The notes beneath the pieces were generated by a model. The model saw only the letters and a program-made list of their open reading frames with translations. It was not told the origin of the DNA and searched no databases. From contig JAIBCE010000006.1 of assembly GCA_019694315.1 (NCBI GenBank), positions 1-64,000 on the forward strand: DNA of 64,000 nt, in the 5' to 3' direction. Position numbers and translations under genes: made by a program. Source of the stretch: Sandaracinaceae bacterium (GTDB lineage Bacteria > Myxococcota_A > Polyangia > Polyangiales > Sandaracinaceae). Positions 1 through 64,000 of this stretch are shown piece after piece (the stretch's first letter is position 1; the number at the start of each line of letters is the position of its first letter).

Positions 1-1014
1 GGCCTTGGCCTTGACGGGCTTGGCGGCGGGCGGCTTGGAGGGCGCCTCGGCCGGGGGCTTGGCGGCGGGCGGCTTGGTCGAGGGTGCCTTGGCGGCGGGA
101 GCGACCGACTTCGGGGTGGCGGGCTTCGCGTTGGGAGCGGGGACGGAGGGCGCGGGCATCGACTTGGCGGCGACGGGCGCGGGCGTGGGGGCCGTCGCCT
201 TGGGGGGCTCGCTCCTTCGGCGGGAGATGAGCTTGATCTTCTTGATCGGCGTGGGTGCCGGCGGCGGCAGCTTGGCCTCGAGGAAGCGGATGCTGCTCTC
301 GATCGAGGCGGTGAGCGCCGCCTCCTCGATCTGGGCGAGCGCGTTCTCGTTCGTCTTGAGCGCGTCGTAGTAGCGCTGGCGCTCGGTCGAGTGGATGACC
401 GCCGGCGGGTAGCCCGACGCGAGCAGCAGCAGGTTCATCACGAGCCGCGCCACCTTCCCGCTGTGCTTGGGGTACGGGTAGATGTGGAGCAGGTGGAAGT
501 GCGCCTTGGCCGCGAGGCGCAGGACGTGCGTGGTGCGACGCGTCTCGGTGGCGTTGATCCACTGCCCGAAGGCCTTGAGCTTGGGGACGATCTTGTCGGG
601 CGCCGCGATCTCGTGGAAGTAGAGCCGGTGGAGCGGGATGTCCTTGCGGTAGACGGGCGGCTTCTTGCCGTCGACCTCGTCGGGCGCGAGCGACGCGTAG
701 ATGTCCTTCACGACGTCGGCGTCGACGTTCGACTGCTTCTGCGCCGCCCAGCCGCGGAGGAGCGCGATCGTGGCCTTGTTCTGTCGGATCTCGTCGAAAG
801 CCGCGACCATCGTCGGGTCCGTCGGCGGCTCGCCGCGCAGCGCCTGCGCCAGCTCGTCGGGCGAGTACACGACGCCTTCGAGCGCGCTCTCGTGGTAGAT
901 CCAGGAGAGCTCGACCTTGTCGGCCAGCTCCTTGCGCAGCGACTCCGGAGCTTGCTCCATGAGCTTCTGCAGGTGGAGCGCGCGTTGGTCGAGCTGGGCC
1001 TGTTGCTGCTGCAC
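1..1014 (-). CDS. Fic-fold (FIDO) protein with degenerate active site, truncated by window edge
   Basis: 338 residues are present and the frame is still open at base 1, so the C-terminus lies outside the window. Residues ~40-60 look like the Fic N-terminal signature (HESALEG then SPDEL, like the SxxIEGN...T segment), and residues 164-206 match the core helix pair around the catalytic loop, ending in LLLLASGYPP. The loop itself reads IYPYPKHSGKVAR (178-190) where active AMP transferases have IHPFxDGNGRxxR: the catalytic His is Tyr179, Asp/Glu is Lys183, Gly-Asn is His-Ser and the nucleotide-anchoring Arg is Lys187. AMPylation is therefore unlikely; the fold may act as a binding module. From about residue 265 the protein is an Ala/Pro/Lys-rich, probably disordered tail. 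The start is GTG with AGGA six bases upstream. Family call is from motif order only. Confidence 0.72.
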   Translation of the reverse strand, partial: MQQQQAQLDQRALHLQKLMEQAPESLRKELADKVELSWIYHESALEGVVYSPDELAQALRGEPPTDPTMVAAFDEIRQNKATIALLRGWAAQKQSNVDADVVKDIYASLAPDEVDGKKPPVYRKDIPLHRLYFHEIAAPDKIVPKLKAFGQWINATETRRTTHVLRLAAKAHFHLLHIYPYPKHSGKVARLVMNLLLLASGYPPAVIHSTERQRYYDALKTNENALAQIEEAALTASIESSIRFLEAKLPPPAPTPIKKIKLISRRRSEPPKATAPTPAPVAAKSMPAPSVPAPNAKPATPKSVAPAAKAPSTKPPAAKPPAEAPSKPPAAKPVKAKA

Positions 1015-1169
1015 GGGTGTTCCTAAGGCTCGTTGTCAGTCCGCTGGCGGCGGAGCTCGCGGGCCGGAAGGGAACGGACGTGCTCGGACCCGCCCGCTCC
1101 CCAGGGGAAGCGCCCGAATTCGAGCGGATTCCGTCCGGCGAAGGGTGTCGGGAGGGGCTGGAACGACGG

Positions 1170-1191
1170 AAAAAAACCGCCCGACGGGCGG
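1170..1191 (-). terminator. Intrinsic terminator of the minus-strand operon
   Basis: Read on the minus strand, a six-pair GC stem (CCGCCC, loop GTC, GGGCGG) is followed directly by seven T residues. It lies 25 bases past the stop codon of the thioredoxin-like gene and is the clearest rho-independent terminator in the window. The rest of 1015-1216 shows no gene. Confidence 0.8.
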
Positions 1192-1216
1192 AGTGTAGCG
1201 CGGGGGTAAATCGCGG

Positions 1217-1897
1217 TCAATTCGACCGGGCGTGCGCCTCGAGCCAGGCCCGATCTACGGCGCCCACGTGGGCGTCGCGGACGCGCCCGTCCACGTCGAT
1301 CACGAGCAGGGTAGGCAGGGCCGAGACCTCGTAGGAGGCCTGGAGGCGGCCGTCGGCGTCGTGCACGGTGGGATAGCTCGCGCCGAGCTCCTCGTGGGCG
1401 GTGCGAACGAACTCGTCGCGCCGCTCGGACTCCACGTTCACGCCGAGGACCGTCACCTCGGGGTGTGCGCGTGCGAAGGCCTCGAGCGCGGGGATCGATG
1501 CCCGACACGGCGGGCACCAGCTCGCCCAGAAGTCGAGCACGACCACGCGGCCTCGCAGCGCATCGAGCACGACGCGATCGCCCTCGGCAGCCCCCTCCCC
1601 GCCCACGATGGGGCTCGTGAACGAGAGCGCCTCGTGCCCGACGAGCGGGCTCGAGCTCACGGCGCAGAGGTCGCTCGTGAAGGACATGACGAGCGTGAAC
1701 GCAAGGGCCGCAGCCCCCACCGCATGCCAGATCGCCCTCGAGGGAGGCTCCTCCGGCCTCGCGGCCTCGCGCATCTCTCGACCCGCGGCCTTGGCGTCCT
1801 CGACGGCGTCCGCGAGCTGCTCGACCGTGTCGCGTGCACGAGCCCGCGCGTCGTCGGGCGGGGTCGTCTCGGGGCTCGGCGTCTCGGGCTGGGTCAT
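1217..1897 (-). CDS. Membrane-anchored TlpA/ResA-like thiol-disulfide oxidoreductase
   Basis: 226 residues. An acidic cytoplasmic N-terminus (1-~50) is followed by one membrane anchor (WHAVGAAALAFTLVMSF) and a thioredoxin fold placed outside the inner membrane. The redox motif is WCPPC in the context DFWASWCPPCRA, and the cis-proline loop reads ALPTL. This architecture is that of TlpA/ResA proteins, which reduce periplasmic cysteines, for example in cytochrome c or cofactor maturation; the actual partner is not indicated here. The ATG overlaps the stop of the histidine-kinase gene by four bases (ATGA), so it is translationally coupled as the last gene of the 7353-1217 operon. A longer in-frame reading upstream exists but would lie inside the kinase gene, so I chose the overlap start. 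Confidence 0.85.
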   Translation of the reverse strand: MTQPETPSPETTPPDDARARARDTVEQLADAVEDAKAAGREMREAARPEEPPSRAIWHAVGAAALAFTLVMSFTSDLCAVSSSPLVGHEALSFTSPIVGGEGAAEGDRVVLDALRGRVVVLDFWASWCPPCRASIPALEAFARAHPEVTVLGVNVESERRDEFVRTAHEELGASYPTVHDADGRLQASYEVSALPTLLVIDVDGRVRDAHVGAVDRAWLEAHARSN

Positions 1898-3594
1898 GAG
1901 GGCTTCTCCGACGAAGGAGCATCGCGTGTGTCGCGCGAACCAGCTCGCGAGTCGAGCGAAGCGTCTCGCATGTCGGGCGGGGGCTCGCTCGCGTCCGCTG
2001 CGCGGACGGGCAGGGAGGGTCGCGCGAAGGGCAGGGCGATACGGAACGACGCGCCGCCCTCGGGGCCCTCGAGACATGCGATGTGGCCGCCGTGCTCGAG
2101 GACGATCTTCTTCGTGATCGCGAGGCCCAGGCCCGTGCCCTCCGACTTCGTCGTGAAGTACGCGTCGAAGACGCGCTCACGCTCGGCCTCGGGCACGCCA
2201 CGGCCGTTGTCACGCACCTCGAGCCAGGCGCCCTCGGCGTGCGCGCGGACCGCGACGATCACCTCACCGCGTGCGAGGCCGGCGTGCGAGAGGGCCTGCA
2301 CCGCGTTGCGCACGAGGTTGTCGAGCGCCTTGCGAAGGAGGCCCTTGTCGATGGCCACCCAGACGGGCTCGTCGGCGAGCTCGGTGCGCAGCGTGGGCGC
2401 GGGGCCGCTCGCGCCGCTCGGCAGCAGGGCCTGCGGCTCGAAGGTGCGGCACGACTCCTCCGCGAAGGCCACGAGGTCGGCCCGCTCGAGCTCGGGCACC
2501 GGCAGGCGGGCGAAGTCGCTGAATTCGGTGACGAGGCGGCGCAGCGTGCGCACCTCTTCCTCGACGATGTCGCGTGCGTCGTCCAGGCGCCGACGGAAGC
2601 GCACGTCGTCGCCCTGGTATCGCTCGTGGAGGTCCTGCACAGCGAGCTGGATGGGCGTGAGCGGGTTCTTGATCTCGTGCGCGAGGCGCCGCGCCATCTC
2701 CTGCCACGCGGCCATGCGCTGGAGGTACTCGATGCGATCGCGGGAGCTGCGGATGTCGCGCACCATCGCGTTGAACGCGCGCACCAGCTCGCCCACCTCG
2801 TCGCCGCGATCGGAGGGGACCTCCACGGTGAGATCGCCCGCGCCGACCTTGCGCGCGGCGTCGGCGAGCACGGCCACGCGGCGGGTGAGGCGACGCGAGA
2901 CCACGAGGCCCACCGCCAGCGCCGAGGCGATGACCGCCAAGAGCACCGACGAGTACGCGAGGAGATAGAAGGTCGACACGTAGCCTGCGCCGTCACGGAG
3001 GCGGCCGTAGACCTCGGCGACCTCGCCCGCGCGGGTGTAGCGATCGAAGGTCTCGGTGGGCGTGGTCACGACGACCTCGACCTCGATCGCGGGCCCCGCC
3101 TCGCTCGCCTCGACGTGTCGGTCGAGCGTCAGAGGTCGCTCGTGCTCGAGATCGATCGTGCGCGTCACCTCGACGGGGGCCTCGTCTCCACGACGCACCG
3201 TGATGCGCGCGAGGCGCACGCCGCGGGCCTCGGTGCTCTCCGCGTGCGCGAGCTCGCGGGCGAGCACGTCGCGGATCGCGTCCAGATCGCCCGCGCGCGT
3301 CGCGGCCACGAGCCGGTAGTCGTAGGCGATCGCGTCGGCCGTGCGATCGGCATCGGCACGCAGCGTGACGAGGTGCTCCCGGTAGAGCGCGAGTCCTTCG
3401 TCGAGCTGCGACTCGACGCGCTCGTTCACGCCCACGTCGTAGGCATCACGGAGCACGGCGTTGCCGAGGAGGAGCGCGCCCACGAGCGGCACGACGGCGA
3501 CCGACACGAGCGCGCCGAGGATGCGCGTCTCGAAGCGCGAGAAGCGCAGGGTGGTGCGCTCGGCCGAGGGCGGAGGCGTGACGGGATCCGTCAT
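1894..3594 (-). CDS. NtrY-like membrane sensor histidine kinase
   Basis: 566 residues. Membrane helices at ~25-46 and ~205-233 flank a ~160-residue extracytoplasmic sensor region without a recognised domain. A HAMP linker follows (~233-282), then a HisKA helix with phospho-acceptor His306 in LAHEIKNPLTPIQ, the sequence typical of the NtrY subgroup, and a C-terminal ATPase domain with N box, DNGRGVP and GTGLGLAIT boxes. It should autophosphorylate in response to an envelope signal and pass phosphate to a response regulator, but no receiver-domain gene is in this window. The start ATG overlaps the DUF4390 stop by four bases. DUF4390 genes are known to precede NtrY-like kinases in other proteobacteria, which supports a shared function. 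Confidence 0.9.
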   Translation of the reverse strand: MTDPVTPPPSAERTTLRFSRFETRILGALVSVAVVPLVGALLLGNAVLRDAYDVGVNERVESQLDEGLALYREHLVTLRADADRTADAIAYDYRLVAATRAGDLDAIRDVLARELAHAESTEARGVRLARITVRRGDEAPVEVTRTIDLEHERPLTLDRHVEASEAGPAIEVEVVVTTPTETFDRYTRAGEVAEVYGRLRDGAGYVSTFYLLAYSSVLLAVIASALAVGLVVSRRLTRRVAVLADAARKVGAGDLTVEVPSDRGDEVGELVRAFNAMVRDIRSSRDRIEYLQRMAAWQEMARRLAHEIKNPLTPIQLAVQDLHERYQGDDVRFRRRLDDARDIVEEEVRTLRRLVTEFSDFARLPVPELERADLVAFAEESCRTFEPQALLPSGASGPAPTLRTELADEPVWVAIDKGLLRKALDNLVRNAVQALSHAGLARGEVIVAVRAHAEGAWLEVRDNGRGVPEAERERVFDAYFTTKSEGTGLGLAITKKIVLEHGGHIACLEGPEGGASFRIALPFARPSLPVRAADASEPPPDMRDASLDSRAGSRDTRDAPSSEKPS

Positions 3595-4247
3595 GGCACC
3601 TCGACGTCCTGTGAGCGGAAGCGCAGCGAGCGCTCGGCCGCGCCGATGCCGCGGTTCACGAAGAGGCTCACGAAGGAGCCGAAGAACGAGTCACTGTCGA
3701 CGGCGCCGCGCTGCGGGCGCGCGAGCCAGCGTCGGATGCGCTGCACCGTGTCGGGCGTGAGCGGGTTGAGCTCGACGGCGACGGCGAAGTACGCGCGCCG
3801 CCCGCGGATCGCTGCCCAGTCGCTCGCGCGCCCCACGGGGAGGCGCTCGGCGACGAGACAGTGCGAGACGACCTCGTCGATCGTGCCGAGCGAGATCGTG
3901 CGATCGCCCGACTCGCTCGCGAGCTGCACGCGGAAGCGCTCCTCCCAGAGGTCGTAGACGACGCGGCACGAGCGCGCGGCGACGGCGACCGGCTCGTCGC
4001 GTCCGGTGGTGTAGGCGTAGGCGCGGAATTGCAGCGTCTGCGGCAGTCCGCTCGTGAGCTTGCGCCGCGTCTCGGGATCGCTCGCGAAGTCCGCGACGCT
4101 CACGTCGAGGCGCGGCACGCCGTCGACGAAGCGCGCCCCGACGCGACGCTCCGCGAGCTGCGCGTGGGCGCTCGATCCCTGCGCGAGCCACGCGAGGATC
4201 ACCGCGCCGAGCGCGAGCGCGAGCGAGCGTAGGAGGCGCGAGCTCAT
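3591..4247 (-). CDS. DUF4390 family secreted protein
   Basis: 218 residues with a cleavable signal peptide (hydrophobic 6-24, cleavage near SSAHAQ). The mature part alternates beta strands, and has the segment ERFRVQLAS and a C-terminal region FFGSFVSLFVNRGIGAAER that fits DUF4390. The function is unknown; the gene is often found directly upstream of NtrY-type kinases, as here, with a four-base ATGA overlap at both ends of the gene. It may be a periplasmic partner of the kinase sensor region, which is inference from linkage. Confidence 0.75.
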   Translation of the reverse strand: MSSRLLRSLALALGAVILAWLAQGSSAHAQLAERRVGARFVDGVPRLDVSVADFASDPETRRKLTSGLPQTLQFRAYAYTTGRDEPVAVAARSCRVVYDLWEERFRVQLASESGDRTISLGTIDEVVSHCLVAERLPVGRASDWAAIRGRRAYFAVAVELNPLTPDTVQRIRRWLARPQRGAVDSDSFFGSFVSLFVNRGIGAAERSLRFRSQDVEVP

Positions 4248-6025
4248 CCCACCGACACGAAGCCGAGGAGGGTGGAGAAGCCGATCGAGAAGACGCCGAT
4301 CGAGGTGTCCATGCGCACGCCGACGTCGAACGTGAGATCGAGCGGGAGCAGATCGATGCCGGAGTAGCCGCGGATCGGGCGCTGGAAGTCGGCTACGTCG
4401 GCGAGCGTGTAGAGGCCCGCGTTCGCGTAGACCCAGAGCGAGCGGAAGTCGCCGTCGGTGCGGAAGAGCTGGATCTGGTACTCGAGGTCGAGGCGCGCCC
4501 CGAGCTGGCCGATGCGGTGCTCGGCGATGGCGTTGCGGAACGCGTTGAGCGGGCCGCGGCGGTCGAGGTTGAGCTCGAGCATGCGGCTCGGGATGAGGTC
4601 CGACAGATCGGCCGCGTAGAAGCGATAGAAGAAGGGCGTCTCGTCGAGCGCGGCGCCCGCGAAGAGCGAGACGCGCAGCGTGTGATCCCAGCCCGGGAGC
4701 GGCACCCAGTGGCGCACGAGGCCCTCGGCGCGGAAGAAGTCGTAGTCGGAGCCGAAGAGGCGGCTCGCGAGGTTCACGCGCAGGTAGAGCAGGGTGCCCG
4801 AGCGCGTGAGCGCGGCGTTGTCGCGCTCGTCGAAGACGAGGCTCAGATCGAACATCGACACCGCGCTGATGCCGTCCTGCACGAGGAAGTCGATCGGCAC
4901 GACGTCGAGGCCGCGCAGCTCGCTCGCCGCGTCGGGGCGCGAGAGCACCGAGACGAGCTCGAGCTGGTACGAGAGGCGGAGGACGATGTCGGGCGAGAGC
5001 GAGATGCCCGTGCCGAGCGAGCCGCCGCCGCGTAGGTAGTTCACGACGGCCGCGCGGGCGGCCTCGCAGGGCATGGGATCGCCGTCGGGACAGCGCAGCG
5101 GCGTCACGAGGACGTCGTCGTCGCCGTAGAACTCGCGGCCGTGCACGAAGAAGCCCATCGCGTTGATCGCGAAGGGCGAGCCGAAGGCGCCCGGATCCTC
5201 GAAGCGCAGGCGCGCGCCCTGCTGCGGCTCCGACAGCAGCAGCGTGAGCGCGAACGCGTCGCCGGTGCCGAGGAGGTTCGCGTCCGAGACGCTCAGGCCG
5301 CCGTACGGGACGATCGGTGCGTCGGCACGCGCGTAGGTGCCCGCCAGACCCTCCGACACGCCGAGCACCAGGTTGTCGACCTGGAACGTCGTGCGCTCGC
5401 GGACCTCGATGCGGAGCACGACACGCCCGCGCGCCGAGCCGCGCTCGAGCGAGAGGCGCACCTCCGAGAAGAAGCCCGTGCCGAGGAGCGTGTAGCGCGT
5501 CTGCTCGAGGCGCTCGTCGTCGACGTCGAGGGGCTCGCCCTCGCGCACGGCGACGTAGCGACGGACCACGTGCTCGGCCGTCTGTGTGTTGCCCACCACG
5601 CGGATCGACTCGAGCCGGTAGACGATCGACGAAGACTCCTCACCCGCGTCGCTCTCGCTGGTGTCGCCGACGCTCTGCCCCGCGTCGCTTTGGCCCGCGT
5701 CGGTCTGGCCCGCGTCGGTCTCGCTCGTGCCGCTCTCGCTCGTGTCGCTCTCGCGGGTGTCGCCGTCGACGTTCGCCTCGTCGCCCTCGTGTTCGTCGTC
5801 GCCCTCGTGTTCGTCGTCGCTCCCCTCGCCGCTGTCGTCGGGGCCGGCGTGTGCGTGTTCGTCGGGCTCGCCGTCGTCGGTGCTCGTGGCGGCGCCTCGG
5901 TCGGCCTCTTGGGCGTGCGCGGGGACCGCGAGGATCGCCAGCGAGAGGCCGAGCCAGAGCGCGAGGCCTCTCGCGGCTCGAGAGGAGCGTCTCGCAGGTC
6001 GGCCGGAGCGGCGCACGGCCGTCAT
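4244..6025 (-). CDS. Omp85/BamA-like outer-membrane protein with one POTRA domain
   Basis: 593 residues from the ATG at 6025. An Arg-rich n-region and hydrophobic stretch end in AVPAHAQ (signal peptide). A ~75-residue acidic spacer follows, made of Asp/Glu/His/Ser/Thr repeats. A POTRA domain begins at YRLESIRVVGNTQT and includes FFSEVRLSLERG. The remaining ~370 residues alternate short strands and loops as in a 16-strand barrel. BamA has five POTRA domains and TamA three, so with one POTRA this is a smaller Omp85 relative whose cargo is unknown. A TTG at 6064 overlapping the previous stop is an alternative start. Its place in an operon with a sensor kinase suggests an envelope-related role. 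Confidence 0.78.
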   Translation of the reverse strand: MTAVRRSGRPARRSSRAARGLALWLGLSLAILAVPAHAQEADRGAATSTDDGEPDEHAHAGPDDSGEGSDDEHEGDDEHEGDEANVDGDTRESDTSESGTSETDAGQTDAGQSDAGQSVGDTSESDAGEESSSIVYRLESIRVVGNTQTAEHVVRRYVAVREGEPLDVDDERLEQTRYTLLGTGFFSEVRLSLERGSARGRVVLRIEVRERTTFQVDNLVLGVSEGLAGTYARADAPIVPYGGLSVSDANLLGTGDAFALTLLLSEPQQGARLRFEDPGAFGSPFAINAMGFFVHGREFYGDDDVLVTPLRCPDGDPMPCEAARAAVVNYLRGGGSLGTGISLSPDIVLRLSYQLELVSVLSRPDAASELRGLDVVPIDFLVQDGISAVSMFDLSLVFDERDNAALTRSGTLLYLRVNLASRLFGSDYDFFRAEGLVRHWVPLPGWDHTLRVSLFAGAALDETPFFYRFYAADLSDLIPSRMLELNLDRRGPLNAFRNAIAEHRIGQLGARLDLEYQIQLFRTDGDFRSLWVYANAGLYTLADVADFQRPIRGYSGIDLLPLDLTFDVGVRMDTSIGVFSIGFSTLLGFVSVG

Positions 6026-6060
6026 CGTCGCACACGATCGCGGGTAGGGTGGCCTCCGCG

Positions 6061-7353
6061 TCAACGCACGAGGATGTACGCGACGATGCCGAGGCCCACG
6101 AGGAAGGCCACGAGCAGCGCGAGCGTGACGTTCGAGCCTTCGTCATCGCGCGCGGGCTGCGTCGGGACGTCACGCTGCGCGCGCGCGGGCTCGGAGGCGG
6201 AGGCATGCGCGGTCGCGATCGAGCGCGGCTCGCTGGCGGAGGACTTGCCGTCCAAGAGCGCCTTCGCCACGCGCGGGGGCTCGACGACGTCGGCCACCGG
6301 TGCCTTCTTGGGCTTCGCCTCGTCCGACGAAGGCTTGTCGGGGCTTCCGGAAGCCTTCTGGGCATCACGAGAAGGCTTGCTGGGGTCTCCGGAAGCCTTG
6401 TCGGCCTCGCGCGAAGCCTTGTCGTCGGCGTTGGAGGGCAGGGGGCCCCGCGCGGCGGCCGGGATGTCGGTCTCGACGGAAGGCTCCCCACCGATCCACA
6501 CGATCCGCACCGTCGTGTCCTTCTGACGGATCGCGCGGCCTGGCGGGCGCACGGAGGGGCGGGCCTTGGGGGGCGGCGCGCTCCGCACGCTCGCGCGCGC
6601 CTTCTCGCGCACCGACACGACGTCGGTGAGGGCCATCTCGACGACGCGGAGGAAGTTCTTGCCGGTGTCCTCGCGGCCAGGCCGACCGTGCGCGTCCATC
6701 TTGGCATAGCGGCTCGTGGCGCCGCCGTCGGGCAGGGCGCGCGCGAAGCGTACGGTGGGCTCGCGATCGGCGGGATCTTCGGGGGCCTCGGGCGGAGCGG
6801 CCTGCTCGTCGTCGGGCATGGGCGGAGGCAGGCGCGAGCGCACGTCTTCCTCCGTGCGCGACGCGATGCGGAAGCTGCCCTGATCCCAGGCGAAGACCTG
6901 ATCGAGGTCGGCTTCTTCGCGGCCGTCGAGGCGGATGCCGAGCATCTCGCCGGCCTCGTAGATCACCTCGACGACGCGGCCCTCGTTGCGCATCTCGAGC
7001 AGTCCGGTGAGGCCGGCCTGTTCGCAGTAGGTCATCAGGTCGGCGGGCACGTGTACCGCGAGCGAGCCCCTGCGCTCGTGATCGTTGCCTTGCGTGACGG
7101 GCAGCGCGGGGAGGATCGCGTGCACCGCGAAGTGCCCCGAGCGCGCCTGGAGCAGAGCCTCGACGGGATCGGCGCCATTGGGCAGCGGATCCTGATCCAT
7201 GGCGATCTGGCCGGCGACGAGCTCGACCTCGCCGGACTCGTCGCCCACGAGGAAGCGGATCTTGCCCGTGATCCTGCGCGACTCGATGTCGCGCAAGATC
7301 TCCAGCACACCCCCCGACGGGATGTCGCCAGAGAGCACGGGCTCGGTCGCCAT
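6061..7353 (-). CDS. DUF4388 protein with C-terminal membrane tail anchor
   Basis: 430 residues. The N-terminal ~150 form a DUF4388 domain (LSGDIPSGGVLEILRDIE, TGKIRFLVGDESGEVELVAG, VEALLQARSGHFAVH), a module common in delta-proteobacteria and often linked to signalling proteins. The middle is a long low-complexity linker rich in Lys/Ala/Pro/Ser with repeated DKxS units (~residues 310-345). The last 22 residues (ALLVAFLVGLGIVAYILVR) form a single hydrophobic tail with nothing behind it, so the protein is probably tail-anchored facing the cytoplasm. The ATG at 7353 has AGGA upstream and is preferred over the long 5' extension, which runs into the divergent lipoprotein gene. First gene of the 7353-1217 operon. 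Confidence 0.8.
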   Translation of the reverse strand: MATEPVLSGDIPSGGVLEILRDIESRRITGKIRFLVGDESGEVELVAGQIAMDQDPLPNGADPVEALLQARSGHFAVHAILPALPVTQGNDHERRGSLAVHVPADLMTYCEQAGLTGLLEMRNEGRVVEVIYEAGEMLGIRLDGREEADLDQVFAWDQGSFRIASRTEEDVRSRLPPPMPDDEQAAPPEAPEDPADREPTVRFARALPDGGATSRYAKMDAHGRPGREDTGKNFLRVVEMALTDVVSVREKARASVRSAPPPKARPSVRPPGRAIRQKDTTVRIVWIGGEPSVETDIPAAARGPLPSNADDKASREADKASGDPSKPSRDAQKASGSPDKPSSDEAKPKKAPVADVVEPPRVAKALLDGKSSASEPRSIATAHASASEPARAQRDVPTQPARDDEGSNVTLALLVAFLVGLGIVAYILVR

Positions 7354-7457
7354 CGCGGGATTCCTGCAAACGGCGATACGCGTGTCAAGCGCTCTGGGGC
7401 GATTCGTTCGGCGCGCAGGCCTGGCACGAGTGGCCGAGGACGTGCCACAAGGGCTCC

Positions 7458-7997
7458 ATGCGACGCGTGCTCTGCTCGGCTGTGGTGCTCGTGGGCTCGT
7501 GGATCGCAGGCTGCGGGGCGGGCGCGGCGAGCTCCCGCGAGACGACACCGGTCGCGACCGACCCGTGCCCTCGCCTGCGCAGCGAGCGCGACGATGCGGT
7601 GACCGCGCTCACGCGTTGTCGCGAGGCGAGCACCGTGTGGGCTCACCAGGCGGTCTTCGATCGGGCGCTGGCCGAGGTGCGGCACGTGGGCGAGCTCGGC
7701 GCGCAGGGCGCCGTGCCTCCGAGCGACGCGCAGCGCGCCGCGGACGCGATGTGGGAGCTGCTCGACGCGGTCTCGCCCGAGCTCACGAACCACCTCGCGC
7801 TCGATCGGGCGGAGAATGCGGCGGAGGCGATCCTCCGCGATCGCGAGGGCGATCCCGCGCGCGCGGCGAGGCTCGAGGCCGAGGGCGCCCTCGAGGAGAT
7901 CCACCAGGTGCTCGCGCCAGCGCCCGCCGAAGATCCGTGCGCGGGGGAACGAGACCGTGCGCGCGAGACCGCAGACGCGGCGGCGCAGTGCGGCTGA
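7458..7997 (+). CDS. Small predicted lipoprotein, function unknown
   Basis: 179 residues. It has a lipoprotein signal peptide with lipobox IAGC (Cys19) and a helical, Glu/Ala/Arg-rich mature region with six further cysteines, including a CPRLRSERDDA segment near the start and [21 protein letters not shown] at the end. I recognise no domain. It is divergent from the DUF4388 operon, with 104 bases between the starts, and stands alone before a convergent ferredoxin gene. Confidence 0.65.
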   Translation: MRRVLCSAVVLVGSWIAGCGAGAASSRETTPVATDPCPRLRSERDDAVTALTRCREASTVWAHQAVFDRALAEVRHVGELGAQGAVPPSDAQRAADAMWELLDAVSPELTNHLALDRAENAAEAILRDREGDPARAARLEAEGALEEIHQVLAPAPAEDPCAGERDRARETADAAAQCG

Positions 7998-8079
7998 GAG
8001 GCGGGCCCGCTCGTGGCTTCCGCGCTCGAATCGACGCGCTCTCGGTCGGTGAGACCCAAGAGAACGTCGAAGCGCCCGC

Positions 8080-8376
8080 TCACTCCGGCTCGACGACCTC
8101 GAGGACGATCTTGCCCTCGCCCTTGACCTGCACCTGACAGCAGAGGCGCACGTCCTTGCCGTCGCCGAAGACGTGCAGGACGTCCAGCTCGTCGTCGGCC
8201 GGCGTGGAGAGGAGCGCCATGCCCTCCTTCACGCGGACGCGGCACGTGCCGCAGCTCGCCGAGCGACACGAGAACGGGACCTCGGCCTCGGGGTGCTCGT
8301 CACACGTGTCGACGAGGGCCGTGCCCGTCTTGACCTGCGTCTCGAAGCCCGACGGAAGAAAACGAACGGTCGTCAT
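8080..8376 (-). CDS. Plant-type [2Fe-2S] ferredoxin
   Basis: 98 residues with the cluster-binding pattern CRSASCGTC followed ~30 residues later by CC (LCCQ), as in plant-type/adrenodoxin-like 2Fe-2S domains. It is a soluble electron carrier; no partner reductase or oxygenase is adjacent. I chose the ATG at 8376 because the segment before it is Arg/Ala-rich and unlike ferredoxin. It is convergent with the lipoprotein gene and divergent from the pseudokinase gene. Confidence 0.88.
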   Translation of the reverse strand: MTTVRFLPSGFETQVKTGTALVDTCDEHPEAEVPFSCRSASCGTCRVRVKEGMALLSTPADDELDVLHVFGDGKDVRLCCQVQVKGEGKIVLEVVEPE

Positions 8377-8490
8377 GCGGCCGCGGTTGTGCCCCGGCCT
8401 CGCGGCTCGCGCAACGGCCTTGCTCACGTCGGCCGCGCGGCGGCGCCGACAAACCCTGGTTTTCGGGGCGTTCTGGGACGCGTCGCGCTC

Positions 8491-8519
8491 TTGGCCTCGC
8501 CGCGCGCCGCATGTAGGAT
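8491..8519 (+). promoter_or_regulatory. Possible sigma-70-type promoter for the pseudokinase gene
   Basis: TTGGCC (8491-8496), a 17-base spacer, then TAGGAT (8514-8519). Predicted transcription would start near 8526, giving a ~36-base leader. It is a plausible but unproven match. Confidence 0.4.
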
Positions 8520-8530
8520 CCCCGCCCCCT

Positions 8531-8549
8531 CGGGCCGTGCCCGTTTTTT
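8531..8549 (+). terminator. Hairpin plus T-tract inside the leader of the pseudokinase gene
   Basis: CGGGC, loop CGT, GCCCG, then six T residues (8544-8549). This is a terminator-like element only 12 bases before the ATG at 8562, between the possible promoter and the GAGAGAT ribosome-binding region. It may attenuate the gene, or only block read-through from upstream. Confidence 0.5.
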
Positions 8550-8561
8550 CGTCGAGAGATC

Positions 8562-11500
8562 ATGAACGCTACCTCCGAACACCTGCGCAGCGAGCTCGAG
8601 CGCCTCTTCGAGCTCGACGAGCTGAAGGCGCTCACCTCGAACCTCCTCGGCCTGTCTCCGGACGAGGTCGGCGGCACGGGCGGCAAGGGCACGTTCGCCC
8701 GTGCGCTCGTCGAGCGCCTGAGCGAAGAGGGCGCCACCGCGGCCTTGCTCGACGCGATGGTCTTCTCGAAGAAGGGCGTGAAGGAGCTCGACGCGCCGGC
8801 CGAGGATCTCGCGACCGGCACCGTCGTCGATGGCTGGAAGATCCTCAAGAAGCTCGGTGAGGGTGGCGTGGGCGTCACGTACCTCGCGGAGAAGGCGGGC
8901 GAGCGCGCGGCCCTCAAGGTCGTCCGCTTCGCGCACGCGCGAGATCGAGGTGCTTCGCGTCGCTGGCTCGTGGCGCAGCGCGCGCTCGCGCAGCTCGACG
9001 ACAAGGGCGCGGCGCGTGTGCTCGCGAGCGGCGTGCTCGCCGATGGTCGTCCGTGGGCCGCGACGACGTACGTGGAGGGTCAGCTCCTCGGGGCGCGCAT
9101 CGCACGCACCGGCCCGATGCACTTCAACGAGGCGCGCCCGATCGTTCGCGGCGTGCTGAGCTCGCTCGAGGTGCTGCATGCGCGCGGTCTCGCGCACGGC
9201 AACGTGAAGATGGAGAACGTCTTCGTCGTGCGGCCGCAGTCGGACAAGGGTCCGACCGAGCCCACGGGTGTGCTCGTCGACGCCGCTGCCGATCGGCTCG
9301 TGTCGCGCACGGGCACGCCGCCGTCGGCAGGGCACGCGGGCGTGTTCCCGGTCGCGGGCTCGGCCAAGGCCATGGCGCCGGAGCACGTGCGGCTCGGCCG
9401 CGCGGTTCCGTCGGCCGACGTCTACGCGGTCGGGACGCTCCTCTTCGAGGTGCTCACGGGCAAGCAGCTCTTTGCGGGCGACACGGCCGCCGACGTGATG
9501 GCGCGTCAGCTCACGACCGAGCCGGAGGCGCCCTCGACGGTCGCCCCGCGCGGCTGGGTGAGCAAGGAGCTCGACGCGATCGTGCTCCGCGCGCTGGCGA
9601 AGAACCCGGCGGATCGATACGCGAGCGCGAGCGCGCTCCGCGAGGCGCTCGAGATGATCGGCCGGGCGTCGGTGCCGCCCGAGGCGCGCAAGAAGGAGGC
9701 GCTCGACAAGGGCGCGTTCGACAAGGCGAAGGCGGCGCTGCTCGCCAAGCCGGCCGACGAAGAGCTCGCTGCCGCGCTCGAGCGCGTCGTCTCTCCCGCC
9801 GAGGAGTGGAAGCTCGCGACGGATACGCTCGTCGAGGCCGCCGACAAGGTGGAGGACAAGGAGGGCAAGAAGGCCCTGCTCTTCCGCGCGACGCGCCTGC
9901 TCGAGAGCGACGCCAAGGATCACAAGGGCGCGGAGGAGATCTACAAGAAGCTCCTCGAGATCGACGCCGAGGACGAGATCGCGCGCGCGGGGCTCGAGGA
10001 GCTCAAGCGCCACTCGGGGGACGCCGAGGGCCTCGTGGAGCTCCTGCTCGAGAAGGTCGATCGCGAGAAGTCGCCGCACGATCGCGCGGCCGTGCTCCGC
10101 GAGATCGCCGAGACGTACGAGGTCCAGCTCAAGGACGAGGACAACGCCTACGTCGCCTACGTGCAGGCCCTCTCCGAGGATCCGCGTCACGAGTCGACGG
10201 TGTCGGCGATCGAGCGCCTCGCCAAGGGCAAGAACGAGCGCTGGAACGAGGCGATCTCGGCCCTCAACGACGCCGTGCAGGCCGCCGAGAGTCGCGCCGA
10301 CAAGGTCACGATGTACGTGCTCATGGGCCGCTGGTACGCCGAGGAGCTCTCGCGTCCGGACTTCGCCCTTCCTTGCTACTCGCAGGCGCTGAGCCTCGAT
10401 CCCGCGAGCGAGCCCGCGCTCGATGGCACGGTCGCGCTCTACCGCAAGGCGCAGAGCTACCCCGAGCTCGCCGCGATCCTCCTCAAGCGCGCCGAGGTGG
10501 CCAGCCCCACCAAGGCCCGCGACTACAAGGCCGAGGCGGCCGACATCGTGCACCGCCGTCTCAACGACGGAAAGCGCGCGACGGATCTGTACGAGCAGAT
10601 CCTCGCGGAGGACGCCGCGCATCCCAAGGCCACCGAGGCCCTCGAGATGCTCTACAGCGAGCGCAAGGAGTGGGACGGGCTCGTCAAGCTGCTCGAGAAG
10701 AAGGCGCAGGGTCAGCGCGGAGCCGAGCGCGCCGACACGCTCTGTGGTCTCGCGGAGGTCTACGAGGATCGCCTGAGCAAGCTCGACGAGGCGGCTGCCC
10801 AGTACGAGGCGGCGCTCGTGGAGTCGCCCAAGCTCGTGCCGGCGCTCAAGGGCCTCGAGCGCATCTATGCACAGAAGGGTCGCTACGACGCGCTCCTCAA
10901 GAACCTCGAGGCGCAGCTCGAGACGGTCGCCACGCCGCGCCAGCGCATCGGCATCTGGGAGCGCATCGGCGGCATCCAGGAAGAGGAATTCGTCGACCAC
11001 AAGGCGGCGGCGGCGGCCTACGAGCAGATCGTGGCGATCGAGCCCGGCCACGACGCTGCGAACGCCGCTCTCGCGCGCGTGTACCGTCAGCTCCAGCGCT
11101 TCGACGATCTCGCCGCGACGCTCGAGCGTCACGCGCTCGCGTCGAGCGACGAGCAGCGCAAGATCAACCTCCTCCTCCAGGCGGCGCGCGTGCTCACGGT
11201 CGACGTGGGCGCGCCCGAGCGCGCCGGCTCCATGGCGGAGCGCGTGCTGTCGGTGAAGCCGGATCACCCCGAGGCGCTCGAGCTGCTCGCGCGGCTCAAG
11301 GCGAAGTCGGGCGACAAGAACGCGGCCGTCGATGCGGTGCGCAAGCTCGCGGAGGCCGAGAGCGACAAGGCCAAGAAGGCCGACTTCTACGTGCGAGCGG
11401 GCCGCATCCTCGAGGAGGCCGGCGACAAGGACGGCGCGATCGCGCAGTACAAGCTCGCCCTCGACGCGAACAAGGACGACGCCAACGCGGCGGCCGCGCT

Positions 11501-13871
11501 GCGAGCCGTGTACGCGAGCCGCGGCGACGCGCACGGCGCGGCGGACCTCCTCCAGCGAGAGATCGAGGTCACCGAGGGCGCGAGCAAGAAGGCCCAGCTC
11601 TTCGCGGAGCTCGGCAAGCTGCGCCGCGATCGCCTCAAGGACGACGCGGGCGCCAAGGACGCGTTCAAGAAGGCGATCGAGCTCGACTCCACGTGCACGC
11701 CGGCCGCGCGCGGCCTGGGCGATCTCGCCTTCGACGCGGGCGACTTCGTCGAGGCGGCCAAGCTCTACGAGCCGCTGCTCGCGCGCACGAGCGAGATGAG
11801 CAGCGAGGACGCGCTCGCGACCTGCATCCGCTGTGGCGACGCGCTCCGCAAGGCGCAGCAGTTCGACAAGGCGCAGCGCGCGTACCTCAACGCCAAGAGC
11901 CTCGCGCCCACCGATCGCGAGGTGCTCGAGCGCGTGGCCGAGGTCACCTTCGACGCCGGCGCCGCCGACGAGGCGGCCGAGCTCTACCGCGATCTCCTCA
12001 AGCAGGGCGGCAAGGAGCTCACGGGCACCGACCGCGGTCGCATCGTGTGGCGCTTGGGCGATGCGCTCCGACGCAGCGAGCAGCTCGACGAGGCCAAGGG
12101 CTTCCTCGAGGAGGCCGCGCAGCTCCTGCCCGGCCAGGCCGAGCCGCTCGTCTCGCTCAAGGAGCTCTTCGCCAGCAAGAGCGACTGGGAAAAGGTCGTC
12201 TCCACGCTCAAGCGTCGCATCGACGTGGCGCCCGACAGCGAGCGCTTCGCGCTGCTCGTCGAGCAGGGCGACGTGCTGCTCGGCAAGCTCCACGACAAGT
12301 CTCGCGCGGGCAAGAGCTACGTGGCCGCGCTCGAGCTCAAGGGCGACGACCGCAACCTGCTCTCGAAGCTGATGGCCGTCTACTCGGAGACGAAGGACTG
12401 GGGAAAGCTCGTCGAGGTCATCCTGCGCATCGCGGAGCTCGTCACCGACAAGGCGCAGCTCGCGAAGTACTACAACACCGCGGCGGCCATCTCGCACGAG
12501 GAGCTCGGTCGCCTCGACGAGGCGGCGGACTACTACGAGCAGGCGCTCGATCTGAACGGGGGGCTGGCCAAGGCCTTCGATGGTCTCGTCTCCGCGCTCA
12601 CGCAGAAGCAGGACTGGGCGCGCCTCGAGAAGGCCTATCGCGATCAGCTGCGTCGCAACGAGAGCTCCGCGACCCCCAAGGACGCGGCGCACCTCTGGGA
12701 CTCGCTCGGTGAGCTCCTCAAGCATCGCCTCAACCGTCCGGCCGACGCCGTGGAGGCCTTCGAGAAGGCGCAGAAGCACGACCCGGACAACCGTCGTCGC
12801 GCCGAGCAGCTCGCGGAGATCTTCGCGAAGGAGCCGAAGAAGTTCTTCCAGCAGGCCGTGCGCGTCCACCAGCAGCTGCTCGTGGCCAACCCCTACCGCG
12901 TGGAGAGCTACCAGGCCCTGCGCAAGCTCTACACCGAGGCCAAGAAGCCCGACGAGAGCTGGTGCGTGTGCCAGGCGCTCACGATGCTCAAGAACGCCGA
13001 GCCCGACGAGGAGGGCTTCTTCAAGAAGCACCGCCGTCGTCAGCCCGCGGCGATCAAGGAAGTGCTCACCGACGAGCTCTGGCTCAAGCATGTGCAGCAC
13101 CCCGATCAGGATCCGCTGCTCACCGAGATCTTCTCGGCGGTGGCGCCGGCGGTCTTCGCGGTGCGCAGCCAGCCGCTCTCGAGCTTCAAGCTCGACGCGG
13201 GACAGAAGCGCGAGGCCGAGAAGGATCAAGCCGACATGGCGCGGACGCTCTGGTACGCGGCGCAGGCCACGCGCATCCCGCTGCCCGACATCTACTACCG
13301 CGACGACGATCCGGGCGCGCTCGGCTACGTCTTCAGCTCGCCGGCCGCGATCAGCCTCGGCAAGGCCGGGCGTGGCTCGGCGCCCTCGCAGGTGCTCGCG
13401 TTCCTCTGCGGCCGCCACCTCGCGTACTTCAAGGGCGGCATGTTCCTGCGCTACCTCGTGCCCACGGGCTCGGGACTTCGCGCGTGGCTGCTCGCCGCGA
13501 TCAAGACGCAGGTCGCGCAGTTCCCCATCCCCGGCGATCTCACGACGCAGGTGGAGGAGCACATGCGCGCCATCCAGCAGCACCTCTCGGGGCCGCAGAA
13601 GGAAGTGCTGCGTAGCCACGTGAACAAGCTGCTCGCTTCCGCGCCCGAGCTCGACCTCAAGCGCTGGACGGCGGCCGTGGACCTCACCGCGGACCGCGTG
13701 GGCTTCCTCCTCGCGAACGATCTCGAGGCGGCCACCGCGATCGTGAAGGCGAGCCCCGATGAGGCCTCCGCCGTACCGCAGAAGGATCGTCTCCGCGAGC
13801 TCCACCTCTACGGCGTGAGCGAGCCCTACCTCACGCTGCGCCACAAGCTCGGCATCGCGATCGGCGACTGA
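8562..13871 (+). CDS. Giant protein: Ser/Thr pseudokinase domain followed by a TPR solenoid
   Basis: 1769 residues. A Hanks-type kinase fold spans ~90-370: Gly loop LGEGGVGVTYLAEK (98-111), Lys119 in AALKVV, and MAPEHV plus SADVYAVGTLLFEVLTG in the C-lobe. Key residues are gone: the HRD-x-K-x-x-N loop reads HGNVKMEN (212-219), so the catalytic Asp is Asn214; DFG is DAA (240-242); and the C-helix Glu position is Ala/Gln. From ~390 to ~1500 there are many degenerate 34-residue TPR units (for example AAAQYEAALVESPKLVPALKG). The C-terminal ~250 residues (RIPLPDIYYRDDDPGALGYVF onward) are of unknown fold. It probably serves as a large scaffold; active paralogues of kinase-TPR proteins are common in myxobacteria. 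A 5.4-kb open reading frame lies antisense to it but is a composition artefact. Confidence 0.85.
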   Translation: MNATSEHLRSELERLFELDELKALTSNLLGLSPDEVGGTGGKGTFARALVERLSEEGATAALLDAMVFSKKGVKELDAPAEDLATGTVVDGWKILKKLGEGGVGVTYLAEKAGERAALKVVRFAHARDRGASRRWLVAQRALAQLDDKGAARVLASGVLADGRPWAATTYVEGQLLGARIARTGPMHFNEARPIVRGVLSSLEVLHARGLAHGNVKMENVFVVRPQSDKGPTEPTGVLVDAAADRLVSRTGTPPSAGHAGVFPVAGSAKAMAPEHVRLGRAVPSADVYAVGTLLFEVLTGKQLFAGDTAADVMARQLTTEPEAPSTVAPRGWVSKELDAIVLRALAKNPADRYASASALREALEMIGRASVPPEARKKEALDKGAFDKAKAALLAKPADEELAAALERVVSPAEEWKLATDTLVEAADKVEDKEGKKALLFRATRLLESDAKDHKGAEEIYKKLLEIDAEDEIARAGLEELKRHSGDAEGLVELLLEKVDREKSPHDRAAVLREIAETYEVQLKDEDNAYVAYVQALSEDPRHESTVSAIERLAKGKNERWNEAISALNDAVQAAESRADKVTMYVLMGRWYAEELSRPDFALPCYSQALSLDPASEPALDGTVALYRKAQSYPELAAILLKRAEVASPTKARDYKAEAADIVHRRLNDGKRATDLYEQILAEDAAHPKATEALEMLYSERKEWDGLVKLLEKKAQGQRGAERADTLCGLAEVYEDRLSKLDEAAAQYEAALVESPKLVPALKGLERIYAQKGRYDALLKNLEAQLETVATPRQRIGIWERIGGIQEEEFVDHKAAAAAYEQIVAIEPGHDAANAALARVYRQLQRFDDLAATLERHALASSDEQRKINLLLQAARVLTVDVGAPERAGSMAERVLSVKPDHPEALELLARLKAKSGDKNAAVDAVRKLAEAESDKAKKADFYVRAGRILEEAGDKDGAIAQYKLALDANKDDANAAAALRAVYASRGDAHGAADLLQREIEVTEGASKKAQLFAELGKLRRDRLKDDAGAKDAFKKAIELDSTCTPAARGLGDLAFDAGDFVEAAKLYEPLLARTSEMSSEDALATCIRCGDALRKAQQFDKAQRAYLNAKSLAPTDREVLERVAEVTFDAGAADEAAELYRDLLKQGGKELTGTDRGRIVWRLGDALRRSEQLDEAKGFLEEAAQLLPGQAEPLVSLKELFASKSDWEKVVSTLKRRIDVAPDSERFALLVEQGDVLLGKLHDKSRAGKSYVAALELKGDDRNLLSKLMAVYSETKDWGKLVEVILRIAELVTDKAQLAKYYNTAAAISHEELGRLDEAADYYEQALDLNGGLAKAFDGLVSALTQKQDWARLEKAYRDQLRRNESSATPKDAAHLWDSLGELLKHRLNRPADAVEAFEKAQKHDPDNRRRAEQLAEIFAKEPKKFFQQAVRVHQQLLVANPYRVESYQALRKLYTEAKKPDESWCVCQALTMLKNAEPDEEGFFKKHRRRQPAAIKEVLTDELWLKHVQHPDQDPLLTEIFSAVAPAVFAVRSQPLSSFKLDAGQKREAEKDQADMARTLWYAAQATRIPLPDIYYRDDDPGALGYVFSSPAAISLGKAGRGSAPSQVLAFLCGRHLAYFKGGMFLRYLVPTGSGLRAWLLAAIKTQVAQFPIPGDLTTQVEEHMRAIQQHLSGPQKEVLRSHVNKLLASAPELDLKRWTAAVDLTADRVGFLLANDLEAATAIVKASPDEASAVPQKDRLRELHLYGVSEPYLTLRHKLGIAIGD

Positions 13872-13970
13872 TCGCACCAGCACGCAGACTCGCGAACGGC
13901 GACTCGGAGACGGGTCGCCGTTCTGCGTTTCGGCGTTCGAGCACCGCGCACGCTCGCGAGCGCTCGCGCC

Positions 13971-14486
13971 TCACTCGCGTCGCGACTCCGGCGTCGAGGC
14001 CTCCTCGCGAGATCCGCTCCCGAGCCGCGCACGGACGACGGACTCGAGCGGTCGCGGGGAGGGCGGCACCTCGGCGATCGCGGCGGCCGTCGCGAGGTGC
14101 ACGACCGGCGGCAGCGGCACGCTCGCGCAGCGCGCGCGCAAGCGGTGCTCGAGCGCGAGCGCGAGCAGCTCTCTCAGGAAGGGCGGATGGTTCGCGGCAC
14201 GCGTGCGGAGCTCGGACGTCTCGTCGAGCACGTCGAGGAGGGAGCAGAGCGCGTCCTCGGCGACGCTCCGCCGCCCCAGTGCGCGCGTCGCGAGATCGGC
14301 TGCCGCACAGGCCTCGAAGACCAAGGAGCCGAGGTCGTCGCCGAGCCACGCGACGCAGGGAGCCCAGAGGAGACGTCCCTCCTCGACGAGCGCCTCTCGA
14401 AGCCGAGCGAGGGAGCGCTGACGCACGAGGGGATCTCCCGTCCACGAGCGCGCGGCGCGCAGCGCGAGCGGGTCGGTCGTCGTCAC
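13971..14486 (-). CDS. Unknown protein coupled to the MoxR-like ATPase
   Basis: 171 residues, all-helical in appearance, Leu/Ala/Arg-rich, no membrane segment and no recognised family. Its ATG overlaps the ATPase stop by four bases, so the two are translationally coupled. In other bacteria MoxR/RavA ATPases sit beside von Willebrand A or helical partner proteins; this protein has no MIDAS motif, so it is not a ViaA-type partner. It may be a dedicated partner of the ATPase, on linkage alone. Confidence 0.65.
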   Translation of the reverse strand: MTTTDPLALRAARSWTGDPLVRQRSLARLREALVEEGRLLWAPCVAWLGDDLGSLVFEACAAADLATRALGRRSVAEDALCSLLDVLDETSELRTRAANHPPFLRELLALALEHRLRARCASVPLPPVVHLATAAAIAEVPPSPRPLESVVRARLGSGSREEASTPESRRE

Positions 14487-15976
14487 TCGGCGAGCCTCGG
14501 CAGGCGATCGATGGCGTCGCGGACGCGGTCGAGCTCGGTGAGCGTCATGTGGAGCGACGAGAGCGCGGTGTCGAAATCCTTGCGGGTCAAGCCCAGCACG
14601 TCGGCCGCCTCGAGCGTCGCAGGGCGCTCGTCGAGGAGCCCACGCGCGAGCGCTCCGACCTCGCGCGACAGGGCACCGACGCTCGCCTTCCAGCCCTCGG
14701 TCACCTGCGCCGCGTATCGACGCGGCTGCGCGACGGGCGTACGCGGCGTCGACTCGAGGATCTGGTTCGTCGGGCTCGCGATGTAGGCCCTGAGACGCGT
14801 CATGCCGCTCGGCAGCCGCTCGAAGTGCAGGTGCCAGAGATCCTCGAAGGTCAGCGCGCGGATCCGCGGGCCGAGCCCGTGTGGCGGGTGATAGAGCGGG
14901 CGACCCTGCTCATCGGTCTTCTGGCGCAGGAGCGCGTGCGCGGCCGTCGTCGCGCCGTCTTCGTCGACGAACAGTGCCGCGCCGAGCGCATCGGTCGCGA
15001 GCTCCCTGGCCTGTGCGGCGTCGCGAATGGCCGTCGCGAGCACCTCGGTGCGCACGGCGAGATCCCCCGCTCCGTCGAGGATCGCGAGGCGCGTCGCGTC
15101 CACCATCGCGCGAACGATCTGCGGCGTGAGACCCGGATCGGCCGAGAGCGCGTAGGGCACGAGGAAGAGATCTCCCAGCGTCGCCTGGCCACGATCCTCG
15201 CTGGCCACGTGCACGCGGAGCGCACGACCGAGGCGCTGCCACCGTCCGTTCGAGAGCGCGAGGCCACGGTCGAGGAGCGTGGATCGGAGCACCGCGAGCA
15301 CGCGCGTGAGGAGCGGGCCGAGCACCACCCGCTCGGCAGCAGCATGGAGTGTCGCGAGCGCAGCTCGATCGAGCACGGGGGCCACGTCTCGCTCGCGAGC
15401 CGGGGACGTGAGCAGCGCGTCGAGCGATCGCGTGGGGGTCGTGGCCACCGTGAAGAGGAAGCGCTCCGCGAGCATGGAGCCCGTGTGCGTCGCAGCTCGC
15501 ATGGTGCCGATCGCGAGGACGAGCGGGGCTTCGTGCGTCGTCTCTCCGATCACGACACGTCGCTCGTCGAGAAGCGAGCGGACCGCGTCGAGCGTGGGAC
15601 CGCGAACCTCGAGGACCTGATCGAGGATCAGGATCTCCGCGTCGAGGGCATGGCCCCTGACGAGCCGCTCGAGCCGATTCGCCTCGAGCGCCGGGAGCGA
15701 GAGCGGTCCGAGCACGTCCTCCACGAGCGAGCTCCCGTCGAGCGTGCGCTCGAAGACGCGCGCGCCCTCGAGCTGAGCGGAGAGCCGACGCGCGAGCAGG
15801 GTCTTGCCCGTGCCAGCGGGTCCCACGAGCAGCACTGGCTCGCCCGCGAGGAGCGCGAGCACGAGCACCGTCGCCTCTCGCTCTCGATCCTCGAGCGAGC
15901 CGCACACACGCGCGCGGAGCAGCGCGACGAGCTCCCTCCACGGTCCCGAGCACGACATGCGGCGCCATTGCAGCAC
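14483..15976 (-). CDS. MoxR/RavA-like AAA ATPase lacking hydrolysis residues
   Basis: 497 residues. Walker A is intact (GPAGTGKT, 52-59) and is followed by VFERTLDGSSLVEDVLGP, typical of the MoxR/RavA clade. The Walker B motif reads ILILDQV (115-121), with Gln120 in place of the catalytic Glu, and the sensor-1 region reads AIGTMRAATHTG, with Met159 where MoxR proteins have Asn. The arginine-containing LAERFLF segment remains. ATP binding is plausible but hydrolysis doubtful. The ~200-residue C-terminal part is helical and unassigned. The start is a GTG; an ATG 18 bases on is an alternative. It lies in a minus-strand run with a lipid hydroxylase upstream (16-base gap). Confidence 0.8.
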   Translation of the reverse strand: MLQWRRMSCSGPWRELVALLRARVCGSLEDREREATVLVLALLAGEPVLLVGPAGTGKTLLARRLSAQLEGARVFERTLDGSSLVEDVLGPLSLPALEANRLERLVRGHALDAEILILDQVLEVRGPTLDAVRSLLDERRVVIGETTHEAPLVLAIGTMRAATHTGSMLAERFLFTVATTPTRSLDALLTSPARERDVAPVLDRAALATLHAAAERVVLGPLLTRVLAVLRSTLLDRGLALSNGRWQRLGRALRVHVASEDRGQATLGDLFLVPYALSADPGLTPQIVRAMVDATRLAILDGAGDLAVRTEVLATAIRDAAQARELATDALGAALFVDEDGATTAAHALLRQKTDEQGRPLYHPPHGLGPRIRALTFEDLWHLHFERLPSGMTRLRAYIASPTNQILESTPRTPVAQPRRYAAQVTEGWKASVGALSREVGALARGLLDERPATLEAADVLGLTRKDFDTALSSLHMTLTELDRVRDAIDRLPRLAE

Positions 15977-15992
15977 GGCGCCACGCAGGCTG

Positions 15993-16823
15993 TCACGACG
16001 CGTCGGTCGCGGGCTCCTCGGAGGCGTGCGTGTGGGCTCGATAGCTCGGGCCCTTCTCGCGGAGCGAGGTCAGCGGGTGCCCGTCGAAGACGCGATCGTG
16101 GAGCTCCTTCCAGTCGCCGAACTCCGTGCCGAAGAGGCGATCCATGAAGGCGGCCACGAAGCCGTAGTGGCCCGTGAAGCGCGCGTGATGGAGCGAGTGG
16201 TACGAGATCGGGTTCTGCCAGATCGAGCTCAAGCGCGTCACGCGGAGGGGGAACATCTCGGCGTTCGCGTGCCCGGCGATGTTGCCCGTCCACGTGATCG
16301 CGAACCACGCGGCGAAGCCCCAGAAGCCGAGCAGGCCCAGGCGCGAGAGCACGATGCAGGGCGCGAGCATGCCCACCACCCAGCCCATGCCCTCGGCCGG
16401 GTGCATCGAGAAGCCTGTCATCGGCGTGGTCACCATGGAGACGTGGTGCCAGCGATGCATCCAGAAGAGCCGCGGGTGGTGCATCGCGCGATGCAGGAAG
16501 TAGTAGAAGATCATGAAGCCGTACCAGGGCACCCAGAAGCCCAGGAGCTCGGCGGTCCAGCCCGTGGAGAAGGTGATCGCGCCGCTCGAGATCGCGCCCA
16601 CGAGGAAGGACACGAAGAGCAGGTGGAAGAGCGCGGTGCCGAGCAGCTCCGTGCGGAGCTGGCCGCGCTTGAGCGGGAGGTCGAACACCTTGCGATGCCG
16701 CGGCTGCCAGAACGCCTCGGCCGCGTAACCCATCGCGAGGCCGAGCAACGTGAGCGCCACGCACGCCCCGAAGACGGCGAGCGTGAGGCCCGAAAGCGAG
16801 AGGCTCTCGATCCAAGCGATCAT
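15993..16823 (-). CDS. Fatty-acid hydroxylase / sterol desaturase family membrane enzyme
   Basis: 276 residues with at least four membrane helices and the eight-His di-iron motif set of the family: HRAMHH, HRWHH and HSLHHARFTGHYG. These enzymes use di-iron and O2 to hydroxylate or desaturate lipids in the membrane. The substrate cannot be told from sequence; sterols and sphingolipid or ornithine-lipid chains are options, and an S1P-lyase homologue elsewhere in the window hints at sphingolipid metabolism. Second gene of the 17108-13971 run. Confidence 0.88.
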   Translation of the reverse strand: MIAWIESLSLSGLTLAVFGACVALTLLGLAMGYAAEAFWQPRHRKVFDLPLKRGQLRTELLGTALFHLLFVSFLVGAISSGAITFSTGWTAELLGFWVPWYGFMIFYYFLHRAMHHPRLFWMHRWHHVSMVTTPMTGFSMHPAEGMGWVVGMLAPCIVLSRLGLLGFWGFAAWFAITWTGNIAGHANAEMFPLRVTRLSSIWQNPISYHSLHHARFTGHYGFVAAFMDRLFGTEFGDWKELHDRVFDGHPLTSLREKGPSYRAHTHASEEPATDAS

Positions 16824-16835
16824 CGACGACTCCGA

Positions 16836-17108
16836 TCAGAGCTCACCGCGCACGAGCGCGTGGAGCGGGCCGAGCGCCGATCCCAGCACGAGCAGGAGCG
16901 GTGTCGCGAACATGATGAACGGACCGATGAGCGAGGCCGCGAAGATCGCGACGAGGAGCGTGAGCACCGTCGCGGCGAGACCGAGCTTCGCCAGCCGAGC
17001 CCGCGGCGCAGCGGGAGCAGCAGGGGTGATCACCTCCCGCACCGGCCGCACGCGAACGGACGGAACGGGCGAGACCAGCGTCGAAAGCGCGAGCGAGCGA
17101 GCTGCCAT
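16836..17108 (-). CDS. Small two-helix membrane protein
   Basis: 90 residues with hydrophobic segments at ~43-62 and ~64-80, ending in ALVRGEL. No family recognised. The ATG at 17108 has a strong GGAGGT five bases upstream, so I prefer it to the longer frame opening at 17159. It precedes the hydroxylase gene by 12 bases and is probably the first gene of that operon; a perfect 18-bp palindrome lies 55 bases upstream. Confidence 0.65.
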   Translation of the reverse strand: MAARSLALSTLVSPVPSVRVRPVREVITPAAPAAPRARLAKLGLAATVLTLLVAIFAASLIGPFIMFATPLLLVLGSALGPLHALVRGEL

Positions 17109-17477
17109 GACGACCTCCGGCGCGGTCTCGGGTGCCCCATCCGCACCAGCCGCGCTCACCAGCCCTATCGCGCGATAGGGCGCGCGTCAAGTCACGAAAT
17201 TCAGTATTTCCCGCGTCTCTCGTCGCCTCGCTCCTCCCGGGTTCTCCCCATGCTCGCAACTTCGTTGCTGTGCGCCGGGTTCTCGTCGCTTCGCTCCTGC
17301 GATCACCGGTCCGATCACCGGCTCGCGCCTCAAGGGGGATCGCTCCCCCGCCGGCCGGCTCTCCCATCAGATCAGAGCGTCGTCTTGGATTGTTTCTCGC
17401 TCTCTCAGGTGAGCACGGATGACACCTGCCCGACGGTCGGTGCCGGTAGCTCATCGGACCGGGATCGGACGTGCGGA
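17109..17477. other. Gene-poor stretch with palindrome and direct repeats
   Basis: No convincing gene. It holds the palindrome at 17163-17180, two copies of CGATCACCGG 12 bases apart (17300 and 17312), and two related copies of a TCTCGTCGCYTCGCTCCT segment near 17217 and 17281. A 96-codon plus-strand frame here has an atypical composition and was not called. Confidence 0.5.
17163..17180. promoter_or_regulatory. Perfect 18-bp palindrome, candidate operator
   Basis: CCCTATCGCGCGATAGGG reads the same on both strands. It lies 55 bases before the start of the 90-residue membrane protein gene, where a dimeric repressor or activator would bind. The regulator is unknown. Confidence 0.5.
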
Positions 17478-18017
17478 TCAGTGCTCGATGGCGACGAGCT
17501 CGATGTCGAAGACGAGCATGCCGGCGGGCGCGCCCTCGGCGCCACGATAGGCGAGCTCTTCTGGGATCCACACGCGCCGCACCTGACCGACGGTCATGTG
17601 GGTGAGCGCATCGGTCCAGCCGCGGATGACCTCGCCGACGGCGAGGGTCGCGGGCTCGCCGCGAGAGTGCGAGCTGTCGAACATCTGCCCGTCGGTCGTC
17701 CAGCCCGTGTAGTGAACGCGCACGCGTGAGCTGCGGGTGGGGCGCTCTTGGCCCGTGCCTTCGCGGAGGATGCAGAAGCGCAGGCCGTCCGCGCCTCGAC
17801 GCGCCGGCGCGGGCGGGGCCGCCACGTCGGCAGGCGCGAGCGTCGGATCCGCCGTCGGATCCCAGCGCGTGCACGGCACCTCCGCCACGGTGGCCTCGGT
17901 CGTCGTCTCGGTCGATGGGGCTGTCGTCGCGCCCGGCGCTCGACGCGCGCCGCAGCCCGCGCCGAGCGCGGTGTAGAGAACGAGCGAGCACAGAACGACC
18001 GATCGCGTGGAGCGCAT
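17478..18017 (-). CDS. FKBP-type peptidyl-prolyl isomerase lipoprotein
   Basis: 179 residues. Lipoprotein signal with lipobox LGAGC, a Thr/Pro/Ala-rich linker, then an FKBP domain: VRVHYTGWTTDGQMFDSS, GEVIRGWTDAL, VRRVWIPEELAYR, LVFDIELVAI. It should catalyse prolyl cis-trans isomerisation in the cell envelope. The ATG at 18017 fits the lipobox distance; the longer frame does not. Divergent from bioA. Confidence 0.88.
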   Translation of the reverse strand: MRSTRSVVLCSLVLYTALGAGCGARRAPGATTAPSTETTTEATVAEVPCTRWDPTADPTLAPADVAAPPAPARRGADGLRFCILREGTGQERPTRSSRVRVHYTGWTTDGQMFDSSHSRGEPATLAVGEVIRGWTDALTHMTVGQVRRVWIPEELAYRGAEGAPAGMLVFDIELVAIEH

Positions 18018-18081
18018 GGGGCGCAGCCTATCCGGGCCTCCCACGACCGCGCCACGCGCGAGCGCGTGATAGAGCCCTTGC

Positions 18082-19401
18082 GTGAGCCAGGCCACCAGAC
18101 CTTCGCGTGATGAGATCGTCGCGCTCGAGCGCGCGCACGTGTGGCCGCCCTACACCTCGCGCGAGCGCCACGAGGGCCACGATCCGCTCGTCGTCGTGGA
18201 GGCCGATGGGAGCTGGCTCTTCGATCACGACGGACGCAGATACTTCGACGCGATCGGCTCGTGGTGGACATGCACGCTGGGGCATCGTCATCCGCGTCTC
18301 GTGGCGCGCGTGCGAGAGCAGAGCGAGCGTCTCTTCCACGTCGCCGCGGGCGGCACGACGCACCCGGAGATCGCGCTGCTCGCGCGTGAGCTCGTGGCGG
18401 TGGCGCCGCCGGGCCTCACGCGCGCACACTTCTCGGACGACGGCTCCACGTCGGTCGAGGTCGCGACGAAGATCGCGTTCCAGTACTGGCAGCAGAACGG
18501 GCGGCCCGCGCGTCGCCGCTTCGTCGCGCTCTCGGGCGCCTATCACGGCGACACGCTCGCCGCGATGAGCCTCGCCTCCATCGAGGAATTCCGCGGCACG
18601 TTCGGACCGCTCCTCTTCGAGATCCATCGCGCGCCCTCGCCCACCGAGGTGGGCGGATGGGATCGGGTGCTCGAGTCGCTGCGTCGGTCGCTCCGTGCCC
18701 ACGCCGACGAGGTCGCCGCGATCGTGGTCGAGCCCCTCGTGCAGGGCGCCTCGGGCATGCGCATGCACCACCCCGAGGTGCTGCGTGAGCTCCATGCCCT
18801 GAGCCGCGAGATCGACACCCTCTTCGTCGCGGACGAGGTCTTCACTGGCTATGGCCGCACCGGTGCGATGTGGGCGTGCACGCAGGCAGGCATCACGCCC
18901 GACCTCCTCTGCGTGGCCAAGGGCTTCACCGCGGGCGTGCTCCCCATGGCCGCGACGCTCGCCACCGAGCGCGTCTACGACGGCTTCTCCGGCGGCGCGT
19001 CGCGCGCGCTCATGCACGGCCACACGTTCTCGGGACACGCGCTCGGCGCGGCCGTGGCGCGCGAGGTGCTCGCGATCTATCGCGACGAGGCGATCCTCGA
19101 CGGCCTCGAGCTGCGCGCGCGGTCGATCGCGGCCTGGACGGCCCGCATGGGCCAGCTGCCCGGTGTGCGTGCGCACCGCGCGCTCGGGATGATCGGCGCG
19201 CTCGATCTCGGTCATGTCGGCTACGGCGGCACGGGGGTGGGCCTGCGCGTGGCCGAGCTCGCGCGTGAGCGGGGCGTCTTCCTCCGACCGCTCGGCGACA
19301 CGGTCTACGTGACCCCTCGCTTGAACGTGCCCCTCGAGGAGCTCGCGTGGTTGCTCGACGCCGTCGAGGGCGCCGTGCGCGCTGGGCTCGAGCGCGCCTG
19401 A
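18082..19401 (+). CDS. bioA: Adenosylmethionine-8-amino-7-oxononanoate aminotransferase (biotin synthesis)
   Basis: 439 residues, usual length for BioA. It has the BioA N-terminal mark HVWPPYTS, the substrate motif GSWWTCTLGHRHP, DDGSTSVEVA, YHGDT, the catalytic Asp in VADEVFTGYGRTG and the PLP Lys in CVAKGFTAG. It transfers the amino group of S-adenosylmethionine to 8-amino-7-oxononanoate in biotin synthesis. No other bio gene is adjacent, so the pathway is dispersed. The start is GTG (18082) with only a weak ribosome-binding site. Confidence 0.9.
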   Translation: MSQATRPSRDEIVALERAHVWPPYTSRERHEGHDPLVVVEADGSWLFDHDGRRYFDAIGSWWTCTLGHRHPRLVARVREQSERLFHVAAGGTTHPEIALLARELVAVAPPGLTRAHFSDDGSTSVEVATKIAFQYWQQNGRPARRRFVALSGAYHGDTLAAMSLASIEEFRGTFGPLLFEIHRAPSPTEVGGWDRVLESLRRSLRAHADEVAAIVVEPLVQGASGMRMHHPEVLRELHALSREIDTLFVADEVFTGYGRTGAMWACTQAGITPDLLCVAKGFTAGVLPMAATLATERVYDGFSGGASRALMHGHTFSGHALGAAVAREVLAIYRDEAILDGLELRARSIAAWTARMGQLPGVRAHRALGMIGALDLGHVGYGGTGVGLRVAELARERGVFLRPLGDTVYVTPRLNVPLEELAWLLDAVEGAVRAGLERA

Positions 19402-19409
19402 GCCGGTGC

Positions 19410-20126
19410 TCAGCGCGAGGCGCGCTGCGTCTTCTGCGCGTCGGCCTCGTGCGGGTCGAGCTCGCTCGACTCGTCGGCAGGTACGTCCACGCGGACGCGG
19501 GGCGGCTCCGGCACGAGCTCGGCCTCGACGATCTTCACGAGGGCCGTGCCCGCCGCGTGCACCTCTGCCTCGTGTCGTCGCGCCATCGCGCCGAAGCCCG
19601 CTCGCACGATCCCATAGATGAAGACGAGCCAGAGCGGTGCGAGGCCGAGCGCGAGCGCAGGACTCACCAGCATCGCCAGCGGGATCACGAGGCCCATGCC
19701 GCCGCCGCCCACGCCACCCACGATGCCGCCGAAGAGACCACCCGCCACGCTGCCCAGGCGCTCGAGCATGTGCACCCGCGTCTGTCCGCGGCGCGAGGAG
19801 ATCGTCACCTCGAGGACCCGCTGTCCGTTGTACGGGCCCTGTCGCCAGGTGAGCGTGTTGCCGATGACGCTGGCGGTGCCCATCGCGCCGAAGCGCTCCT
19901 GGAGCAGCTCGACGATGGGCTCGTGCGCCTCTCGGCTCAGCGTCCCCTGGAACGAGCGATCGATCTCGATCAGCACCGGACCGCCGAGCCAGCGCCGCGC
20001 CGTCTCGTTCTTGACGTCGTCTGGCGTGGCGGAGGCCACCGCGAGCTGCTCACGGAGCGAGGCGTTCTCCGTCTCGAGCTCTTCCACACGCGCGCGCAGC
20101 GCCTCGGTCTCGTCTCGGTACGCCAC
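19410..20126 (-). CDS. Membrane protein with N-terminal coiled coil, function unknown
   Basis: 238 residues. Residues 1-~30 are a charged coiled coil (TEALRARVEELETENASLRE). The middle ~100 residues have alternating strands and helices without a known domain, followed by a Gly-rich hydrophobic region (~128-172, GGIVGGVGGGG and two helices) and a charged acidic tail. It is convergent with bioA (8-base gap) and divergent from sthA. Confidence 0.6.
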   Translation of the reverse strand: MAYRDETEALRARVEELETENASLREQLAVASATPDDVKNETARRWLGGPVLIEIDRSFQGTLSREAHEPIVELLQERFGAMGTASVIGNTLTWRQGPYNGQRVLEVTISSRRGQTRVHMLERLGSVAGGLFGGIVGGVGGGGMGLVIPLAMLVSPALALGLAPLWLVFIYGIVRAGFGAMARRHEAEVHAAGTALVKIVEAELVPEPPRVRVDVPADESSELDPHEADAQKTQRASR

Positions 20127-20165
20127 GGCCCGAGTCTACGTCCGTCGCGCGTAGCCCGTCGGGGA

Positions 20166-20195
20166 TTGGTCGCGCCGGGGCGGCTTGGATACGAT
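20166..20195 (+). promoter_or_regulatory. Possible promoter of sthA
   Basis: TTGGTC (20166-20171), 18-base spacer, TACGAT (20190-20195), 44 bases before the TTG start. Sequence match only. Confidence 0.4.
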
Positions 20196-20238
20196 CCGCG
20201 CGCGTCACGCGACGCGACCCCCGTCACCGAGGTGAGCT

Positions 20239-21654
20239 TTGGATCGAGAGAGCATCCTGGCGTTCGAGCGCGAGCACGATCTGGTGGTGATCGGCAGCGG
20301 CCCTGCGGGCGAAGGCGCGACGATGAAGGCCGCCAAAGAGGGTGCCAGCGTCGTCATCGTGGAGCGCTATCGCGACGTCGGCGGTGGCTGCACGCACTGG
20401 GCGACCATTCCGAGCAAGGCATTGAGGCACCAGGTCACTCAGGTCCTCCAGGCTCGCAACAATCCCATCTTCGGGAGCGTGGTCTCGCAGGTGAAGGTGA
20501 CCTTTCCGCAGCTCCTGCGCGCCGCCGACACCGTGATCGCGCGTCAGGTCGCGATGCGCCGCGACTTCTACACACGCAACCACGTGAAGGTGGTGTTCGG
20601 TCACGCCCGCTTCGTGGGACCGCACGAGATCGAGGTCTCGACCAGCGCGGGCGAGCGCCGCATCCGCGCCAAGAAATTCCTCGTCGCGGTGGGCTCTCGG
20701 CCGTATCGACCCGCCGACATCGACTTCGGTCATCCGCGCGTGCTCGACTCGGACACGATCCTCAAGCTCGACCATACCCCCGACTCGATCACCATCTATG
20801 GTGCGGGCGTGGTGGGCTGTGAGTACGCGTCGATCTTCCGGAACCTCGGTGTGAAGGTCAATCTGATCAACAGCCGTGACAAGCTGCTCTCGTTCCTCGA
20901 CGACGAGATCGTCGACGCGCTCGCCTACCACCTGCGCGATCAGGGCGTGGTCATCCGCCACAACGAGGAGGCCTCGCGCGTCGAGACGCTCGACGACGGT
21001 GTGATCCTGCACCTCAAGAGTGGGAAGCGGATCAAGACGGATGTGCTGCTCTGGGCGCAGGGGCGCTCGGGCAACACGCATGATCTCGGCCTCGAGAGCG
21101 TCGGCATCACCCCGGACTCCCGCGGGCAGATCAAGGTCGATGATCACTTCCGCACGGCGGCGCCGCACATCTATGCCTGTGGCGACGTGATCGGCTATCC
21201 GAGCCTGGCCTCCGCCAGCTACGATCAAGGCCGCTTCGCGTCCCACCACGCCATCCACGGTGAGACGGAGATGAGGCTCGTCGAGCAGATGCCGACAGGC
21301 ATCTACACGTCTCCCGAGATCAGCTCGCTGGGCAAGTCGGAGCGCGAGCTGACCTCGGCCGGAGTGCCCTACGAGGTGGGCCACTCCACGTTCCGCTCGC
21401 TCGCACGGGCTCAGATCACGGGCAACACCGTGGGCATGCTCAAGCTGCTCTTCCACCGCGAGACGCTCGAGATCCTGGGGATCCACTGCTTCGGCGACCA
21501 GGCGGCCGAGATCGTCCACATCGGACAGGCGATCATGAGCCAGCCCAACGGCGCCAACACGCTCCGCTACTTCATGAACACCACGTTCAATTACCCGACC
21601 ATGGCCGAGGCCTATCGCGTGGCGGCGCTCAACGGCTTCAACCGTCTCTTCTGA
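20239..21654 (+). CDS. sthA: Soluble pyridine nucleotide transhydrogenase
   Basis: 471 residues, as for SthA. FAD-binding GSGPAGEGA near the start, then [15 protein letters not shown]: the same site as the redox disulfide of lipoamide dehydrogenase, but with only one Cys, which distinguishes SthA. NAD(P)-binding [14 protein letters not shown] and C-terminal dimerisation domain with [17 protein letters not shown] are present. It transfers reducing equivalents between NADPH and NADH. Start is TTG with GAGGTGA upstream. The DCC-family gene follows after eight bases and is probably co-transcribed. Confidence 0.92.
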
Positions 21655-21662
21655 CGGGCCGC

Positions 21663-22076
21663 ATGCGCGACTCGCCCATCCTGCTCTTCGATGGTGTGTG
21701 CAACCTGTGCAGTCGCGCGGTGCAGTTCATCGTCGATCACGAGACGGCGCCGACGATTCGCTTCTGCTCACTCCAGTCCGAGGCAGGCAGGGCGCTCCTG
21801 GCGGAGCACGGCATGCTCCACGTGATCGCCGAAGCCGACCCGGACACGATGGTCTTCGTGGAGGGAGGCCGCGCCTACGAGCGCAGCACGGGCGCCCTGC
21901 GTGTCAGTCGCTACCTCCGCGCGCCCTGGCGCTGGATCCAGCTGGGTTGGATCGTGCCCCGCATCCTCCGCGACCTCGTCTATCGCGTCGTCGCGAAGAA
22001 CCGCTATCGCTGGTTCGGCAAGAGCGACTCGTGCCTCGTGCCCACGAAGGAGCTCAAGGCACGATTCCTCGCGTGA
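21663..22076 (+). CDS. DCC-family thiol-disulfide oxidoreductase-like protein (DUF393)
   Basis: 137 residues. FDGVCNLCSRAVQFI carries the C-x-x-C that names the family, with the later conserved VVAKNRYRWFGKSDSCLVP. The family has a thioredoxin-like fold and is of uncertain function. Follows sthA closely and probably shares its transcript. Confidence 0.85.
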   Translation: MRDSPILLFDGVCNLCSRAVQFIVDHETAPTIRFCSLQSEAGRALLAEHGMLHVIAEADPDTMVFVEGGRAYERSTGALRVSRYLRAPWRWIQLGWIVPRILRDLVYRVVAKNRYRWFGKSDSCLVPTKELKARFLA

Positions 22077-22101
22077 GGTGGTGGAAGCGGCCCGACGTGG
22101 G

Positions 22102-23211
22102 CTATTTGCCCTTGCCGAGGAAGTCCTTGATCGAGCCGACGATGGCGTCACGGTCACGGATCTCGCTCGTGACCACGCGCTCGTCCTTGCCGAGGTGCTC
22201 GCGAACGTCCTTGATGAACTGGCCGGAGCCATAGGGGCTCTCGACCTGGCCATAACAGAACATGTTGCTGATCGGCAGGAGCTTGGTCTTGAGCAGCTCG
22301 ATGCACTGCAGCGTGTCGTCGACCGACCAGTTGTCGCCGTCGGAGAAGTGGAACGGATAGATGTTCCACTCGGCGGCGGGATAGTCGGCCTCGAGGATCT
22401 GGTGACAGAGCTTGTAGGCGCTCGAGATCATCGTGCCGCCCGACTCGCGCGTCTTGAAGAACGTGTCGCGGTCGACCTCGCGTGCGACCGCGTCGTGGAT
22501 GATGAAGCGCGTCTCGAGGCCCTTGTACTGCTTGCGTAGCCAGGTATCGATCCAGAAGGACTCGATGCGGACGATCTCCTTCTGCTCGTCTCCCATCGAG
22601 CCCGAGACGTCCATCATGTAGACGATGACCGCGTTCGCGATCGGCTCTTCTTCGGTCTTCCACGACCGATAGCGCATGTCGTCGCGGGTCGGGATGATGA
22701 TGGGGTTCTTCGGGTCGTAGGTGCCGGTGGAGATCTGACGACGCAGCGCCTGCTTGTAGGTGCGCTTGAAGTGTCGCAGCGAGTTCGGGCCCACGCGGCG
22801 CACGCCGACGTAGCGATCCTTCTGATCGACGATCTTGCTCTTGCCCTTGTCGAGGATGTTCGGGAGCTGCAGCTCCTCACCGAGGATCTCCGCGAGCTCG
22901 TCGAGCGTGACCTCGGTCTCGAGCGCGTGCTGGCCCTCGTTCTGCCCCGCCTTGCCCTTGCCGTCGCCCTCCTGGCCTTCACCGCCGAGCGGATCGCCCT
23001 CGTCGCCGTCTCCCTGGCCCACGCCGCCGCCCTGCTTGTCGGAGTAGCGGAAGCGCGGGATGTCGATCTGGGGCACCGGGATGGACACGACGTCCTTGCC
23101 CTGCTTGCCCATCAGCTCGCCGTGCGAGATGTACTTCTTGAGGTTCTGCCGGATCTTGCCGCGGACGATCTGCTTGAAGCGGCCGTGATCCTGGTCGATG
23201 CGGAGGGACAC
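22102..23211 (-). CDS. DUF444 (YeaH/YhbH) family von Willebrand A-like protein
   Basis: 369 residues. N-terminal [19 protein letters not shown], a Gly/Asp-rich linker at ~60-90, and a C-terminal vWA fold with metal-binding [13 protein letters not shown] and a later TMISSAY. In many bacteria this gene sits with the PrkA serine kinase and a SpoVR protein and takes part in stress responses; neither partner is next to it here. Convergent with the DCC-family gene. Confidence 0.9.
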
Positions 23212-23275
23212 ACCCCGAGTCTACACGAGAGGGGCGCGGCGTTCCGCCCCTCGGAGGGCGGCCACGAGCCGGTCG

Positions 23276-24607
23276 TCAGCGACAGCGCTTGAGGACCGGC
23301 CTCGCGCTCGCCGTGCGGCGGCAGGCGGTGCGGTAGTCCTCGCACGTGTAGAGCGTCGCCGAGGTGCCGCACGCGATGCCCCGCTGGAACAGCGCCGCGG
23401 GAGGCCGCGCGTCGCACCCCGTGATGCCGCCGCCGCAGGAGACCATCGTGGGGTCCGCAGCATCCGCGTATTCGGGGTTGTTCGTGCCGTTGCAGTTGTA
23501 GTCGAACGACGAGCCCCCCGACGGAGTCGTGTAGGCCGTGGGGAAGAAGAGCGTCTGGTTCGGGCGCACGTCGGGGTTGCCGTCGTGGCAGTCGGTCGAC
23601 GTGGTGCCGGCCGGGACACGCGAGGTCCAGCTCCGGCACGTCGGCGTGACCGTCGGCGCCACGCAGCCCGTCACCACCGCTGCGTCGGCGGGGGCATAGC
23701 CGTCGTCGTCGCAGTCGGCGTACCACGTGTTCGTCGTCGGCTCGTCGCTGGGGTCGCAGTTGGAGTCGAGCATTCCCGGATCGCACTCCTCGACGCGTCC
23801 TGGGTAGATCTCGAAGTTCGTGTCATCGCAGTCGTCACCCCCGCAGCTGATCGAGGCGTGCAGGTCGCCGTCCATGTCCGCGGTGAACGACGGGATGCAG
23901 CCCCCAGTGGCTGGGTCGCACACGCTGCAGTCGGGGTTGCCGCAGTCGACGGGGGAGGTGGTCGCCACACACACGCCGATCAGACCGCCATTGTCGGCGG
24001 TGCTCGTCTGACACTCCTGCGCGCCGAGGCACGGATCCTGGAAGCACGTGCTGGCGTCGATGCAGTCCGGGAGGCAGCCGTAGCAGCCGTCGCCGAAGAC
24101 CTCGTTGCCGTCGTCGCAGACCTCGTCGGTGTCGAGGGTGCCGTCGCCGCACGTCGTGCCCACGCAGCTGCCCGTGAAGCACACGCCGCTCGCGCCCCCG
24201 TCGGTGGTGCAGGGGGTGTTGTCGGGGCTCGGACCAACGCCGCACGAGCTTCCGTCGCAGGTCGCCTCGAGGCAGGTGATGCCGGGATCGGGGCAGTCAC
24301 CGGGGCCGCCACAAGTGGGCGAGACGGTGCAGTCGGTCTCGCAGCCGTTGCCGTCGAGGAGGTCTCCGTCGTCACACTGCTCGGTGCGCGCGTCGAGCAC
24401 GCCATCGCCGCAGCGCGAATTGCCGCAGATGCCGCCGCGGCAGATCAGCGCGGCCGCGATCCCCGCGCGATCGCAGGGCGTTCCGTCGTCCAGGCCCTGA
24501 CAGGGGCTCGTCGGGGTGCTGTCGTGCAGCGCTCCGTCGACGATCACCGAGCATGCCGCGGCGGGCGCCGCCAGAGCCAGCAAGAGCACCAAGCGAAGAC
24601 GAGCCAT
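23276..24607 (-). CDS. Cys-rich MopE-like surface lipoprotein, paralogue 1
   Basis: 443 residues. Lipoprotein signal ([14 protein letters not shown]), then DUF4215-type repeats (RCGDGVLDARTEQCDDGD, TCGDGTLDTDEVCDDGN) and an MopE-like putative metal-binding region with Asp-rich repeats ([31 protein letters not shown]). It should be anchored in the outer membrane and stabilised by many disulfides or by calcium. It ends with a Cys-containing tail. The ATG at 24607 has GAGAGG upstream. It follows its paralogue by 26 bases; the two share overall order and the CSVIVDGAL start. Confidence 0.85.
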   Translation of the reverse strand: MARLRLVLLLALAAPAAACSVIVDGALHDSTPTSPCQGLDDGTPCDRAGIAAALICRGGICGNSRCGDGVLDARTEQCDDGDLLDGNGCETDCTVSPTCGGPGDCPDPGITCLEATCDGSSCGVGPSPDNTPCTTDGGASGVCFTGSCVGTTCGDGTLDTDEVCDDGNEVFGDGCYGCLPDCIDASTCFQDPCLGAQECQTSTADNGGLIGVCVATTSPVDCGNPDCSVCDPATGGCIPSFTADMDGDLHASISCGGDDCDDTNFEIYPGRVEECDPGMLDSNCDPSDEPTTNTWYADCDDDGYAPADAAVVTGCVAPTVTPTCRSWTSRVPAGTTSTDCHDGNPDVRPNQTLFFPTAYTTPSGGSSFDYNCNGTNNPEYADAADPTMVSCGGGITGCDARPPAALFQRGIACGTSATLYTCEDYRTACRRTASARPVLKRCR

Positions 24608-24633
24608 CGAGACCTCTCTCGCGTGAGACGATG

Positions 24634-25980
24634 TCAGTGACAGCGAAGCGAATACCGCTCGCGCGAGGCTTGGCGGACGCAGACCCCAGAGACCATCGCA
24701 CACTCGTAGAGCGTCGCGGCCTCGCCGCAGGTCGTGCCCAGGTCGACCACCGCCTTCGCACGACAGAAGCTGTCACACGCGGCGAGCCGCGGCGAAAAGA
24801 CCCGGTTGAACTCGGGCTCTTCGCTCCCGCTGCAGTCGTAGTCGAACGAAGGAGCTCTGGACGAGTCGACGTAGGGGCTCGCGAAGTAGTCACGCTGATC
24901 GGGTGAGACCGTGAGGTCGCTGTCGAAGCAGTCACTCGCCACGCTGGGAGCGCGCGCCGTCCAGCCGCCGAAGCAGGACTCGGGGGGCGCCGCCGGAAGG
25001 CCACAGGTCGAGGCCACCTCGGCGCCGGGCTCCGCGTAGCCATCACCGTCGCAGTCGGCGTACCACGTGGTCATCGTGGTCTCGTCGCCGTTGCCATTGC
25101 AGTTCTCGTCGATTCCGTCGCTGCAGATCTCGGGGAAGCCCGGCGCCACGTTGCCATTGGCGTCGTCACAGTCGTCACCACCGCAGCTCGGGCTCGCGTG
25201 CCCGTCGAAGTCCATGTCGGCCTCGACGGACGGGACGCATGCGGCCGAGAACGAGTCGCAGACCTGACAGGGCGAGGGGCAGGAGAGGACGCTCTGGCTG
25301 TCGTCGGGCACGCAGAGGCCGATCTGGCCGGTTGCCCCGGTCGTCACCTCGCAGCGCTCGTAGCCGAAGCACGGATCGCGGAGACATGCATTGTCGTCGA
25401 GGCACTCGGGCTTGCAGAAGGGCGAGCAGCCATCTCCAGGGTTCTGGTTGCCGTCGTCGCACATCTCGCCGGTGTCGATCGTGTCGTTGCCGCAGGTCGA
25501 GGCCACGCAATTGCCACCGAGGCAGATCCCGGCGCCGCCGAGGGGATCGGAGCAGTCGCTGTTGTCCGGCGCGACCTCGAACGAGCAGTCGCCCAGGGTG
25601 CAGACGCCCACATAACAGGGGATGTCCGTCGCACACTCGCTGTTGGTCATGCAGCGAGGCGTCACCGTGCAGTCGGGCTCACAGTCGTCTCCTGGGACGC
25701 TGTTGCCGTCGTCGCACTGCTCCACCGAACCGTCCGCCTTGGGGCGCGCGTCGAGCTGCCCATCGCCGCAGCGCGAGTTGGTGCAGACATCGTGGAGGCA
25801 GATCAGCGGGGCGGTGATGCCCTCTCGCAGGCACTGCGTGCCGTCCGCGAGCCCATCGCACGCATCCATGGCCATCGGGTCCTGGAGCGCGCCGTCGACG
25901 ATGACGGAGCATGCGCCGAGCGGGGCGGCGAGCGCGAAGGCGAGGGCGATCGAGCGAAGAGAAGCGAGTCGTTCGGTCAT
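24634..25980 (-). CDS. Cys-rich MopE-like surface lipoprotein, paralogue 2
   Basis: 448 residues, same plan as its downstream neighbour: lipobox [15 protein letters not shown]4215-type CDDGN motifs ([28 protein letters not shown]), then [25 protein letters not shown] and [12 protein letters not shown], typical of MopE-like putative metal-binding proteins. The two genes are a tandem duplication that has diverged. Likely displayed on the outer membrane. The PEGA/TPR gene precedes it in the same run. Confidence 0.85.
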
Positions 25981-25998
25981 GAGATCCTCGTCGTCGGC

Positions 25999-26937
25999 TC
26001 AGAAGCGACCCGCGGTGGAGGCTCCGAAGAGCCCCGGACCGACGAGCGGCACGATCTCGAGCGAGGTCGTGGACGCCTCGCTCGCGGTCTGGCTGTTCAT
26101 GTCGAGCACGAGCCACACGAGCCCACCCGCGATCGCGGCGGTCCCGACGGGCCAGAGGATGTCGGACACGAGCGCGAGCGTTCGCGCCGAGTCGGCGTCG
26201 CTGCCCGTGCGCGACATCGCGTGTCCGGCTTGATCGAGCGCGACACCACCGAGCACCAGGCCCGTGATGAGCACCACGCCGCCGCCCGCCATCGTCAGGA
26301 TCGGCCCGAGCGAGGGCCCGCTGCTCACGGGCAGCATCTCGATGCCCACGTTCACCGTCTGCCCGGCGGGCACCGCCACGCTCGCCGCGAAGTCGTGGTA
26401 GCCGCCGGCGCGCACGCGGATCTCGTGGCTGCCGGGGCTGACCATGAGCGGATCACGGCGCGGGAGCCGGCCCCGATCTTCACCGTCGACGAGCAGCACC
26501 GCGCCCTCGGGCCCGCCGTCGAGCAGGACGCCCGTGCGACCGATGCGCTCGCGGATCGCGGCCAGACGTGCGCGCGCGTCGGGCAGGCGCTCGTCGTCGG
26601 TGGAGGTGCCGTTCACGTAGGCCTCGAGCGCGTTGGCCGCGTCCGTCAGGCGCCCGAGGCGCTCGTAGGCCTGCGAGAGGTTGTACTGGAGGCCGATGCG
26701 CGCCTCGAGCGCGTACGCGCGCTCCCAGAGCGAGGCGGCGTCCTCGTAGTCGCCCTGGCTGTAGGCCGTCTGGCCACGCAGGAAGAGCCCTCGCGCGTCG
26801 TCTGCGGGCGGGGCTGCGACCTCCGCCGACGTCTGCGCGGCTTGGGCCTCTTGAGCACGCGCGACACCCGACGGCACCCACGCGCAAGCCGCCGAGACGA
26901 CGACCACCGAAGCCAGACCCCATCGACGAAACGACAT
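25999..26937 (-). CDS. Secreted PEGA-domain protein with TPR and two C-terminal membrane helices
   Basis: 312 residues from the ATG at 26937. Signal peptide ending near GVARAQ, two TPR units (~45-125, for example GLFLRGQTAYSQGDYEDAASLWERAY), a PEGA domain (~150-210: AVLLVDGEDRGRLPR, VSPGSHEIRVRAGGYHDF), then two membrane helices (~225-245, ~270-290). PEGA domains are linked to surface layers. It lies between the paralogous lipoprotein genes and a small TPR gene, all on the same strand. Confidence 0.78.
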   Translation of the reverse strand: MSFRRWGLASVVVVSAACAWVPSGVARAQEAQAAQTSAEVAAPPADDARGLFLRGQTAYSQGDYEDAASLWERAYALEARIGLQYNLSQAYERLGRLTDAANALEAYVNGTSTDDERLPDARARLAAIRERIGRTGVLLDGGPEGAVLLVDGEDRGRLPRRDPLMVSPGSHEIRVRAGGYHDFAASVAVPAGQTVNVGIEMLPVSSGPSLGPILTMAGGGVVLITGLVLGGVALDQAGHAMSRTGSDADSARTLALVSDILWPVGTAAIAGGLVWLVLDMNSQTASEASTTSLEIVPLVGPGLFGASTAGRF

Positions 26938-27049
26938 GCGATTGCTCCGAAACAGGCGCGCCACCGGGGCGCGCACAGAGGACTCTGCGAAGTGCTCGAT
27001 CTTGCCCAGACCGTTGCTCACGCCCTCGAGGAGTGCGGTGCCCTCGAGC

Positions 27050-27595
27050 TCAGTGCGCGGCCCGCTCGCGCTCCGCGATGCGCGCGCGGACCTCGACCAT
27101 ACGCTGCTCGAGCGCGACCCACGCATCGATGACCTCGATGCGGGTGCGGCCGATGCGGCCATCCGCCAGACCCCCGGAGGTGTCGGCGAACCTGACATAT
27201 TCCTGCCACGCGTTGCGCGCGTCCTGGATGCGCTCGGGCATGCGCTCGAGCGTGGACGCGATGCCGTGGAGGGCGCGGGCCTGGAAGCGCCGATCGCCGG
27301 ACTCGCGCGCGAAGCGCAGGCAGTCCTGGAAGCCATCGAGCGCGCCGTTGAGATCGCCCGTGGCGCGGTTCATCTCGGCCACGTAACAGAGCGCGTCGGG
27401 CTGCGAGGGCGCCAGCGCGAGCGCCTCGCGGAAGTGGCGTGCGGCCGACTCGTGGTCGCCGACGACGAACGAGCTCATCGCCGTGCGCACCTGCTCGTGG
27501 TAGCCGGCCGGCACCTGAGCCAGGGCCGTGCCGCTCGAGGCCGAGACCCATCCTGCGATCACGAAGGCGACCGAGACACCCACCAGGCGCTTCAT
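27050..27595 (-). CDS. Small secreted TPR protein
   Basis: 181 residues. Signal peptide ending in GTALAQ, then a TPR pair (SFVVGDHESAARHFREALAL, GDLNGALDGFQDCLRF), and a basic, helical C-terminus. It is probably a periplasmic partner of the neighbouring PEGA/TPR protein; that is inferred from position. 13 bases from the galT-like stop on the same strand. Confidence 0.7.
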   Translation of the reverse strand: MKRLVGVSVAFVIAGWVSASSGTALAQVPAGYHEQVRTAMSSFVVGDHESAARHFREALALAPSQPDALCYVAEMNRATGDLNGALDGFQDCLRFARESGDRRFQARALHGIASTLERMPERIQDARNAWQEYVRFADTSGGLADGRIGRTRIEVIDAWVALEQRMVEVRARIAERERAAH

Positions 27596-27608
27596 GGGCG
27601 GCAGGGTA

Positions 27609-28571
27609 TCACGAGGCGCGACCCGCGGTCCGCATCCGCGCGGCAGCGTCCTCGGGCAAGACCACGCAGACGCTGGTCCCGGTCGACAGCTCGAAGCCCG
27701 CGTCCCCCCCGGTGCGGGGCACGATCTCGATCGCGAAGCCCGTGTCCTGGCCCACCGGAGGGTCGGCCACGTAGACGTTGTAGTCGGTGGCGCCCGACGC
27801 GCGGAGCGCGCGCGCAGTCAGATCCGGCAGACGACGCGCGAGCACGCCGAGCAGCGCGTCGCTCGTGGCAGAGAAGCGTGGCACGTCCGTGTCGAGCACG
27901 AGCCTCGAGCACCACGCGCGCGGGGACGCGTACGGACAGAGGCTCACCACGCCATCGGCGTCCTCGACGATCCTGCGGCCGTCGCCGCGCTCGCGCGCGA
28001 GCATGTGCAGCACGAGCGAGGTGCCGTGTGTGCGCTGGTGTCCGAGCGACACCTCGCACCGACGCGCCACGTGCGGAGGCACGAAGGGCAGGGCCACGAT
28101 CTGCGAGTGCGGATGCGGCTGCGAGCTGCCCGCGCGGCGGCCCTTGTTGCGGAACAACGTGACCGCGCGCGTGCCTGCGAGCGACTCGAGCGCGCGCATG
28201 CGATCGCGCCAGAGCACGAGCACGTCGAGGGCCTCGTCGGGGCGCATGTCGACGAGGTCACGATCGTGCGCGCGCGACTCCACGATCACCTCGTGCGCGC
28301 CCTCGGCCGCCTTCGCCTCCGCATCGTCGATGGGGAGCGCGCTCTCGGCGCGCGTGAGGGGAAAGCGATTGAGCACCGCCCGTGCGCGCCAGGGCGAGCC
28401 GATCTCGGCGGTGGACCGCTCGGTGTCGCCCTCGTGCCCAGGACAGAACGGACACCGGTCGCCCGGTGGCGGGAGGCCTCCGGGCCGCATCGCGCCGATC
28501 GCGAAGCGCCCTGGGGCCATCGCGACCCAGGTGTTTGTCCACGCGTCGTGACGAAAGCTCGGCGTGCTCAT
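27609..28571 (-). CDS. galT: GalT-family hexose-1-phosphate uridylyltransferase
   Basis: 320 residues. N-terminal CPFCPG zinc-type pair and the active-site QPHPHSQ, with the nucleophile His between Pro residues as in GalT. It would move UMP (or another nucleotide) between UDP-glucose and a hexose-1-phosphate. Class could also be the related ADP-sugar phosphorylase group. The ATG overlaps the stop of the acyl-CoA synthetase gene by four bases. It is a minus-strand reading hidden in a longer frame that starts upstream; the overlap start is preferred. Confidence 0.75.
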   Translation of the reverse strand: MSTPSFRHDAWTNTWVAMAPGRFAIGAMRPGGLPPPGDRCPFCPGHEGDTERSTAEIGSPWRARAVLNRFPLTRAESALPIDDAEAKAAEGAHEVIVESRAHDRDLVDMRPDEALDVLVLWRDRMRALESLAGTRAVTLFRNKGRRAGSSQPHPHSQIVALPFVPPHVARRCEVSLGHQRTHGTSLVLHMLARERGDGRRIVEDADGVVSLCPYASPRAWCSRLVLDTDVPRFSATSDALLGVLARRLPDLTARALRASGATDYNVYVADPPVGQDTGFAIEIVPRTGGDAGFELSTGTSVCVVLPEDAAARMRTAGRAS

Positions 28572-30061
28572 GGCGTGGCGACGCGCTCGCGCAGGAGCGC
28601 CTTCTGGACCTTGCCCATCGCGTTGCGAGGCAGGGCCTCGATCGCATGGATCTCTCGCGGTCGCTTGTGCGGTGAGAGCAGCTTCGCCACGTGATCGTCG
28701 AGCGCGAGCTGCGCGAGCGTCGCGCCCTCCTCGAGCACCACGAAGGCCACGATGCGCTCGCCCAGATCGGGATCGGGCCTGGCGAGCACGGCGGCCTCGC
28801 GCACGCGCGGGTGCTCGAGCAGCGCGGCCTCCACCTCCCCAGCGCCCACCTTGAAGCCGCCACACTTGATGAGATCGGTCGAGCGCCTGCCCACGATGCG
28901 CAGGCTGCCGTCGGGTGCGCGCGTGGCGAGATCGCCGGTGTAGAGCCAGCCCTCGTCGTCGAGCACCGCGCGCGTGGCCTCGGGACGGTTCAGATAGCCG
29001 AGGAACACGGTCTCTCCGCGCACCGCGAGCTCGCCCACGGTCGCGTCGTCCGAGGCCGTGATCTCCACGCGCGCGTCGTCCACGAGCTTGGCCTCCACGC
29101 CGCGGATCGGATGGCCCACGTACCCGGGCCGCGGATCGTCGTGTCGCACCGCGATCGTGATCAGCGTCTCGGTCATGCCGTAGCGCTCGAGCACGCGTTT
29201 TCCCGTGCGCTCGAAGATCCGCTCGTGCTCGCGCACCGGCAGCGCCGCGGAGCCCGACACGAGCCTGTGTGCCTCGGCGAGCGCATCGCGCACGTCGGGA
29301 TCTCGCTCGGCGGCCTCGATCAGGCGATGGTGCATCGTGGGCACCGCGAAGAGCACCGCGCGCGAAGGCTGCGAGACGCCGTCGAGGGCGCGCGCCACGG
29401 CCTCGGGCGTGAAGCGAGGCACCCACGAGAGCGCGCCTCCGCGGCGGATCGCGCCGAAGAGACCGAGCACGAGGCCATGCACGTGGAACACGGGCAGGGC
29501 GTGCACGATGGTGTCGCGTGCGTCCCAGGCCCACGCGTCGGCGAGGCCGTCGAGGCAAGCGGCGATGTTGGCCGCCGAGATCAGGGCGCCTTTCGGGAGG
29601 CCGGTGGTGCCCGAGGTGTAGAGCACGAGCGAGGGCGTGGGGAGAATCGGCCGGGCCGGGAGCGCCACGTCGTGTCCCGCCGAGAGCTCGATGCCGATCA
29701 CGTCGAGCGCCCCGAGCTTGGGCGCGATCGCGTCGGGTCGCGCCGAGATCGCGAGCCGAGGCCCTGCATCCGTGAGCACGTGGGCCAGCTCCGCCGTGCC
29801 GAGCTTGGGATCGATCGGCACGCTCACGAAGCCCGCGGCCGTCTGCGCGAGCAGGGCCACGAGCGTCTCGAGCACGGGCTCGGTGAAGACGGCGATCGTG
29901 TCGCCGGGCTCGAGCCCGCGCGCACGGAGGCGCGCCACGTGATGCGCGGCCACGGCCGCGAGGCCGCGATCGTCGAGCGTGCGCACGTGCCCGTCCGCGT
30001 CGGTGACCGAGAGCGCGAGCGAGCCGTTCGGCGACGAGAGGCGAGGAAAGAGCGCGTCCAT
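28568..30061 (-). CDS. AMP-forming acyl-CoA synthetase, MatB (malonyl-CoA synthetase)-like
   Basis: 497 residues. AMP-binding core YTSGTTGLPKGA, LPVFHVHGLVLGLFGA (typical of MatB-type enzymes), ERYGMTETL, GWLYTGDLATR and the C-terminal lysine segment LPRNAMGKVQK. It activates a carboxylic acid, perhaps malonate or methylmalonate, to the CoA thioester. The start is uncertain: ATG at 30061 is used, with a further candidate ~90 bases upstream. It is the first gene of a two-gene unit with the GalT-family enzyme and is divergent from the leucine-rich-repeat gene. Confidence 0.82.
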   Translation of the reverse strand: MDALFPRLSSPNGSLALSVTDADGHVRTLDDRGLAAVAAHHVARLRARGLEPGDTIAVFTEPVLETLVALLAQTAAGFVSVPIDPKLGTAELAHVLTDAGPRLAISARPDAIAPKLGALDVIGIELSAGHDVALPARPILPTPSLVLYTSGTTGLPKGALISAANIAACLDGLADAWAWDARDTIVHALPVFHVHGLVLGLFGAIRRGGALSWVPRFTPEAVARALDGVSQPSRAVLFAVPTMHHRLIEAAERDPDVRDALAEAHRLVSGSAALPVREHERIFERTGKRVLERYGMTETLITIAVRHDDPRPGYVGHPIRGVEAKLVDDARVEITASDDATVGELAVRGETVFLGYLNRPEATRAVLDDEGWLYTGDLATRAPDGSLRIVGRRSTDLIKCGGFKVGAGEVEAALLEHPRVREAAVLARPDPDLGERIVAFVVLEEGATLAQLALDDHVAKLLSPHKRPREIHAIEALPRNAMGKVQKALLRERVATP

Positions 30062-30176
30062 GGGGTGTACGTCGTACCACTCGCGCTCGGTTCGACGAGG
30101 GACGAGCCCGCTCCACCGTCTGGCCTCGAGCGCCGGAGGCGCGGGAAACATCGAGTCTCGTACCATCAAGCTCCTC

Positions 30177-31604
30177 ATGGCGACGCAGAGCGGAACGGTG
30201 GTGCGACAGGCATTGCGCTGGCAACGCGCGTGCGCGGACGCGCGTCGCGGGCTCGCGCCGAGCGCCGAGCAGCTCACGGAGCTGTCGCCGGAGGTGCGCA
30301 CGATCTCGTTTCCTGCCGACGAAGAGCTCCTCTCTGGGCCGCTCGGTGCACACGTCGCGGGCGTGAGCGTCAGCGAGACCGATGCCGTCGATGCGCTCAC
30401 GAAGCTCGCGCGGAGCCACCGAGGGCTCTCGTCGCTCGGGTTCCATGCGTGCGAGCGCGTGACCGAGGCCATGCACAAGCTCGACGCGTTTGCGTCGCTC
30501 GAGCACCTCGACCTCACGGGCGAAGGCGTCGAGGACGAGCCCGAGCTCGTCGATGCGCTCGCCACCGCGGAGCTGCCTGCGCTCCGACGGCTCGAGCTCG
30601 CGTGGGCGTTTCCGCCGATCGCCCTCACCGCGGCGTCGTTCTATCCGCGGCTCACGTCGCTCGAGCTGAGCCTCTCCGGGGCCGACGCGCTCGGGCTCGT
30701 GCGCCTGCTCGACGCCGAGGCGGGGCTCGATCTCACGCGGCTCTCGCTCGACATCGCGCAGGCCCTCGGTGGTGGGCCGCTCGACGTGAGCGAGGCCCTC
30801 GTCACGCTCGAGCGAGAGCGGACCGGAGCGCTGCGGCGGATCAGCTCGCTCGGGGGCGCCACGCTCACGCCTTCGCTCCCGACGCTGCTCGCGCACGCGC
30901 CCTCACTCCGCACGATCGGGCTCGCTGCCCTCGCTCCGCCGCCCTCGCGCGCTCCGCTCGCGGCGCTCCCGACGACGCTGCTCGAGTCGCTCACGCTCAT
31001 GGGGCCCGTGGGCGACGAAGACGCGCTCACGCTCCTTCGCGCAGCGCCCTCGCTGCGCGAGCTCCACGCGCACGACGTCGCGCTGAGCGCACGCACAGCG
31101 CAGGCGATCGGCGCGCGAGGCCCGGGCCTCGAGGCGCTCACGCTGTCGTTCCAGCCGCTCGGCGTCGAGGGCCTCGCGGCGCTCGGTCCCGCGCTCGATC
31201 ACGTGCGCCGTCTCGCTCTCCACCACACGGGCGCGACGGCAGCGGCGCTCGCCTCGTGGCGAGGTCATGTCGCGTCGATCGAGGAGCTCTGGCTCCACTC
31301 GAACGCCGATTTCGGCCCCTCGGGCGCGGCCGCCCTCGCAGCGCTCGAGCTCTCGTCGCTCGCACGGCTGAGCCTCCATGGTGCGCACCTCGGCGAGAAG
31401 GGCGCCGTCGCGCTCTCGTCGGCGCCATGGCTCGCTCACCTCGAGCACCTCGACCTCGCGCTCTCGCACCTCGACCGAGACGTGATCCCCCACGGCGCGC
31501 ATGCGCTCGCCACCTCGCCTCACGCATCGCCCGCCATTCGCGCGCAATTCGCCGCCTACGCGGCGGTGCCGCCCAAGTCGTTGTGGAGACGCATCTTCGG
31601 GTGA
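30177..31604 (+). CDS. Leucine-rich-repeat protein
   Basis: 475 residues, no signal peptide. From ~130 on it is a regular solenoid of ~25-residue Leu-rich units (LRRLELAWAF, LTSLELSLSG, VRRLALHHTG, LARLSLHGAH, LEHLDLALSH). Cytoplasmic by prediction; such repeats bind proteins. The N-terminal ~60 residues resemble repeat-adjacent regions of other myxobacterial LRR proteins, but I cannot assign a domain. The ATG at 30177 has no strong ribosome-binding site. An ABC-F gene follows after 114 bases. Confidence 0.75.
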   Translation: MATQSGTVVRQALRWQRACADARRGLAPSAEQLTELSPEVRTISFPADEELLSGPLGAHVAGVSVSETDAVDALTKLARSHRGLSSLGFHACERVTEAMHKLDAFASLEHLDLTGEGVEDEPELVDALATAELPALRRLELAWAFPPIALTAASFYPRLTSLELSLSGADALGLVRLLDAEAGLDLTRLSLDIAQALGGGPLDVSEALVTLERERTGALRRISSLGGATLTPSLPTLLAHAPSLRTIGLAALAPPPSRAPLAALPTTLLESLTLMGPVGDEDALTLLRAAPSLRELHAHDVALSARTAQAIGARGPGLEALTLSFQPLGVEGLAALGPALDHVRRLALHHTGATAAALASWRGHVASIEELWLHSNADFGPSGAAALAALELSSLARLSLHGAHLGEKGAVALSSAPWLAHLEHLDLALSHLDRDVIPHGAHALATSPHASPAIRAQFAAYAAVPPKSLWRRIFG

Positions 31605-31718
31605 ACGACTCCAGCGGCCCACACGCGCCTCGAGGAGCGACGTGAGGCTCGCACGTGGGCATCCCCTCGCGCGGCGCCACGGGCGCGTCGTCCCGATCGG
31701 CGATATGGCTCGCCGCCC

Positions 31719-33356
31719 ATGATCCGCCTCGATCAGATCTCCAAGCAGCACGGCCAGCAGATCCTCTTCCTCGAGGCCTCGATGAGCGTCTTCCGAGGCG
31801 AGAAGATCGGCCTCGTCGGCCCCAACGGCTCGGGCAAGTCCACGATCTTCCGGCTCATCGTGAAGGAGGATCAGCCCGACGCCGGCTCGGTGGTCATCGA
31901 GAAGGGCCTCACGATCGGTTACTTCAGCCAGGACGTGGGCGAGATGAAGGGCCGCTCCGTGGTGGAGGAGGCGATCGCCGGCGCGGGCGAGGTGGCCAGC
32001 CTTCTCCACGAGCTGCGCGAGCTCGAGCACAAGATGGCCGACCCCGAGCACGCCGCCGAGCTCGACACGATCATCGAGCGCTTCGGCGAGGTGCAGGCGC
32101 GCTTCGACGAGCGCGGCGGCTATGCGTTCGAGGCCAAGGCGCGAGAGATCCTCGCGGGCCTCGGCTTCCACGCCGACGTGGTCGACGCCGACGTGGGCCG
32201 CCTCTCGGGCGGCTGGAAGATGCGCGTGGCCCTCGCGCGCATCCTCCTCATGAAGCCCGACGTGCTCCTGCTCGACGAGCCCACGAACCACCTCGACATC
32301 GAGTCGATCCTCTGGCTCGAGCAGTTCCTTCGTCAGTTCGAGGGCGCGCTCGTCATGACCTCGCACGACCGCGAGTTCTTGAACCGCCTCGTCACGAAGA
32401 TCGTGGAGATCGACTCCGGCGAGCTCACGACCTACACGGGCAACTACGACTTCTACGTGGGCCAGCGCACGATCGCCGAGCAGCACAAGGAAGCACAATT
32501 TGCGCGTCAACAAGCGATGCTGGCCAAGGAAGAGGCCTTCATCGCGCGCTTCAAGGCCCGCGCGAGCCACGCGGCGCAGGTGCAGTCGCGCGTGAAGAAG
32601 CTCGAGAAGATCGAGCGCGTCGAGCCGCCCAAGCACCGCACCGTGGTCGAGTTCGACTTCGCCAAGCCGCCGCGCTCGGGCGACGACGTGGCCAAGCTCG
32701 AGCACGTCCACAAGCACTACGGCCAGCGGGTCATCTACGACGACCTCGACTTCCTCATCCGCCGCAAGGAGCGCTGGTGCGTGATGGGCGTCAACGGCGC
32801 CGGAAAGTCCACGCTGCTCAAGCTCATCGCGGGCGAGAGCCAGCCCGACTCGGGCACGGTGACGATCGGCGCGAGCGTGAAGCTCGGTTACTTCGCGCAG
32901 CACGCGATGGAGGTGCTCGACCCGACGCACACGGTGCTCGAGTCTCTCGAGTGGCAGCACCCCAAGGCGAGCAAGGGCGCGCTCCGCACCCTGCTCGGCG
33001 CGTTCGGCTTCTCCGGCGACGACCACGACAAGCCCTGTCGCGTGCTCTCGGGCGGCGAGAAGGCGCGCGTGGTGCTCGCGGGCATGCTCTTCGATCCGCC
33101 CAATTTCCTGGTGCTCGACGAGCCCACGAACCACCTCGACATGGAGACGAAGGAGATGCTCGTGAAGGCGCTCGGCGACTTCGACGGCACCATGCTCTTC
33201 GTCTCGCACGATCGGACGTTCCTGCGCGCGCTCTCGAACCGCGTGCTCGAGCTGAGCGGGCCGATCGACGGAAAGCGTCTGCCGCCGCGCCTCTATGGCG
33301 GCGGCTACACCGAGTACGTGGCCTCCACCGGTCGCGAGGCGCCCGGCGTCGGGTGA
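31719..33356 (+). CDS. ABC-F family ribosome-associated ATPase
   Basis: 545 residues with two ABC domains on one chain and no membrane segment: Walker A GPNGSGKST and GVNGAGKST, signatures LSGGWKMRVA and LSGGEKARVV, and two LLLDEPTNHLD/VLDEPTNHLD Walker B motifs. A charged linker (~245-300) joins them, as in ABC-F proteins of the EttA/Uup/YheS type. These bind the ribosomal E-site and relieve stalled or special translation states. The exact subgroup is not decided by the motifs. Confidence 0.92.
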   Translation: MIRLDQISKQHGQQILFLEASMSVFRGEKIGLVGPNGSGKSTIFRLIVKEDQPDAGSVVIEKGLTIGYFSQDVGEMKGRSVVEEAIAGAGEVASLLHELRELEHKMADPEHAAELDTIIERFGEVQARFDERGGYAFEAKAREILAGLGFHADVVDADVGRLSGGWKMRVALARILLMKPDVLLLDEPTNHLDIESILWLEQFLRQFEGALVMTSHDREFLNRLVTKIVEIDSGELTTYTGNYDFYVGQRTIAEQHKEAQFARQQAMLAKEEAFIARFKARASHAAQVQSRVKKLEKIERVEPPKHRTVVEFDFAKPPRSGDDVAKLEHVHKHYGQRVIYDDLDFLIRRKERWCVMGVNGAGKSTLLKLIAGESQPDSGTVTIGASVKLGYFAQHAMEVLDPTHTVLESLEWQHPKASKGALRTLLGAFGFSGDDHDKPCRVLSGGEKARVVLAGMLFDPPNFLVLDEPTNHLDMETKEMLVKALGDFDGTMLFVSHDRTFLRALSNRVLELSGPIDGKRLPPRLYGGGYTEYVASTGREAPGVG

Positions 33357-33397
33357 GCGCTCGCGAGGCGCCCGCAGTCCTGCGGTATGCTCGCGAC

Positions 33398-33925
33398 ATG
33401 GAGTGTCGTGTCGCCGTCGCGGTGCTCGCCGTCGGCCTCGCGATGCTCTCGGCGTGTGGCGCGACACCTCCTCCGACGCGTGGCGTGAGCTTGTCGAGCG
33501 GGTTCGTGTCGCTCGAGCACCGCTCCTCGATGAGCTCGTCGTTCGTGTTGATCGGCGCGAGCGCCACGCTCGACGGCGAGCCGTTCGGCGCGGTCTCCGT
33601 CGATGTCTCCCCCGAGGGCGAGGCGCAGGGCCTCCGTGTGCCGCTCTGCCTCGGTCGCAGGACCGTCGCGACGGGCATGCACCACCTCACGCTCGAGCTC
33701 ACCTACGTGGGTCAGGGCTACGGTGTGTTCTCGTACCTGCGCGACTATCGCTTCCGCGCGCGGGGCGAGCTCGACGTGGAGCTCCCCGAGGACGCCTCGG
33801 GCGTGGCGGTGATCAGCACGGGCTACGAGAACGGCGGTGCCGCCACGCCGCTCGAGGATCGACCCTCGATCTCGTGGCACGTCGACGTCGTCCGTTTCGA
33901 GGCCGCGCGAGGCTGCGAGCCCTAG
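33398..33925 (+). CDS. Predicted lipoprotein, function unknown
   Basis: 175 residues. Lipobox LSAC at Cys20, then a beta-rich region with no known domain (ISWHVDVVRFEAA near the C-terminus). Starts 41 bases after the ABC-F gene. A TATGCT lies 7 bases before the ATG, so the message could be leaderless; this is weak. Convergent with the HEAT-repeat gene. Confidence 0.7.
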   Translation: MECRVAVAVLAVGLAMLSACGATPPPTRGVSLSSGFVSLEHRSSMSSSFVLIGASATLDGEPFGAVSVDVSPEGEAQGLRVPLCLGRRTVATGMHHLTLELTYVGQGYGVFSYLRDYRFRARGELDVELPEDASGVAVISTGYENGGAATPLEDRPSISWHVDVVRFEAARGCEP

Positions 33926-33966
33926 ACGCTGCCGGGGCGCAGCGCATGCGCCGCGGCCCGCACCGA

Positions 33967-36903
33967 TCAGTCGGTCTCGTGGAGCGCGAGATCGCCCTCG
34001 GGCGCCTTGCCGTCGAGCTCTTCCTGGAAGCGATGCGCGAAGAGCTGCACGGGCTCGGCCGTCTCGGGGAGGGTCCGCTTGCCGAGCACCTGATCTTCCC
34101 ATTCGCGCGCGCTCTCGCGCTGCGCCAGGGCGTGCACGGCGAGCTTGGCTGCGCGGGCGTCGGTCGTGTCCTTGGTCATCGCCACGAGCGCCTCCTCGCA
34201 GCCGTGGTTCGCGAGGTGCGCGAGCGCGAGGATCGTCCGATCGTCGTTGCTCTTTCCGTCGCTCACCTGGCGCGTGATCGCGCGCAGGCTCGCGTTGCCG
34301 AAGGTGCCGACCACGCGCGCCACGTCCTTCCAGATTGGGCTCTGCTCCTCGCGCAGCACGTGCAGGAGCGGCACCACGGCGCGCCGCAGCTTGAGGTGAC
34401 CGAGGGCGATCGCGAACGCGTGGCGCACGAAGGTCTTCTTCGCCGAGAGCCCGTCGATGAGCGCGTCGCCCGCTTCTTCGCCGATCTTCGCGATCGCGGG
34501 CACCACGCGCACCACCTCGTGGCGCGGCATCTTGCGCACGGCCTTGCAGAGCGCCTCCGCGTGCTCGGTGCCCGCGCGCTCTGCGAGCGACACGGCCGCC
34601 GCGCGTCGGTAGCGCGGGTGATCGAGCATGAGCAGGAGCTCGGGGACGCCAGCCTCCGCGATGCGTGCGGGATCCACCTCGCCGCCCGGCGGCACGCTCG
34701 GCGTCGAGCCGCGCACCACGCGGATCGCCTGGTACGCGAGGTCGTGCGTCTCGGAGTCGAGCGCGATCTCATTGTCGGTCGCGCTCGCGAGCAGGCGCTC
34801 CCAGTTCTCCGCGATCGCCTCGGGATCGAGGCCCGAGCCCTCGGCCTGCGAGGTCACGCGGAACGCGGCGATCTGACGCGAGACGAGCTCGCCCACGTCC
34901 GTCGCGAGGCCCGTCGCCACCGCGCGCTCCGTGAGCTGCGAGGGCAGGGCGAGGCCCACCGAGAGCGCGCGCTCGATCACGCGCGCCACCGTGGAGTCGA
35001 TCGTGTCCTTGGGCACCGACGCGTACACGATCGCGTCGTCGAGCCGCTCGGTGGCGATCGCCTCGGCGACGCCGCGGATCACGGCTCGCAGGGCCCCCGC
35101 GTCCGCGGCGCGCTCGAGCCCCTCGCCGAGGAGCACGTGCCCGTCGGGCAGTGGCGTCTCGAGCACGAGGGCGCGCTCCTTCGCATCGCCGGGCAGGCCA
35201 CCGCCCTCGGCGCGCAGGCGCGACGAGCGCTCGAGGATGCGGGCCACGTTCAGCTCGCGCGGCACCACCACACGCACCTCCGAGAGCCGCGTGGTTCCGT
35301 CGTGGAGGATCACCTTCACGTCGAGCTTGCGGCGCATCGCCTCGAGCAAGAGCCGATCGGCCGCGTCGCGAGGATCGAGCGCTGCCCGAGCGAGGCGCGC
35401 GCGGCTCGCGTCGAGCAGCGTGACGAGCACGAGCGCGCGCAGCTCCGCGGGGGCGGTGTCCGGGGGCAATTGCACGAGCAGATCGAGCTCGGGGCTCGCG
35501 CCCAGTCCCTCCACACGCGCCGCGTCCGTGCGCACGAAGAGCTCCACGCCCTCGCCCACCTTCCAGCCGAGCTCGCGCTCGCGCACGTCCACCGGCACCC
35601 GTCCGTCGTCGCGCGCCACGACACTCGCGATCGCCGTGCGAGGCCCCGACAGATCCGCGCCCGGCGAGCTCCCCTCCTCGGTCACCGTCGCGCTGCCCGT
35701 CTCCTCGGCGCTCGGTCCCGTGGGCGCGGCGTGCAGGCCGGTCACGTCCTCGCGCGTCGAGAGCATCGCGTCATCGACCTCCTCCTCGAGGTCCTCCTCG
35801 TCCACGAGCTCCTCGACCGCGTCTCCCGACACCTGCTCCACCATCTCGCTGTCGCGCACCATGATGGGCTCGATGGAGTCGCCGAGGCGCGCGGGCGCCG
35901 GGAAGCGTCCGGCCACGTGGCTCTTGAGGCCCGGGCTCGTCGAGACCGGATCGAGATCGTCGTCGAGCTCCTCGACCTCTTCGTCCGGCACCAGCGCCGC
36001 GATGGGGCTCGGCGGCGCGAGCGTCCCGCGGTTCGGCGGGGGCGGCACGCTCGGCGCGCGCGCGGTGCCCGGCGAGCTCGCGTGCGCGGCCGGCGGCTGC
36101 GAGACAGGGCGCTTTTCCCGAGGATTCGTGCCTTCTTCGGCGAGCGGCTCCTTGGGCAACGGCTGGAGCGGCGCGACCAGCAGGCCGGCCGAGCTCTTCT
36201 CGCGCTCGGAGACCACGCGCTCCTTGTCGGCCACGCCGCGCTCGCGATCCACGAGCGCCATGAGGCGCGACTCGAGCTCCGACTCACGCATCGCGAGATC
36301 GCGCTCGCCCACTTCGTTGCGCTCGGTGCGGTCCCGCACCTCGTCCTCGCGCTCGCGCAGCTCGTCCTCGCGGCGCGTGATCTGCTCGGCGCGCTCGCGA
36401 AGGCGCTGCTCGCGCTGGCCCACGAGCTCCTCGCGCTTGGCGACGGCCTCTTCCTTCTGCACGAGCGCGGCCTCGCGACGGGCGCTCGCGGCCCCAGCGG
36501 GCTCCGCGAGCACCGTGCGCAGCTGCGCCAGACCGACCGCCACGCGCGGCTCCTGCGGATAGCGAGGCACGAGGCCCTCGCGATCCTCGGCCAGCTGCGC
36601 GAGCCAGCGCTGCCGCTCGGCGAGCTCGTGGTGACGGATGGGATCGGGCAGGTAGATCACCACGCGACGCGCGCCGGGGTCGTGGATCACCACCGAGATC
36701 GCGAGATCCTCCGCGCCCTCGTTCCGGTGCAGGACGCCGCCGAGGAGCGGCTCTCGCAGCTGCGGGTCGCTGCCCAGGTTCGCGACGCGTGTGACCGCAG
36801 CGCTCCGGGCAGTGCCGTCGGCGGTCGTGAAGCACACGAGCTCGCGCCGCGTTCGCCCGGCCCGGCCCTCGTACGTCGGCTCGTCGTGATCGCCCTTGCG
36901 CAT
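33967..36903 (-). CDS. Large coiled-coil and HEAT-repeat protein
   Basis: 978 residues. N-terminal beta-rich domain (~1-120), then a charged coiled coil (~135-250, ERLREREDEVRDRTERNEV), a Pro/Glu-rich acidic linker (~250-430), a second folded region (~430-640) and C-terminal helical repeats of HEAT type (~760-930, for example EVVRVVPAIAKIGEEAGDAL, LRRAVVPLLHVLREE). No catalytic domain is seen; it is probably a scaffold. The start may be internal, since sequence before ~36890 carries a copy of a repeated promoter-region motif. Confidence 0.72.
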   Translation of the reverse strand: MRKGDHDEPTYEGRAGRTRRELVCFTTADGTARSAAVTRVANLGSDPQLREPLLGGVLHRNEGAEDLAISVVIHDPGARRVVIYLPDPIRHHELAERQRWLAQLAEDREGLVPRYPQEPRVAVGLAQLRTVLAEPAGAASARREAALVQKEEAVAKREELVGQREQRLRERAEQITRREDELREREDEVRDRTERNEVGERDLAMRESELESRLMALVDRERGVADKERVVSEREKSSAGLLVAPLQPLPKEPLAEEGTNPREKRPVSQPPAAHASSPGTARAPSVPPPPNRGTLAPPSPIAALVPDEEVEELDDDLDPVSTSPGLKSHVAGRFPAPARLGDSIEPIMVRDSEMVEQVSGDAVEELVDEEDLEEEVDDAMLSTREDVTGLHAAPTGPSAEETGSATVTEEGSSPGADLSGPRTAIASVVARDDGRVPVDVRERELGWKVGEGVELFVRTDAARVEGLGASPELDLLVQLPPDTAPAELRALVLVTLLDASRARLARAALDPRDAADRLLLEAMRRKLDVKVILHDGTTRLSEVRVVVPRELNVARILERSSRLRAEGGGLPGDAKERALVLETPLPDGHVLLGEGLERAADAGALRAVIRGVAEAIATERLDDAIVYASVPKDTIDSTVARVIERALSVGLALPSQLTERAVATGLATDVGELVSRQIAAFRVTSQAEGSGLDPEAIAENWERLLASATDNEIALDSETHDLAYQAIRVVRGSTPSVPPGGEVDPARIAEAGVPELLLMLDHPRYRRAAAVSLAERAGTEHAEALCKAVRKMPRHEVVRVVPAIAKIGEEAGDALIDGLSAKKTFVRHAFAIALGHLKLRRAVVPLLHVLREEQSPIWKDVARVVGTFGNASLRAITRQVSDGKSNDDRTILALAHLANHGCEEALVAMTKDTTDARAAKLAVHALAQRESAREWEDQVLGKRTLPETAEPVQLFAHRFQEELDGKAPEGDLALHETD

Positions 36904-37006
36904 GGTTCCTCGTCGTCCGCGCTCGGCGCGGCCTCGTACGTCGGTTCAGGAGCTCGATCCGGATTCGCTGTTCCGTCCGGAGCGAACTGCTGGAACGACG
37001 TACGAG
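36868..37006. repeat. Three copies of a CTCGTACGTCG element in a divergent promoter region
   Basis: CTCGTACGTCGG at 36868-36879 and 36933-36944, and its inverse CGACGTACGAG at 36996-37006. Together with the 8-bp-stem hairpin just downstream this gives the divergent region 36904-37127 an operator-like look. The first copy is inside the annotated start of the HEAT-repeat gene. Confidence 0.45.
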
Positions 37007-37011
37007 AAGAA

Positions 37012-37030
37012 CCCGGAACGGAGTTCCGGG
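37012..37030. other. Perfect 8-bp hairpin
   Basis: CCCGGAAC, loop GGA, GTTCCGGG. No T-tract on either side, so it is not a standard terminator. It lies between divergent genes. Confidence 0.5.
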
Positions 37031-37127
37031 CAGAAGTACTAGGTATCGGCCGCGATCGGTAACACGGCGCGAGGCCCGGAAAGAAGGCTACGGGCGTTCA
37101 GGCCCCGGCCGCTCTACGCTCGCGCCG

Positions 37128-37745
37128 ATGAACGCGCACGAGGCCACTCCCCCCGCGATCGACGAGCTGTCACGCGCGTGCATCGAGTACGTGCGTCGCG
37201 CGCTCGGCATCGAGCTCGACGGCACGCCCGACACGCTGCCGATCCTCGATCACTACCTCGCCAACGTGCTGAGCGATGATCGCGCGAAGGAGGAGATCAA
37301 CGACCTCGTCGTGTCGTCTGCCGGTGCCTACTTCGGCGAGGTCGTGCGTCGTGCGCTCGGACACGGACGCTGGCACCTCGAGGAGGGCGACCTCACGGGC
37401 TACCGTCTCGAGCTCGAGCACGTGTTCCTCTTCTTCAACCCGATGGGCATGGCGCGCGAGGCGCTCGTGTCGGCCGATCAACCAGGCTGGATGGCGCACC
37501 TCGAGGTGCTGCCCCGCGATCGCGGGCTGCTCGACCAGACCCTCGCGCGCATGGGCGACGTGCGCGAGGACGACTACTACCGCCTCGCCGTGCGCTTCGA
37601 GGTGATCGAGCTCGTCGTGAGCGCGCTCGAGGGCGCCTCCGTCTCGCGAAAGGCGCAGGACGAGGCGTTCTCGCCCGCGGTCTACGCAGCCACCGCCAGG
37701 GCCCTGCGCGGCGAGAGCGGTGAGCGCGGCGCCGAAGAAAATTAG
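37128..37745 (+). CDS. Conserved-looking protein of unknown function
   Basis: 205 residues, helical, acidic, without signal peptide or membrane helix. Segments such as IDELSRACIEYVRRALGIELDG and LEHVFLFFNPMG suggest a globular alpha/beta protein. I do not recognise the family. ATG at 37128, preceded by a divergent promoter region. Convergent with the SDR-fold gene. Confidence 0.6.
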   Translation: MNAHEATPPAIDELSRACIEYVRRALGIELDGTPDTLPILDHYLANVLSDDRAKEEINDLVVSSAGAYFGEVVRRALGHGRWHLEEGDLTGYRLELEHVFLFFNPMGMAREALVSADQPGWMAHLEVLPRDRGLLDQTLARMGDVREDDYYRLAVRFEVIELVVSALEGASVSRKAQDEAFSPAVYAATARALRGESGERGAEEN

Positions 37746-37781
37746 GTCACGGCCCGTGGGTCACAGCGCGCGAAGTCGCGC

Positions 37782-38906
37782 TCACCCCAGCGGGTCGCGC
37801 TCTTCGTCCGCGGGCGCGTCGTGCTGCGTGTCGAGCTCCACGGGGCGGTCCTTGACCTGCTGGGCGCGCACGTAGTCGACCATCACGTCGACGTATTGCT
37901 CGAAGGGAGGGCAGCGGATGCCCGTGCCCGAGAGCAGCTCTCGCGTGTTGCGATCGTCGTAGGCGACCTCGACGGCGAGCTGCTCGAGGAACGCGCGTGG
38001 CACGTGCGCCAGCTTCTCGAGGCCTGGCGTACGCAGCACCGCGGTGGCGAGCTGCGTGGGGAGCGAGCCTCGCGGCGTGGGCCTGCCCAGCGTGCGCGCG
38101 ATGCGCTCGAAGACGGCCCGCGCCGTGGCAGGGCGCGGATCGACGAGGTGGAACGTGCGCCCGAGCGAGCGGGGGTCGTTGGCGATCGCGCAGCCCGCCT
38201 CCACCACGTAGTCGATGGGCACGAGGTTCACGGGCACCTCGGCGCGACCGGGCAGCGGCACTGGCAGATCGATCGGCGTCGAGAGCATGAGGAGGATGAG
38301 CAGGTAGGGCCCCTCGAGGCGATCGATCTCGCCGCTCCGCGAGTCGCCCACGAGGATCGAGGGCCGGAGGATCGTGGCCGGCAGGCCCTTCTTCATCGCG
38401 GCGCGCACGAGGCCCTCGCCGCGAAAGCGCGTCTCCTCCACCACGTTGCGAAAGCTCGAGCCCACGAGCTCGTCCTCGCGCACGATGCCGCGTCGTGAGC
38501 CCGCCACGAGCGCGCTCGACCAGTGCACGAGGTGCTCGAGGTGCGTCGCGCTCTGGGCCAGCTCGAGCAGCTCGCGCACGCCGCCCACGTTGAGCCGCTC
38601 GGCCACGCCGCGGTCCACACCGAGGTAGGTGGCCGACGCGCAGTGGTGGATGTGCGTGACGTCGCGGAGCAGGCTCGTGTACTCGGCGCCCGAGAGGCCC
38701 ATGTCGAGCGCGGTCACGTCGCCCTCGAGCACCGTGAGGCGCGCGCGCGCCGAGGCAGGCAGGCTCGCGCGGAGCTCGTCGGCGCGCTCGAGGAAGCGCG
38801 CCGGCACGACGCAGCGCACCTGCGCCTCCTCGCTCGAGGCGAGCACCTTCTTCACGACGCGGGTCGCGAGGAAGCTCGTAGGAAAGCCCGTGACGAGGAC
38901 GATCAT
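37782..38906 (-). CDS. SDR-fold (extended NAD-binding/thioester-reductase-like) protein without catalytic motifs
   Basis: 374 residues with the extended-SDR/Male-sterility layout: strand IVLVTG, VTHIHHCASATYLGVD, LEHLVHWSSALVAG, RPSILVGDSRSGEID and a C-terminal substrate domain. But the dinucleotide glycine motif TGxxGxxG reads TGFPTSFLA, with both later glycines replaced, and the YxxxK pair falls on Val156 and Arg160 (VVEETR). It may have lost oxidoreductase activity and act as a binder, or use an unusual cofactor. ATG at 38906. Confidence 0.75.
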   Translation of the reverse strand: MIVLVTGFPTSFLATRVVKKVLASSEEAQVRCVVPARFLERADELRASLPASARARLTVLEGDVTALDMGLSGAEYTSLLRDVTHIHHCASATYLGVDRGVAERLNVGGVRELLELAQSATHLEHLVHWSSALVAGSRRGIVREDELVGSSFRNVVEETRFRGEGLVRAAMKKGLPATILRPSILVGDSRSGEIDRLEGPYLLILLMLSTPIDLPVPLPGRAEVPVNLVPIDYVVEAGCAIANDPRSLGRTFHLVDPRPATARAVFERIARTLGRPTPRGSLPTQLATAVLRTPGLEKLAHVPRAFLEQLAVEVAYDDRNTRELLSGTGIRCPPFEQYVDVMVDYVRAQQVKDRPVELDTQHDAPADEERDPLG

Positions 38907-38996
38907 GCGGCGCGCATCATACGCCCATCCGCGAGCAGCGAGACGCGCGGACGCGCGCCGAGCCGACGCGCGACGCAGGCACTGCGTGTGTGCCCT

Positions 38997-39911
38997 TCAA
39001 TCGCCTCGAGCCTCGAGCGCGGCCACCACGTCTGCGAGCCCACGGTCCACCGCCAGGCTCCGCGCGCTCGCACGCTCCTTCGGAGAGAGCCCCACCCACG
39101 CGCCTCGTGCGAGCAAGAGGAGCGCCGCCTCGGGCTTGCCGCAGGCGATCGCGAATTCGAGCGGAGATCGGCCGTGCGCGTCGCGATCGGTCACCACCGC
39201 GCCCGCCCCGAGGAGCAGCGTCACGACCTCGTGATGGCGCGCGCCGTCGACGAGCGCGAGGTCGCCACCGCGCGCGCGCGCGCGCGGATCGCCTCCCGAC
39301 GCGAGCAGCACGCGCAGCGAGGCGACGCGCCCGAACGAGGCCGCCCGCCACACGAGCTCGGTGGTGGCGCGCGCGCCCGAGGCCGCGAGGCGAGCGAGGC
39401 ACGCGGCGCGACGATCGTCGGGGCCCTTGGCCCAGAACGCAGCCGAGAGCAGCTCGTCTTCCACCTTCGCGCCGGCGGCGACGAGCGCCTCGATCGCCTC
39501 GAGCCCGAGGGCGCTCACCGCGAACGAGAGCGGCCGCGTGCCGTCGCGACAGGGCTCGTCGGCCCGCGCGCCTCGGGCGAGCAGGGCCCGCACCGCGTCG
39601 GCGTCCCCGCGCCCCGCGGCGTGGGCGAGCACCGAGACGCCCTCGGGATCCCACGCGCTCGGATCGCCCTCGGGCTGTCGAGGACACGCGCGGAGGTGCT
39701 CGATCAACGCCCGCGCGTCGTCCTCGCTCACCTCGGGCACGCCGTGCCCGATTACGTCGTCGAACGAGCGTGCGCCCGCCGACGCGAGGCCGCCGTGGTT
39801 CGGGTTCGAGGTCTCCTCGGTGAAGATCACGCCGCCGCGGTGCACGTCCGCATGGAGCCAGCGCTCCTGGCCGCCCCCCGGAAGGCTCCACGTGAAGCGA
39901 CGCTCGCGCAT
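38997..39911 (-). CDS. Ankyrin-repeat protein
   Basis: 304 residues. N-terminal ~100 residues are of unknown fold, beginning FTWSLPGGGQERWLHADVHRG. The remainder holds about five ankyrin units (GVSVLAHAAGRGDADAVRAL, TRPLSFAVSALGLEAIEALV, GRSPLEFAIACGKPEAALL). No signal peptide. Starts five bases after the acyltransferase stop and is probably co-transcribed with it. Confidence 0.78.
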   Translation of the reverse strand: MRERRFTWSLPGGGQERWLHADVHRGGVIFTEETSNPNHGGLASAGARSFDDVIGHGVPEVSEDDARALIEHLRACPRQPEGDPSAWDPEGVSVLAHAAGRGDADAVRALLARGARADEPCRDGTRPLSFAVSALGLEAIEALVAAGAKVEDELLSAAFWAKGPDDRRAACLARLAASGARATTELVWRAASFGRVASLRVLLASGGDPRARARGGDLALVDGARHHEVVTLLLGAGAVVTDRDAHGRSPLEFAIACGKPEAALLLLARGAWVGLSPKERASARSLAVDRGLADVVAALEARGD

Positions 39912-39916
39912 CGTGG

Positions 39917-41122
39917 TCACGCGCGCTCGTCTCTCGCGCGGCCGAGCAAGCGCTTCCACCAGCGGTTGCTCATGAAGGGGTGCTCCACCGCGAGGTAGTA
40001 CGCGAGGAACACCGGCAGGAGCAGCGCGAACATCAGCGCGCCGTAGCCCAGCGTGTCGAGCCAGCGCGCGCCGCTCGCGCTGCCGGCGCCGAGCAGATCG
40101 GCGGCGAACACGTAGCGCCACGCGACCATCACGAGGAGGTAGTGGAAGAGGTAGATCGAGTAGCACATGCCGCCGAGCAGCCGCACCGGCGTCCAGCCGA
40201 GGAACGCGCGTGTGCCCACCGAGCGGAACGAGCCCACGAAGCCCACGAAGAGCACGCTCGCGATCGCGAGATCCTTCATGGGGATCGACGCCGTGGCCAC
40301 GAAGGGCAGCGCGATCCACGCGGGGATCGCGAGGAGATCCCACGCCCAGCTCGTGCTCGGCGCGGCGTTCCAATCGACCGCGTAGAGATCGGCGAGGAGA
40401 AAGCCCGCGGCGAAGTAGGGGATCTGCGTGAGGATCGAGAGCGGAGGCTCGAGGCCGTTCGCGCGCGCGAGCTCCACGAGCGCCGCTGAGGCCACGATCG
40501 AGACGACGAGCGCGCTCCGCCGCACGCGCGCGCTCTTCACGAGGAACACGCGCGAGAGGAGCGGCGCGAGCACGTAGAACTGCACCTCGATCTCGAGCGA
40601 CCACGTCACCATGTTGATCGCCTGCGGGTGGAACGCGCCGTACACGAGGTTGTGCACGTAGAAGAGGCTCGCCGTCGCGTGCTGCAAGACGAGCCCGGGG
40701 CTGCGCCCGAGCGCGATCCACGCGAGCGAGAAGATCACGAGCGCGATCGCATACGGCGGCTCGATGCGGGTGAGGCGCCGCAGGAAGTAGGCGCGCAGCT
40801 CCACGCGCTCCTTGCCGAGCACGCGCTCGTTCACGAACGGCACACCGAGGATGAAGCCGCTGATCACGAAGAAGAGCTCCACGCCCACGCGCATGTCGTA
40901 GAGCGTGCGAAGCCCCGCATCCGGGGTGACGGCGCGGTCGAGCGTGGTCGACACGATCGCGAGCTGGAAGTGCTGGAGGAACACCAGCGCCATCGCGAGC
41001 CATCGCAGCCCGTCGAGCGCCGGGATGTACGCGCCCCCCGAGGTCACACGCGTGAGGCGTGCGACCAGCCACGCCCAGCCCCGAAGAGCAGGCGCCGCGA
41101 CGGCATCGGTCGGGCTCGACAC
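39917..41122 (-). CDS. OafA/acyltransferase-3 family integral membrane acyltransferase
   Basis: 401 residues from the GTG at 41122 (a 423-residue form starts at 41188). About ten membrane helices with the family landmarks: LDGLRWLAMALVFLQHF near the start, RVGVELFFVISGFILG, LRRLTRIEPPYAIAL, and WSLEIEVQFYVLAPLL. These move acetyl or other acyl groups onto sugars or lipids of the envelope. The upstream start overlaps a palindromic site (41172-41188) that fits a promoter better, so I prefer 41122. The start is uncertain. Confidence 0.83.
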   Translation of the reverse strand: MSSPTDAVAAPALRGWAWLVARLTRVTSGGAYIPALDGLRWLAMALVFLQHFQLAIVSTTLDRAVTPDAGLRTLYDMRVGVELFFVISGFILGVPFVNERVLGKERVELRAYFLRRLTRIEPPYAIALVIFSLAWIALGRSPGLVLQHATASLFYVHNLVYGAFHPQAINMVTWSLEIEVQFYVLAPLLSRVFLVKSARVRRSALVVSIVASAALVELARANGLEPPLSILTQIPYFAAGFLLADLYAVDWNAAPSTSWAWDLLAIPAWIALPFVATASIPMKDLAIASVLFVGFVGSFRSVGTRAFLGWTPVRLLGGMCYSIYLFHYLLVMVAWRYVFAADLLGAGSASGARWLDTLGYGALMFALLLPVFLAYYLAVEHPFMSNRWWKRLLGRARDERA

Positions 41123-41171
41123 GCGCGAGAGCGTTCCACGGACGATCTCCCGCCGACCAGATCCCGGGCAC

Positions 41172-41188
41172 GTCTCACGTCGTGACAC
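41172..41188. promoter_or_regulatory. Palindromic site 1 of three (acyltransferase side)
   Basis: GTCTCACGTCGTGACAC, 16 of 17 bases identical to site 2. It lies 50 bases before the preferred start of the acyltransferase gene and overlaps a weak minus-strand TTGAAG-N18-TTGTGT promoter. Candidate binding site of the adjacent ribbon-helix-helix protein. Confidence 0.5.
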
Positions 41189-41308
41189 AAGGTCCGTTCA
41201 GGCTGCGGCTTCAAATCGCGGCCCCCGACCACGCCGAAGGCGCGAGGAAAAGGCGCGCCTCGCGGCGGGGTGAGCCAGGCCGGCCGAGCCGAAGGCGCGA
41301 GAAAGGCC

Positions 41309-41325
41309 GTCACACGTCGTGACAC
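41309..41325. promoter_or_regulatory. Palindromic site 2 of three
   Basis: GTCACACGTCGTGACAC, 60 bases before the start of the ribbon-helix-helix gene and just upstream of the possible -35 element. Confidence 0.55.
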
Positions 41326-41342
41326 AAAAAGTTGTGGCGCGT

Positions 41343-41359
41343 GTCACACGGCGTGTTAC
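41343..41359. promoter_or_regulatory. Palindromic site 3 of three
   Basis: GTCACACGGCGTGTTAC, a near-perfect 17-bp palindrome sharing GTCACACGNCGTG with site 2. It lies between TTGTGG (41332-41337) and TTACAA (41356-41361), a possible promoter, ten bases before the ATG. A repressor bound here would block transcription. Confidence 0.55.
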
Positions 41360-41368
41360 AACCCGCTC

Positions 41369-42070
41369 ATGGCTGACGAGAAGAAGACCGAGGTCCGCGA
41401 CGACGACGCACCGGCTCCTGCTCGCAGCGAGCCGCGCACCGACAAGGACCGGGACAAGGACAGAGACCGGGACGAGCGCGACGCCCGCAAGGAGCGCGTG
41501 CTCCACACGCGGGTGCCGGCGGTGCTCGAGGACGAGCTCAAGCGGCTCGCCACGAACCTGCGCATGCCCGTCTCGAACGTGGTGCGGGCGATCCTCGAGG
41601 ACGCGATCGAGGCCGTCGAGGTGGTCGGCGTGCGGGCGGAGGACGAGCTCAAGGGCTTCGTCGATCGCCTCGCCGAGCAGCGCAACGCGATCCGTCAGGG
41701 CGCCACCACCGCGGGCCGCGCCCGCAAGGCCGACGACGCGACCAGCAGGGTCTCGGATCGTGACGACAAGCCTTCCGAGGCCACCGACAAGCCTTCCGAG
41801 GCCGCCGACAAGCCTTCCGAGGCCACCGACAAGCCTTCCGAGGCCGCCGACAAGCCTTCCGAGGCTGCCACGCCTTCTGCCGAGCCTCGCTGTCCGGACA
41901 ACGACGCGTCGCTCGACGACGTGATCGGCTTCCAGCGCCTGACCCTGCGCAGCGACTCGCCCTGCACCGTGTGCGGACGCGTCCTTCCGCGCGGCACCGA
42001 GGCCTGCCGCGGTGTGCGCGACGACGGCGGGCCCCGCGTGCTCGTGGGCCCGCACTGCAAGCTCGTCTGA
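41369..42070 (+). CDS. Ribbon-helix-helix DNA-binding protein with Cys-rich C-terminus
   Basis: 233 residues. After an acidic/basic low-complexity start (5-42), residues 44-80 fit an Arc/CopG ribbon-helix-helix fold: strand VLHTRVPAV, then EDELKRLATNLRMPVSNVVRAILED with the N-cap Ser/Asn typical of helix B. Residues 133-167 are five seven-residue repeats of DKPSEA(T/A). The C-terminus has a Cys cluster (CTVCGRVL, C213, GPHC; Cys199, 202, 213, 230) that could bind zinc. It probably binds the three 17-bp sites in its own and the acyltransferase promoters. ATG at 41369; the message may be leaderless. Confidence 0.7.
   Translation: MADEKKTEVRDDDAPAPARSEPRTDKDRDKDRDRDERDARKERVLHTRVPAVLEDELKRLATNLRMPVSNVVRAILEDAIEAVEVVGVRAEDELKGFVDRLAEQRNAIRQGATTAGRARKADDATSRVSDRDDKPSEATDKPSEAADKPSEATDKPSEAADKPSEAATPSAEPRCPDNDASLDDVIGFQRLTLRSDSPCTVCGRVLPRGTEACRGVRDDGGPRVLVGPHCKLV
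41765..41869 (+). repeat. Five tandem 21-bp units encoding DKPSEAT/A
   Basis: Units begin GACAAGCCTTCCGAGGCC. They are nearly identical at DNA level, so expanded recently. A related GACAAGCCTTC core occurs in the linker of the DUF4388 gene (~6306-6425). Confidence 0.8.
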
Positions 42071-42188
42071 CTCGCGCCTTCGGCGCCTTCGCCGGAGCCT
42101 CTCACGAAGCCCCTCGCCGCGCGCACGTTGCGCTCGGACGGCGGAGCTCCGTCTCGCTCTCGACCACTCACCCCCTGGAGAAGAAGCC

Positions 42189-42557
42189 ATGACCGACACG
42201 AACGAGACCCTCACGCCCAGCCCCTCCCCCCTCGCCACCGAGCCCACCACGGAGGTCGCCGAGGCCACGCCCGAGACCGAGCGCGTCGTCGCCGCGAACG
42301 AGGGCCCGCGCGAGGAGCGCGCCGACGATCCGCGCGTCGAGCACACGCTCGAGGCCGCCGGTCACATCGTGGAGGCCGCCGTGGACATCGGCCGCACTTG
42401 GGCCTCGTATGGTCTTCGCGTGGGCAAGCTCGCGCTCGAGACGCACGCGCATACGATGGGCAAGCTCGCGGGGGCGCTCGGCGAGCTCAACCGCGCCATC
42501 GAGACCCGCGAGAACGCGCGTCGCGAGCACGACGAGCCCGCGCCCTCCGCGAGCTGA
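42189..42557 (+). CDS. Small helical protein, function unknown
   Basis: 122 residues. A disordered Thr/Pro/Glu-rich half is followed by an amphipathic helical half (HIVEAAVDIGRTWASYGLR, HTMGKLAGALGELNRAIE). No signal peptide. It resembles phasin-like or coiled-coil small proteins in composition only. A clear GGAGAAG ribosome-binding site precedes the ATG. It follows the ribbon-helix-helix gene by 118 bases and may share its transcript. Confidence 0.65.
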   Translation: MTDTNETLTPSPSPLATEPTTEVAEATPETERVVAANEGPREERADDPRVEHTLEAAGHIVEAAVDIGRTWASYGLRVGKLALETHAHTMGKLAGALGELNRAIETRENARREHDEPAPSAS

Positions 42558-42601
42558 CGCGCTCGCGTCGCCCAAGTCCCTTTCCACCCGAGGAGATCGC
42601 C

Positions 42602-42775
42602 ATGTCCCGATTCGATCGACAGCGCGCCGAAGAGGCCTTCGAGGCCGCCCGCGTGGAGCGCGCACGCATGATCACCCGTGCGCTCGCCACGGCCTTCGAG
42701 GCCGTCGCGCGCTTCTTCCGCGACATGAGCACCCGCGAGCTCGACGCCTCGAGCGGCGCGACGGCGACGGCCTGA
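42602..42775 (+). CDS. 57-residue helical protein, function unknown
   Basis: A very short gene with a strong GAGGAGAT ribosome-binding site. Residues 6-40 form a single amphipathic helix (EEAFEAARVERARMITRALA, EAVARFFRDM). It follows the 122-residue gene by 44 bases. The stop is three bases from the convergent stop at 42779. Small but supported by the ribosome-binding site and codon use. Confidence 0.55.
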   Translation: MSRFDRQRAEEAFEAARVERARMITRALATAFEAVARFFRDMSTRELDASSGATATA

Positions 42776-42778
42776 GCG

Positions 42779-43270
42779 TCAGCCGCTGCTGGTGCGTGCG
42801 GCGAAGGGCGCGAGCTGCTCGCTCGAGCTGGCCTCGAAGCGAACGCGACCGGCGGTGCTCGCACCGACGATCCGGAAGCTGAGCGTCGAGCCCGACACGC
42901 CGAGCTCCTGGATCGCGCTCCACGGCGTCACCGTCGTCTGCGTGGCCGCGAAGAGTCGCGCCACGATGCCGACACCGATCGACGCGACGGGGATGCCGAT
43001 CAGCAGGTAGAGCCAGAGCGGATCACCGATCGCGCGCTGCACGGTCGCCGCCACGAACCAGAGCGCGTTGAGCACGAAGAACACCAACGCTGCTCGCCAA
43101 GGCCGTGGTCGCTTGCCCTCGATCTTCAGTCCCTCACTCACGATCTCCACCGTACCGGAGCCCCGAAATCCGGTGTGGGGATGCTTCGGAGGAGTGGTGA
43201 ACGTGCCCGCGACCGCCGCCGTGCCACGACCCTCCCACGGAGCGGGCGGACCCGCTGGGCGCACCCTCAC
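42779..43270 (-). CDS. PH-like membrane protein
   Basis: 163 residues. Two membrane helices (~61-79 and ~87-108) lie between an N-terminal beta segment (GTVEIVSEGLKIEGKRPRPW) and a C-terminal beta-rich part (TTVTPWSAIQELGVSGSTLSFRIVG). This arrangement fits the bacterial PH-domain membrane proteins. Function unknown. The stop faces the 57-residue gene with a 3-base gap. Confidence 0.6.
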   Translation of the reverse strand: MRVRPAGPPAPWEGRGTAAVAGTFTTPPKHPHTGFRGSGTVEIVSEGLKIEGKRPRPWRAALVFFVLNALWFVAATVQRAIGDPLWLYLLIGIPVASIGVGIVARLFAATQTTVTPWSAIQELGVSGSTLSFRIVGASTAGRVRFEASSSEQLAPFAARTSSG

Positions 43271-43282
43271 AGCCCGCCCGCG

Positions 43283-44008
43283 TCACGGCGTGAGCGAGAA
43301 GATCCGCGCCGACTCGGCGCTCGCGAAGTGGTGGTTCGCGTCCACGCCCGAGAACGTCGTGGTCGTCACGTCGCCCGACACCTCGGTCATCACCATGCGC
43401 GTGAGCGCGTCGCCCTGACCCTCGAAGCGGATCTCTCGCACGAAGGTGTCGAGCGGTGCGCTCCGCGGACGGAGCACCAGCGTCCAGCCGCTCGCGCCGT
43501 TCTCGACCGAGAGCGTGTACGTGCGCTCGAGCGCCGCGCGATCGCCCACGAGGAGCTGGAGGAACGAGTCCACGAACGAGCGCACCACCGGCTGGCTCGC
43601 GAGGTCGATGCGCGTGGTCGTGTGACCATCGCTCATGCGCAGCTCGCCCTGATCGATGAGCACCACCTGCGCGCTCGGTCGGCTCGTGCGTCGCGCCATG
43701 CGAGGCGCGGCGCTGCCGCTGCCTCGCACGAAGTCGATCGTGCCCTCGGAGAGCACGGGGCTCGAGAGGAGCGCGATCCGCTTCTCCTCGCGGTAGGCGC
43801 AGTGCAGGCCCGGGATGCGCGCCATGCGCGCGAGGATCGAGTCCACCGTGGCCGGTGCGGGCGCGTGATCCTGAGCGTGGGCGCGCGCGGGCCCCGCCAC
43901 CGACGAGACCGGGAGGATCGTGGTGGGGAGGCTGAGCAGGAGGGCGGTGGCGAGGCCCGCGACGCGTGTCACGGGCGGAACGACGAGGCGCGATCGCATT
44001 CGATTCAA
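43283..44008 (-). CDS. LolA-like outer-membrane lipoprotein carrier family protein
   Basis: 241 residues with a long n-region and signal peptide (ending near ARAHAQ). The mature part shows the strand pattern of the LolA fold (ILARMARIPGLHCAYREEKRI, GTIDFVRG, RIDLASQPVVRSFVDSFLQLL, GWTLVLRPRSAPLDTFVREI). Such proteins ferry lipoproteins or lipids across the periplasm; this one is a divergent member. Downstream of the Fur-family gene on the same strand with a 14-base gap. Confidence 0.68.
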   Translation of the reverse strand: MNRMRSRLVVPPVTRVAGLATALLLSLPTTILPVSSVAGPARAHAQDHAPAPATVDSILARMARIPGLHCAYREEKRIALLSSPVLSEGTIDFVRGSGSAAPRMARRTSRPSAQVVLIDQGELRMSDGHTTTRIDLASQPVVRSFVDSFLQLLVGDRAALERTYTLSVENGASGWTLVLRPRSAPLDTFVREIRFEGQGDALTRMVMTEVSGDVTTTTFSGVDANHHFASAESARIFSLTP

Positions 44009-44022
44009 GGGCCCCCGGCGAT

Positions 44023-44463
44023 TCAGCGCCGACGCACGCTCACATCGCCCTCGTGGTCGAGCGGCACCACGTAGAGCTCGAGGCGATGGTCCACGAGGCG
44101 AAAGCCGTGCTGCTCGGCGATCTTGCGCTGGAGGGCCTCGATCTCGTCGCTCTGGAACTCGATGACCTTGCCCGACTGCACGTCGATCAGGTGATCGTGG
44201 TGCTCGTCCGGCATCTCTTCGTAGCGCGCGCGTCCGTCGCCGAAGTCGTGCCGCTCGAGGATCGACGCCTCCTCGAAGAGCCGCAGCGTGCGGTACACGG
44301 TGGCGAGGCCGATCTTCTTGTCGATCACCGATGCGCGCTCGTACACGGTCTCCACGTCGGGGTGATCGATGGAGTCCGAGAGCACGCGCGCGATGATCCG
44401 ACGCTGCTCGGTCATCCGCAGCGCCTTGTCGAGGCAGCGCTTCTCGATGCGAGAGAGGGTCAC
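44023..44463 (-). CDS. Fur-family metalloregulator without the structural CxxC
   Basis: 146 residues from GTG at 44463. Winged-helix with GLATVYRTLRLFEEA recognition helix, His33-type HPDVETVY, Glu in YEE, HHDH and Glu/His later in the sequence, so the regulatory metal site is preserved. The usual CxxC after HHDHLI (CLDC in E. coli) reads DVQS, so the structural zinc is missing. It should repress genes with Fe2+ or a similar metal. Start uncertain: an ATG 48 bases on would cut into the first helix. Divergent from thiC. Confidence 0.86.
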   Translation of the reverse strand: MTLSRIEKRCLDKALRMTEQRRIIARVLSDSIDHPDVETVYERASVIDKKIGLATVYRTLRLFEEASILERHDFGDGRARYEEMPDEHHDHLIDVQSGKVIEFQSDEIEALQRKIAEQHGFRLVDHRLELYVVPLDHEGDVSVRRR

Positions 44464-44534
44464 GGCGCGCACGCTACCACACGAGCCGCAGCAGTGCGGC
44501 CGCGCACGGGCGACTGATCTGGATCTGTCCGCGC

Positions 44535-44552
44535 TGCGCAACGCGTTGCGCA
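44535..44552. promoter_or_regulatory. Perfect 18-bp palindrome in the fur-thiC divergent region
   Basis: TGCGCAACGCGTTGCGCA is fully symmetric. It is GC-rich and unlike the classic Fur box. It sits 72 bases before the regulator start and 238 bases before thiC. Confidence 0.5.
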
Positions 44553-44625
44553 ACACGCCCCGTCCCCCTTTCAGGTACGGGCGTTCGCAGTCGCTGCGAT
44601 GGGCTATGGTCGCGGGGTCACGACG

Positions 44626-44752
44626 TCGCTCGGGGCGCACCGCCGATGGTCGGCGAGGCTGAGAAGATTCTCGCGTGTCGACCGGAGCTCCGGGCTCGGC
44701 CACGAGAAGCACCCGGGAACCTGATCCGATTCGTATCGGCGTAGGAAACGCG
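44626..44752 (+). ncRNA. TPP riboswitch (thi element) upstream of thiC
   Basis: Matches the conserved TPP-riboswitch segments in order: a GC-rich 5' strand (GCTCGGGGCGCACC from 44628), GGCTGAGAA (44657-44665), ACCCGGGAACCTGATCC (44711-44727) and GTAGGAAA (44741-44748). It should bind thiamine diphosphate and reduce thiC expression. The ribosome-binding GAGGAG is 14 bases further on, so the switch may act on translation. A TATGGT at 44605-44610 is a possible -10 element. Confidence 0.9.
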
Positions 44753-44772
44753 ACGTCCTCCGAGGAGTCTCC

Positions 44773-46530
<1,758 letters not shown>

Positions 46531-46554
<24 letters not shown>

Positions 46555-46618
46555 TCCTCTGCGGTGCCCTTCTGCGGTCGCGTCATGGCAGGACGACGGC
46601 CCGAGCGCGGAGTGATCC
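46531..46618 (+). repeat. Direct repeat of the thiC 3' end
   Basis: A 27-base segment (46531-46557) covering the last codons and stop of thiC recurs at 46592-46618 with two mismatches. It marks a local duplication. Confidence 0.7.
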
Positions 46619-46624
46619 CATGCC

Positions 46625-46699
46625 CACCTCTCCCGCTCGTGGGAGAGGTGTGAAGCGCGAAGCGCCGACGAGCTCACCTCTCCCGCTCGCGGGAGAGGT
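46625..46699. repeat. REP-like double hairpin after thiC
   Basis: Two palindromes 51 bases apart: CACCTCTCCC/GGGAGAGGTG (46625-46650) and ACCTCTCCCGC/GCGGGAGAGGT (46676-46699), each followed by a GCGC..GCGCC segment. This is the layout of REP/BIME elements. It may also protect or end the thiC message. Confidence 0.7.
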
Positions 46700-46860
46700 C
46701 GAGGCGCGCAGCGCCGAGGGTGAGGGCCAGCGGTACGTTGCACAGCGCCTCACACGTCTGGATGGCCAGTCTCGTACGAGGCCATGGACAGGGTTGCCCG
46801 GCCGTCGTGCTTGCGACTCCCCTCGAGCCTGCCGGACGCATGCGCGGAGACGTGATCGAT

Positions 46861-47098
46861 CTCCACGAAGGCGACTGTGCTCGAAGACGGTGCTCGGTGC
46901 CTCACGCGTCTCGGGGCATTGCCACGAGCGCTCGAGCGCCAATGCCCATTTGCGATCCGCCCCCACTCGCGGAATACGAGGTTGCTCGTGATGAGCAGGG
47001 AGCGACGCTCGTACCGCTCGGCCATGAGCGTGAGGACCTCGGCCTCGTCGGCGGACCGCTGCACGTAGCCGATGTCGTCGAGGAGGGACGAGACGCCG
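46861..47098 (-). pseudogene. istB: Remnant of an IS21-family istB transposition helper
   Basis: The minus strand encodes LLDDIGYVQRSADEAEVLTLMAERYERRSLLITSNLVFREWGRI (quoted in parts: LLDDIGYVQRSADEAEV, LMAERYERRSLLITSNLVF), which is the Walker B to sensor region of IstB. The N-terminal part with Walker A is missing, one residue is lost (EVLTL for EVLFTL), and the C-terminal continuation is degraded. No istA or terminal repeats are seen. It begins right behind the stop of the DUF1857 gene, so the element was inserted there and has mostly been lost. 46700-46860 holds nothing else recognisable. Confidence 0.75.
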
Positions 47099-47572
47099 TC
47101 AGCTCGCAGGGCTGCGTCGCGCGAGCTCGCCGGCTTCTGCGAGCTCTCGGATGATCGCGACGGTGTCGACGTCGGCGGCCTCGTAGGCGGAGCGGCGCGC
47201 GGCCATCTCGGGCTCGCTCTCGGGGGCGCGCTCGTCCTCGTAGACGAAGCGCACGAAGAGCTGGCCTGGCAGGGGTTCCTCGATGCTCATGCGCAGGCTG
47301 GAGCGTGGGATCTCGCCTTGTGGCGGGATCTCGTAGAGGACCTCGCTCGCGAAGAAGCGCACCTGGTCGGTGATGCGGAGCTCGCCGAAGGTGAGCTCGC
47401 GAACGAGGCCGTCTGGGGTGCGCGTGAGGATCGGAGCGCCCTCGAGGCTCGGGAGAAAGAGCTCGGGATGCTCCGCGCGCACGACGAGGCCCCGCCAGAG
47501 CTCCTCGCGCTCGAGCACGCGCACCGCGGGCCGCGTGAGGTCGTTGATCTCGACGAGGTGCTCGAAGCGCAT
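47099..47572 (-). CDS. DUF1857 (SRPBCC-like) protein
   Basis: 157 residues. FEHLVEINDL, LWRGLVVRAEHPELFLPSLEGAPIL and GELRITDQVRF fit DUF1857, a SRPBCC-fold family with unknown ligand. The last residues (ARRSPAS) adjoin the istB remnant, so the original C-terminus may have been altered. Stands alone after the RCC1-repeat gene. Confidence 0.75.
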   Translation of the reverse strand: MRFEHLVEINDLTRPAVRVLEREELWRGLVVRAEHPELFLPSLEGAPILTRTPDGLVRELTFGELRITDQVRFFASEVLYEIPPQGEIPRSSLRMSIEEPLPGQLFVRFVYEDERAPESEPEMAARRSAYEAADVDTVAIIRELAEAGELARRSPAS

Positions 47573-47675
47573 GCAGGTGCTCTATCCGAACCGCGCACGC
47601 GGTGCATGGACGCGCAGGCGCGGTGGGTCCGTCGTGTGAGAGCCGCCGCTTCCTTCGAACCTGCCGCGGCCGAGG

Positions 47676-48935
47676 TCAGGGGGTGAACGGCACCTGCACG
47701 GGCACGCTGGTGTCGGTGCCGGGCGCGACGCCGCAGCTGCCTTCGGTGTTGCGGCCCCAGCACCAGATCGTGCCGTCGTCGCGAAGCGCGCACGCATGCG
47801 CGTCGCCGAGCGCGAGCTCCGTGAGCCGATCGAGGGAGCGCACCTCCACGGGCGTCGAGCTGCCTGCGCGGCGACCATCACCGAGCTGACCTTCGTTGCC
47901 CGCGCCCCAGCAATACGCGTGGCCCTCGGCCAGCGCGCAGCTCGCGTAGCGGCCCACCGCGATGCGCGTGGCGCGCGCGGGGAGCGCGACGCGACGAGGC
48001 GTCGGTGCGTCGGTGAGCGTGCCGTCGCCGAGCTCGCCATAGCGGCCTTGGCCCCAGCAGTGCACGGCGCCCTCGCCGTCGATCGCGCAGGCGTGGCCCT
48101 CGCGCGAGACCGCGACGGCGCTCGCGCGGGTCAGCGTGGCTACGCGCACGGGCGTGCGTGTGAGCTCGGCGCTCGCACCATCGCCGAGCACGCCGTGCAG
48201 GCCGCGGCCGAAGCAGGAGAGCGCGCCGTCACGCGTGATCGCGCAGCCGGTCTGCCCTCCGTGCGACGCGCTCACCACGGGCGCGAGGCCCGTCACCTCG
48301 AGCCAGCGCTCGGTCGCCACCTCGCTCGAGCCCGCGCCGAGCTGGCCGAATTGGTTGTCGCCTCGACAGCGCAGCACACCGTCGGGGTGGATCGCGCAGA
48401 GCGTCTGCCCCGAGGCGCTCGGCACGAGCCGCACGGGCGCCACGCCCGAGAGCTCGAGCGCGTCGGTGCGCCAGTCCTCGGGCGAATTCACGACGGTGCC
48501 GAGGCCCTGCACGTCCCACGTCCCGCCCGAGATCAAGCGATCCCCCGCGATCCTCACGAGGGGCTGGCTGCCGTGCACGTAGAGCTCCTGCGCGTCGCGT
48601 GTACGAGCGAGCGGCGTGGGTGTGAGTCGCGGTCCGAGGATCGAGGTGCGTGGCGCGAGCAGCGTGAGGATCACGTCGTTGCCCCAGCAGAGCACGCGGC
48701 CATCGCTCATCGAAGCGCACGAGTGATCGCCTCCCACCGCGACGTGTGCCGCCGTGGTCGCGTGCGGCCCGCTGGAGCTCGGCGGTGGCGCCTCGCGAGG
48801 CGGTCCCGCGGGCTGGCTCGCCGAGGTGCGCCTTCGTCGCTGGGCCGCCGCGGGGCGGGCGAGGAGCGTGGCCCCGGCGAGGATCACGAGCAGGATCGCG
48901 GCGAGCTGGCCGAGCGTGCGAGGCATGCCGCCCAT
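47676..48935 (-). CDS. Secreted RCC1-repeat beta-propeller protein
   Basis: 419 residues from the ATG at 48935 (another ATG 9 bases on). Signal peptide ([22 protein letters not shown]). Six or so RCC1-type blades of the form [23 protein letters not shown], each with paired Cys ([31 protein letters not shown]). Disulfide-stabilised propeller, probably surface or periplasmic. Partner unknown. Confidence 0.83.
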
Positions 48936-49004
48936 CGTGGCCCGGCCTCGCTCGCGTCGCGACAACGACGATCGGAAACGACCTGAAAAGTCACGAGCCC
49001 GAAC

Positions 49005-49038
49005 GCCCGAATCGCCTTGTTTCGTGGGCGATTCGGGC
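49005..49038. other. Strong hairpin between genes
   Basis: GCCCGAATCGCC, ten-base loop, GGCGATTCGGGC: a perfect 12-bp stem. It lies between the Lys/Ala-rich gene (stop 49051) and the RCC1 gene. A related sequence is at 55468-55492 in opposite orientation. No T-tract. Confidence 0.6.
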
Positions 49039-49050
49039 TCCGCAGTCCGC

Positions 49051-49833
49051 TCACTCCTCGAAGGCGCTCGCCACCACGTGGAGGCCGTCGTTGGTGTTGC
49101 CGCTCATCACGTCGATGTCGGCCTCTTCGTCCTGGCCGCTCGTGATCGCGCGCACCGCGTCCTCGCCGAGCTCCTCGGCGAACACGTCCGTCGTCGTATT
49201 GCCCTCGATGTAGGCGCGCGGGCCGCGATGGATCTTCGACGCGGCGTCCTCCGCGAGTCGGCTCGCGAGGCGCGACTTCTCGAGCGCAGCCTTGGACGGC
49301 GCGGCAGGGGCCCTCGACGCAGGCTTCGCGGCAGCAGCAGGCTTCGAAGCGGCAGGCTTCGCAGCGGCGGGCTTGCCGGCAGCAGGCTTCGCGATGGCAG
49401 GCTTGCCGGCAGCAGGCTTCGCGATGGCAGGCTTGGCAGGGGCAGGCTTGGCAGGAGCAGGCTTGGCAGGAGCAGGCTTCGCAGCGACGGGCTTCGCAGC
49501 GACGGGCTTCGCAGCGACGGGCTTCGCGGCGACGGGCTTCGTAGCGACGGGCTTCGCAGCGACCGTCTTCGCGCCAGCCCTCTTCGACGCCGCCTTCTTG
49601 GGCGCGGCCTTCGACGTGGCCTTCTCGGGCGCGGCGTTCTTGGGCGCGGCCTTCGACGTGGCCTTCTTGGGCGCGGCCTTCTTGGGCGCGGCCTTCTTGG
49701 GCGCGGCCTTCTTGGGCGCGGCCTTCTTGGCGGCGGCCTTCTTGGGCGCGGCCTTCTTGGGCGCGGCCTTCTTGGGCGCGGCCTTCGTCGTGGACTTCTT
49801 GGACGTCGTCTTCGGGGCGGCCTTCTTCGGCAT
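49051..49833 (-). CDS. Lys/Ala/Pro-rich repeat protein, histone-H1/AlgP-like
   Basis: 260 residues. Residues 1-~180 are almost only Lys, Ala and Pro in units of KKAAP and AKPxA, like H1-type bacterial DNA-binding proteins (AlgP, Hc1). The last ~80 residues are different: helical and acidic ([44 protein letters not shown]). The N-terminal part probably binds nucleic acid or compacts DNA. ATG 49833; one 12 bases upstream is an alternative. The repeats are near-identical at DNA level. Confidence 0.72.
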
Positions 49834-49957
49834 GGGCGCGAGCATACGTTGCCGCGGGCCCCGTGCATGCCGAGATCGCGATCCGCGTGTTCCCCCGCAC
49901 GGGTCGTGGTCCCGAGCGGAGATCCGCGCGATTCCCCCGGAATCCGGGGACACGGGC

Positions 49958-51010
49958 TCAGGCGACGGACGCGGCGGCCTCGAGGCCGGCGCGGATCGAG
50001 CCGATCGTGTCGGTGTGCGCGGCGCGATGAGCCACGCGCAGGGCGTTGCGGATCGCGCGCTGCGTGGAGCGTCCGTGCGCCTTGATGCACAGCCGATCGA
50101 AGCCGAGGATCGGCACGCCGCCGTACTCCTGCCAGTCGGTCACCTGGCGGAGGCGCTGGATCGCTGGCGCGAGCAGCAAGAGGCCCGCCTTGTACTGGAG
50201 GCTCTTCTCGCCCGCCGAGCGCGCGAGGCGCATCACCGTCTCGCTGATGCCCTCGAGCATCTTGAGCACGATGTTGCCCGTGAAGCCGCTCGTCACCACC
50301 ACGTCGGCCGTGCCACGCGGGATGTCCATGCCCTCGATGTTGCCGATGAAGTCGATCCCGGGGACGCGCTTGAGCACCCCGTGCGCCTTCACCACCGCCT
50401 CGGTGCCCTTGCTCTCCTCGCCGCCCACCGAGAGCAGCCCTACGCGCGGTCGCGCGTTGCGCGAGATGCACTTCGAGTAGGCCGAGCCCATCACCGCGAA
50501 GCCCACCAGATCCTCCGCGCTTGCCTCGAGCGTGAGGCCCGCGTCGAGGATGAGCGAGAACGGGTCGTCCTTCTCGCCGCGGCGACGCTCGGTGGGATAC
50601 ACGGCGCCGAGCGCGGTGCGCTGCACGCTCGGCAGACGCGCGAACATCCGTGCGCAGGAGAGCGTGACCGCGCCGGTGTTGCCCGCGGACACGAGCACGT
50701 CGCACTCGCCAGCCTTCACGAGCTCGGCCGCGACGAGGATCGACGCGCCCGGCTTCTGTGCGACGGCCTCCTTGGGCTTGTCGTCCTGTGCGATCACCTC
50801 GCCCGCGTGCACGATGCGGATCTTGTCGCGGTCGTGCGGGTGCTTCTCGAGCTCCTTGCGCACCACGTCGGCGTCGCCGACGACGAAGAGGCGCGGGCTC
50901 TCGGGGTGGCGGCTCACCTCGGCCGCGCCAGCGACCGTCGCCGGCGGGCCCAGGTCGGAGCCCATGGCGTCGAGCGCGACCGCGATCCGCCCTCGCGTCG
51001 CGGAGCTCAT
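49958..51010 (-). CDS. plsX: Phosphate acyltransferase PlsX
   Basis: 350 residues. Starts [19 protein letters not shown], contains [40 protein letters not shown] and [21 protein letters not shown], typical of PlsX. Makes acyl-phosphate from acyl-ACP for phospholipid synthesis. Its ATG overlaps the stop of the S1P-lyase-like gene by one base (TGATG). Usual partners rpmF and fabH are absent here. Confidence 0.93.
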
Positions 51011-52503
51011 CAGGTCACCGCCCGACGCCGCTTCTTGCCGGGCGTGAAGCGCTCGCGGAGCTTGTCCACGCGATCGAGCACGGCGAGCGCGCGGCCGCCG
51101 TAGCTCTTGACGAGGCGCATCACCACGCCCTCGTCGTCTTGTCCCATCGGATCGAAGCCGGGCTCGGCCGCGCGCGGGCCGTAGAGCTTCTCCATCACGT
51201 CCATGACGCTCTGCTTCACCATGCCGCGGAAGGGGATCTTCGCGATCATCCCGTACATCGCGGCGTTGCCGCGCGCGTGGTGATCGGGGTGCGTCTCGAG
51301 GTAGGCGATCGCGCTGCGCAGGTCCTCGAGGTACTCGTCGATGCGCGCCTCGTGGTGGCTCGTGACGGTGCAGTGCACGCAGTTGGGGCTCTGCTGGCGA
51401 TCGACGAGCCAGTCGCGATCCTCGAGGCGATCGGCGAGCGCGAAGACGTCGAGCTTGCTGTCGGCCTTGGTGGTGAACGACACGATGCACATGTCGGGCT
51501 TGGCCACGAGCGCGAGCTTGCCCGTGGCCTCGATGCCCTCGGCCAGGCGCTTGGCCGCCTTCATCGCGCGATCGACGTGATCGAGGTAGCCGTTCTCGCC
51601 CATCGCCATCATCGAGGCCCACGCGCCCGCGATCGCGCCGCCGGGGCGCGTGCCCGCGATCGTGGGCGAGGCGTAGATGCCGCCGGGCCAGTCCGTCGAG
51701 ACGAAGAACTGGTGCTTGAGGTGGTCCATGTCCTTGTAGACGAGGACGCTCGCGCCCTTGGGCGCGTAGCCGAATTTGTGCACGTCGGCCGAGATGCTCG
51801 TGACGCCGGGCACGCGGAAGTCCCAGAGCGGCAGCGGATATCCGAGGCGCTCGACCCACGGCAGGAAGAAGCCGCCGATGCACGCGTCGACGTGACAGGG
51901 GATCTTGTGCTTGCGCGCGAGGGCGGCGATGCGGTCGATCGGATCGACCACGCCGTGCGGGTACTGCGGCGCCGAGCCCACGAGCAGCACGGTGTTCGCG
52001 TCGAGCAGCTGCGCCATGTCGTTCACGTCGACGCGCATCGAGGCGTCGAGCTTCGCGAAGCGCACCTCGCAGCCGAAGTAGTGGCCCGCCTTGTCGAACG
52101 CGACGTGCACCGTCTCGGGCACGACGATGTTGGGGCGGGTGAGCTTCTTGTTCTTGTGACGCGCGCGATCGCGCGCGGCCTTGACCGCGAGGAGGATCGA
52201 CTCGGTGCCACCGCTCGTCATCGTGCCCACGGTCTCGGGCCCGCCGTGGAGCATGGAGGCCGTCATGCGCACGACCTCGGCCTCCATCCGGTGGAGGCTC
52301 TTGAAGGCCATCGGGTTGAGGCCGTTCTCCGAGAAGAAGAGGTTGTGCGCGCGCCGCACGAGCTCTCCGTGCTCGTCGCTCGCGTGATAGACGAGCGAGA
52401 AGACGCGACCGTCACGCCAGTCCGCGTCGCCCTCGCGCAGGTCCTTGAGGCGATCGAGGATCTCGTCGTGCGGCACGCCGCGTGCGGGGAGAGTGAGGCT
52501 CAT
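51010..52503 (-). CDS. PLP-dependent decarboxylase, sphingosine-1-phosphate lyase-like
   Basis: 497 residues. Group II PLP decarboxylase fold with NPMAFKSLHRMEAEVVRM, TSGGTESILLAVKAARD and the PLP Lys in SADVHKFGYAPKG, as in S1P lyases. It would split phosphorylated sphingoid bases to a fatty aldehyde and phosphoethanolamine. Other group II decarboxylases share the fold, but the HKxGYAPKG region favours S1P lyase. Upstream partner of plsX in a coupled pair. Confidence 0.85.
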   Translation of the reverse strand: MSLTLPARGVPHDEILDRLKDLREGDADWRDGRVFSLVYHASDEHGELVRRAHNLFFSENGLNPMAFKSLHRMEAEVVRMTASMLHGGPETVGTMTSGGTESILLAVKAARDRARHKNKKLTRPNIVVPETVHVAFDKAGHYFGCEVRFAKLDASMRVDVNDMAQLLDANTVLLVGSAPQYPHGVVDPIDRIAALARKHKIPCHVDACIGGFFLPWVERLGYPLPLWDFRVPGVTSISADVHKFGYAPKGASVLVYKDMDHLKHQFFVSTDWPGGIYASPTIAGTRPGGAIAGAWASMMAMGENGYLDHVDRAMKAAKRLAEGIEATGKLALVAKPDMCIVSFTTKADSKLDVFALADRLEDRDWLVDRQQSPNCVHCTVTSHHEARIDEYLEDLRSAIAYLETHPDHHARGNAAMYGMIAKIPFRGMVKQSVMDVMEKLYGPRAAEPGFDPMGQDDEGVVMRLVKSYGGRALAVLDRVDKLRERFTPGKKRRRAVT

Positions 52504-52550
52504 CGGAGCGCGAGGATAGCGCGCCGACTCCGACGTGCGGGCTCACTCTC

Positions 52551-53579
52551 TCAGTGGCCTTGATCGTCGTGGATCTCGATGCTCGCGCGGTGGAAGCGCG
52601 CGAGCTCGGGCACGGCCTCACGCACGCGGCGCGCGCTCAGCGTGCCCTCGGCGACGAGCTCGATCGTGACGGCGCGGCGTCCGCTGCCGAGCTCCCACAT
52701 GCACACGCTCACCTTGCGCACGCCCTCGAGCGCGGCGAGCTCGTTCTCGATCTTCGCGATCTCGGCCGAGGGCGCGCGCGCATCGAGCAGCGGGCGCGCG
52801 GTGTCGGTGAGGAGGCTCCGCGCCCAGACGACGATGAGCACCGCGGCCACGAGCGCCGTGGCGGCGTCGAGCCACACGATGCCGGCCCACGCGCCCACCA
52901 CGAGCGCCGCGATCGCGAGCACGCTCGTGATCACGTCGGCGAGCACGTGGAGGTACACGCCGCGGAGGTTGTGATCGTGGCCCTCGCCGTGACCGTGGCC
53001 GTGCTCGGCATGAGCGTGCCCGCCGCCGCCGAGCACGAAGAGGGAGCCGAGGTTCACGAGGAGGCCGAGCACCGCCACGGGCAGCGCCGAGCTGAAGGCC
53101 ACGGGCTCGGGGCTCAGCAGGCGCTCGATCGCCTCGATCGTCATGAACACCGCGACCACACCGAGCGCCACCGCGCTCGCGAAGCCCGAGAGCGCGTTCA
53201 CCTTGCCCGTGCCGAACGCGAGCGACGCGTCGTCGGCGCGGGTGCGCGCGAACCAGTAGCCGAAGGCCGCGAGGCCCAGAGCGCCCGCGTGCGTGGCCAT
53301 GTGCCAGCCGTCGGCCTGCAGGGCGAGCGAGCCGGTGAGCACGCCCACCGCGAGCTCGGCGATCATCGTGAGCACGGTGAGCACGAGCACGAGCTGCGTG
53401 CGCCGCTCGTTGCCGAGGCCCGCACTCGGCGCGCGGGGATCGTGATCGTGACCGGCGTGATCGTGACCGGCGTGATCGTGATCGCCGTGCCCGTGATCGC
53501 CGTGCCCGTGATCGCCGTGCCCGTGATCGCCGTGCCCGTGCCCGTGCCCGTGATCGTGGCCGTGCCCGTGATCGCCCAT
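52551..53579 (-). CDS. Cation diffusion facilitator with His-rich N-terminus (DmeF-like)
   Basis: 342 residues. The first ~46 are His/Gly/Asp repeats (GHGDHGHGDHGHGDHGHG), likely a metal-gathering tail. Six membrane helices follow, with ADGWHMATHA in helix II (His in place of the usual Asp, as in DmeF-type Co/Ni exporters), a second His loop (GHAHAEHGHGHGEGHDHN) and HVLADVITS in helix V. A C-terminal cytoplasmic domain ends in IHDDQGH. Exports divalent metal. The His tail is coded by 15-bp DNA repeats. Follows the OmpA gene. Confidence 0.88.
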   Translation of the reverse strand: MGDHGHGHDHGHGHGHGDHGHGDHGHGDHGHGDHDHAGHDHAGHDHDPRAPSAGLGNERRTQLVLVLTVLTMIAELAVGVLTGSLALQADGWHMATHAGALGLAAFGYWFARTRADDASLAFGTGKVNALSGFASAVALGVVAVFMTIEAIERLLSPEPVAFSSALPVAVLGLLVNLGSLFVLGGGGHAHAEHGHGHGEGHDHNLRGVYLHVLADVITSVLAIAALVVGAWAGIVWLDAATALVAAVLIVVWARSLLTDTARPLLDARAPSAEIAKIENELAALEGVRKVSVCMWELGSGRRAVTIELVAEGTLSARRVREAVPELARFHRASIEIHDDQGH

Positions 53580-53581
53580 GC

Positions 53582-55420
53582 TCAGCGGGTCGCGCGCCCG
53601 CGGCGGCGGGCCGCGGGGCTCGGCGCGCTCATGTCGCTCTCGAGGCAGCCGTCGAGCTGACGCGGGCCCGACGCGGGGGCCGGGTCGATGATGTGGAACT
53701 CGACGCGACGGTTGGCCTGTCGACCATCGGCCGTGCCGTTGTCCTCCATCGGGTGGACCTCACCGCAGCCCCACGCCTCGAGGCGCGCCTGATCGACGCC
53801 GTGCTCCACGAGCCAGCGCGTGACGCTGGCGGCGCGGCGGCGCGAGAGATCGAGGTTCGCGCTGTCGCGGCCGCGATCGTCGGTGTGGCCCTCCACGCGG
53901 AGGCGCCGCAGCTGCGGGTTCACCTCGATCACCGCGCGAACCTCCTCGAGGATGGGGAAGCTGCGATCGAGGATCACGTCGCGGTTCGTCGCGAATTCCA
54001 CGCGCTGGAGGATGAAGATCTGGCCGGTCTCGGTGTCGAGGCGCACCGAGCGGGGGCAGCCGTGATCCTCGGGGCGGCCGGGCGCGAGCGGGCACTCGTC
54101 GTCGGGGTCGAGCACCGTGTCGCGGTCGTTGTCGGGCTCGGGGCAGCCGTCCTGATCCTCGAAGCGATCGAAGTCCTCCGGATCGAGCGGGCACGGGTCG
54201 GCTTGATCGAGGATGCCGTCGCGATCGTTGTCGGGCTCGGGGCAGCCGTCGGTGTCCTCGAACTGATCGAAGTCCTCGGGGTTGTTCGGGCACGTGTCGC
54301 TCACGTCGAGGATGCCGTCCTGATCGTTGTCGGGATCGGGGCAGCCGTCTTCGTCCTCGAACTGGTCGCGATCCTCGGGCTCGGTCGGGCAGCGATCTTC
54401 GGGGTCGAGGATGCCGTCGCCGTCGGTGTCGCCGGGCTGCGCCACGGGCGTGACCTCGGGCGCCACGGGGCACTGCGAGTCCGAGAAGCCGATCGAGAGA
54501 ACGCCCCGGAAATCAGGCGTTCCGTAGCCTCGCGAGAGACCGGTGCCGCCCGCGAGGCCGAGCACGAGGCCGCAGGTCGGCTGGCCGCGCACGCCGAGCA
54601 GCGCCTCGAAGGGGCTGAGCTCGCGGCTGCCGAAGGCCTCGAAGGTGCCAGCGCCGAAGCCCTCGAGGTGCGCGGTGACCGAGCGTCCCTCGGCGTCGCT
54701 CCAGAGCGGCGCGGTGAGCCCGAGACCGTAGGTGAGCTCGTGGCTGACCGAGAGGCCCGAGTCGACGAGGCGCGCCTGATCGGCGGCGCGCAGGCGCGCC
54801 TCGAGGTCGAGCGTCACGCGCCAGCCGCCGCCGAAGCGGAGCTCGCCGACGAGCTCGGGGTGCACGACGAGGCCCTGCTCACCGCTGTAGCGCTGCGTGG
54901 CGTTGGACCAGAGCGCGGTGGGCAGGCCGAAGGTGAGCTGGAGCGCGAGGGCGAAGAGGTCGTTTCTCTCGCCGAGGAGGCGCACGCGCCCGCCGAGGCT
55001 CAGATCGCCCAGGCCCGTGCCGTCGGCGGCCGCGAACCCCGCGGGCACCTGCCCCGCGTCCACGCCGCTCATCACGAGGTTCACGGGCAGGCCCACGTAG
55101 AGCACCACGCGATCGAAGAGGCCGAGCGAGGCGCCCACGTGCGCGGCGAGCTGGTGCTCGATGATGGCGAAGCGCTCGCTCTCGGCGTGGCCGCGATCGT
55201 CTTCGTAGACGAGAGGGTTGAGCGCGTAGTCGAGCGTGAGCTGCGCGCCGACGCGGAGGTGCCCCCGATCGTCGGGGCGACTCAGCGCGAAGCCGTCTTC
55301 CGCGGTCTCGGCCGGATGGAATTGCTCGACGGTGACGCTCGCGTCCTGGGCGAGCGCAGGCGCGGACACGAGGCTCGCGAGGGCGAGCGTGACGGAGGCG
55401 AAGATACGACGGCGCGACAT
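53582..55420 (-). CDS. OmpA-family outer-membrane protein with TSP3 calcium repeats
   Basis: 612 residues. Signal peptide (SLVSAPALAQ), an N-terminal barrel region (~30-315), thrombospondin type-3 repeats (~320-445, DTDGDGILDPEDRCP and DNDQDGILDVSDTCP units) that bind calcium, then a peptidoglycan-binding OmpA domain (RVEGHTDDRGRDSANLDLSRRRA). It links the outer membrane to the wall. Its stop is two bases from the cation efflux start. Confidence 0.9.
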   Translation of the reverse strand: MSRRRIFASVTLALASLVSAPALAQDASVTVEQFHPAETAEDGFALSRPDDRGHLRVGAQLTLDYALNPLVYEDDRGHAESERFAIIEHQLAAHVGASLGLFDRVVLYVGLPVNLVMSGVDAGQVPAGFAAADGTGLGDLSLGGRVRLLGERNDLFALALQLTFGLPTALWSNATQRYSGEQGLVVHPELVGELRFGGGWRVTLDLEARLRAADQARLVDSGLSVSHELTYGLGLTAPLWSDAEGRSVTAHLEGFGAGTFEAFGSRELSPFEALLGVRGQPTCGLVLGLAGGTGLSRGYGTPDFRGVLSIGFSDSQCPVAPEVTPVAQPGDTDGDGILDPEDRCPTEPEDRDQFEDEDGCPDPDNDQDGILDVSDTCPNNPEDFDQFEDTDGCPEPDNDRDGILDQADPCPLDPEDFDRFEDQDGCPEPDNDRDTVLDPDDECPLAPGRPEDHGCPRSVRLDTETGQIFILQRVEFATNRDVILDRSFPILEEVRAVIEVNPQLRRLRVEGHTDDRGRDSANLDLSRRRAASVTRWLVEHGVDQARLEAWGCGEVHPMEDNGTADGRQANRRVEFHIIDPAPASGPRQLDGCLESDMSAPSPAARRRGRATR

Positions 55421-55467
55421 AGGGGGGCCGAACGTAGCTCACTCGGCCGACAACGCCCGAACCCACG

Positions 55468-55492
55468 GATCGCCCATGAAACAGGGCGAATC
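55468..55492. other. Hairpin related to the one at 49005
   Basis: GATCGCCC and GGGCGAATC around ATGAAACA, with one bulge. The core matches the inverted form of the 49005-49038 hairpin (CGCC(T/C)TGTTTC(G/A)TGGGCG). Located between the FHA-activator stop and the OmpA start. Confidence 0.45.
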
Positions 55493-55493
55493 G

Positions 55494-56852
<1,359 letters not shown>

Positions 56853-56931
56853 GGGGGGTCGGCAGCGTACCCGAGATCGCTGGAATTCGAGCGAAGACCG
56901 TGGCCTCGGCGCGAGGGAGTAGAGTCGGCCG

Positions 56932-64000: not shown

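Follow-up and report, generated by a model that had tools for sequence, protein, structure and literature searches.

A predicted pseudokinase carrying an EAD7-like domain on a GltI/AgmK-like TPR chassis in a Sandaracinaceae bacterium

PknG of actinobacteria is an active kinase in which a rubredoxin-like N-terminal part is followed by the kinase domain and a short TPR part, and it has neither an EAD nor an M48-like domain. In BepA, the TPR part follows the peptidase core. GltI/AgmK, the giant TPR protein of the myxobacterial Glt gliding machinery, is the product of MXAN_4863 in Myxococcus xanthus. It has a length of 4,132 aa and is encoded in a gene cluster with the order gltD-E-F-G-H-I-J (PMC3169522). 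SgmX, a TPR effector in the same bacterial group, binds MglA-GTP (PMC7519303). In the bSTK classification, the bacterial pseudokinase groups ActPs1-3, GLW, DLHK, CP1, and DYD have degraded motifs, and the C-helix Glu is missing from the DYD kinases as well (PMC12599244). EADs have been proposed to be coupling adaptors that act via like-with-like contacts, with EAD7 among the effector recruiters; EAD7 was defined from biological-conflict systems, whose kinase domains are inactive in the majority of cases (PMC7159879).

The window analyzed here is a stretch of 64,000 nucleotides from a Sandaracinaceae bacterium whose draft genome comprises 8.67 Mb and is 94% complete. On its forward strand, a single ORF running from ATG to stop codon (8562-13871) encodes a protein of 1,769 aa, which consists of an EAD7-like domain, a pseudokinase domain, a TPR solenoid, and a probable M48-fold pseudopeptidase domain. 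The closest named relatives of this protein are encoded in myxobacterial metagenome assemblies, several of which are labelled Sandaracinus or Sandaracinaceae, and the full length of the gene is conserved in the majority of 38 relatives. No transmembrane stretch was found in the protein (maximum 19-residue hydropathy 1.26). Every domain is under purifying selection, with dN/dS values of about 0.23 for the whole gene and 0.32 for the kinase domain in comparison with a sister species, and of about 0.13 and 0.17, respectively, in a second species pair. The conservation and the former pair of values exclude a chance origin of the ORF with the kinase fold. An antisense ORF of 1,819 aa (8424-13883) was regarded as a shadow ORF of the GC-rich coding sequence.

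The first-pass annotation had described the protein as a pseudokinase fused to a TPR solenoid, and the kinase-type fold is borne out by all comparisons made. Residues 86-370 (8817-9671, forward strand) have a PknA/PknB fold: Pfam Pkinase matches residues 93-360 with E=1.3e-18, a phmmer search of PDB sequences leads to StkP/PknB at 1e-25, and the predicted model of the domain (pLDDT 91) aligns with PknA with Z=32.5 over 265 residues. The catalytic residues are also as had been read from the letters. The β3 ATP-site lysine Lys119 (8916-8918) is retained, Ala138 (8973-8975) is found instead of the C-helix Glu, Asn214 (9201-9203) replaces the catalytic Asp, so that HRD has become HGN, and Asp240-Ala241-Ala242 (9279-9287) occupies the position of DFG. 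Thus, the catalytic Asp, the C-helix Glu, the HRD Arg, and the FG of DFG are gone from this copy; Lys119, the metal-binding Asp240, and the catalytic-loop residue Asn219 are still present. The 29 closest relatives of this domain among the kinases of the same genome, which has at least 150 kinase-like matches, served as controls; Lys, Glu, HRD, and DFG are intact in each of them. Hanks-type pseudokinases combine a kinase fold with loss among Lys, catalytic Asp, and metal Asp; in the window protein the fold is present and the loss lies in Asn214. Together, these sequence features support the prediction that the domain is a pseudokinase.

The same positions were compared in 70 orthologues. Neither the C-helix Glu nor the HRD Arg occurs in any of them, and none has all of the kinase residues. 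The ATP-site Lys is present in 61 orthologues and replaced in nine, a glycine-loop Gly is lost in about 30%, and the catalytic Asp position is occupied by D in 47, N in 13, A in nine, and T in one. The metal Asp is found in 69 of 70, a complete DFG in 17, and some orthologue clades retain both HGD and DFG. In a phylogeny based solely on columns of the C-terminal domain, and hence on none of the kinase, the catalytic Asp position undergoes six state changes, at least four of which are forced by well-supported branches. These counts, the repeated changes of the Asp, and the dN/dS values point to a maintained pseudokinase family and not to the decay of a single gene; the frequencies of Lys, catalytic Asp, and metal Asp make ATP binding or residual activity possible in some members. 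Residues R179, H187, N189, E190, L246, G331, and W332 are near-invariant and family-specific in comparison with the 29 paralogues and may constitute a docking surface; R245 and L246 are family-specific residues beside the DFG site. Two C-helix arginines at positions 134 and 140 (8961-8963 and 8979-8981) are invariant in 70/70 orthologues despite the loss of the Glu. Some genomes of the order encode second EAD-pseudokinase-TPR copies (L279, L280, L282, L283) with more degraded motifs, HGN or HGA at the catalytic loop and LDSGA, VVGAG, or LDPGA at the DFG site.

Both ends of the protein were absent from the first-pass annotation. Residues 1-70 (8562-8771, forward strand) form an EAD7-like, i.e. 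death-like and all-helical, adaptor domain, for which five helices are predicted in the model. Pfam EAD7 is matched by 6/6 isolated N-termini with a best E-value of 1.8e-7; the window member has an E-value of 0.0011 and 19.1 bits, which is below the Pfam gathering score of 32. When scanned together with the kinase domain, 26/70 orthologues match EAD7 at E<=0.01. EADs usually occur in pairs. In the draft genome (94% complete), this is the only EAD7-like stretch and no second EAD7 was found, so that any EAD available for like-with-like pairing would be either this protein's own or a divergent one.

The kinase domain is followed by a TPR solenoid of approximately residues 372-1500 (9675-13061, forward strand), which is indicated by matches to Pfam TPR families and by homology to the TPR part of a giant paralogue described below. 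About 1100 residues of TPR had been annotated behind the kinase; the repeats do reach approximately residue 1500, but residues 1442-1769 (12885-13868) are a separate domain of about 330 residues, in which TPR-like helices precede a core of probable M48 fold devoid of catalytic residues. The mean column identity of this domain is 61-62%, and searches against Pfam, NCBIfam, and PDB sequences returned nothing useful.

Its likely fold emerges from structural and profile comparisons. The predicted model (pLDDT 94.7) has the M48 peptidase ZMPSTE24 at Foldseek rank 1 (probability 0.89, E=0.17), and the ten best rows of a structural alignment (VIA) are all M48/M56 peptidases, including 3c37, Ste24, BepA, ZMPSTE24, and BlaR1, with Z values of at most 7.2. 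A profile from a diverse alignment of the domain, compared with M48 proteins of related genomes, scores 32.0 (P=0.0013) with an hhalign probability of only 18%; the controls reach at most 15.4 with 60 column shuffles, 20.0 with the reversed profile, and at most 20.8 with 60 unrelated families. The clear score is obtained from the diverse alignment only, the narrow one giving a weak hhalign result (P=0.02-0.03). In the profile alignment the zinc helix is in register, GRHLAYF lying against AHExxHL, and the preceding strands are aligned as well. In this register, the window protein has RHLAY (13413-13427) at the position of the zinc motif HExxH; by alignment, DLTAD (13680-13694) is located at the position of ExxAD, the motif of the third zinc ligand. 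HExxH is absent from all of the diverse members of the domain that were aligned from Myxococcota genomes, and no member bridging to active peptidases by an intact HExxH was found among them. The domain might instead be an unrelated helical cap whose likeness to M48 reflects a common arrangement; the modest hhalign and Foldseek values and Z values below 8, which are common by the structural aligner's own caution, would fit this. It is nevertheless considered unlikely, as both structural searches lead to M48 or M48/M56 peptidases and in the independent profile comparison the HExxH helix and the strands before it are in register, with a score far above those of the shuffles and of the 60 families. 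The domain is therefore regarded as a probable, not proven, M48-fold pseudopeptidase. Outside the kinase fold, no recognizable working enzyme was found in the 1,769-aa protein.

The rear part of the protein is shared with a giant TPR protein of 3,384 aa encoded in the same genome (G000:C89:20845-31000; L291; also L300 and L302). Residues 502-1767 of the window protein, approximately 1,270 residues, are 33% identical to it (E=2.7e-191), and the profile of the C-terminal domain also matches it (E=2.4e-81). This giant corresponds to GltI/AgmK by position and size. The genes adjoining it match GltG and GltE, and in a relative (G002) the neighbors of the giant match GltG, CglF, and GltE with NCBIfam E-values of 7e-131, 9.4e-20, and 9e-17, respectively, these matches being below the NCBIfam equivalog cut-offs, thresholds that are intended for close homologues. 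This neighbor order agrees with that of M. xanthus gltD-J (PMC3169522). The gene of the window protein is located outside the gltD-J cluster, in which the giant paralogue holds the place of GltI. A further protein of the same genome with TPR and the C-terminal domain is truncated by the contig end (G000:C385:2356-4383; L290). SIR2-like N-termini on the same TPR and C-terminal domain were observed in three relatives (L288:804-5687, L289:366-5273, and L292:258-7172), with Pfam SIR2_2 E-values of 6e-12 and 4e-9 and a weaker match in L292, which also carries a kinase.

Of the 235 Myxococcota genomes sampled, 123 encode the C-terminal domain, in most cases as the last domain of giant TPR proteins. 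In a midpoint-rooted tree of the family with TPR and C-terminal domain, the members with EAD and kinase form one clade of 18 sequences plus one shorter kinase-free row (SH-aLRT 99). The fact that TPR and C-terminal domain are common to the phylum-wide, kinase-free GltI, together with the single clade of EAD-kinase members, suggests that the chassis is older and that the kinase was added to it, a history that depends on the midpoint rooting. The proposal that the protein evolved from a kinase-TPR protein is supported only in part; the chassis itself is that of the kinase-free GltI, and the EAD-kinase members are an inner clade. We infer, as the most economical explanation, that EAD and kinase were grafted onto a GltI-like chassis and that catalysis was lost afterwards, and not that an enzyme of the kinase-TPR type degenerated to a scaffold. 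A GltI-like TPR protein would have acquired the EAD and the kinase domain in a single event within the class; the C-helix Glu and the HRD Arg would have been missing from the kinase domain at an early stage already, and several losses of the catalytic Asp would have followed. No active kinase-TPR paralogues were found on the same chassis, the further EAD-kinase paralogues being more degraded.

A divergent gene for a 2Fe-2S ferredoxin-like protein (8080-8427, reverse strand; Fer2 E=3.4e-12) is located beside the pseudokinase gene in several families and is the only nearby neighbor conserved beyond the genus; apart from it, no conserved operon or conflict-system partner was found. Downstream, a small unannotated gene (13971-14486, reverse strand) and a gene for a MoxR-type AAA ATPase (14483-15976, reverse strand) are adjacent only within the same genus. 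In Polyangiaceae-like genomes, according to sequences read by eye, the pseudokinase gene is flanked by an FtsB-like gene on one side and by a type II secretion operon in convergent orientation on the other. On the other side of the ferredoxin-like gene in the window, genes for a DUF4388-like protein (6061-7548, reverse strand) and an Omp85/POTRA outer-membrane protein (4244-6064, reverse strand) adjoin each other in one operon-like run.

Three other roles have to be weighed for the kinase fold. In some family members at least, it could still be an active kinase of an atypical kind that dispenses with the C-helix Glu and the HRD Arg, and the window copy would then be a recent dead branch. Some other supposed pseudokinases have rewired active sites, Lys, catalytic Asp, and metal Asp occur together in many orthologues, and the HGD and DFG of some clades as well as the metal Asp and catalytic-loop Asn of the window copy would be in line with activity. 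Such a kinase is nonetheless improbable in view of the absence of the Glu and the Arg from all orthologues and of the repeated loss of the catalytic Asp, from the window copy as well, with retention of the gene; moreover, an activation-segment Thr (column 259) that is present in 29/29 paralogues is found in only 20% of the pseudokinase family. SelO and SidJ are kinase folds that carry out AMPylation or glutamylation, and other nucleotide-dependent chemistry of this kind might make use of the retained ATP-site lysine, metal Asp, and catalytic-loop Asn and of the family-specific R245 and L246. Of the roles considered, this one is the least likely, given the replacement of Lys119 and the loss of the glycine-loop Gly in part of the orthologues; no likeness to the active site of SelO or SidJ was noticed in passing.

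A role in a biological-conflict system, anti-invader or suicide, in which the EAD recruits the protein to a sensor and the pseudokinase serves as a non-enzymatic switch, would be in keeping with the origin of the EAD7 model and with the inactive kinase domains of those systems. It would also accommodate the sister proteins in which SIR2-like N-termini, which are frequent in defense, are joined to the same TPR and C-terminal domain. The gene, in contrast, is a single, vertically inherited one across the order without a conserved operon, and no cognate EAD7 is encoded in the genome. The PADLOC matches are to generic kinase models and were not counted as evidence of defense, and the MoxR neighbor was dropped as a sign of a conflict system, since its adjacency is limited to the genus and the model for its type hits E. 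coli as well as all relatives. A conflict function consequently appears improbable, to about the same degree as an active kinase.

The reading favored here, which we hold to be probable, is that the window protein is a GltI/AgmK paralogue acting as a cytosolic, non-catalytic scaffold and a double pseudoenzyme. That the kinase fold belongs to a scaffold, as proposed by the first-pass annotation, is consistent with the invariable lack of Glu and HRD Arg, the conservation of family-specific non-catalytic residues, and the lack of a working enzyme elsewhere in the sequence. Scaffold rather than enzyme is also probable from the domain make-up, the back half being common to GltI; the absence of a membrane stretch and the two degenerate enzyme folds flanking the solenoid make a cytosolic assembly platform the most likely role. 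In such a scaffold, the EAD would mediate like-with-like assembly or recruitment of a partner, as predicted for EADs, and the pseudokinase would be a docking or nucleotide-sensing module instead of a phosphotransferase. Docking may proceed through the conserved C-lobe surface of R179, H187, N189, E190, G331, and W332 plus R245-L246 after the DFG site, and the solenoid with its M48-like cap would hold a client complex, as presumably in GltI. A connection of the protein with gliding or polarity is suggested by homology only. More tentatively, and with doubt, a new class of myxobacterial double-pseudoenzyme scaffolds can be imagined: a gliding-type or polarity complex would be controlled by a death-domain-like assembly signal and by a nucleotide- or phospho-sensing switch, which the adaptor and the pseudokinase would bring to the GltI chassis, GltI itself ending in a dead M48 domain.

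The individual parts of the protein are of known kinds; their combination and the relation to GltI appear undescribed, no description having been found in the literature searched, which left most subscription papers outside its scope. The same literature contained no description of an M48-like domain at the C-terminus of GltI; a likely fold is now given for this unannotated part. Most bacterial pseudokinases are known as sequences that have no assigned role, and the family connects one of them with a defined structural relative, the giant TPR protein belonging to a motility machine that has been studied in depth. It also shows the catalytic Asp being lost repeatedly within one order while the gene is retained. 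If the scaffold reading is true, the protein would be a bacterial counterpart of those pseudokinase scaffolds of eukaryotes whose assembly is mediated by death-like domains.

Compared with known systems, the kinase domain resembles PknA/PknB-type Ser/Thr kinases in fold and overall domain length and differs by the lack of C-helix Glu, HRD, and DFG and of a transmembrane or PASTA part. PknG, set beside it by description only, has the same succession of kinase domain and TPR, but the window protein lacks the catalytic residues and has an EAD7-like N-terminus, and thus departs from the PknG pattern. With the M48 peptidases BepA, Ste24/ZMPSTE24, and 3c37 it probably has the predicted gluzincin core fold in common, and the zinc helix aligns in register; it differs from them in the two zinc motifs, and from BepA in having the TPR before the core. 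Likened by text alone, the bSTK pseudokinase groups have degraded catalytic motifs as does the window protein, and the text of that review makes no mention of myxobacteria or TPR (PMC12599244). The EAD7 adaptors of conflict systems (PMC7159879) are similar in the profile match of the first 70 residues, whereas the window protein has no partner EAD7 in its genome and no VMAP/vWA operon. GltI/AgmK, compared via the giant of the same genome, is similar in its long TPR solenoid and in the same C-terminal M48-like domain; it differs in its size of about 3,300-4,200 aa, in being without EAD or kinase, and in its location in the glt cluster, whereas the window gene stands alone.
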